NCBI RefSeq assembly: GCF_003207895.1
Contig: NZ_NKUB01000017.1
Span: 1-57,554 of the forward strand
Source: Komagataeibacter swingsii
Lineage (GTDB): Bacteria; Pseudomonadota; Alphaproteobacteria; Acetobacterales; Acetobacteraceae
Length of the DNA stretch: 57,554 bases
Reading direction: 5' to 3'
The translations under genes and the position numbers were made by a program. Shown here piece by piece: positions 1 to 57,554 of this stretch. Numbering within the stretch: position 1 is the stretch's first letter; every line of letters starts with the position of its first letter. Under the pieces are notes generated by a model that saw nothing but the letters and a program-made list of their open reading frames with translations, did not search any database and was not told the DNA's origin.

Positions 1-318
1 GAACACCGCGATCGTGTCATGGTCAGGATGCAGGTTCGCCGCCACAAAGCGCATACCGATGTCACGATACGTCGCCCGTTCGATCCGACGCGATGAGAAC
101 GCGCCGTTCGCATAGGCGTAGATCAGCAGCGCCAGCATCAGGCGCGGATGATACTGCGCCTTGCCGCCAGTCCGCACAGGAACGGAAAATGCCCTCAACG
201 GCACCCGCTCTACCGCCGCCACGATGAAATGCGCCACATCGTCCGACGGCAGCCATGACTTCAGATCCGGCGGCAGAAGATACGGCTGCGATCGATCAAA
301 CGGAATGAAGCTGCTCAT
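1..318 (-). CDS. IS1182-type transposase, N-terminal part (cut by window edge)
   Basis: An open frame runs from an ATG at 316-318 leftward off the window, giving 106 residues without a stop. It opens MSSFIPFDRSQPYLLPPD and carries YHPRLMLALLIYAYANG and SSRRIERATYRDIGMRF, which is the N-terminal domain typical of IS1182-family DDE transposases. The catalytic core lies outside the window, so intactness cannot be judged. The stretch 319-382 probably holds the end of the element; I could not define an inverted repeat with only one end visible. It is the left boundary of the racemase/permease locus. Family inferred from remembered protein sequence, not from a search. Confidence 0.8.
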   Translation of the reverse strand, partial: MSSFIPFDRSQPYLLPPDLKSWLPSDDVAHFIVAAVERVPLRAFSVPVRTGGKAQYHPRLMLALLIYAYANGAFSSRRIERATYRDIGMRFVAANLHPDHDTIAVF

Positions 319-382
319 CCTGAAAGCTTATCCCAGATCGCCAGAGGTTGGTACCCCAACCCGACAGCCTGCTAAAGGGATC

Positions 383-1069
383 TTAGTCCCGAAGGGGTTT
401 TAGGATCTGGCTCAGTATGGTGGTGGTGACAGGCTCACGATGAAAATCAAGGCAGCTTTCAATCCCTTCCAGATGCCGTGCCATGAGGGCTGATGCCTCG
501 GCATAATTATCTGCCAGCAGCAGTTCCAGCAGATCATGATGATCGGAAGACAGACAGCAGGTCGTGTTATGCCGCTCATACATCGTAATGATGAGCGACA
601 TGCGCAGGATCAGTTCGTCGGTAATGCTTTTCAGCACCCTGTTGCCCAGCTCCTCGATCAGTGTGAGATGAAACTGACCGGAGATATAGATCATGGCAAT
701 TGCGTCGTGCGCCTCATGTGCCTCGGCTTCCTGCGCCATGATCCTGCGCAGCCGCGTCGCCCCCTGTGCGGATAACTTGCGATAGGGGTGCGCCAGCAGA
801 CTGACTTCGATCAGGCGGCGGCTGGCTAGCACGTCACGCGCTTCCTGTGGGGAAGGACGACTGACAAATGCCCCACGCCCCGGTTCCAGCGTGACGATAT
901 GGGAGCGCGACAGCGAGAGCAGCACCCGGCGGATCTTGGCCCGGTTGGAGCGGAAGATCTGGGCCAGTTCTTCCTCGGGCAGCTTGCTGCCCGGTGCAAG
1001 CTTACGTTCAAGGACCGCCTTGCACAAGGCATCAGCAATGCGCGCTTCTTCCTTGGCAGATGATCCCAT
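383..1069 (-). CDS. GntR family transcriptional regulator, FCD (FadR-like) type
   Basis: 228 aa, a usual length for FCD-type GntR proteins. The N-terminal winged helix-turn-helix occupies roughly residues 8-75, with the typical PGSKLPEEELAQIF and VLLSLSRSHIVTLEPGRGAFV pattern. A mostly helical FCD-type effector domain follows (about 85-215) and includes HHDLLELLLADNYAEASALM. The start is supported by GGAG nine bases upstream. It is transcribed divergently from the racemase-family gene at 1214, and a palindrome ATTGT-AA-ACAAT lies between them, repeated before the TonB receptor at 2146. It therefore probably controls itself and the racemase, receptor and permease genes. The effector is unknown; a hydantoin, allantoin or other nucleobase-like compound is an inference from the neighbours. 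Confidence 0.88.
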   Translation of the reverse strand: MGSSAKEEARIADALCKAVLERKLAPGSKLPEEELAQIFRSNRAKIRRVLLSLSRSHIVTLEPGRGAFVSRPSPQEARDVLASRRLIEVSLLAHPYRKLSAQGATRLRRIMAQEAEAHEAHDAIAMIYISGQFHLTLIEELGNRVLKSITDELILRMSLIITMYERHNTTCCLSSDHHDLLELLLADNYAEASALMARHLEGIESCLDFHREPVTTTILSQILKPLRD

Positions 1070-1147
1070 AGCCTGCGTCTCCCCTCCCTTTCAGCTGAAA
1101 CGCATTTCTGTTGGGGCAGTCTGGCATTTCCGTCAAGGGGGTATAGT

Positions 1148-1159
1148 ATTGTAAACAAT
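1148..1159. promoter_or_regulatory. Putative GntR operator (ATTGTAAACAAT), racemase side
   Basis: A 12-bp palindrome, ATTGT-AA-ACAAT, sits in the gap between the divergent gntR and racemase genes. Its half-sites fit the TTGT..ACAA style known for FCD-type GntR regulators. It ends five bases before a -35-like TTGACG at 1165-1170. The same sequence and spacing recur at 2011-2022. Binding is inferred. Confidence 0.55.
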
Positions 1160-1164
1160 AATGG

Positions 1165-1192
1165 TTGACGAAACGAGTTTCCAAATCATACT
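1165..1192 (+). promoter_or_regulatory. Sigma-70-type promoter for the racemase gene
   Basis: TTGACG (1165-1170) and CATACT (1187-1192) are separated by 16 bases, and the ATG at 1214 follows 22 bases later. The putative operator lies immediately upstream of the -35. Confidence 0.45.
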
Positions 1193-1213
1193 GACTGATA
1201 CGAGGTCACTGAT

Positions 1214-2002
1214 ATGACCCGTCTAATCATGATTGGATGCCTGCCCGTGCCGCGCCTGCTGCTTATCAATCCCAATACCGATACAGATATGACGTACCGC
1301 ATGGTGACCCATGCGGAAGCCCAGTTTGCCGGTGCTGTCGCGATTGAAGCTGTAACTGCCCGTTTCGGGGCGCGCTACATTACCAACCATGTTTCCGTCA
1401 CGATTGCGGGTCATGCCGTGCTGGATGCGCTGGCGTGTGCGCACGGACCGTTTGATGGGGTGCTGGTGGCCTGTTTTGGCGATCCGGGGCGGGACGCACT
1501 GGCCAGCATCTGTCCGGTGCCGGTTATTGGAATGGCGCAGGCTTCGCTTATGCGGGCGGCACGGTTGCCAGGGCACTTCTCCATCGTGACCGGCGGCCGG
1601 GAATGGAAGCCCATGCTGGTCAATCTGATACAGGCCATGGGATTGAGCGCACGGCTGGCTTCCATCCGTATCTTGCCTGCCGCGGGCAATGTGCTGGCAT
1701 ACGGGGGCCTGGCCGCCTGTCGCCAGATTGCGCGGGCCTGCAACGAAGCCGTGCATGAGGACGGAGCGGCCCGTGTGGTGCTTGGCGGCGCGGGACTTGC
1801 CGGCTTTGCCGCGCGGATCGCGCCAGACGTGGCCGCGCCCGTCATGTGTTCCCTGCATGAAAGCCTGCAGGAAGCCCGTCATCTGTTATCGCGTCCCGTG
1901 CGGTGCATGCCCTATCGGAACCGCATGGAAACGGTGGGCCTGTCGCCTGAACTGCAGCGTTATCTGGCATCTGGGGCGGATATCTGCGTCGACCAGAATT
2001 GA
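1214..2002 (+). CDS. Asp/Glu/hydantoin racemase family protein, second catalytic Cys absent
   Basis: 262 aa. The family hallmark PRLLLINPNTDTDMT begins near residue 13, so the protein has a short extra N-terminus; the ATG at 1214 has a GAGG eight bases upstream. Members of this family (hydantoin and allantoin racemases, aspartate/glutamate racemases) use two cysteines as acid/base pair. The first is visible in LVACFGDPG (Cys87). At the second position, normally GCAG, the sequence reads LGGAGLAG with Gly192 (codon GGC). Single-Cys relatives such as arylmalonate decarboxylase are not racemases, so the reaction here is open. Lies between a GntR regulator and a TonB receptor/NCS1 permease pair, pointing to metabolism of an imported cyclic amide or nucleobase derivative. 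Confidence 0.82.
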   Translation: MTRLIMIGCLPVPRLLLINPNTDTDMTYRMVTHAEAQFAGAVAIEAVTARFGARYITNHVSVTIAGHAVLDALACAHGPFDGVLVACFGDPGRDALASICPVPVIGMAQASLMRAARLPGHFSIVTGGREWKPMLVNLIQAMGLSARLASIRILPAAGNVLAYGGLAACRQIARACNEAVHEDGAARVVLGGAGLAGFAARIAPDVAAPVMCSLHESLQEARHLLSRPVRCMPYRNRMETVGLSPELQRYLASGADICVDQN

Positions 2003-2010
2003 AATCTATT

Positions 2011-2043
2011 TTTGTAAACAATATGCGTTGACACATATTTTGA
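2011..2043 (+). promoter_or_regulatory. Putative GntR operator plus promoter for the TonB receptor
   Basis: TTTGTAAACAAT at 2011-2022 matches 11 of 12 bases of the palindrome at 1148-1159. Five bases later comes a perfect -35 TTGACA (2028-2033), followed by AT-rich -10 candidates from about 2049 (TATTAT/TTATTT, spacing 15-17). The operator-to--35 geometry is the same as at the racemase promoter. This suggests the GntR protein controls both units. Confidence 0.5.
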
Positions 2044-2145
2044 ACCGGTATTATTTTACATCTGTAACGAGAGATATTTCTCTCAAGTATCGTTCCATAT
2101 CGTAATCCCGCCCATCGTGCTGGATAAAGAATAAGGACACCGGCA

Positions 2146-4647
2146 ATGTGCCTTGACGGAAAAAGCCTGACCGGATCGTATCCCTCCAGGCGGAGTGCCC
2201 CGCTACTCCGTTTTTCCGCTCAGACCTCCAGCCATCGGGTTTTTCTGGCGCTTACAACCGCACTGGTGTTGATTACGCCATGTGGGCGCGTCCTGGCCCG
2301 CACGGTATCGGCACATGTCGCGCCTGCGCAGCACGTTCGTCGTGCCACAACGCCGCATACCGGCATGGTACAGCCGCAGGGTGTCCGGGCCACGGGCGGG
2401 GTTGAACAGATCCGGGTGGGGGCCAGTGTCGTGCATTCGGCCGATGGCGTGACCGGACGCGCACCCGGTGGCGGCCTAATCCAGAAACAGACTGCCCCCA
2501 AGGCGCGCAGTACCGTTACCCCCGATTACATCATGAAGCAGTCGCCCGCGCAGAACGCCTATAATGCCGTCAAGCTGCTGCCGGGTATCGTGGTGGCGAA
2601 CACTGACCCCGCAGGTCATGAAAAATCCGCCCTGAGCATGCGTGGCCTGACGCAGGACCAGATCGCCAATGTATGGGAAGGCATGCCGCTAAGCAGTATT
2701 GGTGGCTACAACCTTGACGTGGCGTGGGTTACGGATAGCGAGAATATCGGCAGCGTTTCCGTGCAGCCCGGCTCATCCAACCTCGATACGCCCGCCATCA
2801 ACGGTTCGGGCGGCATGTTCGAATTCAAGACCCGCGATCCCTCCAAGAAATTCGGGGGACTGGGGGATGTGGGCGTGGGCAACCGTGACTATACCCGCCA
2901 GTTCCTGCGCGTGGATACGGGTGAGTGGGGCAAGACGGGCATCCGTTCCTACATCTCGTTCTCCAACCAACATGACACATTCTATCATGGTCCCGGTCAG
3001 GAAGACTTCAAGCATATCGATTTCAAGATCATCAAGGAATGGGGCGATGGCAACCGCGTATCATTGGTCGGTGGCTTCACGCGCGGTATTATCGGTAACG
3101 AACCTTACTGGGACATGACCATGGCGAGTTGGAAGCAGAAGGGGCTGAAGAACGAACTGGCCGGTTCCTACAACCTCAATGACGCTGCAGGTGGTACCGA
3201 TTATTGGAAGCTGAACTGGTTGCATTCCAAGACTTTCAACATCGCGGCACCCTCGCACTTCAACTTCGGGCGGCTGGCGCTGGACGTTACGCCCTACGTG
3301 GCCGCCAACCAGAAAGTTTATGGTTCGGGCTTCAATCTGAACGATCAGGTTTATGACGGCTATGGCAGCACCCCGCAGTCCATTTCCATTCCTGGTCAGA
3401 TCGCGGGGCAGACATATGGCGTGACCGAACAGTACAGCAGCCTGAATGAAATGCGCGGCGGCGTGAATGCCAAGCTGAGTTACAAGGTCGGCCACCACCA
3501 TATCTATCTTGGTTACTGGTTCGATTATGATAATTCGACCAATCTTGTCGGCTATACTGGCGTCAGCAGCGCGGGCGACCCGACGACATCATGGGGGCGG
3601 GCACGCGATTCGTTGCGGCTGGCGAATGGCAAGGTGTTCTATTCCCAGAACTACAGTGACATTTCCACTGTCAACGGGATCTATGTGGGCGATACAGTTA
3701 CGTTGCTCAACGGGCGGCTGGTGCTTGATGGCGGCATGCGCGTCACCATGATCCATCGTGACGGCACCGACAACATTCCGGGCCTGCAGCGTAAGGTCAG
3801 CGCCAACGAGTTCATGCCCCTCCCCACGCTTGGCGGCCATTTCCAGCTAAACAAGTATGTGCAGATTTTCGGCGGGGTTTCCACTGGCGCCAAGGCACCA
3901 CCTGACAGCGCCATGATCACAACCATCAACCCCAATACCGGGCAGATCGCCAATCAGGGCCAGACCCATATCCATGATGAATATAACATTACCGAAGAAG
4001 TCGGCATGCGCTACACCGGTAAATACATCATCGGGTCCTTTACATATTTCCATTATAACCTGTCGCATCATCAGGTCTCGACATCAATGTTCCTTGGTAA
4101 CGAGGCAATCGGGCAGGTTATTGACGCGGGCAACCAGACTACGAACGGGTTTGACGCGGAAATCGGCACGCGGCCCATCCATCATTTCCGCCCCTATGCG
4201 TCCATGCAGTACCTGCACTCAACCATCGACAATAATATCCAGGGCCTGCCCACCAAGGGCAAGATGGCGGTCGATACGCCCACATGGGCGGCCTCGCTCG
4301 GGGTGGATTGGGATAATGGTATTTTCTTCTGGAATTATGGCCTGAATTACTTTTCCAAGCAGTATTCAACTTTCATGAACCAGGAAGCCCTACCGTCCCT
4401 TTACACCATGAATGCAACGGTCGGCGCGCGCCTGCCGCGCAACAGTCTGGTCGGACGTGGGCTAAGCTTTCTCAAAAGCCCTGAAATCATGCTGTGGGTC
4501 AACAACATGATTGATACCCATGCCTATTCCGCCATCAACAGCATCAGCCTGACCAATACTACCATTGGCAAGGTTCAAGGCACGGCCCCCACCTATAATA
4601 CACTGGGGCGTTTCTCGGCGGTTGTGACTTTCCGGGCCGGTTTCTGA
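2146..4647 (+). CDS. TonB-dependent outer-membrane receptor
   Basis: 833 aa. A long basic and hydrophobic N-terminus (to about residue 52) looks like a signal sequence. A plug domain follows (roughly 115-230) with KLLPGIVVANTDPAGHEKSA and SMRGLTQDQIANVWEGMPL, then a large beta-barrel ending in VVTFRAGF with the C-terminal Phe typical of outer-membrane barrels. AAGGA lies eight bases before the ATG. It sits between the racemase-family gene and an NCS1 permease, 83 bases upstream of the latter, under the putative GntR operator. The arrangement suggests outer-membrane uptake of the same substrate handled by the permease rather than a siderophore. Substrate unknown. Confidence 0.9.
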   Translation: MCLDGKSLTGSYPSRRSAPLLRFSAQTSSHRVFLALTTALVLITPCGRVLARTVSAHVAPAQHVRRATTPHTGMVQPQGVRATGGVEQIRVGASVVHSADGVTGRAPGGGLIQKQTAPKARSTVTPDYIMKQSPAQNAYNAVKLLPGIVVANTDPAGHEKSALSMRGLTQDQIANVWEGMPLSSIGGYNLDVAWVTDSENIGSVSVQPGSSNLDTPAINGSGGMFEFKTRDPSKKFGGLGDVGVGNRDYTRQFLRVDTGEWGKTGIRSYISFSNQHDTFYHGPGQEDFKHIDFKIIKEWGDGNRVSLVGGFTRGIIGNEPYWDMTMASWKQKGLKNELAGSYNLNDAAGGTDYWKLNWLHSKTFNIAAPSHFNFGRLALDVTPYVAANQKVYGSGFNLNDQVYDGYGSTPQSISIPGQIAGQTYGVTEQYSSLNEMRGGVNAKLSYKVGHHHIYLGYWFDYDNSTNLVGYTGVSSAGDPTTSWGRARDSLRLANGKVFYSQNYSDISTVNGIYVGDTVTLLNGRLVLDGGMRVTMIHRDGTDNIPGLQRKVSANEFMPLPTLGGHFQLNKYVQIFGGVSTGAKAPPDSAMITTINPNTGQIANQGQTHIHDEYNITEEVGMRYTGKYIIGSFTYFHYNLSHHQVSTSMFLGNEAIGQVIDAGNQTTNGFDAEIGTRPIHHFRPYASMQYLHSTIDNNIQGLPTKGKMAVDTPTWAASLGVDWDNGIFFWNYGLNYFSKQYSTFMNQEALPSLYTMNATVGARLPRNSLVGRGLSFLKSPEIMLWVNNMIDTHAYSAINSISLTNTTIGKVQGTAPTYNTLGRFSAVVTFRAGF

Positions 4648-4735
4648 ACGGACGTCGTATCATGGGTTCCACAGGCTGGCATGACCTTCACATGGCGGCC
4701 ACACCCAAGCATACTGGCCTACGGGGGGTATGTGT

Positions 4736-6211
4736 ATGAATATGCAGGCACGGCCGCCGGACGCGGTTCCATCTTCCCCGGTCACACAGCCAAGGGGGCA
4801 GGATGACAGGTTGCGCAACCGCGACCTGTTACCTGCGGCAAGACAGGACTGGAACTGGTACGATTATCTCTCGTTCTGGATGTCGGACGTACATAGCGTT
4901 GGCGGCTATGTTACGGCAGGGAACCTCTTTACGCTCGGCCTGCCTTCGGGGCTGGTTTTTGCCGCCCTACTACTTGGCGTCCTGATCGTAAATGCCCTGT
5001 GCAACCTTGTAGCAGTACCCAGCCAGCGCACAGGCACGCCGTTTCCAGTTGTATGCCGCATGTCCTTTGGTGTGCTGGGCGCCAATATTCCCGCGCTGAT
5101 ACGTGGCGTGATAGCCGTGTGCTGGTACGGCATACAAACGTGGCTGGCATCGAACGCGCTGGTCGTGCTGGCCCTGCGGCTTGCCCCAGACCTGACGCCA
5201 TGGGCACAGGTCGGACTGCATGGCATGCTGGGGCTTTCGGCCGTGGGATGGGCCGCGTTTGGTCTGCTTTGGCTGGTGCAGGCCGTGATTTTCTGGCGGG
5301 GGATCGAGACAATCCGCAGGTTTATCGAATTGGCGGGGCCTACCGTATATGCCATCATGATCGCGCTGGACCTGTATCTGCTCCGGCGTGTGGGATGGCA
5401 ACATTTTTCCTTCCATATTACCGGTGCTGGCGCAGTACTGCATGGTAGCGCACTTGTATGGGCCATTGTGAATGCCGTGGCGCTTGTCGTCTCCTATTTT
5501 TCGGGGCCTATGCTCAATTTTGGTGACTTCGCCCGCTATGGGCGCAGTACATCGGATATCAGGCGCGGCAATTTCTGGGGACTGCCGTTCAATTTCATCG
5601 GGTTTTCAGCGCTTACGATCTGCACCATTGCCCTGACGGCCCCGGCCTTTGGCCATGTCATGATCGATCCGGTGGAAACAGTGGCGCATATCGATAGCCT
5701 GACGGCGGTCATATTCGGCATGCTGACCTTCATCATTGCCACGGCGGGCATCAATATCGTGGCCAATTTCGTCTCGGCCTCATTTGACTTTTCCAACCTC
5801 TCGCCCCGGCATATCAGCCTGCGCGGCGGCGGCATGATCGCGGCGGCAGGCTCCATCGTCATCATGCCATGGAAGCTGTATGGCAGCTCCCAGGTCATGC
5901 ATCTTACACTGGATGTGCTGGCAACGTTTATCGGCCCGTTATTCGGCATCCTTGTGTGCGACTACTATATCGTGCGTCGCCGTCAGGTCGATGTCGCGGC
6001 CCTTTATACAACTGACCCGCAAGGCTGTTACTGGTACCGCAATGGGATTAACCCGGCGGCGGTCCTTGCCCTGCTTGTCGCAGTGGTGATCGGGGGGACA
6101 AGCGTGTTCGTGCCTGCGTTGTCAGCCCTGTCCGGATTTGCATGGTTCATAGGTTGCCTGACCGGAGGACTGTGTTACCTGGCCCTGATGAAGCCGACCC
6201 GCGCCAACTGA
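4736..6211 (+). CDS. NCS1 family nucleobase/hydantoin/allantoin permease
   Basis: About 491 aa with roughly 12 hydrophobic segments. Residues near the start (DWNWYDYLSFWMSDVHSVGG) match the TM1 region of NCS1 (nucleobase:cation symporter-1) transporters, and FSGPMLNFGDFARYGRS matches their central Asn/Phe-rich segment. Three ATGs are in frame (4730, 4736, 4742). A run of G at 4723-4728 is too close to the first and seven bases from the second, so 4736 is chosen. NCS1 proteins carry uracil, cytosine, allantoin, hydantoins or related compounds into the cytoplasm. The racemase-family neighbour favours a hydantoin or allantoin-like cargo, but the sequence does not settle it. Confidence 0.88.
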   Translation: MNMQARPPDAVPSSPVTQPRGQDDRLRNRDLLPAARQDWNWYDYLSFWMSDVHSVGGYVTAGNLFTLGLPSGLVFAALLLGVLIVNALCNLVAVPSQRTGTPFPVVCRMSFGVLGANIPALIRGVIAVCWYGIQTWLASNALVVLALRLAPDLTPWAQVGLHGMLGLSAVGWAAFGLLWLVQAVIFWRGIETIRRFIELAGPTVYAIMIALDLYLLRRVGWQHFSFHITGAGAVLHGSALVWAIVNAVALVVSYFSGPMLNFGDFARYGRSTSDIRRGNFWGLPFNFIGFSALTICTIALTAPAFGHVMIDPVETVAHIDSLTAVIFGMLTFIIATAGINIVANFVSASFDFSNLSPRHISLRGGGMIAAAGSIVIMPWKLYGSSQVMHLTLDVLATFIGPLFGILVCDYYIVRRRQVDVAALYTTDPQGCYWYRNGINPAAVLALLVAVVIGGTSVFVPALSALSGFAWFIGCLTGGLCYLALMKPTRAN

Positions 6212-6857
6212 ATGTATGCCGTGACATCGGAGTCCGCTCAGTTGCATATGGTGCAGGATATGCCATGAAAATATGCAATACGTGTTGGTTTTTTACTGCA
6301 ATCCGGTTGCTTGTGGCCCACCCGATCACTGAACAAATCGATGACGACAGGCAGGTAGAGCCAGCCTTCGGCAGTCCAGATATGACCGATATCTCCCGCT
6401 CATTTCCGGTTGGCCCCGTCAGCAAGGAAATCGCCGGGAAGGTTAGTCACAATGCCAGACTGGTGGTGGCTGTCAGTCGTGACCTTGTGATGATGGGTGT
6501 GAAACGCTTAACACGACGCTCTCCGACATTGAACGCGGCTTCCAGAACGCGCATCCTCAGATCGCCATCCAAGTTCGCACCATCACCATCAGGTGGCCGC
6601 ACCTGATTTTTTGGTCAGGCAGGTAAGATTCGAGGTATCTTGCGACGACTTTCCCTTAACCTTGTGAACGCCTGAACGCCTGAACGCCTGAACGCCTGAA
6701 CGCGATGGGATGGTGATCCGCGCCGTCTCTCTCCAGCCTTGGCTAGCCTGCGAAGGCTATCAATTTTTTGGCCATAAGGGCACCACTCCTGCAACTCTGG
6801 AATACGCAGGACCTTTTCCGGTCAAGAAGGATAAAGCCATTATGGGTGGATCGACAG
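6212..6857. other. Gene-poor stretch, possibly decayed DNA, with a tandem repeat
   Basis: No convincing gene here. A 154-codon frame at 6142-6606 begins inside the permease gene in another frame and has no recognisable domain. The only clear structure is the five-copy 8-bp repeat at 6665-6704. The MFS gene downstream could start as early as 6768, but 6858 is preferred. Confidence 0.5.
6665..6704. repeat. Five tandem copies of an 8-bp unit (TGAACGCC)
   Basis: Copies start at 6665, 6673, 6681, 6689 and 6697; the first four are identical and the last differs only in its final base (G for C). The array ends about 150 bases before the likely start of the MFS transporter. Eight is not a multiple of three, and identical short units can slip in replication. 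Confidence 0.95.
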
Positions 6858-8066
6858 ATGCCCTGCGCATGCTTCGCCGGACTTTCAAGGAACGTGGTCC
6901 TTCTGGCCGTCGCCAGCCTGTTTACCGACATTTCGACAGAGATGCTTTATCCGGTCCTGCCGGTTTTCCTGACGCAAATGCTTGGGGCTTCGGGCAGCAT
7001 TCTCGGGTTAATGGATGGCTGCGCCCAGGCGACGCAGAATATCGCCCAAGGTCTTTCGGGCACGCTGTCGGACAGGGTGCGAAAGCGTAAAACAATCGCC
7101 CTGGTCGGCTATCTTCTGGCAGCATTTTCCAAGCCCCTAATGGGGCTTTCCACAGGCTGGATGGACCTGTTCGGGGCACGGATGCTGGACCGGTTGGGCA
7201 CGGGCACGCGCTCGGCGCCACGGGACGCACTTATAGCCTCTTCGGTGGGTGAAAAGGATCGGGGCAGGGCATTCGGGTTCGAAGGGGCAGGGGACAATGC
7301 GGGCGCCTTTTTTGGTCCTTTGCTTGCGGCATTCCTGCTGTCCCTGTCCCAGATCGGAATACGGTCAATTTTTTATCTTGCCCTTATTCCCGGGCTGCTG
7401 GCATTTTGCATGGTCCTGTTCGTGAAGGAAAATCAGGAAGCGGTGGCGACCAGATCCAGACTCGGTGCTGGCCCTGAACAATTTCCGGTCATTTACTGGA
7501 AATATCTGTTGGTAACCGCATTGTTCGGTATTGGTGGTTCCAGCAACGCGTTCCTGATCCTGCGGACACGCGATGCCGGCGTGTCCCTTGCAACCACCAT
7601 CCTGATCTATTCGGCCTTCAATCTGGTGGCGGCGCTGGTCTCCTATCCGGCCGGGTACCTTTCCGACCAATGGGGGCGAAGGGCATTACTGCTCGTCTCG
7701 TTCATCGTATTCCTGATTGCCTATCTCGGCTTTGCCGTGTCCAGGAATATCATGCTGACCGCAGGGTTGTTTGTCGTTTATGGCGTGTATCAGGGGATTG
7801 CGCGTAGTGTTGGCAAGGCACTGGCGGCTGATCTCGTGCCGACGGACCTGCGTGCGACAGGGATAGGCTGGTATAGCGCTACTACAGGTCTGCTCCAACT
7901 GGTGGCTAGCGTGATAGCCGGAGAGCTGTGGGATCGTGTCGGCCATGCGGCTGTCTTTTACAATGGTGCAATCTTTGCGGTCACGGGCATCATCGGGCTA
8001 CTGATTCTGCTTCCGAAGGGAACAGGAAACGGACAGGCCCTGTCGGTGCGGCGATATCGGGGATAG
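6858..8066 (+). CDS. MFS transporter (12 TM, drug/metabolite efflux type)
   Basis: About 402 aa from the ATG at 6858, which has GGTGGA seven bases upstream; the frame is open back to 6768, which would add 30 unconvincing residues. Twelve hydrophobic segments are visible. The signature between TM2 and TM3, LSGTLSDRVRKRKTIALVG, is the usual MFS motif, and RLGTGTRSAPRDALIASS between TM4 and TM5 marks a widespread MFS subgroup of unknown or drug-like substrates. Second-half motif SYPAGYLSDQWGRRALL is present. No operon partner: the next gene is convergent. Substrate not assignable. Confidence 0.88.
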   Translation: MPCACFAGLSRNVVLLAVASLFTDISTEMLYPVLPVFLTQMLGASGSILGLMDGCAQATQNIAQGLSGTLSDRVRKRKTIALVGYLLAAFSKPLMGLSTGWMDLFGARMLDRLGTGTRSAPRDALIASSVGEKDRGRAFGFEGAGDNAGAFFGPLLAAFLLSLSQIGIRSIFYLALIPGLLAFCMVLFVKENQEAVATRSRLGAGPEQFPVIYWKYLLVTALFGIGGSSNAFLILRTRDAGVSLATTILIYSAFNLVAALVSYPAGYLSDQWGRRALLLVSFIVFLIAYLGFAVSRNIMLTAGLFVVYGVYQGIARSVGKALAADLVPTDLRATGIGWYSATTGLLQLVASVIAGELWDRVGHAAVFYNGAIFAVTGIIGLLILLPKGTGNGQALSVRRYRG

Positions 8067-8234
8067 CCGCACGGGCGCTGCTGATGCAGAGCCGCGCGCA
8101 GATGAAGGTTCTGCAGTCATGATTACCCCGTGCCCGGGATTTACGCCGTGGTGGATAACCATCAGATCATCAGCAGGATCATTTATGTGATCCGTAGCGG
8201 CCAGCAGGGGAGAGATGCATCCGGAGGGCTTCCG

Positions 8235-8909
8235 TCATGGCACGGTGCGGGCCTGTGCCAGGAGAGTCCGCACCTCACTGTCCTCGACCTGCCGAAAATC
8301 GGCATAATGAATACCAACCGCCCGGAAATCAGACGGTGTGGCCAGGCACACAAGGTCGTCGCATTCCGCCGCCAGATCGGCCAGGGTCTCGCGGGCTGCT
8401 ACAGGCACGGCGAGCACGACCCGCAGGGCGCCATGATGGCGCACCACTCGCAATGCCGCACGCATCGTGCCGCCGGTGGCGATCCCGTCATCGACCACCA
8501 CTACGACCCGTCCGTCGATCGGGGGAGTCGCACTGCCATATTCCGCCTGCTGCCGGGCGATTTCCGCGCGTTGGTGTCGTATTGCGGGTACCAGCGCTTC
8601 GCGCGTGATGCCCACTTGCCGCATCAATGCCTCATCCAGCACCGGCTCGGCATGTTCCTTTCCCTCGGCCGCGATGGCGCCCAGTCCGAACTCCTCCGCG
8701 CCGGGCATGCCGATCTTGCGTGCGAACAGCAGCCCAAGCGGCGCATGAAGACGGCGCGCGACCTCGAACGCGACCGGCACCCCGCCGCGTGGCAGGGCCA
8801 GTACCACCGGATGCGTTGGGGTCAGCGGGACGAGCATGGTTGCCAGTCGCCGCCCGGCTTCGTGCCGGTCGCGGAATTCCGGCGCGCCGGAGATAATGGG
8901 ACCCGACAT
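8235..8909 (-). CDS. Phosphoribosyltransferase family protein (COG1926 type)
   Basis: 224 aa from the ATG at 8907-8909, which lies three bases after the stop of the upstream esterase-like gene. An alternative ATG at 8928-8930 would overlap that gene. Key parts: FRDRHEAGRRLATML near the start, LALPRGGVPVAFEVA, and the PRPP-binding loop VVVVVDDGIATGGTM in the second half. Members of this group are often fused or adjacent to erythromycin-esterase-like or alpha/beta-hydrolase proteins; their substrate is not established. Translational coupling to the upstream gene is likely because the junction is so tight and the ribosome site is weak. Confidence 0.85.
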   Translation of the reverse strand: MSGPIISGAPEFRDRHEAGRRLATMLVPLTPTHPVVLALPRGGVPVAFEVARRLHAPLGLLFARKIGMPGAEEFGLGAIAAEGKEHAEPVLDEALMRQVGITREALVPAIRHQRAEIARQQAEYGSATPPIDGRVVVVVDDGIATGGTMRAALRVVRHHGALRVVLAVPVAARETLADLAAECDDLVCLATPSDFRAVGIHYADFRQVEDSEVRTLLAQARTVP

Positions 8910-8911
8910 GA

Positions 8912-10249
8912 TCACAGGCCGAAGGGCCATGTTTCCGGTGCACCATGCGGCCTGCCGCCGTCCAGCGGTGTGACGGCAGCCGTATGGGCAAACCAGACCC
9001 AGGCATCGAACTGCTCGGCCAGAGCGGCATCGAAATAATGGCTCTGCAACTCGGTTTCCGGTCGGTAGACCACGCCAATTGCCCGCTCGCGCGCCAGCGA
9101 GGCCTGGAGTATCCGGGCCAGCGGTCCCTTCCGGTTGCGCCATTCGGTAAGCGCACGATCATGGCCCGCGCGCAGGAACGCATGTTCATAGCTATCAGGC
9201 CGGGCTGGGCGGACGGTCTTGACCTCCATCGGCTGATCCCAGTCGCTGGCTGCGGCTACCGTGCCGGTATCGGTGCCGAAGCCGATCAGTACGGCCTCAT
9301 CGCCATGGGCCATGCGACACAGTTCGCCAATATTGAACTGGCCTTCCCAGCCCATCGCCGTCGCGGCCGCGTTGCCAACATGTGAGTTGTGTGCCCAGAC
9401 AACGGCCTTCGCGCCATCTCCGCGATGGGCAAGCAGGGCTTGCAGGGTGGAAAACATATGCCGGTCGCGCAGGTTCCAGCTTTCGGTCGAGCCTTGGTAC
9501 ATCACGCGGTAATAGCTTTCGGCGGCACGAACCACGCGGGCATTCTGTACTGCGTCGAACCATGCCTCGCCATCATTGCGCATGTAGTCCAGCCGATGGA
9601 CAAGCAATTCGCGCAGTTGGGCGACCACTGCATCCTCGCAGCTATCGCGTCCATGGACAACGACCGCGCTTCCATAGGCGGCAGGCTGGTCCTGCCATGG
9701 CGTAAGGCGGGCATAGCGCCGGCGCGCGGCAGCGGCCGCTTCGGGGTTTACCCGGTCCAGATATGTCAGCACGGCGTGGATCGATTCACCAAGGCTGTAT
9801 ATGTCAAGGCCATGGAACGAAACCCTGTCGGCACTGGTGCTACCTTCGTTATGGCCGCGCAGCCAGTCCACGAACGCCGCGACCTCGGTATTGCGCCACA
9901 TCCATGTGGGAAAGCGTGTGAAGGCCGGCCCGCGCCATGGACGGGCGGCGTGATGGCGGACATAATCATCAATGCGCGCGGCATCCGGCCAGTCGGCTTC
10001 AACCGCGACGATGGTGAAGCCGTGGCGCTCGATCAGTCGTCGCGTAATGGCGGCACGGGCACGGTAGAATTCGGACGTGCCATGCGTTGCCTCGCCAAGC
10101 AGGACGACACGCGCATCGCCGAAGCGATCGAAGAAGGCGCCGAATGCCTCACTTTCTTCCGGTGGGGGAAGCGGTTCTCCATGCCGGGCGAGTGCCGCAA
10201 CCAGTTCCGGCGTGATGTGACGTTGGTGGAGCGTTGCATCTTTGGGCAT
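8912..10249 (-). CDS. Erythromycin esterase family protein
   Basis: 445 aa from the ATG at 10247-10249, with GGAAG six bases upstream; the frame extends further upstream but without a ribosome site. Family motifs: VVLLGEATHGTSEFYRAR (conserved Glu and His), IVAVEADWPDAARIDDYV, and AVVWAHNSHVGNAAAT with its conserved His. These match the EreA/EreB-like metallo-independent hydrolase family (PF05139 as I recall it). Most chromosomal members are not proven macrolide esterases, so resistance should not be assumed. First gene of a two-gene unit with the phosphoribosyltransferase. Confidence 0.88.
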   Translation of the reverse strand: MPKDATLHQRHITPELVAALARHGEPLPPPEESEAFGAFFDRFGDARVVLLGEATHGTSEFYRARAAITRRLIERHGFTIVAVEADWPDAARIDDYVRHHAARPWRGPAFTRFPTWMWRNTEVAAFVDWLRGHNEGSTSADRVSFHGLDIYSLGESIHAVLTYLDRVNPEAAAAARRRYARLTPWQDQPAAYGSAVVVHGRDSCEDAVVAQLRELLVHRLDYMRNDGEAWFDAVQNARVVRAAESYYRVMYQGSTESWNLRDRHMFSTLQALLAHRGDGAKAVVWAHNSHVGNAAATAMGWEGQFNIGELCRMAHGDEAVLIGFGTDTGTVAAASDWDQPMEVKTVRPARPDSYEHAFLRAGHDRALTEWRNRKGPLARILQASLARERAIGVVYRPETELQSHYFDAALAEQFDAWVWFAHTAAVTPLDGGRPHGAPETWPFGL

Positions 10250-10423
10250 GGGCAACTTCCTTCCCTGCGGGCCATTTCCGGCATGATCACCAGTTGAGCG
10301 CAAAAACACGCTGACGCACCTTGATCCAGCGCAGGGCGACAGCCGACCAACTGTGATATGACCTGATAGTTTCCTGAGATGTCTTCATAAGATACGTGAA
10401 ATCATGACCAGCGGAGCGCGGTG

Positions 10424-10642
10424 ATGCCCTATTCCTCAATCGACGATCTGCCCGATCGGGTCCGCCTGCATCTACCCATTCATGCCCAGGAAATTTTCCG
10501 CGCGGCGTTCAACAATGCCTGGACCGAATATGGCGCCAAAGGCGAGGACCCGGAAGTCGCCGCCAATCGCGTCGCATGGGCGGCGGTGAAACGCAAATAT
10601 GTCAAGGATGGTGACGTCTGGGTCGCGCGCGACGATACCTGA
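10424..10642 (+). CDS. ChaB family protein
   Basis: 72 aa, the usual size. The sequence has the family's pattern: YSSIDDLPDRVRLHLPIHAQ, then EIFRAAFNNAWTEYG and AWAAVKRKYVK. The ATG at 10424 has GGAG seven bases upstream; a GTG three bases earlier is also in frame. ChaB was named as a regulator of the ChaA cation antiporter, but no chaA is near, and the role of stand-alone ChaB proteins is uncertain. Monocistronic here, divergent from the esterase-like gene. Confidence 0.87.
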   Translation: MPYSSIDDLPDRVRLHLPIHAQEIFRAAFNNAWTEYGAKGEDPEVAANRVAWAAVKRKYVKDGDVWVARDDT

Positions 10643-10744
10643 CAGGGACACACGTTGTCATTGACGGCATTGGGCATGGCACCCATACGGGATATGCGGC
10701 GATGAAATTGGAGCCGCCTGCAGCGATGGACGCCCGTTTGATAG

Positions 10745-10880
10745 GCCCTTGTTCAAAGCGTGCCATCCCGTCGAGAACTGCTTCTGCAAGCTCAAGGCGT
10801 TCAAGCGCATCGCCATGCGCTGCGACAGGGCAGATAAATCATTTGCGGCCATGATCGATCCCACGGCCGCAATCAGATAG
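10745..10880 (+). pseudogene. IS5-type transposase fragment, C-terminal end
   Basis: Read from 10752 to a TAG at 10878-10880, the frame gives CHPVENCFCKLKAFKRIAMR followed by CDRADKSFAAMI. This is the final segment of IS5-family transposases (usual form: IE..F.RLKD.RRVATRYDK). No matching N-terminal part precedes it on this strand. Leftover of an old insertion. Confidence 0.75.
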
Positions 10881-10944
10881 CGGGCATCCGGCAGGACTGG
10901 CAGCAGCATGGCAACAGGACGCCCCACATTATCACGGACGACAC

Positions 10945-11071
10945 ATGAAGCTTCGAATTCAGCGTGTGATCCGAACCCTCCGGGTGCCTTTTTCCACCAC
11001 AGGCTGTTATGGATCACATAAGTCATCCCGGCGATGACCTGACGGCCATCAACACGGCGTAAATCCCACAC
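10945..11071 (-). pseudogene. IS5-type transposase fragment, N-terminal part, opposite strand
   Basis: On the minus strand the frame reads RRVDGRQVIAGMTYVIHNSL and WWKKAPGGFGSHAEFE, matching the VDDRRVISGIIYV..GL.W.DAP..YGPH segment of IS5-family transposases. It faces the C-terminal fragment at 10745-10880 on the other strand, so the element was rearranged or two elements decayed here. Confidence 0.7.
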
Positions 11072-11080
11072 ATGGGTAAT

Positions 11081-11425
11081 GGTGGCTGTAGAATCCTCAA
11101 TGGTTCGTAGTTAAGCAACAGTAGTCTGTTCATTCCAGTCCCTTATGGAGGGGTGGAATGACATCGTGATCATGAAGTAACGAGATCTGACCCTAACATT
11201 CCAATCAGGGTTCTCACTTCATGTTCATGCACAGGCCATTCATTGCTTGCCATTTCTGGGCCGGCTTCTGTCTGGTTCTCGTGATTGTAAATATAATGTG
11301 ATGTATCAGCAAAGTGTCGCATTGTTGCAACATACCGGAATCAGAACGATGTGGCGGGCATTTTTTTCTCGATAAACATTGCGATCCGTTAATATCATAG
11401 AGCGATAGAAGAATCGCGGGGCATC
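11081..11425 (+). other. Intergenic leader of the TonB receptor gene
   Basis: 345 bases without a gene. AT-rich towards the 3' end. A weak ribosome site (GGGG four bases before the ATG) lies at 11418-11421. No -24/-12 promoter, no clear iron-box or riboswitch fold that I can defend. Confidence 0.4.
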
Positions 11426-14011
11426 ATGAACAGACGACTTCTTTCCTATATTATGACCATCTGCTCTTTTGTTTCTTTCGGAGCAGCAGCCGCCACACCC
11501 AATGAAAATTCTGGTACAGGGGAACAGAACTCAGGAAAAAACGGGACAGCCCGCGCACGTCGCGCAACGACAGCACAGGCTCAGACACGTGCTGCGCATA
11601 ACCTGAAGCAAGAGAATAATGGAGGGGTAAATAGTTCCGGAGTGGAAACAATAAATGTGTCAACCGGCACACATACAGTCAACCGGAAGGCGCGTGACAG
11701 TATAAGTCCCGTCTCGGTTGTCAGCGCGGCAACCCTGCGCCGGTCGGGCCAGATGAACCTGGCCGACGCCCTGACCCGTACCTATGCTTCGATCAATGTC
11801 AGTACGATGGGTGCCGATGCGGGCGCCTTGACATCCGCCATTCGCATGCGTGGTCTGAATCCGAACGAAGTGCTGGTTCTTGTTGATGGCAAGCGCCGCC
11901 ATACGACGGCCAACCTTTATGCTGATTCAGGCCCGGATTCAGGTTCGACCCCGGTTGACCTGAATATGATTCCAGCCAACGCCATTGATCATATCGAAGT
12001 GCTGGAAGACGGCGCGGCTGCCATGTATGGCTCGGACGCGATTGCCGGTGTGGTTAATATCATCACCAAGAAACAGGATCATGGCCTGAACCTGAGCGGC
12101 CAGACCGGCGCGAATGCCTATAACGGTGATGGCTGGGGCTACCAGCTCAATGCCGATGGCGGCATGAAGCTGGGGCAGGATGGTTTCCTGCATATCAGCG
12201 GCCAGATGTACCATACGGACCATTTCGTGGCCAACAATGCACGGGACCATCGTCTGCTTGGTTCCCAGCCTGCCGATGCCAGCAGTGCGACCTATACCGG
12301 CGTCAATGCTGGCAAGATTTCAACACGCTCCAACATGATTATGAGCACGCCGGAAGAAACGCGCGAAAACCTGGCGATTGAATGGGGCAAGCAGTTTACG
12401 CCCGGAATCAATTTCTACGGGCTGATTACCTACGCCCATCGTCATGCGGAAGCTTATGAAAACTATCGTACTCCGACTGTAGGTGGCTCCTGCGAGGCTT
12501 GCGCTGCCATTGCACCCTATGGTTTCTCACCACTGGAAACCATGGAAGAAAACGATTTTGCCGCCACATTGGGCCTGAAGGGTGACAACTTCATGGGCTT
12601 CAACTGGGATATCAGTTCCACCTATGGTGAAGATATCGACAAGATCGGCAACAAGAATACCCTTAACACGTCTTATGTTACTGATTACGGTTCCAGCCCC
12701 CGTAAGGCACGGGCTGAAAGCTACAGCATGGTGCAGTGGACCAACAACGCCGATTTCCGTCGTCGTTTCAAGATCGGGAACGTCGTGCCGATGACGCTCG
12801 CTTTCGGCGCTGAAGAACGGATGGAATCCTACAACATCACCGCCGGTAATCCCGTCTCGTATATGGGAGGCGGCACACAGGGCTATGCTGGCATCTCCCC
12901 GGGATCGGCTGGCACATGGTACCGTGATATCTGGGCGTGGTACCTGGATGGTGATTTCCGCCTGACCAAGAAGTGGGAACTGGATTTTGCCGGACGACTG
13001 GAGCATTATACCGACGTAGGTAATACGGAAAACGGCAAGATTTCAACACGTTACAACTTCACCAAGCGTATTGCCATCCGTGGTACCATCAGCACGGGCT
13101 TCCGTGCCCCGACACTGGCTGAATCACATTTCAGCGCCGTCAATGTTTCGCCCACGGGCGCCAGTGGCCTGCTGGCCGCTGATTCCTCGGCCGCCCAGGC
13201 CATTGGCGCAACCAAGCTGAAACCCGAACGTTCGACCAGCGTCAGCGGTGGCATCGTGCTGGAACCTGTCGATGGTTTCCACGTTGAAGCCGACGTCTAT
13301 CAGATCAATATGCGCGACCGCATAGTGCAGGACACGAACTTCGGTGGCTCTACCCCTTACGGTAATACGACGCAGGGCGCGGTAGCGGCGCAGGCTATTG
13401 CCCAACTGGCGTCCCTGCCAACCGGCTTTACCGGTTACAACGATGTCTATGCCGACTATTTCACGAATGGCGCCAGCACCCGTACACAGGGTGTGGACAT
13501 CAAGGCGGATTACATGTTCCGCTTCCATCAATACGGCAATCTGGCACTGTCGATGTCGATCGACCTCAACCGCACCCGGCTGCATCATAATGGCGCGGAC
13601 CTGAATCTTTCGGACATCGCGGCAATCACGACCGATTATCCCCGTAGCAAGATCATTCTCAACGCTTATTATACCTACAAGAACTGGGATTTTAATATTC
13701 GCCAGACCCGCTATGGCCAGACTAGCGACATGATGCAATATCAGGACTGGGGGCCTTCGGCCCTACAGTATTCCAACAACGCCCTGCAACAGTTCATCAA
13801 TACGCCACACTGGCTGACGGATATTGAAATTGGCGTTCGTTTCAAGAAGAACTGGCACATGGCGGTTGGCGCCAATAACGTATTCAATGTGCGTCCACGT
13901 ATGGTCCCGCAGGCGCTCAATGCACTGGGCGCAATGCCCTATGATGAGGATTCTGCCCAGATCCCCATGTATGGCGGGTATTATTACGGTCGTCTTAATG
14001 CTAACTTCTAA
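11426..14011 (+). CDS. TonB-dependent receptor
   Basis: 861 aa. Signal peptide at about residues 1-23 (SYIMTICSFVSFGAAAA), a low-complexity Ala/Thr/Gln-rich stretch to about residue 70, then a plug domain with SPVSVVSAATLRRSG, RMRGLNPNEVLVLVDGKRRH and EVLEDGAAAMYGSDAIAGV, all strong TonB-receptor motifs. The beta-barrel ends in YYYGRLNANF with a terminal Phe. It is followed by a strong terminator at 14031-14064 and then the amine oxidase operon. Placement suggests it may import the amine that the exported oxidase attacks, but the terminator means the two are not simply one transcript. Substrate unknown. Confidence 0.92.
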   Translation: MNRRLLSYIMTICSFVSFGAAAATPNENSGTGEQNSGKNGTARARRATTAQAQTRAAHNLKQENNGGVNSSGVETINVSTGTHTVNRKARDSISPVSVVSAATLRRSGQMNLADALTRTYASINVSTMGADAGALTSAIRMRGLNPNEVLVLVDGKRRHTTANLYADSGPDSGSTPVDLNMIPANAIDHIEVLEDGAAAMYGSDAIAGVVNIITKKQDHGLNLSGQTGANAYNGDGWGYQLNADGGMKLGQDGFLHISGQMYHTDHFVANNARDHRLLGSQPADASSATYTGVNAGKISTRSNMIMSTPEETRENLAIEWGKQFTPGINFYGLITYAHRHAEAYENYRTPTVGGSCEACAAIAPYGFSPLETMEENDFAATLGLKGDNFMGFNWDISSTYGEDIDKIGNKNTLNTSYVTDYGSSPRKARAESYSMVQWTNNADFRRRFKIGNVVPMTLAFGAEERMESYNITAGNPVSYMGGGTQGYAGISPGSAGTWYRDIWAWYLDGDFRLTKKWELDFAGRLEHYTDVGNTENGKISTRYNFTKRIAIRGTISTGFRAPTLAESHFSAVNVSPTGASGLLAADSSAAQAIGATKLKPERSTSVSGGIVLEPVDGFHVEADVYQINMRDRIVQDTNFGGSTPYGNTTQGAVAAQAIAQLASLPTGFTGYNDVYADYFTNGASTRTQGVDIKADYMFRFHQYGNLALSMSIDLNRTRLHHNGADLNLSDIAAITTDYPRSKIILNAYYTYKNWDFNIRQTRYGQTSDMMQYQDWGPSALQYSNNALQQFINTPHWLTDIEIGVRFKKNWHMAVGANNVFNVRPRMVPQALNALGAMPYDEDSAQIPMYGGYYYGRLNANF

Positions 14012-14030
14012 ACCTGTCTGACAGATGCGA

Positions 14031-14064
14031 TAAAATACCCATGACCGGCGTCATGGGTATTTTA
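14031..14064. terminator. Perfect 15-bp hairpin terminator after the TonB receptor
   Basis: TAAAATACCCATGAC (14031-14045) and its exact complement (14050-14064) are separated by CGGC. The arms begin and end in A/T runs, so the structure can act as a Rho-independent terminator in either direction. Confidence 0.8.
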
Positions 14065-14225
14065 CTTATGGCGGGCAGACTGCCCGGCTGTTTCCGGCGG
14101 CCAGCCTTCAATCCGCCTGTATCTGGAGGCATGATCTTCATATCCACCTGTACTGCTTTCCCGGTCGTATCTGTCCGGACCAGGCAGGCCGGATTCATCA
14201 TGGTTGTTATTATGGGAATTTTCTG

Positions 14226-15827
14226 GTGACAAACGCTCATCCGCGCAAGGCGCCCACACGCAGGCAACTTTTAACCCGTATTGGCACGATTGCCGGTAGT
14301 GCCGCCCTGTATCAGGCCATGACTTCCATGGGGCATGCGCAGGGTACGGATTTTACATCGCCCCCCGTCCTGTCGGGTGCAAAACGCGGCACACGTGTGC
14401 TGGTCCTGGGGGCAGGGCTTGCGGGCATGCTTGCCGCCTATGAACTGCGCAAGGCTGGCTACCATGTCCAGGTTCTGGAATTCCAGAACCGTGCCGGTGG
14501 CCGTAACATCAGCCTGCGCGGGGGCGATACCGTAACCGAACTGGGGGGTGCCATCCAGAAGGTCGGTTTCGCATCAGGCAATTACATCAATCCGGGTCCG
14601 TGGCGCATTCCTTATCACCATCAGGGCCTGCTGCATTATTGTCGTGAATTCGGGGTGGAACTGGAACCATTTGTGGAGCTGAACCACAATTCATGGCTCC
14701 ATTCTAGCAGGGCGTTTGACGGCAAGCCGGTCCGGTACCGGGAATTCGCCTCGGATTTTCATGGTTTCACGGCGGAACTGCTGGGCAAGGCGATCAACCA
14801 GCATAAGCTGGATGACATGGTTTCGGCAGATGAACACGATCATGTCATGACAGCCATGCGGCAGTGGGGCAGTCTTGATGCCAATCTGAATTACACCAAG
14901 GGTACCATCAGTTCCGAGACACGCGGCTATGCAAAGGCACTTGGCGGCGGCATAAACGGAGCGCCCACCCCGTCCGAGCCGTTTGCCCGCAAGGATATCA
15001 TGCGTTCCGGCCTGTGGACGTGGCTTGCCTTTCATGAGCGCCTGGACATGCAGACCACGATGTTCCAGCCCGTGGGCGGCATGGATATGATCGGCAAGGG
15101 CTTCAACCGGCAGGTAAAAGACCTGATTACCCTGAACTGCAAGGTTACATCCATCCAGCAGGACGACAAGGGCGTAAGGGTGACTTATAATGACATGGCC
15201 CACGCTGGTGCTGTGCGGGAGGCACAGGCCGATTACTGTATATGTACCATTCCGCTGCCTGTGCTCTCGCAGCTTGACGTGCAGGTCAGTGCACCGCTGA
15301 AGGCCGCGATCATGGCGGTGCCTTATGCGTCCTCGGTCAAGCTGGGGCTGGAGTTCAGGCGCCGCTTCTGGGAAGAAGACGACCAGATTTATGGTGGCAT
15401 CAGCTTTACCGACCAGCCGATCAGCCAGATTTCCTATCCCAGCCATGGTTATTTTTCGCGCGGTCCCGCAGTGCTGTTGGGGGGCTACATGTTTGGCCCG
15501 GCAGCGTACGATTTTGCAGGCATGTCCCCGCAGGAACGCATCGAACATGCCCTGGCGCAGGGAGAGGTTTTTCACAAACAGTACCGCAAGGAATTTTCCA
15601 ATGGCGTCAGTTTCGCATGGAGCCGTGTGCCGTGGACCATGGGCTGTTGTTCCATGTGGAGCGAACAGGCCCGCAAGACCCATTATAAGGCGCTGTGCAC
15701 CATGGATAACCGCGTCGTGCTGGCGGGTGAGCACGCATCTTATGTGGGCTGCTGGCAGGAAGGGGCCATCCTGTCCGCGCTGGATGCGGTAACCCAATTG
15801 CATAAACGGGCACAGGGAGCCAGCTGA
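14226..15827 (+). CDS. Tat-exported flavin amine oxidase/dehydrogenase
   Basis: 533 aa, starting at GTG (14226). The N-terminus holds a twin-arginine signal, TRRQLLTRIG followed by a hydrophobic stretch ending near GHAQG, so the folded FAD enzyme should act in the periplasm. FAD-binding parts: VLVLGAGLAGMLAAYELRKA (about residues 58-77), AGGRNISLRGG, and the C-terminal VVLAGEHASYVGCWQEGAI, as in monoamine and L-amino acid oxidases. Its stop overlaps the start of a c-type cytochrome gene by one base, and a Rid gene follows. In known cases (nicotine oxidoreductase type) such flavoenzymes pass electrons to a cytochrome c rather than O2; that is the likely mode here. Substrate unknown. Confidence 0.9.
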   Translation: MTNAHPRKAPTRRQLLTRIGTIAGSAALYQAMTSMGHAQGTDFTSPPVLSGAKRGTRVLVLGAGLAGMLAAYELRKAGYHVQVLEFQNRAGGRNISLRGGDTVTELGGAIQKVGFASGNYINPGPWRIPYHHQGLLHYCREFGVELEPFVELNHNSWLHSSRAFDGKPVRYREFASDFHGFTAELLGKAINQHKLDDMVSADEHDHVMTAMRQWGSLDANLNYTKGTISSETRGYAKALGGGINGAPTPSEPFARKDIMRSGLWTWLAFHERLDMQTTMFQPVGGMDMIGKGFNRQVKDLITLNCKVTSIQQDDKGVRVTYNDMAHAGAVREAQADYCICTIPLPVLSQLDVQVSAPLKAAIMAVPYASSVKLGLEFRRRFWEEDDQIYGGISFTDQPISQISYPSHGYFSRGPAVLLGGYMFGPAAYDFAGMSPQERIEHALAQGEVFHKQYRKEFSNGVSFAWSRVPWTMGCCSMWSEQARKTHYKALCTMDNRVVLAGEHASYVGCWQEGAILSALDAVTQLHKRAQGAS

Positions 15828-16249
15828 TGCGCAAGATCCTTTTCCTTTCTTTTATTGCTTCCCTGTCGCTCTTGGGCACCACCCATCCCGCACAGGCGGA
15901 TAGCGCCAGTGCGGTCGTGGGCGAGGTCCAGCCCCTGACCACGGGCGAGGATGTGTATCGTCATGTCTGCCAGGGTTGTCACATGCCCGATGGCAAGGGG
16001 GCGACCGGAGCCGGCGCGCAATTCCCTGCCTTTGCCGGCAACGCCAAACTGAAGAGCAGTGCTTATCCGGTTTATGTGATCATGAACGGATATGGCGGCA
16101 TGCCATGGTTTTCGGGCATGCTGAAAGACGACCAGATAGCCAATGTGGTAAATTACATCCGCACGCATTTTGATAATCATTATACGGATGCCATAACACC
16201 GGCCGATGTCGCCGCCCAGCGACCCGCCACGCCACCACAGGAGCAGTAA
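15827..16249 (+). CDS. Periplasmic c-type cytochrome, partner of the amine oxidase
   Basis: 140 aa. Signal peptide with cleavage near AQADS (about residue 24). One haem site CQGCH (Cys48, Cys51, His52) and a probable axial Met in GGMPWFSGML (Met92). The fold after the haem site, with DDQIANVVNYIRTHF, is the standard class I cytochrome c C-terminal helix. The gene overlaps the oxidase stop (TGATG) and is four bases from the Rid gene, so the three are translated together. Best reading: it takes electrons from the reduced flavin of the oxidase and feeds the respiratory chain. Confidence 0.92.
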   Translation: MRKILFLSFIASLSLLGTTHPAQADSASAVVGEVQPLTTGEDVYRHVCQGCHMPDGKGATGAGAQFPAFAGNAKLKSSAYPVYVIMNGYGGMPWFSGMLKDDQIANVVNYIRTHFDNHYTDAITPADVAAQRPATPPQEQ

Positions 16250-16253
16250 ACAG

Positions 16254-16763
16254 ATGTTCGACCTTAAAAAGACAATTGCGGGTCTCGCCATCATGACGGG
16301 CATGGCAGCGGCGTTCCCTGCCAGTGCCAATGATGGCATCGTGCGCCACGTCGAAGGCAAGTTCCCCATTGCCTCCGCCATCGAGGTTCCGGCGGGAGCT
16401 AGCACGATTTATCTTAGCGGCATGGGGGCGCCCGTAAAGGACGGAAAGGCGGACCCGCACAGCCTTGCTGCCTATGGTAACACCCAGGCCCAGACCTATG
16501 CCTCGTTGCAGCGTATCCAGGACGAACTGAAAAAACTGGGGCTGGGCATGGGGGATGTCGTGCAGATGCACATTTACATGGCCGAGGACCCGAAGCTGGG
16601 CAAGCTCGATTTTGACGGAATGATGAAAGCCTATACCCAGTTTTATGGTACCGACAAACAGCCAAATCTACCGGTCCGCTCGGCCTTTGGTGTTGCCCAT
16701 CTGGCCAATCCGGGCTGGCTGGTTGAAATCGAGGTTACTGCGGTGCGTATGCCTGAGAAGTGA
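16254..16763 (+). CDS. Exported Rid (YjgF/RidA-like) protein
   Basis: 169 aa from the ATG at 16254, with GGAG ten bases upstream; an in-frame upstream start would bury the signal peptide. Residues 1-25 form a signal (TIAGLAIMTGMAAAFPASA), unusual for the cytosolic RidA core but seen in longer Rid subfamilies. The domain shows AQTYASLQRIQDELKKLG, the VVQMHIYMAED strand, and LPVRSAFGVAHLANPGWLVE with the Arg that binds carboxylates in RidA. RidA hydrolyses enamines and imines released by amine-oxidising enzymes. Here it would finish the periplasmic reaction, giving ketone or aldehyde and ammonia. Confidence 0.9.
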   Translation: MFDLKKTIAGLAIMTGMAAAFPASANDGIVRHVEGKFPIASAIEVPAGASTIYLSGMGAPVKDGKADPHSLAAYGNTQAQTYASLQRIQDELKKLGLGMGDVVQMHIYMAEDPKLGKLDFDGMMKAYTQFYGTDKQPNLPVRSAFGVAHLANPGWLVEIEVTAVRMPEK

Positions 16764-16800
16764 CAGCCTTCGATATTCCCTTCCAATGACGTGTCCCGTG

Positions 16801-16820
16801 CCTGCCTTCCGTAAGGCAGG
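16801..16820 (+). terminator. Hairpin after the Rid gene
   Basis: CCTGCCTT (16801-16808), loop CCGT, AAGGCAGG (16813-16820), followed by AAATTT. An 8-bp perfect stem 38 bases after the rid stop; the T run is short, so termination may be partial. Confidence 0.55.
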
Positions 16821-16861
16821 AAATTTCTGGCTTATAGAACAGTGCCCGGTTCAATGGATTA

Positions 16862-17694
16862 GGGTCAGGACCCATTGATTTTTTAGGGCTGGCGTGATTC
16901 GGGCTTCCCGTGAAGGAGCCTGAGGGATGAGTGATTTGTTCTGGCTGGCGGACGAGCAGATGGCGCGGCTTGAGCCGTAAAGTCACGGCAAGTGCCGGGT
17001 GGATGATCGTCGGGTGCTAAACGGAATTATTTTCGTCAATCGCAATGGGCTGCGTTGGCGGGATGCGCCAAAAGACTATGGACCACACAAGACGCTCTAC
17101 AATCGCTGGAAGCAGGGTGGCGACAAGGGCGTCTTCCTGCGGATGATGGACGGTCTGGCTGCGCCCGAGACTTCCGGGCGCAAGACGGTGATAATCGACG
17201 CGACTTATCTGAAGGCGCGCCGCACGGCTTCCAGCCTGCAGGTAAAAAAGCATGCGGGCCGCCTGATTTGCTGCACGAAAGGCGGTACGAACACTAAACT
17301 TCATGCCATTACCGATGCGAACGGTCGCCCTTTGAGCTTCTTCATGACGGCAGGCCACGTCAGTGATTATATCGCTGCCGCTGCTCTGCTTGATGAGTTG
17401 CCGAAGGCTCAATGGCTGCTCGCCGACCGGGGCTATGATGCCGACTGGTTCAGGGACGCCTTGCAGGAAAAGGGCATCAAGCCCTGCATCTCGGGCCGAA
17501 AAATCCCGGAACAAGGCCGTCAAATACGACAGGCGCCGCTACAAACGGCGCAACCGCATAGAGATCATATTCGGACGCCTCAAGGACTGGCGCCGCGTTG
17601 CGACCCGCTACGACAGGTGCCCCACAGCCTTCTTCTCTGCCATTGCACTCGCTGCTACCGTCATCTCCTGGCTCTGATCTGCGAGTCCTGACTC
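16862..17694 (+). mobile_element. IS5-family element, IS427-like, 833 bp, non-functional
   Basis: The left end GGGTCAGGACCC and the right end GAGTCCTGACTC (17683-17694) form imperfect inverted repeats, and the element is flanked by TA on both sides (16860-16861 and 17695-17696), fitting a TA target duplication as in the IS427 group. The transposase inside is broken (next entry). It inserted just after the amine oxidase operon. Confidence 0.75.
16927..17677 (+). pseudogene. IS427-like transposase, stop codon and frameshift
   Basis: The start MSDLFWLADEQMARLEP is cut by TAA at 16978-16980. The same frame then continues with SHGKCRVDDRRVLNGI and YGPHKTLYNRW, through the DDE segments IIDATYLKARRTAS and WLLADRGYDADWF, to CISGRK. 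At the run of five A (17499-17503) the homologous sequence moves to the +1 frame, continuing RNKAVKYDRRRYKRRNRIEI and RRVATRYDRCPTAFFSAI to the stop at 17675-17677. The needed shift is +1, not the -1 used by programmed frameshifting in this group, so I read it as an extra A. Two lesions make the gene dead. Confidence 0.82.
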
Positions 17695-17796
17695 TAGCCC
17701 CGCTGGCTGGCATGGAGCGTGCCATTGCCATGGAACGCCGAGGATAAACTGCCCCGGTATATTTTGTCATGACGGAGTTTGATCACCGTCTCGCAA

Positions 17797-17935
17797 ATGT
17801 TCGCGTTTATTGAGGCCTACCGTGCCGATTACAGGGCGAGCCAATCTGTCGCGTTTTGCCGATTGCCCCGTCCACGTTCTATCGTCACGTTGCCATGGTC
17901 AACGATCCGGCACGGGCAAGCCTGCGTGCCCAGCC
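17797..17935 (+). pseudogene. IS3-family orfB scrap
   Basis: The frame MFAFIEAYRADYRASQSV is followed, after a one- or two-base shift, by RVLPIAPSTFYRHVAM and DPARASLRAQ. This is the start of IS3-family OrfB (usual form: FI...R..FGVE.IC..LPIAPSTYY). Nothing else of the element is recognisable; 17936-18470 has no gene that I can support. Confidence 0.7.
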
Positions 17936-18471
17936 GCTGGCCTTCGGGCAGGCAGATGTCATCCATTCCACCACGCATTGCCAGCAACCCGGTTGACTGT
18001 GCGGGCGGCCCATCACGTTACCGGACAGTGTGTCATCGGCTTTCGGGCGGTTGAGTGGTAACCGGCACGATCAGGAGTGACGTGGCTGCCGTCTCATCAA
18101 TGGTAATGCGGTCGTGCCCGTTACACCCAGACATGGTGTCGATCAACAGCACGAAAATTGATGCTGAAGCCTCGCAATACCGTTTGTCGAACAGGTTTTA
18201 TCAGGCGCAAGATGTTGCTGCGGAAGAGCGCGCACCGATCCGTTGGAGCAACGTGGGAACGCATAAGTTAACGCCTCGATTATTTCTCTGCATGGGAATG
18301 TGCTGACACCTCAAAAACGCAGGATATTCATTAATATAAGCACAGGAAGCTCTGGTATTTATCAAGTATGATAAGGCAATTGGTTCTTGATATTGGCTGA
18401 ATTATATTTGTTATGGCATGGATGTGTAGTGAGTGATTTTTAAACAAATAAATAAATATTCTTAATTAAGA
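17936..18471. other. Gene-free stretch, GC-rich debris then AT-rich DNA
   Basis: Several short frames exist between 17936 and 18306 but none shows a ribosome site with a recognisable protein. From about 18310 the base composition drops sharply in GC, up to the small gene at 18507. Probably the decayed remains of inserted DNA. Confidence 0.45.
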
Positions 18472-18496
18472 AAGTGTCGCCTTTTAGGCGACACTT
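18472..18496 (-). terminator. Terminator of the 53-aa gene
   Basis: AAGTGTCGCC (18472-18481) and GGCGACACTT (18487-18496) form a perfect 10-bp stem with a 5-base loop. Read on the minus strand it lies ten bases after the small gene's stop and is followed by TTTCTTAATT. Confidence 0.75.
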
Positions 18497-18506
18497 AACT
18501 ATTTTC

Positions 18507-18668
18507 CTACTTTTTTCTCCATTCAAGGTCTTCTAATGGTGGTGTGATCTTGTTTTCGATGTAGTCTTTTTCATGGATTTCATCTTCCATATCGCCTTTC
18601 AATACAACGACACGATTGGATTCTTTGTTGTGGCCCTGTACGCGCCAAAGGCCAGTCCATTTGGACAT
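18507..18668 (-). CDS. 53-aa acidic protein of unknown function
   Basis: Minus-strand ATG at 18666-18668 with GGAGAG seven bases upstream, 53 codons, TAG at 18507-18509, then a perfect terminator hairpin. The protein starts MSKWTGLWRVQGHNKES, continues with a beta-like NRVVVLKGD, and ends in a highly charged region (EDEIHEKDYIEN, LEDLEWRKK). No Cys, no signal peptide, no known motif. Good ribosome site and terminator make it a real small gene, probably monocistronic, at the edge of the nif island next to rpoN. Function not recognised. Confidence 0.72.
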   Translation of the reverse strand: MSKWTGLWRVQGHNKESNRVVVLKGDMEDEIHEKDYIENKITPPLEDLEWRKK

Positions 18669-19010
18669 GATTTCTCTCCTGTAGCTATACGTTATGTTAT
18701 TTTCATAACGTAAAAATAAGAGTATTTATCAGAAATTATAGCAATATTCGTAATGTCATGACAGCAGTGCATTGATGGTATATACTATGGAATGATTTGT
18801 GCGTCACATCAGTCCAAGATGAAGAAATTCGAATTTTATGCCTGATCGGGTTTCCTTATTATTAAATGGACACATAAGGCAGCAGGAATATCATGTTGGC
18901 GCAGCGGATATATAGAATCCTGTTGCTTCTATCATTGCTTTGTTCAGCGTCGCATATCTGTGGTTTTGGTTGAAATATGACGATGCGAAATTTTGGGAAA
19001 CCATAGCATC
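18669..19010. other. AT-rich intergenic region downstream of rpoN
   Basis: 342 bases, low GC. It must contain the promoter of the 53-aa gene (minus strand) and the 3' end of the rpoN transcript. A 26-codon hydrophobic frame begins at 18893 (MLAQRIYRILLLLSLLC) with a weak ribosome site; I do not call it. No strong hairpin is evident after rpoN. Confidence 0.4.
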
Positions 19011-20402
19011 CTATAAGAAGCCTGATGAACCGACAGCACGTTGCCGTCGTTGAACCGAGTTGGGAAAGCCTATGGATTCCCGATATTTTGCGACAGTGCG
19101 ACGTGCTATATCTATTCCATCTTTACGTAAACGTGTCGTAATTATATCGTCGGAAAGAGGCGACGCAGGATTCTCATTTGTTATCATCTGACGAATTTTG
19201 ACCTGTATGGCGGCATTGCTGTGCATTTCTCCATTTTCTCCCGATAATGCAGCAACAAAAAAGAACTTGAGGGGGAGTGTGCCGCGTGTCGTGGCTATAT
19301 ATTTATTGGCAGATACCCTGCTTACCGTACTCTCGTGCACGCCCAGGCTTTCAGCGACCATGCGTAAGGTCAGAGGGACCAGACCAGAAGGTCCCTGTGT
19401 CAGGAATTTTTCCTGTCGTCGTATAATCTCTGTCGCGACGCGCAGTATTGTTATACTGCGTTGCTGAAGGGAACGTATCAACCAGTTCGCATTTGTCAGA
19501 TGTTCTGATAAAAAAGCATGCTCCTTTGGCTGCGCGCGTAACGAAAGGCGTGTAATCAGTGCGCTATTAAGTACGACGTTTGGTGTGGTAACGGGATTTA
19601 GTTCCAATATCCATTCAGAAGCAGGTGACTGTTCCAGCAGGATATCTGGTATAACCGCGGTCAGGCATTCATCTGTCGTTTCCATGCCAGGTTTGGGATT
19701 GAGTGAACGCAGATCAGAAATCATGCCATGCATGTCTTCGAGATCCACTTCACATAACTGGCATAGTCCTTTCAGGTCATATCGGGCGAGCATATCGAGA
19801 TGATCGAGCAGCTTGGCCATTGCAGGATCCATACGATTACGTTCTTCTAACTGGACCCTCAGGCATTCCTGCAAGGAAAGGGCGAACAGGCCCGCAGGCT
19901 CGAAACGCATCATCCGTTGACGTACGGTATCGACATGCCCGACAGGAACGTGCAGCCATGCAGCTATTTTCTCGGGCAAGATTGAAAGACGACCAGCCCC
20001 GTCGAGTCCGCTGATCAGGTGGGCGCCAATTTCGCGTTCCTCAAGGGAGCAGCCGGACAGGATCAACTGTTCGAATAACCGCTCACGCAAAGGTGGGACT
20101 GTACCTGCAATGCGGGATACGCCGTCATCCAACCCGCTGTCGGATGTCCAGTTTTGGCTGCCCGGACCGATATTGCTATGGGGCAGTGAAGGTATCCTGT
20201 CATCAGTCTTTGATTGAGGGGGCGGTATCCCCGCATCTGAATCATCCATCGGTTCCAGGACCGGATTTTTTTCAACTTCATTTGCCAGGAATTCCTGCAG
20301 TTCCGTATTGGAAAATTGCAGGATCTGGAGAGACTGGCGCATGCGCGCATTTATAAACAGCCCCTGCTTCTGGCCTATTTCCTGACGGTAACCGGATCCC
20401 AT
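19011..20402 (-). CDS. rpoN: RNA polymerase sigma-54 factor
   Basis: 463 aa, normal length. Region I begins KQGLFINARMRQSLQILQFS followed by NTELQEFLANEVEKNPVLE. The core-binding domain is in the middle, the helix-turn-helix around TLRMVAESLGVHESTVSR, and the RpoN box near the C-terminus reads ARRTVAKYRE. RpoN recognises -24/-12 promoters such as those before modA, nifB, nifH, iscA and fixA here. The gene starts three bases after the modC stop, with GGGAG eight bases upstream, so it is the last gene of a modA-modB-modC-rpoN unit. As that unit has its own -24/-12 promoter, rpoN is probably partly self-activated. Another housekeeping rpoN may exist elsewhere. Confidence 0.96.
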   Translation of the reverse strand: MGSGYRQEIGQKQGLFINARMRQSLQILQFSNTELQEFLANEVEKNPVLEPMDDSDAGIPPPQSKTDDRIPSLPHSNIGPGSQNWTSDSGLDDGVSRIAGTVPPLRERLFEQLILSGCSLEEREIGAHLISGLDGAGRLSILPEKIAAWLHVPVGHVDTVRQRMMRFEPAGLFALSLQECLRVQLEERNRMDPAMAKLLDHLDMLARYDLKGLCQLCEVDLEDMHGMISDLRSLNPKPGMETTDECLTAVIPDILLEQSPASEWILELNPVTTPNVVLNSALITRLSLRAQPKEHAFLSEHLTNANWLIRSLQQRSITILRVATEIIRRQEKFLTQGPSGLVPLTLRMVAESLGVHESTVSRVSANKYIATTRGTLPLKFFFVAALSGENGEMHSNAAIQVKIRQMITNENPASPLSDDIITTRLRKDGIDIARRTVAKYRESIGFPNSVQRRQRAVGSSGFL

Positions 20403-20405
20403 TTT

Positions 20406-21131
20406 TCATTCTCCCAACAGAGGAGCCGAGAAGACAGGATATTTTCGGCAGGCAGTATTTTCCATATCATGATTGATGGAAGGATTGAAGGTCTGGCCCG
20501 CATCCATCAATATAATGCGGTCCGTCAGGTAATCGATTTCTTTCCGGTCATGGGAAATATACAGGACCGGAATATTCATTCGTTTGCTGAAGGCCTTCAG
20601 GTAAGGCAGTATCCGGCTTTTTCGTGCCTGGTCGAGCGCAGATAATGGTTCATCCATCAACAACAGAAGCGGCCGGCGGAGCAGTGCGCGACCGATGGCG
20701 ACACGTTGCTTTTCGCCACCAGACAGTTGGGTGACGTTCCGGTCAAGCAGGGTTTCGAGGTCGAGTATCGTAACGACTTCAGAAAAGCCGGACCGCAATG
20801 ATGCGCGCCAATTGCCGGGTGAGCCAAATACCAGGTTTTGCCTGACGGACATATGGGGGAAGAGGGAGGGATGCTGAAAGACAAAGCCAACCGGCCGCTT
20901 CCATGCAGGTATGAACTTCCGCCCATCCTGCCAGATGCGGCCGTTGAAGTGACAGTACCCCTCGGCGGATCGTTCCAGCCCGGCAATACAGCGAAGGACA
21001 GTACTCTTTCCACATCCGGAAGGACCGGAAAGTGCCGTAATGCCGTGTCCTGGCAATGTAAATTCAACATTGTATCGGAAGGCGCCGATCCTTCCGTAAA
21101 ACGCGGCGCGAAGGCCCTGATCTTGCGTCAT
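20406..21131 (-). CDS. modC: Molybdate ABC transporter ATPase, short form
   Basis: 241 aa. Walker A GPSGCGKST, Q-loop FVFQHPSLFPHMSVRQNLVF, signature LSGGEKQRVAIGRALL, and Walker B LLLMDEPLSALD are intact. Typical ModC is about 350 aa with a C-terminal TOBE/Mop domain that binds molybdate; this protein ends soon after the ATPase domain and lacks it. A free Mop protein is encoded at 50121, in the fixABCX unit. The start codon overlaps modB by four bases (ATGA). Energises molybdate import for FeMo-co. Confidence 0.92.
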   Translation of the reverse strand: MTQDQGLRAAFYGRIGAFRYNVEFTLPGHGITALSGPSGCGKSTVLRCIAGLERSAEGYCHFNGRIWQDGRKFIPAWKRPVGFVFQHPSLFPHMSVRQNLVFGSPGNWRASLRSGFSEVVTILDLETLLDRNVTQLSGGEKQRVAIGRALLRRPLLLLMDEPLSALDQARKSRILPYLKAFSKRMNIPVLYISHDRKEIDYLTDRIILMDAGQTFNPSINHDMENTACRKYPVFSAPLLGE

Positions 21132-21814
21132 GAAGTATGTCTCCGTTTACGATTTTGCAATGAAGACAAAAGAAGGATTGTCAGGAAAGAAAACATGACC
21201 ATGCCGCCTGCAATCATGTTGGCGTCATGCCATCGGGCACTTTCGACATAATCGTATAAAGCAACCGACAGCACGCGTGTCTGGCCCGGAATGTCCCCCC
21301 CGATCATGAGGACTATTCCAAATTCTCCAATCGTATGGGCAAAACTCAATACAATGGCAGTGACAACGCCACGCCATGCCATCGGAATGGCAATACGATA
21401 AAATGTGCGCCATGGCGATGCACCTAACACGGCGGCACTTTCCACCGGATGGCGCCCCATGGCGTGGAACGCGTTCTGGATGGGCTGCACGGCAAAGGGC
21501 AGCGCATAAAGCAGGGAGCCAATGACCAGACCATGAAAGCTGAATGCGAGCGTGCGGGCGCCCCACAGGCGCGCAATCCATCCCCCAGGCCCTGTCGGGC
21601 CAAAGGCGAGGAGCAGGTAGTATCCGAGTACACTGGGGGGAAGCACAAGCGGAAGGGAAATAACCGCGTTGACCATGGACTTCCACCATCGGTGCGGGAA
21701 TGCCAGCCACCATGCAAGGGGTAATGCTATTGTCACAAGCATACCTGTCGTAACCACTGCCAGTTCCAGCGTCAGGATGGTGGCTTCTATGACATCGGTG
21801 GGGATTCCCTTCAT
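21128..21814 (-). CDS. modB: Molybdate ABC transporter permease
   Basis: 228 aa with five to six hydrophobic segments. SLPLVLPPSVLGYYLLLAFG and the EAA-like loop ESAAVLGASPWRTFYRIAIP identify the ModB family. RVLSVALYDYVESARWHDAN near the C-terminus is also typical. It overlaps modA by four bases and modC by four bases, so the three subunits are translationally coupled. Confidence 0.95.
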   Translation of the reverse strand: MKGIPTDVIEATILTLELAVVTTGMLVTIALPLAWWLAFPHRWWKSMVNAVISLPLVLPPSVLGYYLLLAFGPTGPGGWIARLWGARTLAFSFHGLVIGSLLYALPFAVQPIQNAFHAMGRHPVESAAVLGASPWRTFYRIAIPMAWRGVVTAIVLSFAHTIGEFGIVLMIGGDIPGQTRVLSVALYDYVESARWHDANMIAGGMVMFSFLTILLLSSLQNRKRRHTS

Positions 21815-22587
21815 CGTGCGGCTTCCTGTTCACCATTGGGGGTCAGATAACCGGCGCGCCTGATCATGTCACGGGCTTGAGGTCCATGCAGGAAAGTCAT
21901 GAATTGGCGTGCGTCTATATTCTCTCCCGCTCTCGATAACAGCACCGCGTCCTGACGCAGCGGTGAATACAGACTTTCTGGTATAACCGTGTATTTTCCT
22001 TCCTTAAGCCTGCTCACCTGGGCCAGCGCAACGAATCCCAGTTCCGCATTGCCGCTCTGGATCAGTTCAAGGGCCTGGCTTACGGATTGCGCCACAACCA
22101 GCCGGGGGCGTAACTGGTCATAAAGGTTCCATGCCTTCAATGTTTCAATCGCAGCCGCACCATATGGTGCCGTAGCGGGATTGCAGAGCGCAAGATGGGC
22201 AAATTGCCCGTTCCTCAGCATTTGCTCGTCAGGGGGGATGCCGGTTGTTGGGCGCCATAGTACCAACTGGCCAATGGCATAGGTAAAACGCGAAGATGCT
22301 ATGGCCAGACCGCTGGAAACAAGTTCTTCCGGTCGTTGCGTATCCGCGCTGAGAAAAATATCAAATGGTGCGCCCTCCCTGACCTGTGTAGCCAGTTGAC
22401 CGCTTGATCCTGAACTGATTGTCACGGACAGGTCGGTTCTTTGCATGAATTCATCTGCCAGTTGCTGCGCCGTCTGTATAAAATTTGCGGCTACAGCCAG
22501 ACGGAGCGGGTCTGCACTGGCCCGATTGCTTGAAATCAGTGCACCTGTAATGGCCAAAGCGAGAATGATCAGACGGTGAATACGCAT
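21811..22587 (-). CDS. modA: Periplasmic molybdate-binding protein
   Basis: 258 aa from the ATG at 22585-22587, with a strong AAGGAGGG six bases upstream. Signal peptide up to about NRASADP (residue 26). Mature protein shows LRLAVAANFIQTAQQLADEF, TISSGSSGQLATQV, and GAPFDIFLSAD, all characteristic of ModA. First gene of modABC-rpoN; a consensus sigma-54 promoter lies about 105 bases upstream. Captures molybdate for the nitrogenase cofactor. Confidence 0.95.
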   Translation of the reverse strand: MRIHRLIILALAITGALISSNRASADPLRLAVAANFIQTAQQLADEFMQRTDLSVTISSGSSGQLATQVREGAPFDIFLSADTQRPEELVSSGLAIASSRFTYAIGQLVLWRPTTGIPPDEQMLRNGQFAHLALCNPATAPYGAAAIETLKAWNLYDQLRPRLVVAQSVSQALELIQSGNAELGFVALAQVSRLKEGKYTVIPESLYSPLRQDAVLLSRAGENIDARQFMTFLHGPQARDMIRRAGYLTPNGEQEAAR

Positions 22588-22690
22588 CGTAACCCTCCTT
22601 ATTCCAACAGGTGAACATGGCCATATAAATACCCTGGAATTGCCGCGCTTTCTGATACCCGCTGACAGCGGAGTATATGAAAGAGAGGGA

Positions 22691-22706
22691 AGCAAGAAAC
22701 GTGCCA
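22691..22706 (-). promoter_or_regulatory. Sigma-54 promoter of modABC-rpoN
   Basis: On the minus strand: TGGCACGTTTCTTGCT, an exact match to TGGCACG-N4-TTGC. Transcription would start near 22680 and leave about 90 bases of leader before modA. I searched 22707-23489 by eye for TGT-N10-ACA and found none, so the activator is uncertain; NifA is the best guess. Confidence 0.75.
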
Positions 22707-23489
22707 TGTGATAAGGCAGTTAAGGAATGGCATATAAATACGACGTGATATTCAGTACCGTGCAAGTACTGTCATGTTCCATGGCGGCATGAGAATTGCG
22801 TATGTTCCCTTGTCAGTCCAGTGAATGGAACAACAGTGATGCCCCACCAACATGGTGTATTTCAGTCATATTGTCGCTATCCTGCATGTAGTGATCATCC
22901 CCATGATATTAAAAAAGATGGTTTGCGGGCATGCTGCCGCATTATGGCATGGCATATGCAGGGTCCTGGATTTATTCAGGGACACATTCAGGCAGCGTGG
23001 AGACCACGCGAGCAGGGTGTCTATGCTGTATAGGCTGATCGGGCTACAACCGGATATTCCGTCCGGTAACCGGCTGGTAATACAGAGTGCCCATATACGG
23101 GAATGGCTGCGACCAGGTGCCGCGATATTGTAATAGTTCCATCACAAGCTGAGCCTGCTGGATGGAATGGCAGGCACGATATCAGGCGCGCTGTTGATAG
23201 ACCGGGCGGGACATCAAGGAGGCGGCGAAACGGAACACTCCGGGAGACCATTATGGCATATACAGGAAATCTCTGCATCAGTACGCGTGCATATCTATTT
23301 CTGCTTGAATATAGACGATTTATAAATGCCCGGAATAAAAGAAAAATAATCTTGCTATCGAATTTTCCCAATAAAATATATGACAGATCGAAAATGAAAG
23401 GTGGCAACTGCCGCGTCGGGATGCCATCATTGGCGTATCCCTAAAGCGTATATTATGGGTACAATTGAACAGGCGGGGAGGCACGCGAT
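22707..23489. other. Long divergent region between modA and nifA
   Basis: 783 bases without a supported gene. It carries the modA promoter at its left edge. No -24/-12 element or NifA site is readable in front of nifA, suggesting that nifA is expressed from another promoter type. GC falls between about 23280 and 23400. Short frames here lack ribosome sites and motifs. Confidence 0.5.
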
Positions 23490-25226
23490 ATGCCTGCGGA
23501 TCACGTTCCTTGTCGGCCCGCAAATGCGGCTGGCCAGTCAACTTGGGCAGAGCGCGCGTTGTTCGGTCTGCATGAAATTTCCAAAATTTTATGCGCACCG
23601 GCGGAAGCCTCTGCGATAATCAGGAACGTACTAGGCGTTCTTGAAAACTTTGTAGATATGAACAATGCCGTTGTCGTTCTGTTTGCCGACAGGGAGCAGC
23701 CTGGCATCGCCGATACCTTTATTGGCACATATGCTGACACGGCTGCGGCGAAAACCTATTTTGACAGTTTTCCCGAACAGGCTGTCGGACAGATCGTAAC
23801 CAGCAGGCAGCCACTCCTGGTTCCCGATGTCGCACGGGATATCCGCTATGGTTTCGCCAAATCACCCGCGTGGGAAGTCGCCGCCGGGCGAATTGGCATA
23901 ATCGGTGTGCCAGTTACAAGTCGTGAAAAGGTCCTGGGGGTCCTGCTTCTTGACCGAACCGCCATTGCCGAGGACTCGATCGTGGGAAGTATTGACGTCA
24001 GTCTTCTTTCCATGGTTGCAGGGCTTATGGGGCAGATGCTGCGCCTGCATCGCCTTGTACAGAATGATCGTGAACGACTGATGACAGACGTGGCACAGGA
24101 ACACAGGGTCGCATCAGCAACACGGGATACCGACAGTCATTTGAGGGTTGTTGGCAATAGTCCGGCCCTGCAGGCCGTAATGAAAAAGATAGAGATCGTT
24201 GCAAGAAGCAATGTAACTGTCCTGTTACGTGGCGAGTCAGGAACCGGCAAGGAACTGTTTGCCGAAGCCATCCATATGGCTTCTCCCAGACAAGGGAAGC
24301 CTTTCGTCAAGCTGAATTGTGCGGCACTGCCCGAAAGTGTTCTTGAATCCGAACTGTTCGGTCATGAAAAAGGGGCCTTCACCGGCGCGCTGTCACAACG
24401 TAAGGGGCGTTTCGAACTGGCGGATGGCGGTACGCTGTTTATGGATGAAATCGGAGAAATTTCTCCCAGTTTTCAGGCAAAGCTTCTACGTGTTCTTCAG
24501 GAGGGTGAATTTGAACGCGTGGGTGGGACGCGAACGCTCAAGGTTAATCTGCGGATCGTGACGGCGACGAACCGCGATCTGGAAGATGCGGTAAGCAAGG
24601 GGCGTTTTCGTGCCGACCTATATTACCGTTTGAGCGTGATCCCGATTTTTCTGCCGCCCTTACGGGCGCGGACGTCCGATATTCCGCTTCTCGCGGAAGA
24701 ATTCCTGCGACGTTTCAACGAAAGTAACCATCGGAATCTTTCAATTGATCCTGAGGGAATGGAGGTGCTGACAGCCTGCTACTTTCCAGGAAACGTGCGT
24801 GAGTTGGAAAATTGCATCCGTAGAACGGCAACCCTGGCTGAGGGGCCGGTTATCACCGCGCATGACTTCGCCTGCCGTAGCGATGGATGTCTGTCATCCA
24901 TTTTCTGGCGTACGCCTGCACCATCCGACATGGACATGCCACGATCGGATAATGAGGAAAGGGGGAACGAAAAACCTGTTGTTCCCGCTTCCGCCGGAAC
25001 GGAGAACGAGGAGGGGGCATGTCCCATGCCTGATCCGGCAACGTGCCGGTCGTCATCAGTCTGTTCAGCAGCACAGGGGGAATGGAGTAACCAGCGTGAC
25101 GAACTGATCGACGCGATGGAAAGGGCCGGATGGGTTCAGGCCAAGGCGGCACGCATACTGGGCCTTACACCCAGGCAGATTGGCTATGCGCTACGCAAGA
25201 ATGGCATCTCCATAAAGAAGTTCTGA
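23490..25226 (+). CDS. nifA: NifA, sigma-54-dependent activator of nif genes (oxygen-sensitive class)
   Basis: 578 aa; ATG has GGGGAGG eight bases upstream. A GAF domain (about residues 25-195) is followed by the AAA+ domain with Walker A GESGTGKE, the sigma-54 contact loop GAFTGA, and DEIGEISPSFQAKLLRVLQE. After it comes the exact pattern C-X11-C-X19-C-X4-C ending at Cys462 and Cys467, the mark of NifA proteins whose activity is lost in oxygen. A variable linker and a C-terminal Fis-type helix-turn-helix (AAKARILG-like: KAARILGLTPRQIGYALRKN) bind the TGT-N10-ACA sites. No nifL is present, consistent with direct oxygen sensing. Confidence 0.97.
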   Translation: MPADHVPCRPANAAGQSTWAERALFGLHEISKILCAPAEASAIIRNVLGVLENFVDMNNAVVVLFADREQPGIADTFIGTYADTAAAKTYFDSFPEQAVGQIVTSRQPLLVPDVARDIRYGFAKSPAWEVAAGRIGIIGVPVTSREKVLGVLLLDRTAIAEDSIVGSIDVSLLSMVAGLMGQMLRLHRLVQNDRERLMTDVAQEHRVASATRDTDSHLRVVGNSPALQAVMKKIEIVARSNVTVLLRGESGTGKELFAEAIHMASPRQGKPFVKLNCAALPESVLESELFGHEKGAFTGALSQRKGRFELADGGTLFMDEIGEISPSFQAKLLRVLQEGEFERVGGTRTLKVNLRIVTATNRDLEDAVSKGRFRADLYYRLSVIPIFLPPLRARTSDIPLLAEEFLRRFNESNHRNLSIDPEGMEVLTACYFPGNVRELENCIRRTATLAEGPVITAHDFACRSDGCLSSIFWRTPAPSDMDMPRSDNEERGNEKPVVPASAGTENEEGACPMPDPATCRSSSVCSAAQGEWSNQRDELIDAMERAGWVQAKAARILGLTPRQIGYALRKNGISIKKF

Positions 25227-25247
25227 TTCGACGTCTTATGTCAGGAT

Positions 25248-25263
25248 TGTCGCTGTCGGCACA
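25248..25263. promoter_or_regulatory. NifA upstream activator site before nifB
   Basis: TGT-CGCTGTCGGC-ACA, an exact TGT-N10-ACA, 22 bases after the nifA stop and 71 bases before the -24 element. Between site and promoter lies a doubled GCGCATATGAC motif (25271-25292 region) of unknown role. Confidence 0.8.
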
Positions 25264-25334
25264 TTTCTGTCGCGCATATGACGCGCATATGACGCGCGGC
25301 ACCATAAAGCATAGCCGGATCTTGCTATTATACG

Positions 25335-25350
25335 TGGCATGCTTCTTGCG
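25335..25350 (+). promoter_or_regulatory. Sigma-54 promoter of the nifB unit
   Basis: TGGCATGCTTCTTGCG: TGGCATG, four bases, TTGC. One base off the TGGCACG consensus. About 37 bases upstream of the nifB start. Confidence 0.85.
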
Positions 25351-25387
25351 CCGGATCTGATAGCGAAAGTCAGTCCGGAGAATGGCA

Positions 25388-26863
25388 ATGGCACAGCTGA
25401 TAAATTTGGGTACGCTTACCCCGACCGCCGCGCAGGACATGCGTGTCGCGCTGACAGGCGATGGAGGATGTTCTTCTTCCAGTTGCGGAAGTTCCGATGG
25501 TCCTTCCGATCTTCCTCCCGAAATATGGGAAAAGGTCAAGGATCATCCATGTTATTCAGAGGAAGCCCATCATTATTTTGCTCGGATGCATGTTGCTGTC
25601 GCTCCCGCATGCAATATCCAGTGCAATTATTGTAATCGTAAATATGATTGCGCGAATGAAAGTCGCCCCGGTGTGGTATCGGAAAAGCTGACCCCGGTGC
25701 AGGCGCGGCGTAAGGTCATTACCGTTGCCAACGAGGTACCCCAACTTTCCGTTCTTGGAATCGCCGGGCCAGGCGACGCCTGTTACGACTGGAACAAGAC
25801 ACGCGAAACATTCGCGCAGGTCTCGCAGGACATTCCCGACATAAAATTGTGCCTTTCGACCAATGGTCTCGCTCTTCCCGATCATGTCGATGAAATCGCC
25901 CGAATGAATATCGACCATGTCACGATCACCATCAATATGGTCGATCCGGAAATCGGTACGAAGATCTATCCATGGATATTCTACAGGAATAAACGCTGGA
26001 CCGGACTGGATGCATCCCGAATCCTGCATGAACGTCAGATGCTGGGACTTGATATGCTGACGGCGCGAGGCATCCTGACTAAAATCAACTCCGTCATGAT
26101 TCCCGGCATAAATGACGAACACCTGATTGAGGTAAATAAGGTTGTCAAGGCCAGGGGAGCTTTCCTGCATAACATCATGCCGCTTATATCCGATCCCGCG
26201 CATGGTACGCATTTCGGGCTGACGGGACAGCGCGGCCCGCGCGCTCATGAACTCAAGGCGCTTCAGGATCAGTTGTCTGATGGAACAAAACTCATGCGCC
26301 ACTGCCGTCAGTGCCGGGCTGATGCCGTAGGCCTGCTGGGCGAGGACCGTGGACAGGAGTTCACAATGGATCAACTGGCCGACGAAGTTTCTTACGACCC
26401 GTCACGCCGGGAAACCTACCGTGAAGTTGTGGCGCAGGAACGGGGCGAACATATGAAGCAGCGCAGGGCCGCCGATGCGGTGCTGGCCGAAATTGAGACT
26501 GAAGCGCCCGTCCTGGTCGCGGTTGCGACCAAAGGTGGCGGCCGGATCAACCAGCATTTCGGGCATGCGCGCGAGTTCCAGGTCTATGAGGTTTCCGCTT
26601 CGGGCATCCAGTTCATCGGCCATCGCAAAGTCGAGAATTATTGTGAAGGGGGATGGGGCGAGGACGCAACCCTGAACAGTACGATTGAAGCCCTGGAAGG
26701 GATTCATATGGTGTTATGCGCCAAGGTCGGTGACTGCCCGCGTGAAAGCATGGGTGCTGCCGGGATCGAGATCAGTCAGGCGTATGCCCATGACTGGATC
26801 GAGGCAGGTATTACCGGATGGTATTCCGCAACTTTTGGAATGGAAATCCGCCAGACGGCGTGA
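25388..26863 (+). CDS. nifB: NifB, FeMo-co precursor (NifB-co) synthase
   Basis: About 491 aa. Two ATGs are in frame, 25382 and 25388; GGAG is one base from the first and seven from the second, so 25388 is used. Radical-SAM Cys motif in AVAPACNIQCNYCNRKYDC, extra Cys ligands in LMRHCRQCRADAVGLLGED, and a C-terminal NifX-like domain with GGGRINQHFGHAREFQVYEV. The enzyme joins two 4Fe-4S clusters with a carbide from S-adenosylmethionine to form the core of the Fe-Mo cofactor. First gene of a unit with fdxN, an LRV Fe-S protein, nifZ, nifT and a SIR2-like gene. Confidence 0.97.
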   Translation: MAQLINLGTLTPTAAQDMRVALTGDGGCSSSSCGSSDGPSDLPPEIWEKVKDHPCYSEEAHHYFARMHVAVAPACNIQCNYCNRKYDCANESRPGVVSEKLTPVQARRKVITVANEVPQLSVLGIAGPGDACYDWNKTRETFAQVSQDIPDIKLCLSTNGLALPDHVDEIARMNIDHVTITINMVDPEIGTKIYPWIFYRNKRWTGLDASRILHERQMLGLDMLTARGILTKINSVMIPGINDEHLIEVNKVVKARGAFLHNIMPLISDPAHGTHFGLTGQRGPRAHELKALQDQLSDGTKLMRHCRQCRADAVGLLGEDRGQEFTMDQLADEVSYDPSRRETYREVVAQERGEHMKQRRAADAVLAEIETEAPVLVAVATKGGGRINQHFGHAREFQVYEVSASGIQFIGHRKVENYCEGGWGEDATLNSTIEALEGIHMVLCAKVGDCPRESMGAAGIEISQAYAHDWIEAGITGWYSATFGMEIRQTA

Positions 26864-26902
26864 ATCCACACTTTCACGATACAAAAATTCAGGAACAGAA
26901 AC

Positions 26903-27097
26903 ATGGCTTACAAAATCATTACATCGCAGTGCACGGTATGCGGGGCATGCGAATTCGAATGCCCGAACGCCGCCATCCGGCTCAAGAATGATCTGTACGT
27001 AATTGATCCCAAGAAGTGTACGGAATGCGAGGGGCACTTTGATGCGCCACAATGCGCTGAAGTCTGCCCCGTTCCCAATACCTGCGTTCCGGCATAA
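26903..27097 (+). CDS. fdxN: FdxN-type 2[4Fe-4S] ferredoxin
   Basis: 64 aa. Two cluster-binding groups: [12 protein letters not shown] near the start, and [18 protein letters not shown] in the second half with the enlarged spacing typical of nif-linked ferredoxins. Directly downstream of nifB (39 bases). FdxN-type ferredoxins supply electrons to NifB or nitrogenase. Confidence 0.94.
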
Positions 27098-27116
27098 ACG
27101 GCTTCGGGGCGGTTGC

Positions 27117-27935
27117 ATGAGCCAGAAAAAGCCAGAGCGCGACGCGCCCGCCCCGCCTGCCGGCTTGATACATGAAGCGGTTGACTGGCAGGGGCAACAG
27201 GTGCGGTGTCGGGATTGCCGGCACGAACCGATGCATCGGGACGGCAGATGCCAGCGCGGACGTAGTTGCGTACGGGATCGTCGCGCTCGCCGGGTGGATA
27301 GGTTTTTTACCCAGAACCCGTCCATGGCGGACGAATATCTCGATCACCCATACGATGAAGTCCGTGCGATCGCTGTGCGATATTGTACCATATTCCGCTT
27401 GCCGCCGCTGCTGGCTGACCCAGAACCGGAGGTCAGGGTGGGGGCCGTGCTCCGGTTGCCAATCCGGCGTATCCTTCCCCTGGCGGCTGATCCTGACCGG
27501 CGCGTACGGGTTTCCGTGGCCAGTCGGCTTGAAGGAAATGAACTGCTCCGGCTACTGGCCGATCCGGATGCGCTGGTCCGCCTTATGGTGATCAGGCGGC
27601 TTGAGCCGGACATGCTGGTGCTGGCGGTCCAGGATCAGGATGCGGATATACGGCGCTGGGTCGCGCGCCGTATTGCGCCTGCGTATCTGTACTTGATGTT
27701 GTCGGATACAGAACCGACGGTACGACAGATTTTGGCTACGCGGTTGCCAGTGGCGTTATTGCCCGTCATGGCGACGGACGATGACGTGCGTGTCCGGTTT
27801 ACGGCCATTGAGCGATTGCCGGTAGCCATGTTGCATGCCCTGGCCGACGATGACGAACCGCTTGTCCGGGAACTGATCACGCGTCGTCTGGCAGAAGATG
27901 TTCGAAAGGAGAACTCCGATGGGACTGGGACGTGA
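27117..27935 (+). CDS. LRV (leucine-rich variant repeat) 4Fe-4S protein
   Basis: 272 aa from the ATG at 27117; an earlier in-frame ATG overlaps fdxN. The N-terminus has a Cys group of the form C-X2-C-X10-C-X5-C (CRDCRHEPMHRDGRC, then QRGRSC), expected to hold a 4Fe-4S cluster. The rest (about 75-260) is a series of roughly 24-residue repeats of the DPDALVRLMVIRRL type, which is the LRV superhelix first described for a nif-region protein of Azotobacter vinelandii. Its job is unknown; a scaffold or redox adaptor for NifB-stage assembly is inference. Overlaps nifZ by 17 bases. Confidence 0.9.
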   Translation: MSQKKPERDAPAPPAGLIHEAVDWQGQQVRCRDCRHEPMHRDGRCQRGRSCVRDRRARRVDRFFTQNPSMADEYLDHPYDEVRAIAVRYCTIFRLPPLLADPEPEVRVGAVLRLPIRRILPLAADPDRRVRVSVASRLEGNELLRLLADPDALVRLMVIRRLEPDMLVLAVQDQDADIRRWVARRIAPAYLYLMLSDTEPTVRQILATRLPVALLPVMATDDDVRVRFTAIERLPVAMLHALADDDEPLVRELITRRLAEDVRKENSDGTGT

Positions 27936-28197
27936 GGAAGAAGTCGAAATCCGCAGGCAGCCTGTTTTCCTGCCTGGTACCAAAGTACGGGCAACGCGAT
28001 ATGTAAAAAATGACGGCACTTTTGCGGGACGGGAAATTGGTGAAATGCTCGTTCATAAGGGAGATGTCGGCTATGTCCGTGATATTGGTGTCTTTTTGCA
28101 GCGCTATTACATCTATGCCGTGGAATTTGTCGAACGTGGTACTGTTGTCGGCATGCGTGCACGCGAACTCAATCTGGAAGCAGAGGCATTAAAATGA
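27919..28197 (+). CDS. nifZ: NifZ
   Basis: 92 aa. ATG at 27919 has GGAG seven bases upstream within the end of the LRV gene. Family pattern PVFLPGTKVRATRYVKNDGT, GDVGYVRDIGVFLQRYYIY and VEFVERGTVVGMRARELN. NifZ helps mature the P-cluster of NifDK in Azotobacter. Overlaps nifT by four bases (ATGA). Confidence 0.95.
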   Translation: MGLGREEEVEIRRQPVFLPGTKVRATRYVKNDGTFAGREIGEMLVHKGDVGYVRDIGVFLQRYYIYAVEFVERGTVVGMRARELNLEAEALK

Positions 28198-28409
28198 AGA
28201 TCATGCTGCGACGGGACGCACGCGGCCTGTCGGTTTACGTGCCGCGCAAGGATCTGGAAGAGCCGGTTATTGCCCAGCAGCATGATGCGCTGTGGGGTGG
28301 ATGGGTAAAGCTCAAGAATGGGTGGGTACTTGAGTTACCTGTTATGGACGCCCAGACCCAACTGCCCATTACGGTCAATGCTCGTAAGCTTGAAGGAGAG
28401 GGTTCATGA
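28194..28409 (+). CDS. nifT: NifT (FixU)
   Basis: 71 aa, usual size. MKIMLRRDARGLSVYVPRKD followed by LEEPV and WGGWVKLKNGWVLELP is the NifT signature. Role unclear in all species studied; dispensable in several. Its stop overlaps the ATG of the SIR2-like gene by four bases. Confidence 0.95.
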   Translation: MKIMLRRDARGLSVYVPRKDLEEPVIAQQHDALWGGWVKLKNGWVLELPVMDAQTQLPITVNARKLEGEGS

Positions 28410-29248
28410 CGGATGTTATGAATGAAATAAGCGCAGGATTACATGCGCGGCGTCTGATTCCCTATCTGGGTACTGGCGTAAGTGCCCTTGCGCAGAATAC
28501 GGTTGTTCCCGCAAGCCCGACCGAACTCGCCGCTTTCTTGGGGCGACAGGTTGCCCTGCCCAAGCGGGCCCGCGGCAATCCATGGGCAGCGGCACAATAT
28601 ATTGAAAGCCACCGCCATCGTTCCACCCTGACTGCGTTGATGGATCGTGCATATGCCGAGCCTGTAAAACCTGTAGAACTGCATGAAATATTGGCGGCCT
28701 ATGCACCACCGATGATTATTGACACCTGGTATGATGGTGCGATGCGGGCTGCGCTGGAAACCTGCCTGGCTGCTGGCGAATGGGGAGAAATACAGGGGAT
28801 TCCACGTGCAGGAATTGGTGAATTCCAGTGGTATCGCGCCTATGGGGCCAGTGGAAAGGAAGTGCCGGTTGAAAATGCGGCGCAGTGGAGAACGATTCTG
28901 TACAAACCTCATGGATCGGTTACGCCAGCCCGCAATTACCTGGTTGCTGATTCTGATTATGTCGAGATCCTGACGGAGATTGATATCCAGACGCCCATTC
29001 CGGAAATGATCAGGTCCCGGCGGTCAGAATGTGGTTTTTTGTTTCTGGGATGTCGGTTTGACGACCAGATGTTGCGGATTTACGCACGACAGATCATGAA
29101 ACGGTCAGCAGGACCATATTATGCTGTCATGGAACCTGAAATCATGACGCGCAATGAAATGGCATTTCTTAAACAAAATAATATCCGTCCGGTCTGCATA
29201 TCGCTACAGGACGTTACGGACTTTATTAAGGAATCTGCCAATAAATAA
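28406..29248 (+). CDS. SIR2-like protein in the nifB operon, active-site Asn replaced
   Basis: 280 aa. ATGA overlap with nifT makes it the last gene of the nifB unit; GGAG lies upstream in nifT. SIR2-like features in order: LIPYLGTGVSAL (residues 18-28, GAG-like NAD loop), IIDTWYDGAMRAAL (104-117), YKPHGSV (166-172, His169 at the catalytic position), and GFLFLGCRFDDQMLRIYARQ, the closing motif. In SIR2_2-type NADases the second motif is usually TTNYD with the catalytic Asn; here it is TWYD (Trp108, codon TGG). NAD hydrolysis is therefore doubtful. Could be a nucleotide-binding regulator or assembly factor; no partner effector of a phage-defence system is next to it. Confidence 0.85.
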   Translation: MTDVMNEISAGLHARRLIPYLGTGVSALAQNTVVPASPTELAAFLGRQVALPKRARGNPWAAAQYIESHRHRSTLTALMDRAYAEPVKPVELHEILAAYAPPMIIDTWYDGAMRAALETCLAAGEWGEIQGIPRAGIGEFQWYRAYGASGKEVPVENAAQWRTILYKPHGSVTPARNYLVADSDYVEILTEIDIQTPIPEMIRSRRSECGFLFLGCRFDDQMLRIYARQIMKRSAGPYYAVMEPEIMTRNEMAFLKQNNIRPVCISLQDVTDFIKESANK

Positions 29249-29529
29249 CGCAATCAGTAATTTGAAAATTATTTTTGACCCATTATATTAAAAACTTGTC
29301 AGTTTCTATGAAAGCAACATAGATTATTCAATGCTACGATCGTATTGCTTTGTTTTCATGTTGCCTGCTCGGGTGCATACCGGTTGGCGACAGGTTTGGC
29401 ATGTACACATCAATACATGGTGGGTAGAAGTAATAAATATAAATCATATTAAAATATATATAGACGTAGGCAGAAAGGCAGAATTATATGAACATTAGTT
29501 AAATAACCGAAATGATATGGAGGGCGGTC
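29249..29529 (+). other. AT-rich leader before the TonB receptor
   Basis: 281 bases, clearly lower in GC than the genes on either side. No TGT-N10-ACA or -24/-12 pair found by eye, so the receptor does not look NifA-controlled. No convincing Rho-independent terminator for the nifB unit is visible. Confidence 0.45.
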
Positions 29530-31830
29530 ATGGTCCGGATGAATACGGGTATGGTATGGATGTTTTCTGCCTGCCTGGGCGCATTATTCATTCCTTCCGC
29601 ATATGCACAGGGCAAGAAGGCCCAGTCATCCGCCGCGAGGGGTGCTGGTGGCAAGGATAATGCAGTAACGTCCGTCAATGCGGAAGAAATGACAGTTATC
29701 GGCCACCATCGGATGGTGGCGGGCGCGGCGGCCAACTATAACAAGAAGACCGCGAACCTTGGCCCGCTGGGCACGCGCCGCACGCTTGATGCGCCCATGT
29801 CGATCATGACCGTGCCACATGACGTGATCGTCAACCAGCAGGCGCGCAACATTAATGACCTGATGCAGTACCTGCCGTCGGTCCAGTTGGAAACCCGCGC
29901 CGACCCCGGCACCAGCCGCCCGCAGTCACGCGGGTTCGAGGCGGACGTGATTTCCAACAGCCGCATTGATGGCCTGAATGCGTTTACCGTGACCCCCTAT
30001 GCGGCCGAGCAGTTCGACAATGTGCAGGTGCTCAACGGCCTTGCCGGTGCGCTGTATGGCCCCCAGAACCCGGCCGGCACGTTTGAATATGGCCTGAAGC
30101 GCCCGACGGATGAGCGCATCAACCGCCTTGTGGTCGGCGTGGATTCCATCGGCACGCTCATGGAAAATGTCGATTCATCGGGCCGCCTTGGCAAGAACGG
30201 ATGGTTTGGCTATCGCATCAACCTGCTGCACGGTGACGGCACGACCTATGTGCAGGACAGCTGGGTGCGACGTAATATGGTCAGTGCTGATTTCGACATC
30301 CATTTCGACCGCGATACGGTTCTTGAACTCGATGCCAGCCATTACACGTATGATGAACGCGGCATGCCCGCGGGTGTCAATCTCAACAACATGCAGTTGC
30401 CCGAAGCCCCCGACCTGAGCAGGCCGCACATGGGGCAGGATTATGCGGGCTACAACTCTGAGAACAACGTCTTCCTCGCCAAGCTCAAGCATCGGATCAA
30501 TGATGACTGGAGCTTCGTGATCGGGGGCCTATATCAGGATTCAGGCCGTCAGGTGTTTGAATCCGCCGATACGCTGATCAACAACCAGGGTGGTTACAAA
30601 CAGACCATTTCCGCCGCCACTACGGTCAATGATTTCAAGGTTGGCAGCAACATGGCCTATATCAACGGCCATGTGCATACCGGGTTCATCAGGCATGATC
30701 TTGTGATTGGCACCAACGGCTACATGGCGGGGGGCTACAATCCCCTGAGCGGGCAGAGCTATACCGCCGTTGCCTCGGCATCGCTGTATGATCCGGCCGT
30801 GGCGCCCAATGGTCCGCAGCCCTATTACAGGGGGAATTACGAATCCCAGTACGTGCGTTACCAGTCCATGATCCTGGGGGACACGGTGCATTTCAATCGC
30901 CATTGGTCGGCCATGGGCACGCTGGCGTGGAGCTGGCTGGATCAGGACAGTACCGGGACGGTGACGGAAGAAGCTGCGACAAAGCAGACGGTGAACGGCT
31001 ATGTTGTCTCGACCACCCACCTGGGCAAGGGAAAGACCACGAACGCGCGGGCCGATGCCGCCTTCAGCCCCATGGCCAGCCTGATCTACAAACCGGCTGA
31101 CAACCAGACGGCCTACTTCACCTATGGCCGTTCCCTGCAGGCCGGCACGTCGGTTACGGCTGGTGCGGTGAACGACAACCAGTTCACGTCGCCCGTGCGA
31201 AGTGAGGAGTTTGAAGTCGGTTACAAATACATGTTCCGCAACATCCAGTTCAATGTGGCCGGTTTCCGTGCAACACGCAGCTATGCCTATATCGACCCGA
31301 CATCGCACGTTTACGGTAATTTCGGTACGCAGCGGAATTATGGCGTGGAATTCCAGGCCATGGGCCATATCACGCCGTGTCTTGCCGTTATCGGCGGCAT
31401 GACATGGATCGATGCGGAAGTGCTGAATACAGGCAATGTCAGGACATCCAACAAGGAAGCCGTGGGCGTCGCGCCACTGCAGGCCAATGTGCTGTTGGAT
31501 TATCGTATTCCGTTTTCGCAGGGGTTCGCGCTGAATGGCCTGGCGGTCAACGCCAACGTCCATTACACGGGCCGCCGTGCGGCGGATGTGTACAATTCGA
31601 CCTATGCTGGGTCCTATGTCACGCTGGACATGGGCGCTCGCTTTCCGTTCCGTGCGGCCCGGCATCCGTGGATGGCCCGTTTCGGCGTGACCAATGTTGC
31701 GAACGAACGGTACTGGTCATCCGTCTATAACGGCACCGCCGCGGGCACGGCTGTAACGGCGGCGGGCACCAGTGCAGCCTATGCCGGCCTGCCGCGCGCC
31801 TATCACTTCACGCTTGAGGCCGACTTCTGA
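29530..31830 (+). CDS. TonB-dependent receptor inside the nif island
   Basis: 766 aa from the ATG at 29530, with GGAGG seven bases upstream; a weaker ATG lies at 29512. Signal peptide to about SAYAQG (residue 28). Plug domain: DAPMSIMTVPHDVIVNQQAR, NDLMQYLPSVQLE, RPQSRGFEADVISNSRIDG and VLNGLAGALYGPQNPAGTF, typical of siderophore-type receptors. Barrel ends in YHFTLEADF with terminal Phe. It has its own AT-rich leader and a strong terminator (31938), so it is a separate unit between nifB and nifH operons. Iron or metal-chelate (possibly molybdenum) uptake for nitrogenase is an inference from location. Confidence 0.92.
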   Translation: MVRMNTGMVWMFSACLGALFIPSAYAQGKKAQSSAARGAGGKDNAVTSVNAEEMTVIGHHRMVAGAAANYNKKTANLGPLGTRRTLDAPMSIMTVPHDVIVNQQARNINDLMQYLPSVQLETRADPGTSRPQSRGFEADVISNSRIDGLNAFTVTPYAAEQFDNVQVLNGLAGALYGPQNPAGTFEYGLKRPTDERINRLVVGVDSIGTLMENVDSSGRLGKNGWFGYRINLLHGDGTTYVQDSWVRRNMVSADFDIHFDRDTVLELDASHYTYDERGMPAGVNLNNMQLPEAPDLSRPHMGQDYAGYNSENNVFLAKLKHRINDDWSFVIGGLYQDSGRQVFESADTLINNQGGYKQTISAATTVNDFKVGSNMAYINGHVHTGFIRHDLVIGTNGYMAGGYNPLSGQSYTAVASASLYDPAVAPNGPQPYYRGNYESQYVRYQSMILGDTVHFNRHWSAMGTLAWSWLDQDSTGTVTEEAATKQTVNGYVVSTTHLGKGKTTNARADAAFSPMASLIYKPADNQTAYFTYGRSLQAGTSVTAGAVNDNQFTSPVRSEEFEVGYKYMFRNIQFNVAGFRATRSYAYIDPTSHVYGNFGTQRNYGVEFQAMGHITPCLAVIGGMTWIDAEVLNTGNVRTSNKEAVGVAPLQANVLLDYRIPFSQGFALNGLAVNANVHYTGRRAADVYNSTYAGSYVTLDMGARFPFRAARHPWMARFGVTNVANERYWSSVYNGTAAGTAVTAAGTSAAYAGLPRAYHFTLEADF

Positions 31831-31937
31831 GTTACGCGGCTGAACGCTGGGCATGACGCGGATTGGCTGGATCGTACCTGGGTTTTATTGCCGGGCATGA
31901 TGTAAAAATTGTTCTGTATCATAATGAATGTCGATGT

Positions 31938-31973
31938 CCGTTGCACATGTAGTATGCGCAACGGTTTTTTTTT
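31938..31973 (+). terminator. Rho-independent terminator of the TonB receptor gene
   Basis: CCGTTGC (31938-31944), 13-base loop, GCAACGG (31958-31964), then nine T (31965-31973). Insulates nifH from the receptor transcript. Confidence 0.85.
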
Positions 31974-32008
31974 ACATGGCCCGAAAAGGAAAATCGCGTT
32001 GTCGCATT

Positions 32009-33065
<1,057 letters not shown>

Positions 33066-33073
33066 TTGCATGC

Positions 33074-33100
33074 ATGTCCGGCGTGGAAACCGCCGGACAT
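33074..33100 (+). other. RNA hairpin between nifH and nifD
   Basis: ATGTCCGGCG (33074-33083) and CGCCGGACAT (33091-33100) form a perfect 10-bp stem with a 7-base loop nine bases after the nifH stop. The following bases are TGTTTCCC, not a U tract, so this is more likely a 3'-end stabiliser or processing site than a full terminator. Confidence 0.8.
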
Positions 33101-33131
33101 TGTTTCCCGCTTCCACGAAGGGGACTGGAAA

Positions 33132-34631
33132 ATGAGTCTGGACAAAGAGAATGTTAATGAAAGCGAGTTCCACGCCCGCCTGATCGCGGAAGTGCTGGAA
33201 GCGTACCCGGACAAGGCCAAGAAGCGGCGCCAGAAACATCTGGGTGTCGCCAAGGCCCCAACCGCGGAAGAAGAGGCTGATTCAGTCGATGGCGAAGTGC
33301 TGAGCGACTGTGCGGTCAAGTCCAATGTAAAATCAATCCCGGGTGTCATGACCATTCGGGGATGTGCCTATGCCGGGTCAAAGGGCGTCGTCTGGGGGCC
33401 GGTGAAGGACATGGTGCATATCAGCCATGGGCCGGTCGGCTGCGGGCAGTATTCATGGTCGCAGCGGCGTAATTATTACATTGGCAATACGGGCGTTGAT
33501 ACGTTTGTCACCATGCAGTTCACGTCCGATTTCCAGGAAAAGGACATCGTGTTCGGTGGCGACAAGAAGCTGGAAAAGATCATTGATGAAATTGACCTGC
33601 TTTTCCCGCTGGCCAAGGGGATTTCAGTCCAGTCGGAATGCCCGATCGGGCTGATTGGTGACGATATCGAGGCCGTATCACGCAAGAAGAAGAAAGAAAT
33701 CGGCAAAACGATCGTGCCGGTCCGCTGCGAAGGTTTCCGGGGCGTTTCACAGTCACTGGGTCATCATATCGCGAATGATGCAATCCGGGACTGGGTGTTC
33801 GATAAAAATGATGCCCAGGAGGCATTCGAAACCACGCCATATGATGTGAATGTCATCGGCGACTACAATATCGGTGGAGATGCATGGTCCTCGCGTATCC
33901 TGCTGGAGGAAATGGGCCTGCGCGTGGTTGGCAACTGGTCGGGCGATGCGACGCTGGCGGAAATGGAACGGGCGCCGAAGGCAAAGCTCAACCTGATCCA
34001 TTGCTATCGTTCCATGAACTATATCTGTCGCCATATGGAAGAAAAATACGGTATTCCCTGGGTGGAATACAATTTTTTTGGTCCTTCGCAGATCGCGGCT
34101 TCCCTTCGCAAGATTGCGGCGCTGTTCGATGACACGATCAAGGAGGGCGCTGAACGGGTTATTGCCAAGTACCAGCCTCTGGTTGATGCGGTACTGGAGA
34201 AATTTCGCCCGCGTCTGGCTGGCAAAAAGGTCATGCTGTATGTTGGTGGGCTGCGTCCGCGCCATGTCGTCAATGCGTATAATGACCTGGGCATGGAAAT
34301 TACCGGCACGGGTTACGAATTCGGCCATAATGACGACTACCAGCGCACCGGTCATTACGTAAAGGAAGGTACGCTGATCTATGATGACGTGACCGGATAT
34401 GAACTGGAAAAATTCATTGAAGGCATGCGCCCCGATCTGGTGGGGTCCGGCATCAAGGAAAAATACCCCGTTCAGAAAATGGGCATACCGTTCCGCCAGA
34501 TGCATTCGTGGGATTATTCAGGCCCGTATCATGGTTACGACGGGTTCGCCATCTTTGCGCGGGACATGGACCTGGCGATCAACAACCCGGTCTGGAGCCT
34601 GTTCAAGGCGCCCTGGAAAAAAGCCGCCTGA
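33132..34631 (+). CDS. nifD: Nitrogenase MoFe protein alpha chain
   Basis: 499 aa. P-cluster ligands: Cys78 ([12 protein letters not shown]), Cys104 ([11 protein letters not shown]), Cys170 ([12 protein letters not shown]). FeMo-co ligands: Cys291 ([10 protein letters not shown]) and the His in [13 protein letters not shown] near residue 458. All are in place, so a molybdenum nitrogenase, not VnfD or AnfD. Start at 33132 is the first ATG that gives the usual N-terminus. Forms the alpha2beta2 MoFe protein with NifK. Confidence 0.99.
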
Positions 34632-34643
34632 GGCCAAGAAGCG

Positions 34644-34671
34644 GCCCGCGTGCCGTATGGCGCACGCGGGC
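34644..34671 (+). other. RNA hairpin between nifD and nifK
   Basis: GCCCGCGTGC (34644-34653) pairs exactly with GCACGCGGGC (34662-34671) across an 8-base loop, 13 bases after the nifD stop. It is followed by ATGTAAAAGG, with no U run. It ends about 22 bases before the nifK start. Confidence 0.8.
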
Positions 34672-34693
34672 ATGTAAAAGGATTCCAATTACC

Positions 34694-36229
34694 ATGCCTC
34701 AAAATGTTGACAAGATCCTCGACCACGCGCCCCTGTTCCGGGAGCCGGAATACCGGGAAATGCTGGCCGAAAAGGCAAAGCTGGAGAACATGCCTCCGGC
34801 CGAGAAAGTGACTGAAATCGCGGACTGGACCAAAAGCTGGGATTACCGCGAGAAAAACTTCGCGCGTACATCCCTTACGGTCAATCCCGCCAAGGCATGC
34901 CAGCCGCTGGGTGCCGTATTCGTGGCGGCGGGTTTTGAACGGACCATGAGTTTCGTCCACGGTTCGCAGGGATGCGTGGCGTATTATCGCTCGCATCTGT
35001 CACGGCATTTCAAGGAACCTTCTTCCGCCGTGTCATCCTCCATGACGGAAGATGCAGCGGTATTCGGCGGCCTGAACAATATGGTGGATGGCCTGGCCAA
35101 CACCTACAAGCTGTACGATCCCAAGATGATCGCGGTCTCGACCACCTGCATGGCCGAAGTGATCGGCGATGACCTGCATGCCTTCATCCAGACGGCAAAA
35201 GGCAAGGGATCGGTACCAGAGGACTTCGATGTTCCCTTTGCGCATACGCCAGCCTTCGTTGGCAGCCATGTCACGGGCTATGACAATATGCTCAAGGGCA
35301 TTCTGGAACATTTCTGGAAAGGCAGGACCAGGGTTCCCGGTACATCCGTCAATTTCATCCCGGGCTTTGATGGTTTCGCGGTTGGCAACAATCGCGAACT
35401 CAAACGCATCCTTGGCCTGATGGGTGTTGAATACACGATCCTGTCTGATGTGGCGGACCAGTTTGACACACCCTCGGATGGTGAGTTCCGCATGTATGAC
35501 GGGGGCACCAGAATCGAGGCGGCACGGGACGCGGTGAATGCGGCCGCAACAATTTCGCTTCAGGAATACTGTTCCCCCAAAACACTGGAATACTGCGCGA
35601 CATTCGGCCAGGAGACGGCGGCGCTGCATTACCCGATGGGTGTTGGTGGCACGGATGAACTGCTTCAGACAATCTCGGAACTGTCTGGCCGGCCCATACC
35701 ACATGAACTGGAAATGGAGCGGGGACGCCTGATTGACGCCATGGCGGACAGCCAGTCGTGGCTGCATGGCAAGACGTATGCGATCTACGGTGATCCCGAC
35801 TTCGTATACGGCATGGCGCGGTTCATCATGGAAACGGGCGGGGAACCACGGCACTGTCTGGCAACCAATGGCACCAAGGCCTGGGAAGCGCAGATGCAGG
35901 CGCTCTTCGACAGCTCACCCTTCGGGGCTGGATGCAAGGCCTGGGGTGGCAAGGACCTGTGGCACATGCGTTCGCTCCTGGCGACCGAGAAGGTCGATCT
36001 GCTGATTGGCAATTCCTACGGCAAGTATCTTGAACGTGACACGGGCACGCCCCTGATCCGTCTCATGTTCCCGATTTTCGATCGCCATCATCACCATCGT
36101 TTTCCGGTATGGGGGTACCAGGGGGCGCTTCGTGTGCTCGTGACCTTGCTGGACAAGATATTCGACAAACTGGATGACGACACGATCGAGCCGGGCGTGA
36201 CCGATTATTCCTATGACCTGACACGCTGA
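34694..36229 (+). CDS. nifK: Nitrogenase MoFe protein beta chain
   Basis: 511 aa from the ATG at 34694 ([18 protein letters not shown]); the frame is open upstream into nifD but that part is not NifK-like. P-cluster cysteines lie in [27 protein letters not shown], and [12 protein letters not shown]. The C-terminal [14 protein letters not shown] segment is present. Full length, so a functional partner for NifD is expected. Confidence 0.99.
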
Positions 36230-36236
36230 ATTGTAT

Positions 36237-36257
36237 CGGGCGGCTGGCAGCCGCCCG
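36237..36257 (+). other. RNA hairpin between nifK and nifE
   Basis: CGGGCGGCT (36237-36245), loop GGC, AGCCGCCCG (36249-36257): a 9-bp perfect GC-rich stem, eight bases after the nifK stop and without a U tract. Third hairpin of this kind in the operon; could lower expression of the assembly genes relative to nifHDK. Confidence 0.8.
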
Positions 36258-36293
36258 CATGCGCGAAACACCGCAAAAAGGTTGGAGAGGACG

Positions 36294-37745
36294 ATGAGCG
36301 ACGCTTTGAAGGCGAAGGTTGCCGAACTGTTCAACGAGCCTGGCTGTGATAAAAACCTGGCCAAGGGCGAGAAGGAACGCAAGAAGGGATGTTCCAAGCC
36401 CCTCACGCCGGGTGCCGCGGCTGGTGGATGTGCCTTTGATGGGGCCAAGATCGCGCTTCAGCCAATTACGGATGTCGTGCACCTGGTGCATGGTCCGCTG
36501 GCATGTGAAGGCAATGGCTGGGATAACCGGCATGCCGCAAGTTCCGGTCCCCAGTTATACAGGCTTGGCGTGACGACCGATCTGTCCCAGATGGACATTG
36601 TCATGGGGACTGGGGAAAAAAGGCTGTACAAGGCCATTCGGGAAGTCATATCCCGTTATGCCCCTCCTGCCGTGTTCGTGTACGCGACCTGCGTTCCGGC
36701 GTTGATCGGTGATGACATCGTTGCCGTATGCGCCCATGCGACCAGCCGGTTGGGAACCCCCTGCATACCGGTCAATGCGCCTGGATTTGTTGGTTCCAAG
36801 AACCTGGGGAACAAGCTGGCGGGGGAGGCCCTGCTCGATCATGTGATCGGCACGATGGAACCTGAAACCAGCACGGTCTTTGATATCAATATTCTGGGAG
36901 AATACAATCTGTCGGGCGAACTGTGGCAGGTTCGCCCGCTGTTCGATGCCCTGGGTATCCGCGTCCATGCCTGCATGACAGGGGATGCCCGGTACCGCGA
37001 GGTCGCGTCCGCCCATCGTTCCCGCGTCAACATGATGGTGTGCTCGACGGCCCTCATCAATATTGCCCGTAAAATGGAAGAACGGTGGGGAATCCCCTAT
37101 TTTGAGGGGTCATTCTACGGCATTGGCGACACATCGGCGGCATTGCGGTCGGTGGCCCGCCTTCTGGTCGCGCGCGGAGCGCCCGCGGACCTGATCGAGC
37201 GGACAGAGGCCCTTGTCACTGCCGAGGAGGCACGTGCATGGGCGCGCATTGCCCCCTATCGCCAGAGACTGACGGGAAAACGCGTACTGCTTTACACCGG
37301 TGGTGTGAAATCATGGTCGATTGTTTCCGCCCTGCAGGAAGTCGGAATGGTGGTCGTGGGGACATCCGTCCGTAAGTCAACCGAAAACGATAAACAGAAA
37401 ATCAAGGACCTCATGGGGGGGGATGCCCACATGGTAGACAGTATTCCGCCGCGTGAGATGTATGCGCAGCTTCGCCGGGGCGACGCCGATATTCTGCTGT
37501 CTGGTGGCCGTACGCAGTTCGTGGCGCTCAAGGCGCGCGTGCCGTGGCTCGACATCAACCAGGAACGTCATCAGGCCTATGCCGGCTATGACGGCATGGT
37601 CACCCTTGTGCGGGAACTGGATCGTGCGCTGTCCAACCCCGTATGGGCGGACGTAAGGCGACCCGCCCCGTGGGAACAGGGCGATACGGAAGACTGGCTG
37701 GATGATAATGTACCCAGGCTCGTTCCTGTCGCGCGGGAGGGATGA
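36294..37745 (+). CDS. nifE: FeMo-co assembly scaffold subunit NifE
   Basis: 483 aa; GGAGAGG upstream of the ATG. Homologous to NifD: GGCAFDGAKIALQPITDVVH, HGPLACEGNGWDNR and YATCVPALIGDD hold the conserved Cys, and YEGSFYGIGDTSAALR-like FEGSFYGIGDTSAALRSV is present. NifEN matures the NifB product and receives Mo and homocitrate. One base separates its stop from the nifN start. Confidence 0.97.
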   Translation: MSDALKAKVAELFNEPGCDKNLAKGEKERKKGCSKPLTPGAAAGGCAFDGAKIALQPITDVVHLVHGPLACEGNGWDNRHAASSGPQLYRLGVTTDLSQMDIVMGTGEKRLYKAIREVISRYAPPAVFVYATCVPALIGDDIVAVCAHATSRLGTPCIPVNAPGFVGSKNLGNKLAGEALLDHVIGTMEPETSTVFDINILGEYNLSGELWQVRPLFDALGIRVHACMTGDARYREVASAHRSRVNMMVCSTALINIARKMEERWGIPYFEGSFYGIGDTSAALRSVARLLVARGAPADLIERTEALVTAEEARAWARIAPYRQRLTGKRVLLYTGGVKSWSIVSALQEVGMVVVGTSVRKSTENDKQKIKDLMGGDAHMVDSIPPREMYAQLRRGDADILLSGGRTQFVALKARVPWLDINQERHQAYAGYDGMVTLVRELDRALSNPVWADVRRPAPWEQGDTEDWLDDNVPRLVPVAREG

Positions 37746-37746
37746 C

Positions 37747-39144
37747 ATGGCGGAAATCATCAAGTCCCGTAAGGCCGTATCGGTCAATCCACTCAAATCC
37801 TCGACGCCTCTGGGTGCGGCGCTGGCGTACCTGGGGATGGAGGGGGCGGTGCCCCTGTTCCATGGTTCGCAGGGCTGTACCTCGTTTGCGCTTGTGCTGT
37901 CTGTCAGGCACTACAAGGAGGCCATACCCCTCCAGACCACGGCGATGGATGAAGTCGCCACCATCCTTGGCGCCGCCGCCAATATGGAGGAAGCCCTGCT
38001 GAACCTGCAGCGGCGGATGGCGCCCCGTTTCATCGGTATCGCCTCCACCGCCCTGGTTGAGACACGTGGCGAGGATTATGCAGGCGACCTGAAACTGATT
38101 CTGGCGCGGCAGGCCGCCCTGGCGGATACGACCGTCGTATTCGCCTCAACGCCTGATTATACCGGCGCGCTGGAAGATGGGTGGGCTGCGGCCGTCAGCG
38201 CAATCATCGAAAGCGTGGTGGCGCCATGGTCGCCTGCCATGACTTCCTTTCAGCAGGTCAACGTGCTGCCCGGCGTGGGCCAGACACCAGCCGATATTGA
38301 AATCCTGCGGGACCTGATTGAAAGCTTTGGCCTGTACCCGGTTGTCCTGCCAGACCTGTCCGGTTCGCTCGACGGGCACATCAGCGAGGAGTGGTGTCCG
38401 ACTACGCAGGGCGGGGCACGGCTTGAGGAAGTCTCGCAGATGGCGCGTGCCGTACATACAATCGCCATCGGGGAACATATGCGTCGACCCGCGGACCTGC
38501 TGGGCAGCCTGACGGGCGTGCCGGTAACCGTCTTTCCCACCCTGACCGGGCTGGGCGCCAATGATCGCCTGCTCTCCCTGCTTTCCCATCTATCGGGCAA
38601 GGCGGTACCGGCGCGCTACCGTCGCCAGCGTAGCCAGCTTCTGGATGCCATGCTGGACGGCCATTTCCATTTTGGCGGAAAGCGGATCGCCATCGCGGCT
38701 GATCCGGACATGCTGTTCAGCCTGTCCCGGTTTTTTAACGCGATGGGCGCCGAGATCGTGGTGGCCGTGGCGTCAACGGCCAACGCGCCCCATCTGGACA
38801 GTATCCCGGCCCGGCGCGTCATCATCGGGGATCTGGCTGACATGGAAGACGCGGTACGCGCGGCTGGTGGCGCGGACCTGCTGGTTACGCATAGCCATGG
38901 ACGCCAGTCCGCCGAACGACTGGGTATACCGCTTCTGCGTGTCGGGTTTCCCATCTTCGATCGTCTCGGCACCGCCCACATGCAGACGATCGGATACCGT
39001 GGCACACGGGACCTGATTTTTCGTGTCGCCAACCTGTTCATGGGGCAGATGCATGACCATGCGCCGGGAGATTTCGCCACGGCATGGCCTGTCCCTTCCA
39101 GTGAGGAGATTGTGCATGACAGCGCGTCATTTGCAGATCATTGA
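37747..39144 (+). CDS. nifN: FeMo-co assembly scaffold subunit NifN
   Basis: 465 aa. Starts MAEIIKSRKAVSVNPLKSS, the usual NifN opening, followed by PLFHGSQGCTSFALVLSVRH and the EVATILGAAANMEEAL segment. NifK-like but lacking most P-cluster ligands, as expected. Ends 29 bases inside nifX, so the two are coupled. Confidence 0.97.
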   Translation: MAEIIKSRKAVSVNPLKSSTPLGAALAYLGMEGAVPLFHGSQGCTSFALVLSVRHYKEAIPLQTTAMDEVATILGAAANMEEALLNLQRRMAPRFIGIASTALVETRGEDYAGDLKLILARQAALADTTVVFASTPDYTGALEDGWAAAVSAIIESVVAPWSPAMTSFQQVNVLPGVGQTPADIEILRDLIESFGLYPVVLPDLSGSLDGHISEEWCPTTQGGARLEEVSQMARAVHTIAIGEHMRRPADLLGSLTGVPVTVFPTLTGLGANDRLLSLLSHLSGKAVPARYRRQRSQLLDAMLDGHFHFGGKRIAIAADPDMLFSLSRFFNAMGAEIVVAVASTANAPHLDSIPARRVIIGDLADMEDAVRAAGGADLLVTHSHGRQSAERLGIPLLRVGFPIFDRLGTAHMQTIGYRGTRDLIFRVANLFMGQMHDHAPGDFATAWPVPSSEEIVHDSASFADH

Positions 39145-39616
39145 ATCCGGGTTGCACGGACAGCGGGATACCCCCCGGTCCGCTACGACCGCGCGGTTGC
39201 GTATCGCCGTGGCAACGCAGGACATGAAGTCCCTGAACGCGCATTTCGGGTCGGCGCGGCGTTTTGCTGTATGGGACGTGACACCCGATACCGCCGATTT
39301 TGTCGAAGCCGTCGGCTTTGATGAGGTATCGGATGAATCCGGGGCGCACCAGGTCGAGGGCGACGACAGGATCGGCCCGAAGGTCGCGGCATTGAGCGGG
39401 TGCAACCTTCTGTTTGTGCTGGCGATTGGTGGCCCGGCGGCAGCCAAGGTGGTCGGGGCGCGCATTCATCCCGTCAAGCTGCCAGCCGCGCAGAGCATTC
39501 CGTCCGTGATCGAACGGGTGCAGGCCATGATGAGCGGTAATCCGCCCCCATGGCTGCGTAAGGTAATGGGGGCAGCGACACCCCGTTCCATGGATTTTCT
39601 TGATGAGGAGGACTGA
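39116..39616 (+). CDS. nifX: NifX
   Basis: 166 aa from the ATG at 39116 inside the end of nifN. An N-terminal extension of about 25 residues precedes the NifX domain (RLRIAVATQDMKSLNAHFGS, then FAVWDVTPD and KLPAAQSIPSVIERVQ). The fold is shared with the C-terminus of NifB. NifX binds NifB-co and the VK-cluster and shuttles them to NifEN. Confidence 0.95.
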   Translation: MTARHLQIIESGLHGQRDTPRSATTARLRIAVATQDMKSLNAHFGSARRFAVWDVTPDTADFVEAVGFDEVSDESGAHQVEGDDRIGPKVAALSGCNLLFVLAIGGPAAAKVVGARIHPVKLPAAQSIPSVIERVQAMMSGNPPPWLRKVMGAATPRSMDFLDEED

Positions 39617-39618
39617 GC

Positions 39619-40086
39619 ATGTCCCAACCAGACAACGCGGTTATTGATGACCCCATGGCCACGCCATTCATAAAAGCACTCGTGGGCCGTATCCGGGCGG
39701 ACGACATGTACGGGGCATGGGAACGCAAGAAGGATGCGGCACTTCTTGCGGATTATATCGTGACAAGGGAAGAGCGACGCAACATGCCTATGATCAGTGA
39801 TCCGGACCCGGATACGCTGATGCGCGTCGAGACGTTCTATCAGGCTGTCGGCCTGGCCATCGAACAGGAAACCGGCCTGATGGCATCCCCGATGATGAAG
39901 ATGAGTCATGAAGGCTTTGGCCGGGTCATCCTGACATCGGGCAGCCTGGTGGTCCTGGCGAAGTCACTGCGTGACGTGCATCGCTTCGGTTTTGAGAGTC
40001 TGGCGGTTCTGGCCCGCGAGGGTGAAAAGGCCGTAAGGCACGCGATTGAACAGATCAATCGTTTTCCCGAAGTGGCCAGGGCATAG
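39619..40086 (+). CDS. NifX-associated protein (DUF269)
   Basis: 155 aa. Begins three bases after nifX. FIKALVGRIRADDMYGAWE, ETGLMASPMMKMSHEGFGR and the DVHRFGFESLAVLAREGEK segment match the nitrogenase-associated DUF269 family usually found right after nifX. Function not established; thought to act with FeMo-co precursors or apo-NifDK. Confidence 0.92.
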   Translation: MSQPDNAVIDDPMATPFIKALVGRIRADDMYGAWERKKDAALLADYIVTREERRNMPMISDPDPDTLMRVETFYQAVGLAIEQETGLMASPMMKMSHEGFGRVILTSGSLVVLAKSLRDVHRFGFESLAVLAREGEKAVRHAIEQINRFPEVARA

Positions 40087-40098
40087 GGGAGCAGGATG

Positions 40099-40308
40099 AT
40101 GGGTAATATTGCCGACCTGAAGGCGGAACTGAAAAAACGCTCCGCCCGGGCAACCCAGGCCAAGATGGACCTGCATGACCTGGCTGAGGACCTGCCCCTT
40201 AACTGGCAGGAAATCAACGTTGTCGCGGAACGTGCCCAACGGGCTTACGCCGACCTGACGGCAACGCGCGCGGCGCTGAAAGCCGCGGAAGAAAAGGCGG
40301 AGGGCTAG
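40099..40308 (+). CDS. Small helical nif protein (CCE_0567/DUF683 family)
   Basis: 69 aa from the second of two adjacent ATGs (40096, 40099); GGAG lies seven bases before the second. Predicted to be two long helices: LKAELKKRSARATQAKMDLH and INVVAERAQRAYADL. The family occurs almost only in nif clusters between the DUF269 gene and fdxB; a cyanobacterial member was reported as a metal-binding helical bundle. Role unknown. Confidence 0.88.
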   Translation: MGNIADLKAELKKRSARATQAKMDLHDLAEDLPLNWQEINVVAERAQRAYADLTATRAALKAAEEKAEG

Positions 40309-40310
40309 CC

Positions 40311-40595
40311 ATGCAGTGTGTCACACGTGACGGGCGGCCATGGCAGCCAGACTATCTTCTCTCGATTGATCCGGCGGTCTGCATAGGATGCGGCCGCTGC
40401 TTCAAGGTGTGCGGAAGGGGCGTCATGACCCTGCGCGGAATTGATGACGAAGGTAACATCGTCGCGGATGAGGACGAGGATGACGGGGATGTCGAACGGC
40501 GCGTGATGGTGCTGGTGGATGGCGGGGCCTGTATCGGGTGCGGGGCCTGCGCACGGGTCTGCCCGACCGACTGCCAGACCCATGGAGCTGCCTGA
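40311..40595 (+). CDS. fdxB: Nif-specific ferredoxin III
   Basis: 94 aa. CIGCGRCFKVCGRGVMTLRG and CIGCGACARVCPTDCQTH are the two 4Fe-4S groups, separated by a very acidic loop (DEDEDDGDVE) that is typical of FdxB. Two bases after the upstream gene. Likely an electron carrier for nitrogenase or cofactor assembly. Confidence 0.93.
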   Translation: MQCVTRDGRPWQPDYLLSIDPAVCIGCGRCFKVCGRGVMTLRGIDDEGNIVADEDEDDGDVERRVMVLVDGGACIGCGACARVCPTDCQTHGAA

Positions 40596-40619
40596 GAAAC
40601 CAGAAAGGATGAGAAAGCG

Positions 40620-41234
40620 ATGCAGGCCACGGAAATCTACGGCTGGCTGATGGCCGGAAGCGCGGGGGGGGAATGCGACCAGTTTGACGCGCACGTGGTT
40701 GCATCCATCCTGGCTGTTTCCCTGTTTCAGGCGCACGAACGGAAATGCCTGCTGTCGCAAATGACCGGATTGGGCGGGCAGGAGATGCTGGCGCTGGTCA
40801 GCAGGATACTGCCGGGCACGACGGAACGTTTCAGCCGGTTGGCTGGCATGCCCGTGCCGGAAGTGGGCGAGACCGAGGACACGCTGCGTGACCTGCTGCG
40901 GCGCGGCTGTACGGATAATGCGGACTGGGGGAATGCCCTCGTGTCACTGATCGCCCGGCGGGCAATGGAGCCAAACCATCTGTGGCAGGATCTGGGACTG
41001 CGCCATCGGCGTGAACTGTCATGGTTGCTGGAACGTCATTTCGAACCGCTGGCGCGGCGCAATACTGCGGATATGAAGTGGAAGAAGTTTTTCTTCCGCA
41101 TGATATGCCGGGATGAAGGATACCGTCTGTGTTCCACGCCCGTCTGTGATGAATGTGATGATTTTGATGCCTGTTTTGGTGACGAGGACGGAGAGAGCCT
41201 GCTGGCGCGGATCGCGGCGAACCGCATGGGCTGA
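40620..41234 (+). CDS. nifQ: NifQ, molybdenum donor for FeMo-co
   Basis: 204 aa. The C-terminus has C-X4-C-X2-C-X5-C (CSTPVCDECDDFDAC), the Fe-S/Mo-binding motif of NifQ, after MKWKKFFFRMICRDEGY. NifQ carries a Mo-Fe-S cluster and gives Mo to NifEN. Last gene of the nifH transcript; a terminator follows. Confidence 0.95.
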   Translation: MQATEIYGWLMAGSAGGECDQFDAHVVASILAVSLFQAHERKCLLSQMTGLGGQEMLALVSRILPGTTERFSRLAGMPVPEVGETEDTLRDLLRRGCTDNADWGNALVSLIARRAMEPNHLWQDLGLRHRRELSWLLERHFEPLARRNTADMKWKKFFFRMICRDEGYRLCSTPVCDECDDFDACFGDEDGESLLARIAANRMG

Positions 41235-41263
41235 TATCATTATTGTAAAGTAATAATATATCC

Positions 41264-41290
41264 AATCCCGGCCCTGGCCGGGATTTTTTT
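41264..41290 (+). terminator. Rho-independent terminator after nifQ
   Basis: AATCCCGGCC (41264-41273), CT, GGCCGGGATT (41276-41285), with seven T at 41284-41290. Ends the nifHDKENX-nifQ transcript. Confidence 0.9.
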
Positions 41291-41300
41291 GCGCCCCACA

Positions 41301-41316
41301 CGTCGGGAACCCGACA
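41301..41316. promoter_or_regulatory. Degenerate NifA site before iscA-nifU
   Basis: CGT-CGGGAACCCG-ACA: one base off TGT-N10-ACA, itself palindromic in the centre, 57 bases before the -24 element, which matches the spacing of the exact sites. Confidence 0.5.
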
Positions 41317-41373
41317 AAGTTGCAAAACGGACAGGTTTGCGGAAAGCTTTGGCCATATCTGCCGGCATTTCCT

Positions 41374-41389
41374 TGGCATGCGCCTTGCT
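41374..41389 (+). promoter_or_regulatory. Sigma-54 promoter of iscA-nifUSVW
   Basis: TGGCATGCGCCTTGCT: TGGCATG, four bases, TTGC, 40 bases before the iscA start. Confidence 0.88.
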
Positions 41390-41428
41390 TCCCTTCCAAT
41401 GCATCATCCAGGGAAAGGGGAGTTTGCG

Positions 41429-41749
41429 ATGATCCAGCTTACGCCAAGTGCGTGCGAGGCCGTCCGTTCCGCGATTGCCGGAGCCGCTGCCACCGCCGAG
41501 GGAATTCGCATCATGGTAGAGGCCGGTGGCTGTTCCGGCTTCAAATACATGATGGGCCTGGTTTCGGCACCCGAACCATCCGACGTGATTGTGGAAGTGG
41601 ACGGCGTAAAGGTTTTCGTCGATGCCCAGAGCATGCCGCACCTGCAGGGAACAACGGTCGATTTTGTGGTTACTCTGGAGCAGTCCGGTTTCTCATTCGA
41701 CAATCCGAACGCGGCGTCAAAATGTTCGTGTGGAAAATCCTTCAGCTAA
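41429..41749 (+). CDS. A-type Fe-S carrier (nif-linked IscA/HesB)
   Basis: 106 aa. Starts MIQLTPSACEAVRSAI with GGGGAG upstream. The three conserved Cys are in VEAGGCSGFKYMMGL and KCSCGKSF. Often named iscA-nif or nifIscA. Passes Fe-S clusters from NifU to target proteins. First gene of the unit with nifU, nifS, nifV and nifW. Confidence 0.93.
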   Translation: MIQLTPSACEAVRSAIAGAAATAEGIRIMVEAGGCSGFKYMMGLVSAPEPSDVIVEVDGVKVFVDAQSMPHLQGTTVDFVVTLEQSGFSFDNPNAASKCSCGKSFS

Positions 41750-41793
41750 GACGCGCGCCAGGTGGTTTCATCCGGTAGCGGGAGGCAGGGCCT

Positions 41794-42723
41794 ATGTGGG
41801 AATATTCTGAAAAAGTCCAGGATTACTTCTTCAATCCTAAAAATGCGGGAATGCTGGAAGATGCCAGCGGCATTGGAGAGGTCGGCGCGATAGCCTGTGG
41901 CGATGCGCTGAAACTCATGATCAAGGTGGACCCGGAAGACGAGCGGATCACCGATGCGCGGTTCCAGACATTCGGATGCGGTTCGGCGATTGCGTCGTCT
42001 TCTGCCCTGACCGAGATCATTATCGGCAAGACGCTCGATGAAGCCCTGAAAATCACCAATCAGGACATTGCTGATTTTCTGGGCGGGTTGCCGCCGGAAA
42101 AAATGCACTGTTCGGTAATGGGCTATGAAGCCCTTCGTGCGGCAGTGGCGAATTACCGTGGTGAGGTCTGGGAAGACGATCACGAGGAAGGCGCGTTGCT
42201 ATGCAAATGTTTCGGTGTCGATGAAGGGATGATCGAACGCGCCGTCCGGAATAACGCCCTGACGACCATGGAACAGGTTGCCTATTTCACCAAGGCGACA
42301 GGCAGTTGCGGTACATGCGTCGAAGGCGTGGAAACCGTGCTTGAGCGGACCAATGCGGCAATGGTGGCCGAAGGTCTGCTTGATCCGGCCCTGGCTTTTG
42401 TCGCTGGTGGGGCGCCGGTCGTTCCCGCCCATAAGCAGCGCAGGTCACCCATCGCGCCGCCGCAGCCATCCAGTTCCAGAATGACGACCGTCCAGAAGAT
42501 CCGGGCCATTGAGGAAGTACTGGAGGAACTGCGACCTGCCCTGCGCAATGACGGGGGGGATTGCGAACTGGTCGATGTCGAGGAAAACCGCGTGATGGTC
42601 CGCATGAGCGGGGCCTGTGTCAACTGCCAGTTGGCTGCCGTCACGGTACAGGGAATTCAGGGGCGTCTGGCTGAACGGCTGGGCATGCCGGTACGTGTCA
42701 TTCCGGTTACGGCCGGACAGTAA
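41794..42723 (+). CDS. nifU: Fe-S cluster scaffold NifU
   Basis: 309 aa with the full three-domain layout: an IscU-like N-terminus ([45 protein letters not shown]), a central 2Fe-2S domain ([27 protein letters not shown]), and a C-terminal Nfu domain ([16 protein letters not shown]). Builds clusters with NifS for the nitrogenase proteins. Confidence 0.97.
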
Positions 42724-42736
42724 GGGAGTATGGGCG

Positions 42737-43939
42737 ATGAAGGCGGTTTATCTGGATAACAATGCAACGACCCGTGTCGATCCGGCGGCTGTTGCCGCGA
42801 TGCTTCCATTCTTCACGGAACAGTTCGGCAACGCGTCGTCAATGCACGCCTTTGGATCGGATGTCGGCGCCGCGCTGCGGAAGGGGCGGCAGCAGCTCCA
42901 GGCATTGCTGGGCGCGGCGTTCGACCATGAGATTGTCTTTACCGGCGGGGGGACGGAATCCGACAATACCGCTATCCTTTCCGCATTGGAGACGCAGGGC
43001 GGCCGTAACGAAATTGTCACGACCGCTGTCGAACATCCCGCCGTTCTTGCCCTGTGTGCATGGCTGGAGAAGTCCCGGGGCACCAGGGTGCATTATATCG
43101 GCGTTGATGCGCGCGGCCGGCTGGATATCGAGGCATACCGTCATGCCCTGTCGCCACGTACCGCCATTGCGTCCGTCATGTGGGCCAATAACGAGACGGG
43201 CACGCTTTTCCCCGTAGCGATGCTTGCTGAACTCGCGCATGAGGCCGGTGCCCTGTTCCATACCGACGCGGTACAGGCGGTCGGCAAGATTCCCATGAAC
43301 CTGAAGGACACGGCGATCGACATGCTGTCGCTTTCAGGACACAAGTTTCACGGCCCCAAAGGGATCGGAGCACTCTATGTGCGCCGGGGCGTACGACTGC
43401 GGCCGCTGATCCGCGGTGGCCATCAGGAACGGGGCCGACGCGCCGGAACCGAGAATGCGCCCGGTATCATCGGCCTCGGCGTCGCCGCGGAACTGGCCAA
43501 AGAGCATATCGAGGAAGAAAATACCCGTGTGCGCGCGCTGCGTGACAGGCTGGAACAGGGGCTTTTGCAGCGTATCGGCAATGCCTTCGTTGCGGGCGAC
43601 ACGGAAAATCGTCTGCCCAATACCTCGAATGTCGCGTTTGAGTTCATCGAAGGCGAGGCGATCCTGCTTTTGCTGAACAAGGCGGGCATCGCCGCGTCAT
43701 CAGGATCAGCCTGCACGTCCGGATCACTCGAACCGTCCCATGTGCTCAGGGCGATGAACGTGCCGTACACAGCGGCACATGGGGCGATCCGCTTTTCCTT
43801 CTCTCGCGAAAACACGGATGCTGACGTGGATCATGTGCTGGAAGTCATGCCGGCGATCATCGCCAGGTTGCGGGAAATGTCGCCGTTCTGGGACGGGAAG
43901 AACGCCGTACAGTCCGGTTTTGCACCCACTTACGCCTGA
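42737..43939 (+). CDS. nifS: Cysteine desulfurase NifS
   Basis: 400 aa. MKAVYLDNNATTRVDPAAV start, PLP-binding Lys in SLSGHKFHGPKGIGALYVR, and active-site Cys in ASSGSACTSGSLEPSHVL. Supplies sulfur to NifU. Thirteen bases after nifU. Confidence 0.97.
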   Translation: MKAVYLDNNATTRVDPAAVAAMLPFFTEQFGNASSMHAFGSDVGAALRKGRQQLQALLGAAFDHEIVFTGGGTESDNTAILSALETQGGRNEIVTTAVEHPAVLALCAWLEKSRGTRVHYIGVDARGRLDIEAYRHALSPRTAIASVMWANNETGTLFPVAMLAELAHEAGALFHTDAVQAVGKIPMNLKDTAIDMLSLSGHKFHGPKGIGALYVRRGVRLRPLIRGGHQERGRRAGTENAPGIIGLGVAAELAKEHIEEENTRVRALRDRLEQGLLQRIGNAFVAGDTENRLPNTSNVAFEFIEGEAILLLLNKAGIAASSGSACTSGSLEPSHVLRAMNVPYTAAHGAIRFSFSRENTDADVDHVLEVMPAIIARLREMSPFWDGKNAVQSGFAPTYA

Positions 43940-43978
43940 TTTTCACCCTTGCGCGCAGCCCGGCTGGAAGGTCATGGT

Positions 43979-45118
43979 ATGCAGGATTGTAATCGACTGA
44001 TCGTGAATGATACGACCCTCAGGGATGGCGAACAGGCACCTGGCGTCGCGTTTACGACCCCTGAAAAACTCGAAATCGCCCGTGCCCTGGACAGGGCGGG
44101 CGTAGACGACATCGAGGCCGGCATACCGGCGATGGGTGAACAGGAAATCGCCGCGATCAGGGCGATTGCCGACGCGGTGCGGCACGCGCGTGTAATCCCC
44201 TGGTGCCGTATGCGGCATGACGACATTCTGGCAGCTCGGCAGACCGGGCTGGGAACCATTCATCTGTCGGTTTCCACCTCGGTGCGGCAGATCATGGCTA
44301 AATATCGTATGTCATCCGGGCAGGTGCTCAGGATGGTTGCTGATGTGGTGTCGCGTGCGCGGGATTGTGGCCTTGCCGTTTCCGTTGGCGGAGAGGATGC
44401 CAGTCGGGCCGATATCACCTTCCTGCATGATCTGGTCGGTATTGTGCAGGCGGCAGGGGCGTTCCGGTTCCGTTATGCTGATACGCTGGGCGTCATGGAC
44501 CCGTTCAGCGTTCATGACGCCATGAAACGGTTACGGGATATTTTTCACCTGCAACTTGAATTCCACGGCCATGACGATCTCGGACTGGCTACAGCCAACA
44601 CGCTCGCGGCTATCCGTGCCGGCGTGGACAGTGCAAGCGTGACCGTCCTGGGGCTGGGGGAGCGGGCGGGCAATGCCGCGCTGGAAGAAGTGGTGACAGG
44701 CGCGCAGCGGATCGGCGGGCATCAGAGCAACGTCAGGCCCACACACCTGCCAGGCCTGGCGGCACTGGTGGCGCGTGCCGCCACCCGGGAAATCCCGGTG
44801 GACAAGGCCATCGTGGGGCAGGCCGTGTTCCAGCATGAATCAGGCATACATGTATCCGGGCTGCTACGTGACAGGGAAACGTACGAAGAACTGGATCCAT
44901 TGCAGTTCGGGCGGCGGCGCGAAATCGTTCTGGGAAAGCATTCCGGCCGCGCCGCCATGCGCCATGCGCTCGAAACCCTTGGACTTGAGGCGGATGAGCC
45001 GCTGGTCGCCACCATCCTGGTGTCCGTGCGCGCGCGTGCGGCGCAAGGCAAACGGACCGTTACGCTTGGTGAAGTGGCGGAGATGCATGCCGCCATGACG
45101 ACCTGCGGCCAGGCATAG
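43979..45118 (+). CDS. nifV: Homocitrate synthase NifV
   Basis: 379 aa; GGAAGG seven bases before the ATG. Catalytic start [16 protein letters not shown], metal-binding [16 protein letters not shown], and [15 protein letters not shown] are all present. Makes homocitrate, the organic ligand of FeMo-co, from acetyl-CoA and 2-oxoglutarate. Confidence 0.97.
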
Positions 45119-45164
45119 CAATGATACGGCACCATACCAGTTTAACAGGGCAGGGAATGGAAAC

Positions 45165-45497
45165 ATGGAAATACTTGACGAACTGCGTGGCCTTTCATCC
45201 GCGGAAGATTTTTTCCGTCTGCTGGATGTAGATTATGAACCACGGGTACTGAATGTCGCGAGGCTGCATATCCTGCGACGTATGGGCAGCTATCTCGACG
45301 CGGGCAACCTTGGGGATGTCGCCGATAATGAAACCTGTCGCGCGCTATGCCGCGCGCAGCTCCAGCGCGCCTACGAGGATTTCACCTGCTCGACGCCCAT
45401 TACGGAACGGGTATTCAAGGTGCATCGTGATGCCGTCCGTCCTGCAGGTAATTTTGTCAGCCTGTCGGAATTGACACAAAGCCGGGAACAAACCTGA
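45165..45497 (+). CDS. nifW: NifW, nitrogenase-stabilising protein
   Basis: 110 aa. LRGLSSAEDFFRLLDVDYEP and VLNVARLHILRRMG match NifW. Proposed to protect or help mature NifDK. Its 3' end contains the NifA site for the fixABCX promoter (45463-45478). Confidence 0.95.
   Translation: MEILDELRGLSSAEDFFRLLDVDYEPRVLNVARLHILRRMGSYLDAGNLGDVADNETCRALCRAQLQRAYEDFTCSTPITERVFKVHRDAVRPAGNFVSLSELTQSREQT
45463..45478. promoter_or_regulatory. NifA upstream activator site for fixABCX, inside nifW
   Basis: TGT-CGGAATTGAC-ACA, exact TGT-N10-ACA, overlapping the last codons of nifW and 92 bases before the -24 element at 45571. Confidence 0.75.
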
Positions 45498-45570
45498 CGT
45501 AACCCTGTCGGTCGTGCCTATTCGACTGATACCCTTAATAAAATAGCCCTGTTTCTGCAGATGCGCCTGT

Positions 45571-45586
45571 TGGCACGTTTTTTGCG
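45571..45586 (+). promoter_or_regulatory. Sigma-54 promoter of fixABCX-modD-mop
   Basis: TGGCACGTTTTTTGCG: perfect TGGCACG-N4-TTGC, about 47 bases before fixA. Confidence 0.93.
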
Positions 45587-45632
45587 GCCTGATCGTGCAG
45601 GAAGTGCGGAGCACGCCAGGGGAGCCGTGGCA

Positions 45633-46487
45633 ATGCAAATATTTGTCTGTATCAAACAGGTTCCGGACAGCGGTCAGATCCGCGTTCATCCTGTCACCAA
45701 CACCATCATGCGGCAGGGGGTGCCGACCATCATCAACCCCTATGACCTGTTCGGCCTGGAGCAGGCGCTTCGTCTGCGCGACCGGTTTGGCGGCGAAGTG
45801 ACGGTAATGACCATGGGGCCGCCGATGGCCGTGGATAGCCTGCGTAAGGCCCTTACATTCGGGGCGGACCGGGGCGTACTGCTGACTGACCGGGTTTTCG
45901 CGGGGTCGGATACCCTGGCTACGAGTTACGCCCTGTCATACCTCATCCGCAAGGCGGGCGAGACGTGGGGGGCGCCTGACATCGTATTCTGTGGCAAGCA
46001 GACCATTGATGGTGATACCGCACAGGTCGGGCCGGGTATCGCCCGCCGGCTGGGCCTGTCACAGCTGACTTATGTATCGGGCATTGATGACATGGATCTG
46101 ACGGACCGGCAGATCCTCGTGCGCCGACGTGGGGATCATGGCGTGCAGGTCCTGCGCTCCCGGCTGCCCGTCATGGTGACCATGATGGAAGGATCAAACG
46201 AAATCCGCCGTGGAACGCAGGCAGATGCGTTGCGGGCGGCCCGTGCCGAAATCGTGCAGTGGAACGCCGCGACGGTGGGGATATCCGACACGTCCCTGTG
46301 TGGGCTGCGCGGTTCCCCCACGGTCGTCAAGAAGGTGTTTGCTCCGACCGCCCGCGATGAAAAGGCCGAAATGATTTCTACCGAAGGGATATCGCCTTCT
46401 GGCATGGCCGAGGCCCTGGTTGACCAGATTTTCAGCCGCCAGCCTGGACTTCGCGATGACCTGTTCCGGCAGGCGGCCGGACATTGA
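45633..46487 (+). CDS. fixA: FixA, electron-transfer flavoprotein beta subunit
   Basis: 284 aa from the ATG at 45633 ([20 protein letters not shown]); the frame is open further upstream over the promoter and that part is excluded. ETF-beta features [16 protein letters not shown] and [20 protein letters not shown]. With FixB, FixC and FixX it bifurcates electrons from NADH to quinone and to low-potential ferredoxin for nitrogenase. Confidence 0.97.
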
Positions 46488-46500
46488 AGGAGAGACAGGC

Positions 46501-47595
46501 ATGAATACGAAATCTTCACGGCCAGCGGGCGGTGGGCGCGCCAGCATGAAGCGGGAACTGCCCGAACGTTTCCGTTCCTATCGACATGTATGGGTGTTTA
46601 TCGAGTTCGAGCATGGCAGGATTCATCCCGTCTCGCTGGAATTGCTGGGGGAAGGGCGCAAGCTGGCGGACCAGTTGCATGTAGACCTTGCCGCTGTCAT
46701 CGTGGGAAGCGGTCGCGCGGCGCTGCATGAAGTTGCCGCGACCACCTTCAGCTATGGCGCGGATGTTGCCTATATAGCCGATGATCCCGTGCTGGCCGAC
46801 TATCGCAACGAGCCTTATACGCGGGTGATTACATCCCTGGTGGAGACGTACCAACCGGAAATCATGCTGCTGGGTGCCACGGTTCTGGGGCGTGACCTGG
46901 CCGGTGCGGTGGCGACCACGCTTAAAACAGGCCTGACGGCTGACTGTACCGAACTGGCCATTGACGGCGAACGCTCGCTGGCCGCCACGCGACCGACCTT
47001 TGGTGGGTCACTTCTGTGTACGATCCACACCCTGAACTACCGTCCGCAGATGGCTACGGTAAGGCCGCGCGTGATGGCCATGCCCACCGCGCAGGAAAGG
47101 CAGAGTGGACGGATTGTGGAATTCCCGGTCGATCTCAGGGAAGAGGACATGATCACCAAGGTGCTCGATTTCCTTCCTGATACCGCAAATGAAGCCGCAC
47201 AGCTTGCCTTTGCCGATATCGTGGTTGCCGGTGGCCTGGGGCTGCGTACCAGTGAGAACATGCAGCTTGTTCGGGATCTGGCCCAGGTGCTGGGTGGGGA
47301 CTGGGGTGGTTCACGCCCCCTGGTGCAGAAAGGGTGGATCCCCGCGGAGCGCCAGATCGGCCAGACCGGAAAGACCATTCGGCCGCGTCTTTATATCGCG
47401 GCGGGCATTTCCGGGGCGATCCAGCATCGTGTCGGCGTGGAAGGCGCGGACCTGATCGTTGCGATCAATACCGATCCACAGGCCCCGATTTTTGATTTCG
47501 CGGATATTGGCATCACAACTGACGCTATCACTCTGTTGCCGACCCTGACACGGGTATTCCGGCAGCGCCTGGCCGTCAATCGTATGGCGGGGTGA
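46501..47595 (+). CDS. fixB: FixB, electron-transfer flavoprotein alpha subunit
   Basis: 364 aa. The C-terminal FAD domain is clear: [60 protein letters not shown]. Thirteen bases after fixA with GGAGAG upstream. Confidence 0.97.
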
Positions 47596-47605
47596 GGAAA
47601 GATCC

Positions 47606-48916
47606 ATGACACACGAACATTTTGACGCGATCGTCGTCGGCGCCGGGCCATCGGGCAATGCCGCAGCCTACACCATGGCGCAGCGCGGGCTTAAGGTTCT
47701 CCAGATTGAACGTGGGGAATATGCAGGTTCCAAGAACGTGCAGGGCGCGATCCTGTATTCCGATGCACTGGAAAGGATAATTCCGGACTTTCGCGAGGAA
47801 GCACCACTGGAGCGCCATGTAATCGAACAGCGGATATGGATGATGGATGACAGCGGTCATACCGGCATGCATCATCGAAGTGATGACTATAATGAGCAAA
47901 AGCCAAACCGCTATACAATCATCCGCGCCCAGTTTGATAAATGGTTTAACCGCTGTGTTCGTGAAATCGGGGTGACCGTTCTGTGCGAGACAACGGTTAC
48001 CGGCCTGATCGCGGATGAACACCGCCGTATCATTGGTGTTCAGACTGATCGCGACGGGGATGGCATATTTGCCGATGTCGTGGTCCTGGCGGAAGGCGTG
48101 AATGGTCTGATCGGGCAACGCTCCGGCCTGCGCAAGGAACTCCGACCGGAAGATGTCGCATTGGCGGTGAAGGAAATGCATTTCCTGCCACAGGATGTGA
48201 TTGACGCGCGTTTCAACCTCAGGGGGGAAGAAGGCGTAGTGATCGAGGCCATGGGCACGGTTACGGATGGTATGATCGGCACGGCCTTCCTGTACACCAA
48301 CCGGGAATCCATTTCGGTGGGGGTAGGGTGCCTGGTTAGCGAGTTTGCCAAAAGCGGTGAGGCCACACCGCACGGCATCCTTGACCGTTTCAAGGCGCAT
48401 CCCAGTGTCCGGGCATTGCTTGAGGGCGCCGAGATCAAGGAATATGCCGCGCATCTGATCCCTGAAGGCGGCTATAGAGCGGTTCCCGATCTGGTCGGCG
48501 ATGGATGGATTGTCGTGGGGGATGCGGGCCACTTTGTGAACGCCGTGCATCGCGAGGGATCGAATCTGGCAATGACGACGGGTCGTATTGCTGGAGAGAC
48601 CATTGCAAACGTGCTGGGATCGTGTCTGGCCTGCACCCGCGATAACCTGCAGGCTTACGTAACGCAGTTGCAGGAAACCTTCGTAATGAAGGATATGAAG
48701 AAATACAAAAACGTGCCGCGAATGCTTGAGCATGGTGGCCACAATATAATGGATATCTATCCGCGGTTACTGAACCGTTCGGCCCAGACATGGTTCCGCG
48801 TGGACGGCAGGGACAAGAAATCCAAGGAGAGCGAGATCTTGCGCAGTGCACGGCAGGCCAGAGGCCTGACTGGCCTGCTGGGTGATGCATTCAGACTTGC
48901 GAGGGCATGGCGATGA
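47606..48916 (+). CDS. fixC: FixC, ETF:quinone oxidoreductase-like flavoprotein
   Basis: 436 aa. N-terminal FAD loop [20 protein letters not shown], then [20 protein letters not shown], and [19 protein letters not shown]. Quinone-side branch of the Fix bifurcating complex. Stop overlaps the fixX start (ATGA). Confidence 0.97.
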
Positions 48917-49200
48917 GCGATGAACGGGTTGAAAACCGCCTATTTCAGAACAGGTACGTAGTGGATGTGGGGCGTCCGCATATTCGGGTGCGCCCCCATG
49001 AGGTGCCATCGCGCGAACTGGTCGCCATGACGCGGGTTTGCCCCGCAGGCTGCTATAGCCAGAACGAACAGGGGCAGGTTGAGATTACCGCCGATGGCTG
49101 CATGGAATGCGGCACCTGTCGTGTTGTTTGTGCCAAAACTGGTGATATCGAATGGAATTATCCACGAGGCGGCTATGGCGTCCTGTTCAAGTTCGGATGA
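48913..49200 (+). CDS. fixX: FixX, ferredoxin-like Fe-S protein
   Basis: 95 aa from the ATG at 48913 that overlaps the fixC stop; an ATG at 48907 is also in frame. [14 protein letters not shown] and [13 protein letters not shown] carry the Cys ligands. Completes FixABCX. Confidence 0.96.
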
Positions 49201-49204
49201 ATGC

Positions 49205-50062
49205 ATGGTTCCGCTGGCCAATACGCTGCTTGATACGCTCATGGCCGAAGATGCGCCGTTTGGCGACCTGACGACACGCGCATTGGGTATCGGGCAGCGT
49301 ATGGGGGTCATGACATTTACGGCACGGCATGAACAGGTGGTCTGTTGCACGGAGGATGTCGCTGCCCTTTTGACGCGCCTGGGTCTGGACACGGAAACGG
49401 TGACAGGAAGTGGCATCCGCGTTGCGCCGGGCCAGGTGCTTCTGCGCGCGCGGGGGATGGCGGGCGCGCTGCATTTGGGATGGAAGGTCTCTCAGACATT
49501 GCTTGAATGGGCAGGGGGTATCGCGACGGAGACGCACGATATCGTCATGGCCGCACGTCATGTGGATGGGGCATCAACCCCCGAAGTGGCCGTGGCCTGT
49601 TCGCGTAAGACCCCGCCCCTGACGCGGGCCATCGCGATGCGTGCCGTCCTGGCGGGTGGCGGGATAATGCACCGTACCGGCCTTTCGGATACCATTCTTG
49701 TTTTTGCGGAACATCTTGCCTTCATGGACCCGGGCAGGGGCATGAACGATGTTGTATTGCGATTGCGGAAGAACGCACCTGAGCGGCGGATTGCCATTGA
49801 GGTCAGCGATGTCGCGACCGCAACGGCCGCAGCCCGTGCCGGAGCGGAAGCATTGCAACTGGAAAAGCTGTCGCCTGATGAGGTAAGGCGACTATGTGTT
49901 GATCTCGCCGCGGCAAAGCTATCGCCAAATATTATTGTTGCAGGTGGAATTAATTCCATTAATGTTGATCAATATGTAAAGGCAGGCGCCCATGTTATTG
50001 TGACATCTGCCCCTTATTCAGCAAAGCCACGAGACGTTCAGGTTGGCATCAGTGCTGTATGA
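49205..50062 (+). CDS. modD: ModD, quinolinate-phosphoribosyltransferase-like protein of molybdenum loci
   Basis: 285 aa. Four bases after fixX. DAPFGDLTTRALGIG, AGGIATETHDIVMAAR, ACSRKTPPLTRAIAMRAVLA and the IIVAGGINSINVDQYVKAGA barrel segments match the ModD branch of the nicotinate-nucleotide pyrophosphorylase fold. The reaction of ModD is unknown; it is repeatedly found with molybdate transport genes. Expressed with fixABCX, so tied to nitrogen fixation here. Confidence 0.9.
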   Translation: MVPLANTLLDTLMAEDAPFGDLTTRALGIGQRMGVMTFTARHEQVVCCTEDVAALLTRLGLDTETVTGSGIRVAPGQVLLRARGMAGALHLGWKVSQTLLEWAGGIATETHDIVMAARHVDGASTPEVAVACSRKTPPLTRAIAMRAVLAGGGIMHRTGLSDTILVFAEHLAFMDPGRGMNDVVLRLRKNAPERRIAIEVSDVATATAAARAGAEALQLEKLSPDEVRRLCVDLAAAKLSPNIIVAGGINSINVDQYVKAGAHVIVTSAPYSAKPRDVQVGISAV

Positions 50063-50120
50063 ATACATCTTTTTTTGTAAGTTGAACCGTAAGTTATACT
50101 GAATGAAAGGGAGAAAACCG

Positions 50121-50324
50121 ATGAAGATAAGCGCACGCAACCAGATTCCTGGGAAAATAATCGAAATTATCAAAGGGGCTACGACCTCCCACGTCCTGAT
50201 TGATATCGGGGGTAAGGTTATTACCGCGTCGATTACAAATGAATCAGTTGCCGAAATGAACCTCCAGGCAGGGGAGCCGGCTATCGCCATTATCAAGGCT
50301 TCAGATGTTATTGTCGGAGCATAA
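50121..50324 (+). CDS. mop: Mop-type molybdate-binding protein (molbindin)
   Basis: 67 aa from the ATG at 50121 with GGGAG upstream. A single TOBE/Mop domain: SARNQIPGKIIEIIKGATTS, HVLIDIGGKVITASITNESV, and AIIKASDVIVG. Such proteins form hexamers that store molybdate. The short ModC of this organism lacks this domain, so Mop may hold the cell's Mo pool for NifQ. Confidence 0.93.
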   Translation: MKISARNQIPGKIIEIIKGATTSHVLIDIGGKVITASITNESVAEMNLQAGEPAIAIIKASDVIVGA

Positions 50325-50537
50325 TTTATTATCTGTTTTTATTTTATATGACAGTTTCTTTTCGGTAGGGAATTTTATTTCCATGGTTGTTATCGGCCTG
50401 TCTGCCGGGTATTCCGGGAAATCCCTGCTTCCCGCGATCACTTTCATGTAAAATAAGATACTGGTCAGTATTTTATGAAATATTGAAGAAAAGGCCAAAA
50501 TTCTTCGAAATTGAAAATATGAACAAGGATAAAAGTC
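50325..50537 (+). other. Intergenic, promoter region of the PAS-GGDEF-EAL gene
   Basis: 213 bases, AT-rich at the start. No -24/-12 element or NifA site seen; a poor T-rich stretch after mop may end that transcript. Confidence 0.35.
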
Positions 50538-52760
50538 GTGAGTAACGAAATTTTTCCTGTAACAGAAGAAAACGTAAATTCCGATATTTGCATGGATATG
50601 CTGAAACAGGCGCGGGATGGCGTGATCATTATAGATGACCGGAACCGCATCGTTTTTTTTAACGCGGCCGCAGAAAAGTTGTGGGGTTACAGTGCGGCCG
50701 AAGTCATGGGGAATAATGTAAAATGTCTTGTTCCCACGGAATACAGGCATGACCATGACGCCTACATAGCACAGAACCGGACGACCGGCATAAACCGGAT
50801 TGTTGGCACATCGCGCGAAATAACCTTTGAAAGTAAAAATGGAGATTACGTTTCCGCCGAGATGTCCATCTCGACGGCCCTGGTCGGGGCGGCGGGGCAA
50901 CGCTACTATATGGCCTTCGTGAAGGGGGTTACGGAAGAAAGTCACCGTAAGAAACTTCTGGATCTTCAGAACACGGTATTTCGCTCCCTGTCGGGCGATA
51001 TGCTTATACAGGATGTCGCCGATCTGGTCTGTAAGGGGGTGGAGGGGTTCGTGCCCAATTCCGTCGCCGTGCTCATGCTTGTCACGTCGACCCAGAATCT
51101 GCAGATTCTTTCTGGTACCGGCCTTCCGCGTCGTTTTGGCATGGCGCTGGAAAACATGACTCTGACCGATGCTGACATCATGGCGCTTGCCAGGGATCTT
51201 GATGAAGCTGATTCCGTGGTGTGGGAGAGTTATCGTTCGCTGGGCATCTCGCTTGGGTTGCATGATTGCTGGGCTTCGGCAATCAAGGCATCCAATGGCA
51301 GAATATTGGGTATCCTAGCCCTGTATTCGCGTAATCAGCACAAGGCCGCGGACTGGCCACGGAAGATCGTATGTGGCGCGGTACCCTTCTGTGGTGTCGT
51401 GATCGAGCAGTACGAGGCCCGCCAGCATATTTCCCAGTTGGCTAATTATGATCCGTTGACCGGTTTCCTGAACCGCTCTTCCCTGCATAAAATCCTTAAA
51501 TCCATGATCAGCCAGCCCGGCGATAACCAATTTGCGGTACTGCTGCTCGATCTTGACCGCTTTCGTGATATCAATGATGCGCTGGGCCATCTTCAGGGTG
51601 ATATTTTCCTGAAGATACTTGCAGGTCGGCTGAAGAAATTGTGCCGTAGCAACTATATTCTCAGTCGTTCGGGTGGGGATGACTTCGTTATTGTCATACC
51701 CAATGCCACCGCAGACATGGCGATTGAATTTACCAAAAACATTATTGAGGCCATGCAGCGCCCGCTGGAAGTGGCGGGCAATCACCTGTCAGCATCTTTC
51801 AGTATCGGAATCGCGATTTTCCCGGATAATGGACCCGATGGGGAATCCATGATCAGCCATGCCGAAATCGCCATGCGTCAGGCCAAAAAGGAAGCCCGGG
51901 GCGGCTATCGGCTGGTCAGTATGACTGATAGCAGGGCGGCAGAAGACCGATTGGTGCTGGGGAGCGCATTGCGAGAGTCCCTGTCCAGAGGAATGCTTCA
52001 ACTTCATTACCAACCCCAGATTGAAGCCCGCACGGGCGAGATATACGGCGTGGAAGCCCTCGCGCGGTGGAATCACCCCACCCTTGGCAATATTTTTCCG
52101 TCCCGCTTCATTGCCGTGGCCGAAGAAACCGGACAGATCGAGGCTATTGGGAGCTGGTCGCTGGAAGAGGCCTGCCGCCAGCTTACCCAGTGGGACCGGG
52201 ACGGGGTCCGGATACCCGTTGTGTCGGTCAATCTGTCGGCCGGGCATTTCAATAACAGGGGCCTGGCGTCCTTCATCGGCGGGGTGTTGCAGAAATACGG
52301 GCTTTCACCTGATCGACTGACGGTTGAGATAACCGAAAGCGTGATGATGGACGAAAGTGAGGAGACGATGAAAGTACTTTCGTCCGTGCGACAGATAGGT
52401 GTCGGGCTATCCATGGATGATTTTGGTACCGGTTTTTCCAGTCTTTCCCGTCTTACACGCCTGCCCCTGACAGAAATCAAGATTGACCGCAGTTTTATCA
52501 TGAACCTTGAATCTGATTCGAATGCCCAGGCGGTTACCACTGCTGTAATTGGCATTGGCAACCGCCTGGGCATGACAGTGGTAACCGAAGGGGTGGAAAC
52601 GGAAGCTCAGTATGACCTGCTGGAAAGTTTGAACTGCGATGTATTGCAGGGTTATTTATTTGCCAGACCCATGTCAGCTGTCGAATTGGGAGGATGGATG
52701 CATCAGCCACGCCAGCTTATGTCGGCAATGATTAATCAACATGACCAGAGAATTATGTGA
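50538..52760 (+). CDS. PAS-GAF-GGDEF-EAL c-di-GMP phosphodiesterase, probable heme oxygen sensor
   Basis: 740 aa. PAS (about 20-135) resembles the heme-PAS of DosP/PDEA1: HDAYIAQNRTTG with candidate heme ligand His73, and IVGTSREITFE with Arg93, the residue that contacts bound O2; the distal Met of E. coli DosP is Thr here. A GAF-like region follows (about 145-295). The GGDEF site reads SGGDDF (residues 379-383, GGDDF), a small change that often accompanies weak or no cyclase activity. The EAL domain begins GVEALARW (Glu506) and keeps DDFGTGFSSLSRL and TEGVE. Likely hydrolyses c-di-GMP, with O2 as signal. Next to the nif island; in acetic acid bacteria such enzymes control cellulose synthesis. 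Confidence 0.9.
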   Translation: MSNEIFPVTEENVNSDICMDMLKQARDGVIIIDDRNRIVFFNAAAEKLWGYSAAEVMGNNVKCLVPTEYRHDHDAYIAQNRTTGINRIVGTSREITFESKNGDYVSAEMSISTALVGAAGQRYYMAFVKGVTEESHRKKLLDLQNTVFRSLSGDMLIQDVADLVCKGVEGFVPNSVAVLMLVTSTQNLQILSGTGLPRRFGMALENMTLTDADIMALARDLDEADSVVWESYRSLGISLGLHDCWASAIKASNGRILGILALYSRNQHKAADWPRKIVCGAVPFCGVVIEQYEARQHISQLANYDPLTGFLNRSSLHKILKSMISQPGDNQFAVLLLDLDRFRDINDALGHLQGDIFLKILAGRLKKLCRSNYILSRSGGDDFVIVIPNATADMAIEFTKNIIEAMQRPLEVAGNHLSASFSIGIAIFPDNGPDGESMISHAEIAMRQAKKEARGGYRLVSMTDSRAAEDRLVLGSALRESLSRGMLQLHYQPQIEARTGEIYGVEALARWNHPTLGNIFPSRFIAVAEETGQIEAIGSWSLEEACRQLTQWDRDGVRIPVVSVNLSAGHFNNRGLASFIGGVLQKYGLSPDRLTVEITESVMMDESEETMKVLSSVRQIGVGLSMDDFGTGFSSLSRLTRLPLTEIKIDRSFIMNLESDSNAQAVTTAVIGIGNRLGMTVVTEGVETEAQYDLLESLNCDVLQGYLFARPMSAVELGGWMHQPRQLMSAMINQHDQRIM

Positions 52761-53184
52761 CAAAAACATCCGATATCTTGATCCTGTTGAAATTTTCGAT
52801 GTGGATCCGGTGTGCCAGGATATGGGCGGCAGTAAATGGTAACAGGTCATTTCACCGGCATCGCTGGCCAGTCTGAGGCCACGACCATCGCTGCGTCAGT
52901 TCCCGGACAGGACTGTTGGGCGTGGATCTTCGGGACCAAACGCCTGAATACGCCGCAAATGCGCAGGCAGTAACCATCTGCAATAAATACTTGCAACCGT
53001 TTGCATAAACGTATAATGAAGGATGTCAAGGTTCAGACGCAGTGCCGGTTGTTGCAAGGCCTGTATTGCGATGAGATTCAGGAGTGTTTCATTAGAAAAT
53101 CTATATTTTCCATTGATATGGCAATATAGGCACGCAAGCAGGATACATAATTTTTCAAAATCTGTTGCCATGAACCTGAGCCGG
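52761..53184. other. Gene-poor DNA after the PAS-GGDEF-EAL gene
   Basis: 424 bases. Short frames on both strands, the longest 91 codons on the minus strand (52896-53171), show no motif or ribosome site I can defend. Probably debris. Confidence 0.4.
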
Positions 53185-53814
53185 GGCGCGCAGCCCCTAA
53201 TGGTGGCAGTGGTGCAGGCAATAATGCAACAATAATTGTCGAGGGGACGGTCGTCGAAAATTCACAGGGATATGCCAAGCGCGGTATGTGGAGCGCCACG
53301 ACCAGTAATTATGCCAAGACTGGAATAGTATGTATGCCGGTGCCTTTAATTTTGGTTCTGGTGCTACGGTAACCATATCATAAACGGGGCGGAACCTGAC
53401 CAATGGCGCGTCAGGGGCGGGCATCATCAACCTGGCTGGTGATAGCCATATCGTAAATAACGCAGAAAAAATCTGGCTCGACAATCTGGGCGGGCAGAAA
53501 TCGGTAGCGTTGCAACCTGGCTTCAGAGTGGCCGTGAACCGGGATATGCGGAGAATGGCTCCAATTGCATCGATAATGACACAACCGGCATGCCTTCGGC
53601 CTGACCCTGCCGACTACGCTTGAAACGTTTGAATCAGGCTGTAATGACTTTGAAGTCGCTGGTGTCCCGCTCTCGCGCGATGGCGCGGTAATTGATGTTG
53701 GCCTGAATGCAGAAGTCAGCCATCGGGTCGATGTCAGACTTTACCTATGTCGGGCAGTATGGCAATCGTTTGGCTGGCGGCGATATTCATGGGCGCTTCC
53801 GCTGGGAATTCTAG
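53185..53814 (+). pseudogene. Decayed autotransporter, passenger scraps plus barrel end
   Basis: Frames switch several times. Readable in order: NATIIVEGTVVENSQGYAKR, then after a shift MYAGAFNFGSGATVTIS with an in-frame TAA, then TGRNLTNGASGAGIINLAGD and IVNNAEKIWLDNLGGQKSVA. Near the end: NDFEVAGVPLSRDGAVIDVG, LNAEVSHR, then after a further shift DFTYVGQYGNRLAGGD and FRWEF followed by TAG (53812-53814). The last part is the C-terminal strands of a type V autotransporter barrel with terminal Phe. At least two frameshifts and one stop make it dead; most of the passenger and barrel are deleted. Confidence 0.8.
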
Positions 53815-54097
53815 GTCCCGGGGTCTACTGATCTGCCGAATCGGGTGCACCCCTGCGTTTCACATGCATATATTGTCCTTTGATTCATGGCGTGCCGCGC
53901 GTGGATGGTTGCCGCGTGTTCAGCGGAATTGGGGATGTGGTCTGTCACGGATTAGTGGAAAGATGCTCTGGTCGCGTATTGTCCGCATGGAATCTTATAT
54001 ACTGGTTCATTTTCTGGAGTTTCCGAGTGTTTTCGACCGAATCCTTGCTGCAGTTCTTACTAAGAGACTATTTGAAATAACTCATTGATAAAAATAA
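53815..54097. other. Gene-free stretch
   Basis: 283 bases between the dead autotransporter and the hairpin-rich repeat. A 113-codon frame (53747-54088) overlaps the barrel remnant in another frame and lacks a ribosome site. Nothing supported. Confidence 0.4.
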
Positions 54098-54182
54098 TAA
54101 AAGTTTTTAGGTGCCGCCTTTTTTCAAAAAGGCGGCGTTCTTTCGAAGCTTTTGCAAAAAGCTTCACCAAAAAATTCTTTTA
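54098..54182. repeat. MITE-like or REP-type element with nested inverted repeats
   Basis: Two adjacent hairpins: GCCGCCTTTTT/AAAAAGGCGGC (54113-54123, 54126-54136) and GAAGCTTTT/AAAAGCTTC (54145-54153, 54157-54165). They are enclosed by an outer inverted repeat (AGTTTTTAGGTG on the left, CACCAAAAAATT on the right). I recall closely similar hairpin pairs scattered in intergenic regions of acetic acid bacteria. Also a likely bidirectional terminator. Confidence 0.65.
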
Positions 54183-54553
54183 ATTTTAAAGCGCTATCAT
54201 GAGCTGACTTTTCAAGCAGTCTCTAAAGGGGAAAACGGACTTCCGGTATATCTGCCAGATAAGCCGGAGAACGTATCGGAGGGTGCGGAAAAGACGGTGA
54301 TGCATCGATACCGTTCGATCCTGGCAACCGTTGGGCAATGGTTATGGTTTTCCATCAATAACACCCGGTTACCAGGATCTGGAGCATTTTTCCCATGATA
54401 TCCTGTCGGTTGAATGGCAATGTGCGGTGGAATCAGGATCAATCGACCGCTTGACCATTCTTCACAAATAGATGTATATTATGAGAGACAATTTTTTCGA
54501 TTTAATTATCTCAAAACTTTACAAATACAACTAAAGTGGGGAAATAATTCCTA
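54183..54553. other. Intergenic region before the large autotransporter
   Basis: 371 bases. The first 250 look like debris (a 95-codon frame without motif); from about 54470 the DNA becomes AT-rich and should hold the promoter of the autotransporter gene. No ribosome site of normal strength precedes the ATG at 54554 (only AAT/TCCTA). Confidence 0.4.
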
Positions 54554-57500
54554 ATGGCGGCTGGATGTTTCGCGTGGCGCAGGGGTGGAACCGCAACCGG
54601 GTTGCGTATGTGGTTGCTTTCCGCAACCTGCCTGGCCATTATGGTCCCGTATAAATCTTATGCAGATTGCAGTGGAACTACCGGGGTAGTCACCTGCACC
54701 GGCACCACCTCGACCATAATTGGTACGGGGCAATCTGATACGATTAGCAGCCTTACCATTGGTTCGACAGCGCAGGTCAATACATCCGGCACCGCAATCA
54801 GCATGGGTTCCGGTACATCTTCAGGCAGTAACACTATTGATATTGCTGGTTCCGTGACGGGTGCGGGCCAGGGCAACGGACCATATGGAAATGGGCCGAA
54901 TGTTGTTGAATTCGGGGGGGATACCAACGTAACTGTCAGTTCGACTGGCAGCATTATCCAGTCTGGTGGCGCAAGTAATGGTGAAGCGATCAATCCAACT
55001 GGCGGTAACAATATCATAACCAACTATGGTCTTATAGAAACATCTACCAGTTCAGCGATGTGGTTTCAAGGAACTGATGCCACTACCGACAGTATTCCAA
55101 ATGTAATAGACAATTATGGGACAATCACGGCAGGGAATTCTATTGTTATAGGGAATTCAAGTAGCAGTACTATTTATTTCACCAATGAATCGGGCGCTAC
55201 GGTTAACGGTAACATTACCCTTGGATCATCCGGCAACCTGAAGAATATTGTTACCTTTTATGAAGGGTCTACGGTCAACGGAAGTGTTTCTGGTGGTGGC
55301 AGCGCAGCGACCCTGAACCTGACGGGTGATAATGGAACGGATGCCCTGACGGATGAGGTGAGCGGGTTCGGTACCCTCAACAAGGATGGGACGGGGGAGT
55401 GGGTCGTCGGGACGGAAAAAGCGCCGTTGACATCGCTCAGCCCCACCCTCGCCGTCAATGTGAATGACGGTACGCTGGTCCTGGCCGGCGATACCAGCGT
55501 GACGCAGGCGACGGTCAAAATCAATTCTGGCGGCACGCTGCAACTGGGGCAGGGTGGTACCACCGGATGGATTGATGGCATCACCTACGATAATGGTACG
55601 CTTGCCTTTGACCGATCGGATACGAATACCTTCGCCAGTGACATTGCCAATAATACGAGCCTGGACCCCGCAGGCAAAGGCGGTGTCGTGCAGGAGGGTA
55701 CTGGCACGACGATCCTGACCGGCACCAATACCTATAGTGGCGGTACGGTCATTACTGCCGGAACGCTTCAGATCGGGGATGGCGGTACCAGCGGGTCGAT
55801 TACCGGCAATGTCACCAACGACAGCAATCTGGTCTTTGACCGTTCCGACGCCACCACGTTTGCCGGGGATATTTCCGGCAGCGGGAATGTCAGCCAGATT
55901 GGCGCTGGCGCCGCAACGCTGAGCGGCGTCATTTCCGGTACACAAAGCCTGACCCAGGCGGGAACCGGCTCTACGATCCTGACAAATGCCGATACCTATT
56001 CCGGAACGACCACGATCTCCCAGGGCAGCCTGCAACTGGGCGATGGACAGACCAGTGGCACGATCGCGAATACAGCCGCCATTGTTGATAACGGCAACCT
56101 CACAGTCGATAATCCGGCCGCCACGACCTTGTCACAGGTCATTTCCGGCACAGGTAGCCTGACCCAGAGCGGTAGCGGCACAACGACGCTGACGTCAGTC
56201 GATACCTATTCAGGCGCCACCACGATCCAGAACGGCACGCTGGCGCTTGACGGGGCCGGCAGCATCGCGGCCTCAGACGGTGTGCATGACAACGGTACGT
56301 TCGATGTGTCCGGTGTCAGCGCTTCCGGAACGACCGTGAATGCACTGGATGGAAGTGGCGCGCTCGTGCTGGGTGACAAAAACCTGACTATTGCAGATGG
56401 TAATACTACCTTCGGTAACGTCTTCAGCGGCCAGGCCAGTGGCACGGGAGGTAGCCTGACCATTGCGAGCGGCACCGAAACGCTGTCGGGCGCCAATAGC
56501 TATACCGGTGGCACCACGGTGGATTCCGGAGCCGGACTGGACCTTACCGGGTCAGTGGGGCAGGGAACGGTCAGCAACGCCGGGACACTCGATGTGGCTG
56601 GCGGCACGGTCGGGGGGGATATCTCCAATACCGGCACCGCCACCCTGACAAATGGCATCGTTACGGGTGCGCTCGACAACGGGGCAGGTGCCACGGCCAC
56701 TGCGACGGGTGGAACAATTGGTAGTGTCGTAAACGAAGGCGCCCTGACACTGGGAGCGGGCAACACCGTTTCCGGCAATGTGACGAATGGCTCAAGCGGC
56801 ACGCTGACACTGGATGGTGATACCGTTGATGGCACGGTCGCCGATAACGGCACGCTGGCCGTCACGGCCAATGGTGGCACGGCAGGCTCCCTGTCGGGCA
56901 GTGGCGCGGGCACGCTGGCCGGCGGCCTGACCCTGACCAGTGCGGCCGATACCTATGCCGGCGCGCTTTCGGGCACGAGCGGCCTGACGGTTGCAGGCGG
57001 CACGGAAACCCTGTCGGGTGCCAATACCTATACAGGCGGCACGACGGTTGCCTCGGGCGCCGGGCTGGACCTGTCGGGCAGCGTTGCGGGCAACGTGTCG
57101 GATAACGGCACGACCACGCTGGATGGCGGCACGGTTGGTGGCACGATCGCCGATAACGGCACGCTGGCCGTCACGGCCAATGGCGGCACGGCAGGCTCCC
57201 TGTCGGGCAGTGGCGCGGGCACGCTGGCCGGCGGCCTGACCCTGACCAGTGCGGCCGATACCTATGCCGGCGCGCTTTCGGGCACGGGCGGCCTGACGGT
57301 TGCTGGCGGCACGGAAACCCTGTCGGGTGCCAATATCTATACAGGCGGCACGACGGTTGCCTCGGGCGCCGGGCTGGACCTGTCGGGCAGCGTTGCGGGC
57401 AACGTGGCGGATAACGGCACGACCACGCTGGATGGCGGCACGGTTGGTGGCACGATCGCCGATAACGGCACGCTGGCCGTCACGGCCAATGGCGGCACGG

Positions 57501-57554
57501 CAGGCTCCCTGTCGGGCAGTGGCGCGGGCACGCTGGCCGGCGGCCTGACCCTGA
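54554..57554 (+). CDS. Giant autotransporter adhesin-like protein, N-terminal 1000 residues (cut by window edge)
   Basis: The frame is open for 1000 codons to the window end. A long signal peptide runs to about KSYADCSG (residue 38), with a basic start and a hydrophobic core LWLLSATC-like stretch. Two Cys close together (residues 39 and about 49) follow. The rest is Gly/Thr/Ser-rich beta-helix sequence with no Lys/Arg-rich loops. Autotransporter-associated strand repeats (PATR type) are plain: LTGTNTYSGGTVITAGTLQI, LSGANSYTGGTTVDSGAGLD and similar. From 56840 the DNA itself is repeated every 309 bases. The barrel that would anchor it lies beyond the window. Likely surface protein; ligand unknown. 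Confidence 0.88.
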   Translation, partial: MAAGCFAWRRGGTATGLRMWLLSATCLAIMVPYKSYADCSGTTGVVTCTGTTSTIIGTGQSDTISSLTIGSTAQVNTSGTAISMGSGTSSGSNTIDIAGSVTGAGQGNGPYGNGPNVVEFGGDTNVTVSSTGSIIQSGGASNGEAINPTGGNNIITNYGLIETSTSSAMWFQGTDATTDSIPNVIDNYGTITAGNSIVIGNSSSSTIYFTNESGATVNGNITLGSSGNLKNIVTFYEGSTVNGSVSGGGSAATLNLTGDNGTDALTDEVSGFGTLNKDGTGEWVVGTEKAPLTSLSPTLAVNVNDGTLVLAGDTSVTQATVKINSGGTLQLGQGGTTGWIDGITYDNGTLAFDRSDTNTFASDIANNTSLDPAGKGGVVQEGTGTTILTGTNTYSGGTVITAGTLQIGDGGTSGSITGNVTNDSNLVFDRSDATTFAGDISGSGNVSQIGAGAATLSGVISGTQSLTQAGTGSTILTNADTYSGTTTISQGSLQLGDGQTSGTIANTAAIVDNGNLTVDNPAATTLSQVISGTGSLTQSGSGTTTLTSVDTYSGATTIQNGTLALDGAGSIAASDGVHDNGTFDVSGVSASGTTVNALDGSGALVLGDKNLTIADGNTTFGNVFSGQASGTGGSLTIASGTETLSGANSYTGGTTVDSGAGLDLTGSVGQGTVSNAGTLDVAGGTVGGDISNTGTATLTNGIVTGALDNGAGATATATGGTIGSVVNEGALTLGAGNTVSGNVTNGSSGTLTLDGDTVDGTVADNGTLAVTANGGTAGSLSGSGAGTLAGGLTLTSAADTYAGALSGTSGLTVAGGTETLSGANTYTGGTTVASGAGLDLSGSVAGNVSDNGTTTLDGGTVGGTIADNGTLAVTANGGTAGSLSGSGAGTLAGGLTLTSAADTYAGALSGTGGLTVAGGTETLSGANIYTGGTTVASGAGLDLSGSVAGNVADNGTTTLDGGTVGGTIADNGTLAVTANGGTAGSLSGSGAGTLAGGLTL
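56840..57554 (+). repeat. 309-bp (103-residue) tandem repeats inside the autotransporter gene
   Basis: The motif GCCGATAACGGCACGCTGGC begins at 56840, 57149 and 57458, exactly 309 bases apart. Two full copies and the start of a third are visible and differ at only a few positions; more may lie beyond the edge. Each copy codes for 103 residues, so copy number changes keep the reading frame. Confidence 0.93.

Follow-up and report, generated by a model that had tools for sequence, protein, structure and literature searches.

What does a protein of the SIR2 family do at the end of a nitrogen-fixation operon, and does it keep the residues with which NADases of this fold cleave NAD? This question is raised by a stretch of 57,554 nucleotides of Komagataeibacter swingsii DNA (hereafter the window), in which the initial annotation had read a 280-aa SIR2-like protein that starts inside the nifT stop codon and had proposed that it has lost NADase activity and serves nitrogen fixation, perhaps as a nucleotide-binding regulator or a chaperone.

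The SIR2-like gene and its operon

In the present study, the reading of the gene start was borne out by the sequence: the ATG of the SIR2-like gene (28406-28408) overlaps the TGA of nifT (28407-28409) as ATGA, with a GGAG just 5' of it. The gene is the sixth and last of a tight run of genes in the order nifB, fdxN, LRV/FeS4 gene, nifZ, nifT and SIR2-like gene. The features of the run, of its upstream region and of the protein are as follows.

25248..25263, forward strand: NifA upstream-activator-like site TGT-N10-ACA before nifB (by position only)
25335..25350, forward strand: sigma-54 -24/-12-like element TGGCATG-N4-TTGCG, 31 bases 5' of the nifB ATG (by position only)
25382..26863, forward strand: nifB, first gene of the run (TIGR01290 match above cut-off)
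26903..27097, forward strand: fdxN-type ferredoxin, named from sequence and gene order
27117..27935, forward strand: LRV/FeS4 leucine-rich-repeat-variant protein (Pfam LRV_FeS and LRV, matched on the longer frame 27003-27935, within which the start at 27117 is our choice)
27898..28197, forward strand: nifZ (Pfam NifZ)
28194..28409, forward strand: nifT (fixU) (PF06988, TIGR02934)
28406..29248, forward strand: nif-linked SIR2-like protein of 280 aa (open reading frame, Pfam, alignments, predicted fold)
28469..28483, forward strand: Gly loop GTGVS, residues 22-26 (alignments)
28721..28735, forward strand: DTWYD, residues 106-110, replacing T-x-N-x-D, with the Trp108 codon at 28727-28729 (alignments)
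28904..28915, forward strand: KPHG, residues 167-170, with the His169 codon at 28910-28912 (alignments)
29048..29065, forward strand: GCRFDD, residues 215-220, closing SIR2 motif (alignments)

The consensus patterns used for the sigma-54 and NifA sites are general knowledge. Both sites before nifB are well placed, and neither motif exceeds its chance frequency in the window: the sigma-54-like pattern, with 2 mismatches, occurs 15 times against 13.6 expected, and the NifA-type pattern 11 times against 10.6, so that the claim of a nifB promoter rests on position. In the available part of a study on Mesorhizobium loti, a NifA-regulated promoter is assigned to the nifB-fdxN-nifZ-fixU-msi351 operon (PMC3538637), and Rcc03262 of Rhodobacter capsulatus is given as NF in a nifA1-nifA2 deletion (PMC6925177, in the part available); by analogy, such work on matching operons would support a NifA-driven promoter here. 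The only mismatch-free sigma-54 match lies elsewhere, at 22691-22706 on the reverse strand, and falls on the 5' end of an ORF for a solute-binding protein, perhaps ModA (21811-22707); its position suggests a sigma-54-driven uptake operon there, with the start codon further in. The rpoN (sigma-54) gene itself was found near the nif cluster, at 19011-20402 on the reverse strand. The SIR2-like gene is separated from nifH by a TonB-dependent receptor gene (29512-31830), and TonB-dependent transporters are likewise described for the nif cluster of Zymomonas mobilis in the accessible text of PMC8594446.

In a protein search, the window's own draft genome gave a single match to the SIR2-like protein. 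The closest relatives fetched were those of Komagataeibacter melaceti (78%) and Gluconacetobacter diazotrophicus (70%). The gene shows few amino-acid changes relative to silent ones, with dN/dS of about 0.075 and 0.079 against two relatives, at saturated dS.

Fold, motifs and the catalytic pair

The 280-aa protein matched Pfam SIR2_2 (PF13289) with 77.8 bits against a gathering cut-off of 24.5, and Pfam gave no second domain. A SIR2 fold, as present in NADases of the ThsA/DSR2 type, was predicted for it, and the nearest solved folds in VIA-align, among the 50 entries listed, were defence NADases. PADLOC returned only weak matches to ThsA (E 5.7e-5) and LmuA, and no match was obtained in NCBIfam or PHROGs. 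The motifs given in the initial annotation, including DTWYD in place of TTNYD, were all recovered: LGTGVSA at residues 21-27, DTWYD at 106-110, YKPHGS at 166-171 and LFLGCRFDDQ at 212-221. Position 23 of the Gly loop is usually Pro in the family (84 of 98 sequences, i.e. the window and 97 loci) and Thr, as in the window protein, in 4. Across these 98 sequences, 19 of the 36 tabulated alignment positions were invariant, and Cys216 was replaced by Met in one. A four-Cys zinc module is a feature of sirtuin deacylases; judged by its Cys positions, which are only 120, 209, 216 and 264, the window protein lacks this module.

When a profile of 37 sequences (the window and 36 relatives) was matched to ThsA (6lhx), Trp108 stood opposite Asn112 and His169 opposite His152. 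According to the available part of PMC7272460, ThsA neither cleaves nor binds NAD once it carries either substitution, N112A or H152A; the authors caution that oligomerisation, too, is disturbed by H152A. In a first alignment of the window and 80 relatives, Trp108 was present in 81/81 sequences and His169 in 80/81. Since one of the six search peptides behind these relatives was MIIDTWYD, which may have favoured Trp, matches from whole-genome profile searches and five plasmid loci were added. The 13 further Trp-clade loci obtained by profile (L083-L087, L097-L104) all carried Trp, several of them without His169. The window and 98 loci were entered in the extended alignment and 98 sequences were aligned, while a Bradyrhizobium plasmid copy (L161) did not align; Trp108 was found in 98/98 and His169 in 88/98, and these are not 98 independent cases, as closely related species are among the rows. 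The replacements of His169 in the other ten were Tyr (3, including R. etli CFN 42), Leu (3) and Asn, Trp, Ser and Ile (1 each).

The catalytic Asn of the SIR2 NADases is therefore absent, with Trp in its place and no alternative Asn in the motif, and the catalytic His is present in the window protein and variable in the family. The Asn-His pair of the sirtuin deacylases is likewise not intact. The loss of the NADase signature proposed in the initial annotation and the conservation of its Trp across diazotrophs thus held up in the alignments.

For comparison, SIR2_2 matches were collected from a class sample of 152 genomes, in which 36 were listed, 6 of them without a locus. The 30 loci comprised four of the nif clade (all with Trp, the window included) and 26 others, of which four could not be read at the motif as the profile match began later (L135, L137, L146, L148). 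The T-x-N motif was kept in all 22 readable non-nif controls, and HG was found in the matched stretch of 19 of them, being absent in L138, L147 and L149.

Restriction to nif genomes and a sister clade

A pattern search gave 115 matches, 108 of which encode relatives, and the best 80 of the 108 were kept. In every one of these 80, nifT lies upstream on the same strand; within the fetched stretches, nifB was found in 79, nifZ in 77 and fdxN in 78. The gap from nifT to the SIR2-like gene, counted to the nearest start codon, was at most 60 nt in 67 of the 80, the largest being 403. The defence context or partner of a SIR2 NADase was not found at these loci, where nifT is the adjoining gene. In two loci of Methylococcus and Paraburkholderia nif clusters (L158, L159), nifT and the SIR2-like gene are separated or flanked by genes for a DegT/DnrJ aminotransferase and a 2Fe-2S protein.

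In a class sample of 289 genomes, the SIR2 profile was found in 6, all of the Trp clade, and NifT in 8, which include all of the 6. In the Pseudomonadota sample, 17 of 398 genomes matched the profile, with 12 strong matches of the Trp clade and five of a sister clade, and all 17 were among the 43 genomes with nifB above cut-off. The Fisher test gave p = 4e-11 for the class and 1e-18 for the phylum, with relatedness ignored; the two samples overlap and share the genome from which the window comes, and small classes weigh heavily in the phylum sample, 78 of its genomes being from a single class. No SIR2-like match was present in 26 of the 43 nifB genomes. NifT was present in 40 of these 43, in 14 as a high-scoring type (E below 1e-25). 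As a side observation, NifT splits by score into two types in the 43 genomes, and the Trp-clade protein accompanied only the high-scoring one, in 12 of the 14.

Among plasmids, 75 records matched, 71 of them from Rhizobium, Sinorhizobium, Mesorhizobium or Bradyrhizobium, 2 from Paraburkholderia and 1 each from Methylococcus and Microvirga. Five plasmid loci were inspected; in four the gene lay inside a nif cluster, and the remaining one (L161) was a weak match by nifT. No relative was found in phage records or viral contigs at the sensitivity used. The gene thus occurs in nif clusters across diazotrophs and, in the samples, in nif genomes only. The suggested tie to nif clusters is in agreement with these counts, and the contrary picture, orthologues mainly in defence islands without nif genes, is not, nifT or nifB being present in every genome of the two samples that gave a match. 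Additional, partial matches to the profile (L110-L114) were seen in three genomes of the same class (G322, G468, G519), one of them with two stops; from their sequences, they are probably decaying duplicates.

The five weaker matches of the phylum sample (L105-L109) form the sister clade, in which D-[IC]-N-R-D stands at the Asn motif and Leu or Met at the His site in all five. Nif genes lie within about 10 kb in four of the five loci, and in the fifth, nifB is on the same contig at a distance of about 20 kb. To regard this clade as a non-nif group was considered on the basis of short loci without nifT and rejected, as longer loci show nif genes nearby. In a further class search of 78 genomes, the clade was found in three, the same three that have nifB above cut-off. 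In the Trp clade (96/98) and the sister clade (5/5), Asp occupies the position that the first Thr of T-x-N has in the 22 readable controls. In a tree built from 58 rows, namely 32 nif-clade, 5 sister-clade and 21 control sequences (L153 left out), the nif and sister clades were split from the controls with SH-aLRT 99; only this split was used, as long branches meet in the tree. With Asn kept and His replaced in the sister clade, and Asn replaced in the other, the sister clade is without His and the Trp clade without Asn. The neighbours of sister-clade genes were read in three loci: a hemerythrin gene adjoins the SIR2-like gene in L115 (9162-9563) and L119 (9135-9512), and L118 (9468-15521) contains an Fe superoxide dismutase, a rhodanese-ankyrin protein, NifQ, a flavodiiron-like protein and an ArsC-like protein. 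The hemerythrin, superoxide dismutase and flavodiiron-like genes among these neighbours are oxygen-related and hint at an oxygen-linked role.

Proposed role, alternatives and known systems

We favour, with a probability of about 60%, the reading that the gene encodes a nif-dedicated SIR2-fold protein which has lost NAD cleavage and acts as a non-catalytic accessory of the assembly set made together with it, namely NifB, FdxN, the LRV/FeS protein, NifZ and NifT. Members of this family are linked to nif and of SIR2 fold but have no complete catalytic pair, and the protein is a probable pseudoenzyme. By the alignment, the side chain of Trp108 would fill the nicotinamide-ribose site, leaving no productive binding of NAD, and the ThsA mutants suggest that cleavage would be lost with it. 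The remaining pocket, with its Gly loop, DxDY, GCRF loop and many invariant charged residues, may bind a nucleotide or a partner protein. This contact could adjust nitrogenase maturation or protection under some conditions, for instance when free-living cells grow under oxygen, redox or energy stress, rather than the basic reaction. This ligand- or partner-binding role in maturation or protection is proposed with less confidence than the absence of NAD cleavage. The accessory reading draws on the nifT linkage, the restriction to nif genomes, the invariant Trp, the controls that keep Asn, the sister clade, the ThsA mutants, the predicted SIR2 fold, the absence of phage or viral relatives and the Rhodobacter capsulatus protein Rcc03262, encoded beside NifT, which has values in the wild type and is given as NF in the nifA1-nifA2 deletion (PMC6925177, in the part available). 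The strongest fact against it is that an insertion mutant of the sirtuin-like msi351 of M. loti formed fully effective nodules on Lotus, while in the same source, as far as available, loss of fixU was mild and deletion of nifZ and fixU severe (PMC3538637). By analogy with this synteny-matched mutant, an essential nif role is disfavoured; together with the nifB genomes that have no match, it indicates that nitrogen fixation as such can do without the gene. The keeping of His169 in 88 of 98 sequences, for which a pure pseudoenzyme would have no need, also speaks against the accessory reading and may point to some other chemistry. More tentatively, and rather doubtfully as a whole, the two clades may represent one nif-exclusive pseudoenzyme family with opposite catalytic losses (Asn to Trp; His to Leu or Met). 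On this view, a single domestication would have turned a defence fold that destroys NAD into a ligand sensor, or a factor that binds a partner, in nitrogenase maturation or oxygen protection.

Among other explanations, the fold could have been turned to another reaction, with Trp, the His169 of most members, Asp182, Asp184, Glu187 and Cys216 as a new active site on a nucleotide or metal-cluster intermediate. The many invariant polar residues and the Fe-S, ferredoxin and NifZ neighbours are in favour of this; the varied replacements of His169 in 10 of 98 sequences and the one Met at Cys216 speak against it, and we regard it as unlikely. It is improbable that the gene has little function of its own and persists as a remnant chiefly because it serves translational coupling or operon architecture. 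The effective msi351 mutant, the partial extra copies in three genomes of the class and the poorly matching copy on one Bradyrhizobium plasmid would suit a remnant, but not the dN/dS near 0.08 (dS saturated), the invariant alignment positions, or the finding of the protein in R. capsulatus and Z. mobilis reported in the accessible parts of the literature.

Membership in SIR2_2 would also allow an active sirtuin deacylase acting on NifA or nitrogenase to undo their lysine acetylation, the role put forward for Z. mobilis ZMO1821. Under nitrogen fixation this protein was upregulated, NifA and nitrogenase were found acetylated, and it was called a likely deacetylase, a guess that motivated an acetylome study (PMC8600466, in the part available). 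With the key catalytic residue replaced by tryptophan, this guess is probably wrong, and a working deacylase appears very improbable. That the protein is an NADase effector of phage defence which happens to sit in the nif operon is hardly credible: the nearest solved folds among the 50 entries listed and the weak ThsA model match point that way, against which stand the lost catalytic Asn, the single domain, the nifT linkage of all kept relatives, the matches confined to nifB genomes in the phylum sample and the absence of relatives from the phage and viral records searched.

The SIR2-like gene is carried by 12 of 14 sampled genomes with high-scoring nifT and clearly deserves a test in minimal nif sets, and the consistent Trp in place of the catalytic Asn gives experiments a new direction. 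The protein may also exemplify, in nature, how a fold that destroys NAD takes on a metabolic role.

Both the gene and its link to nif have already been published under several locus names, with mentions in PMC3538637, PMC6925177, PMC8594446, PMC8600466 and PMC9412634, and no gene name for it was found in the open-licence PMC literature, as available in part; the main text of PMC7860042 has no mention of SIR2. The novelty of a nif-linked SIR2 pseudoenzyme, as put forward in the initial annotation, appears to stand for the invariant Trp and does not for the linked gene. In the accessible parts of the open-licence PMC literature, no report was found of the invariant Trp as a signature, of the confinement to nif genomes seen in our samples, or of the reciprocal loss in two clades, which are apparently new.

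Like the window gene, M. loti Msi351, R. capsulatus Rcc03262 and a Rhodovulum SIR2-like gene (PMC9412634) lie beside nifT/fixU, and Z. mobilis ZMO1821 (PMC8600466, PMC8594446) is a SIR2/sirtuin-like protein in a nif cluster; Msi351, Rcc03262 and ZMO1821 are described as NifA-dependent or induced with nif. These counterparts are labelled SIR2-like or sirtuin-like in the available text, where the missing catalytic Asn and a nif-only family are not mentioned. Msi351 was taken as an orthologue by gene order, its sirtuin-like label and Mesorhizobium loci (e.g. L160) rather than by its own sequence; Rcc03262, ZMO1821 and the Rhodovulum gene were matched by gene order and label, and the sequences compared were relatives from Mesorhizobium, a Zymomonas MAG and Rhodovulum. 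The human SIR2-like FAM118B is eukaryotic and gave a weak sequence match (E 0.14). The sister clade (L115-L119) resembles the Trp clade in consisting of SIR2-like proteins encoded close to nif genes in genomes with nifB, and shares the motifs D-x-[WN]-x-D and SD[SA]D[YF]V with it, but keeps Asn-Arg, has Leu or Met for His and does not directly follow nifT. Whereas the NADases ThsA, DSR2 and KomC have Asn and His and cleave NAD, the window protein has Trp for Asn, a His that varies in its family, one domain and a nif context.
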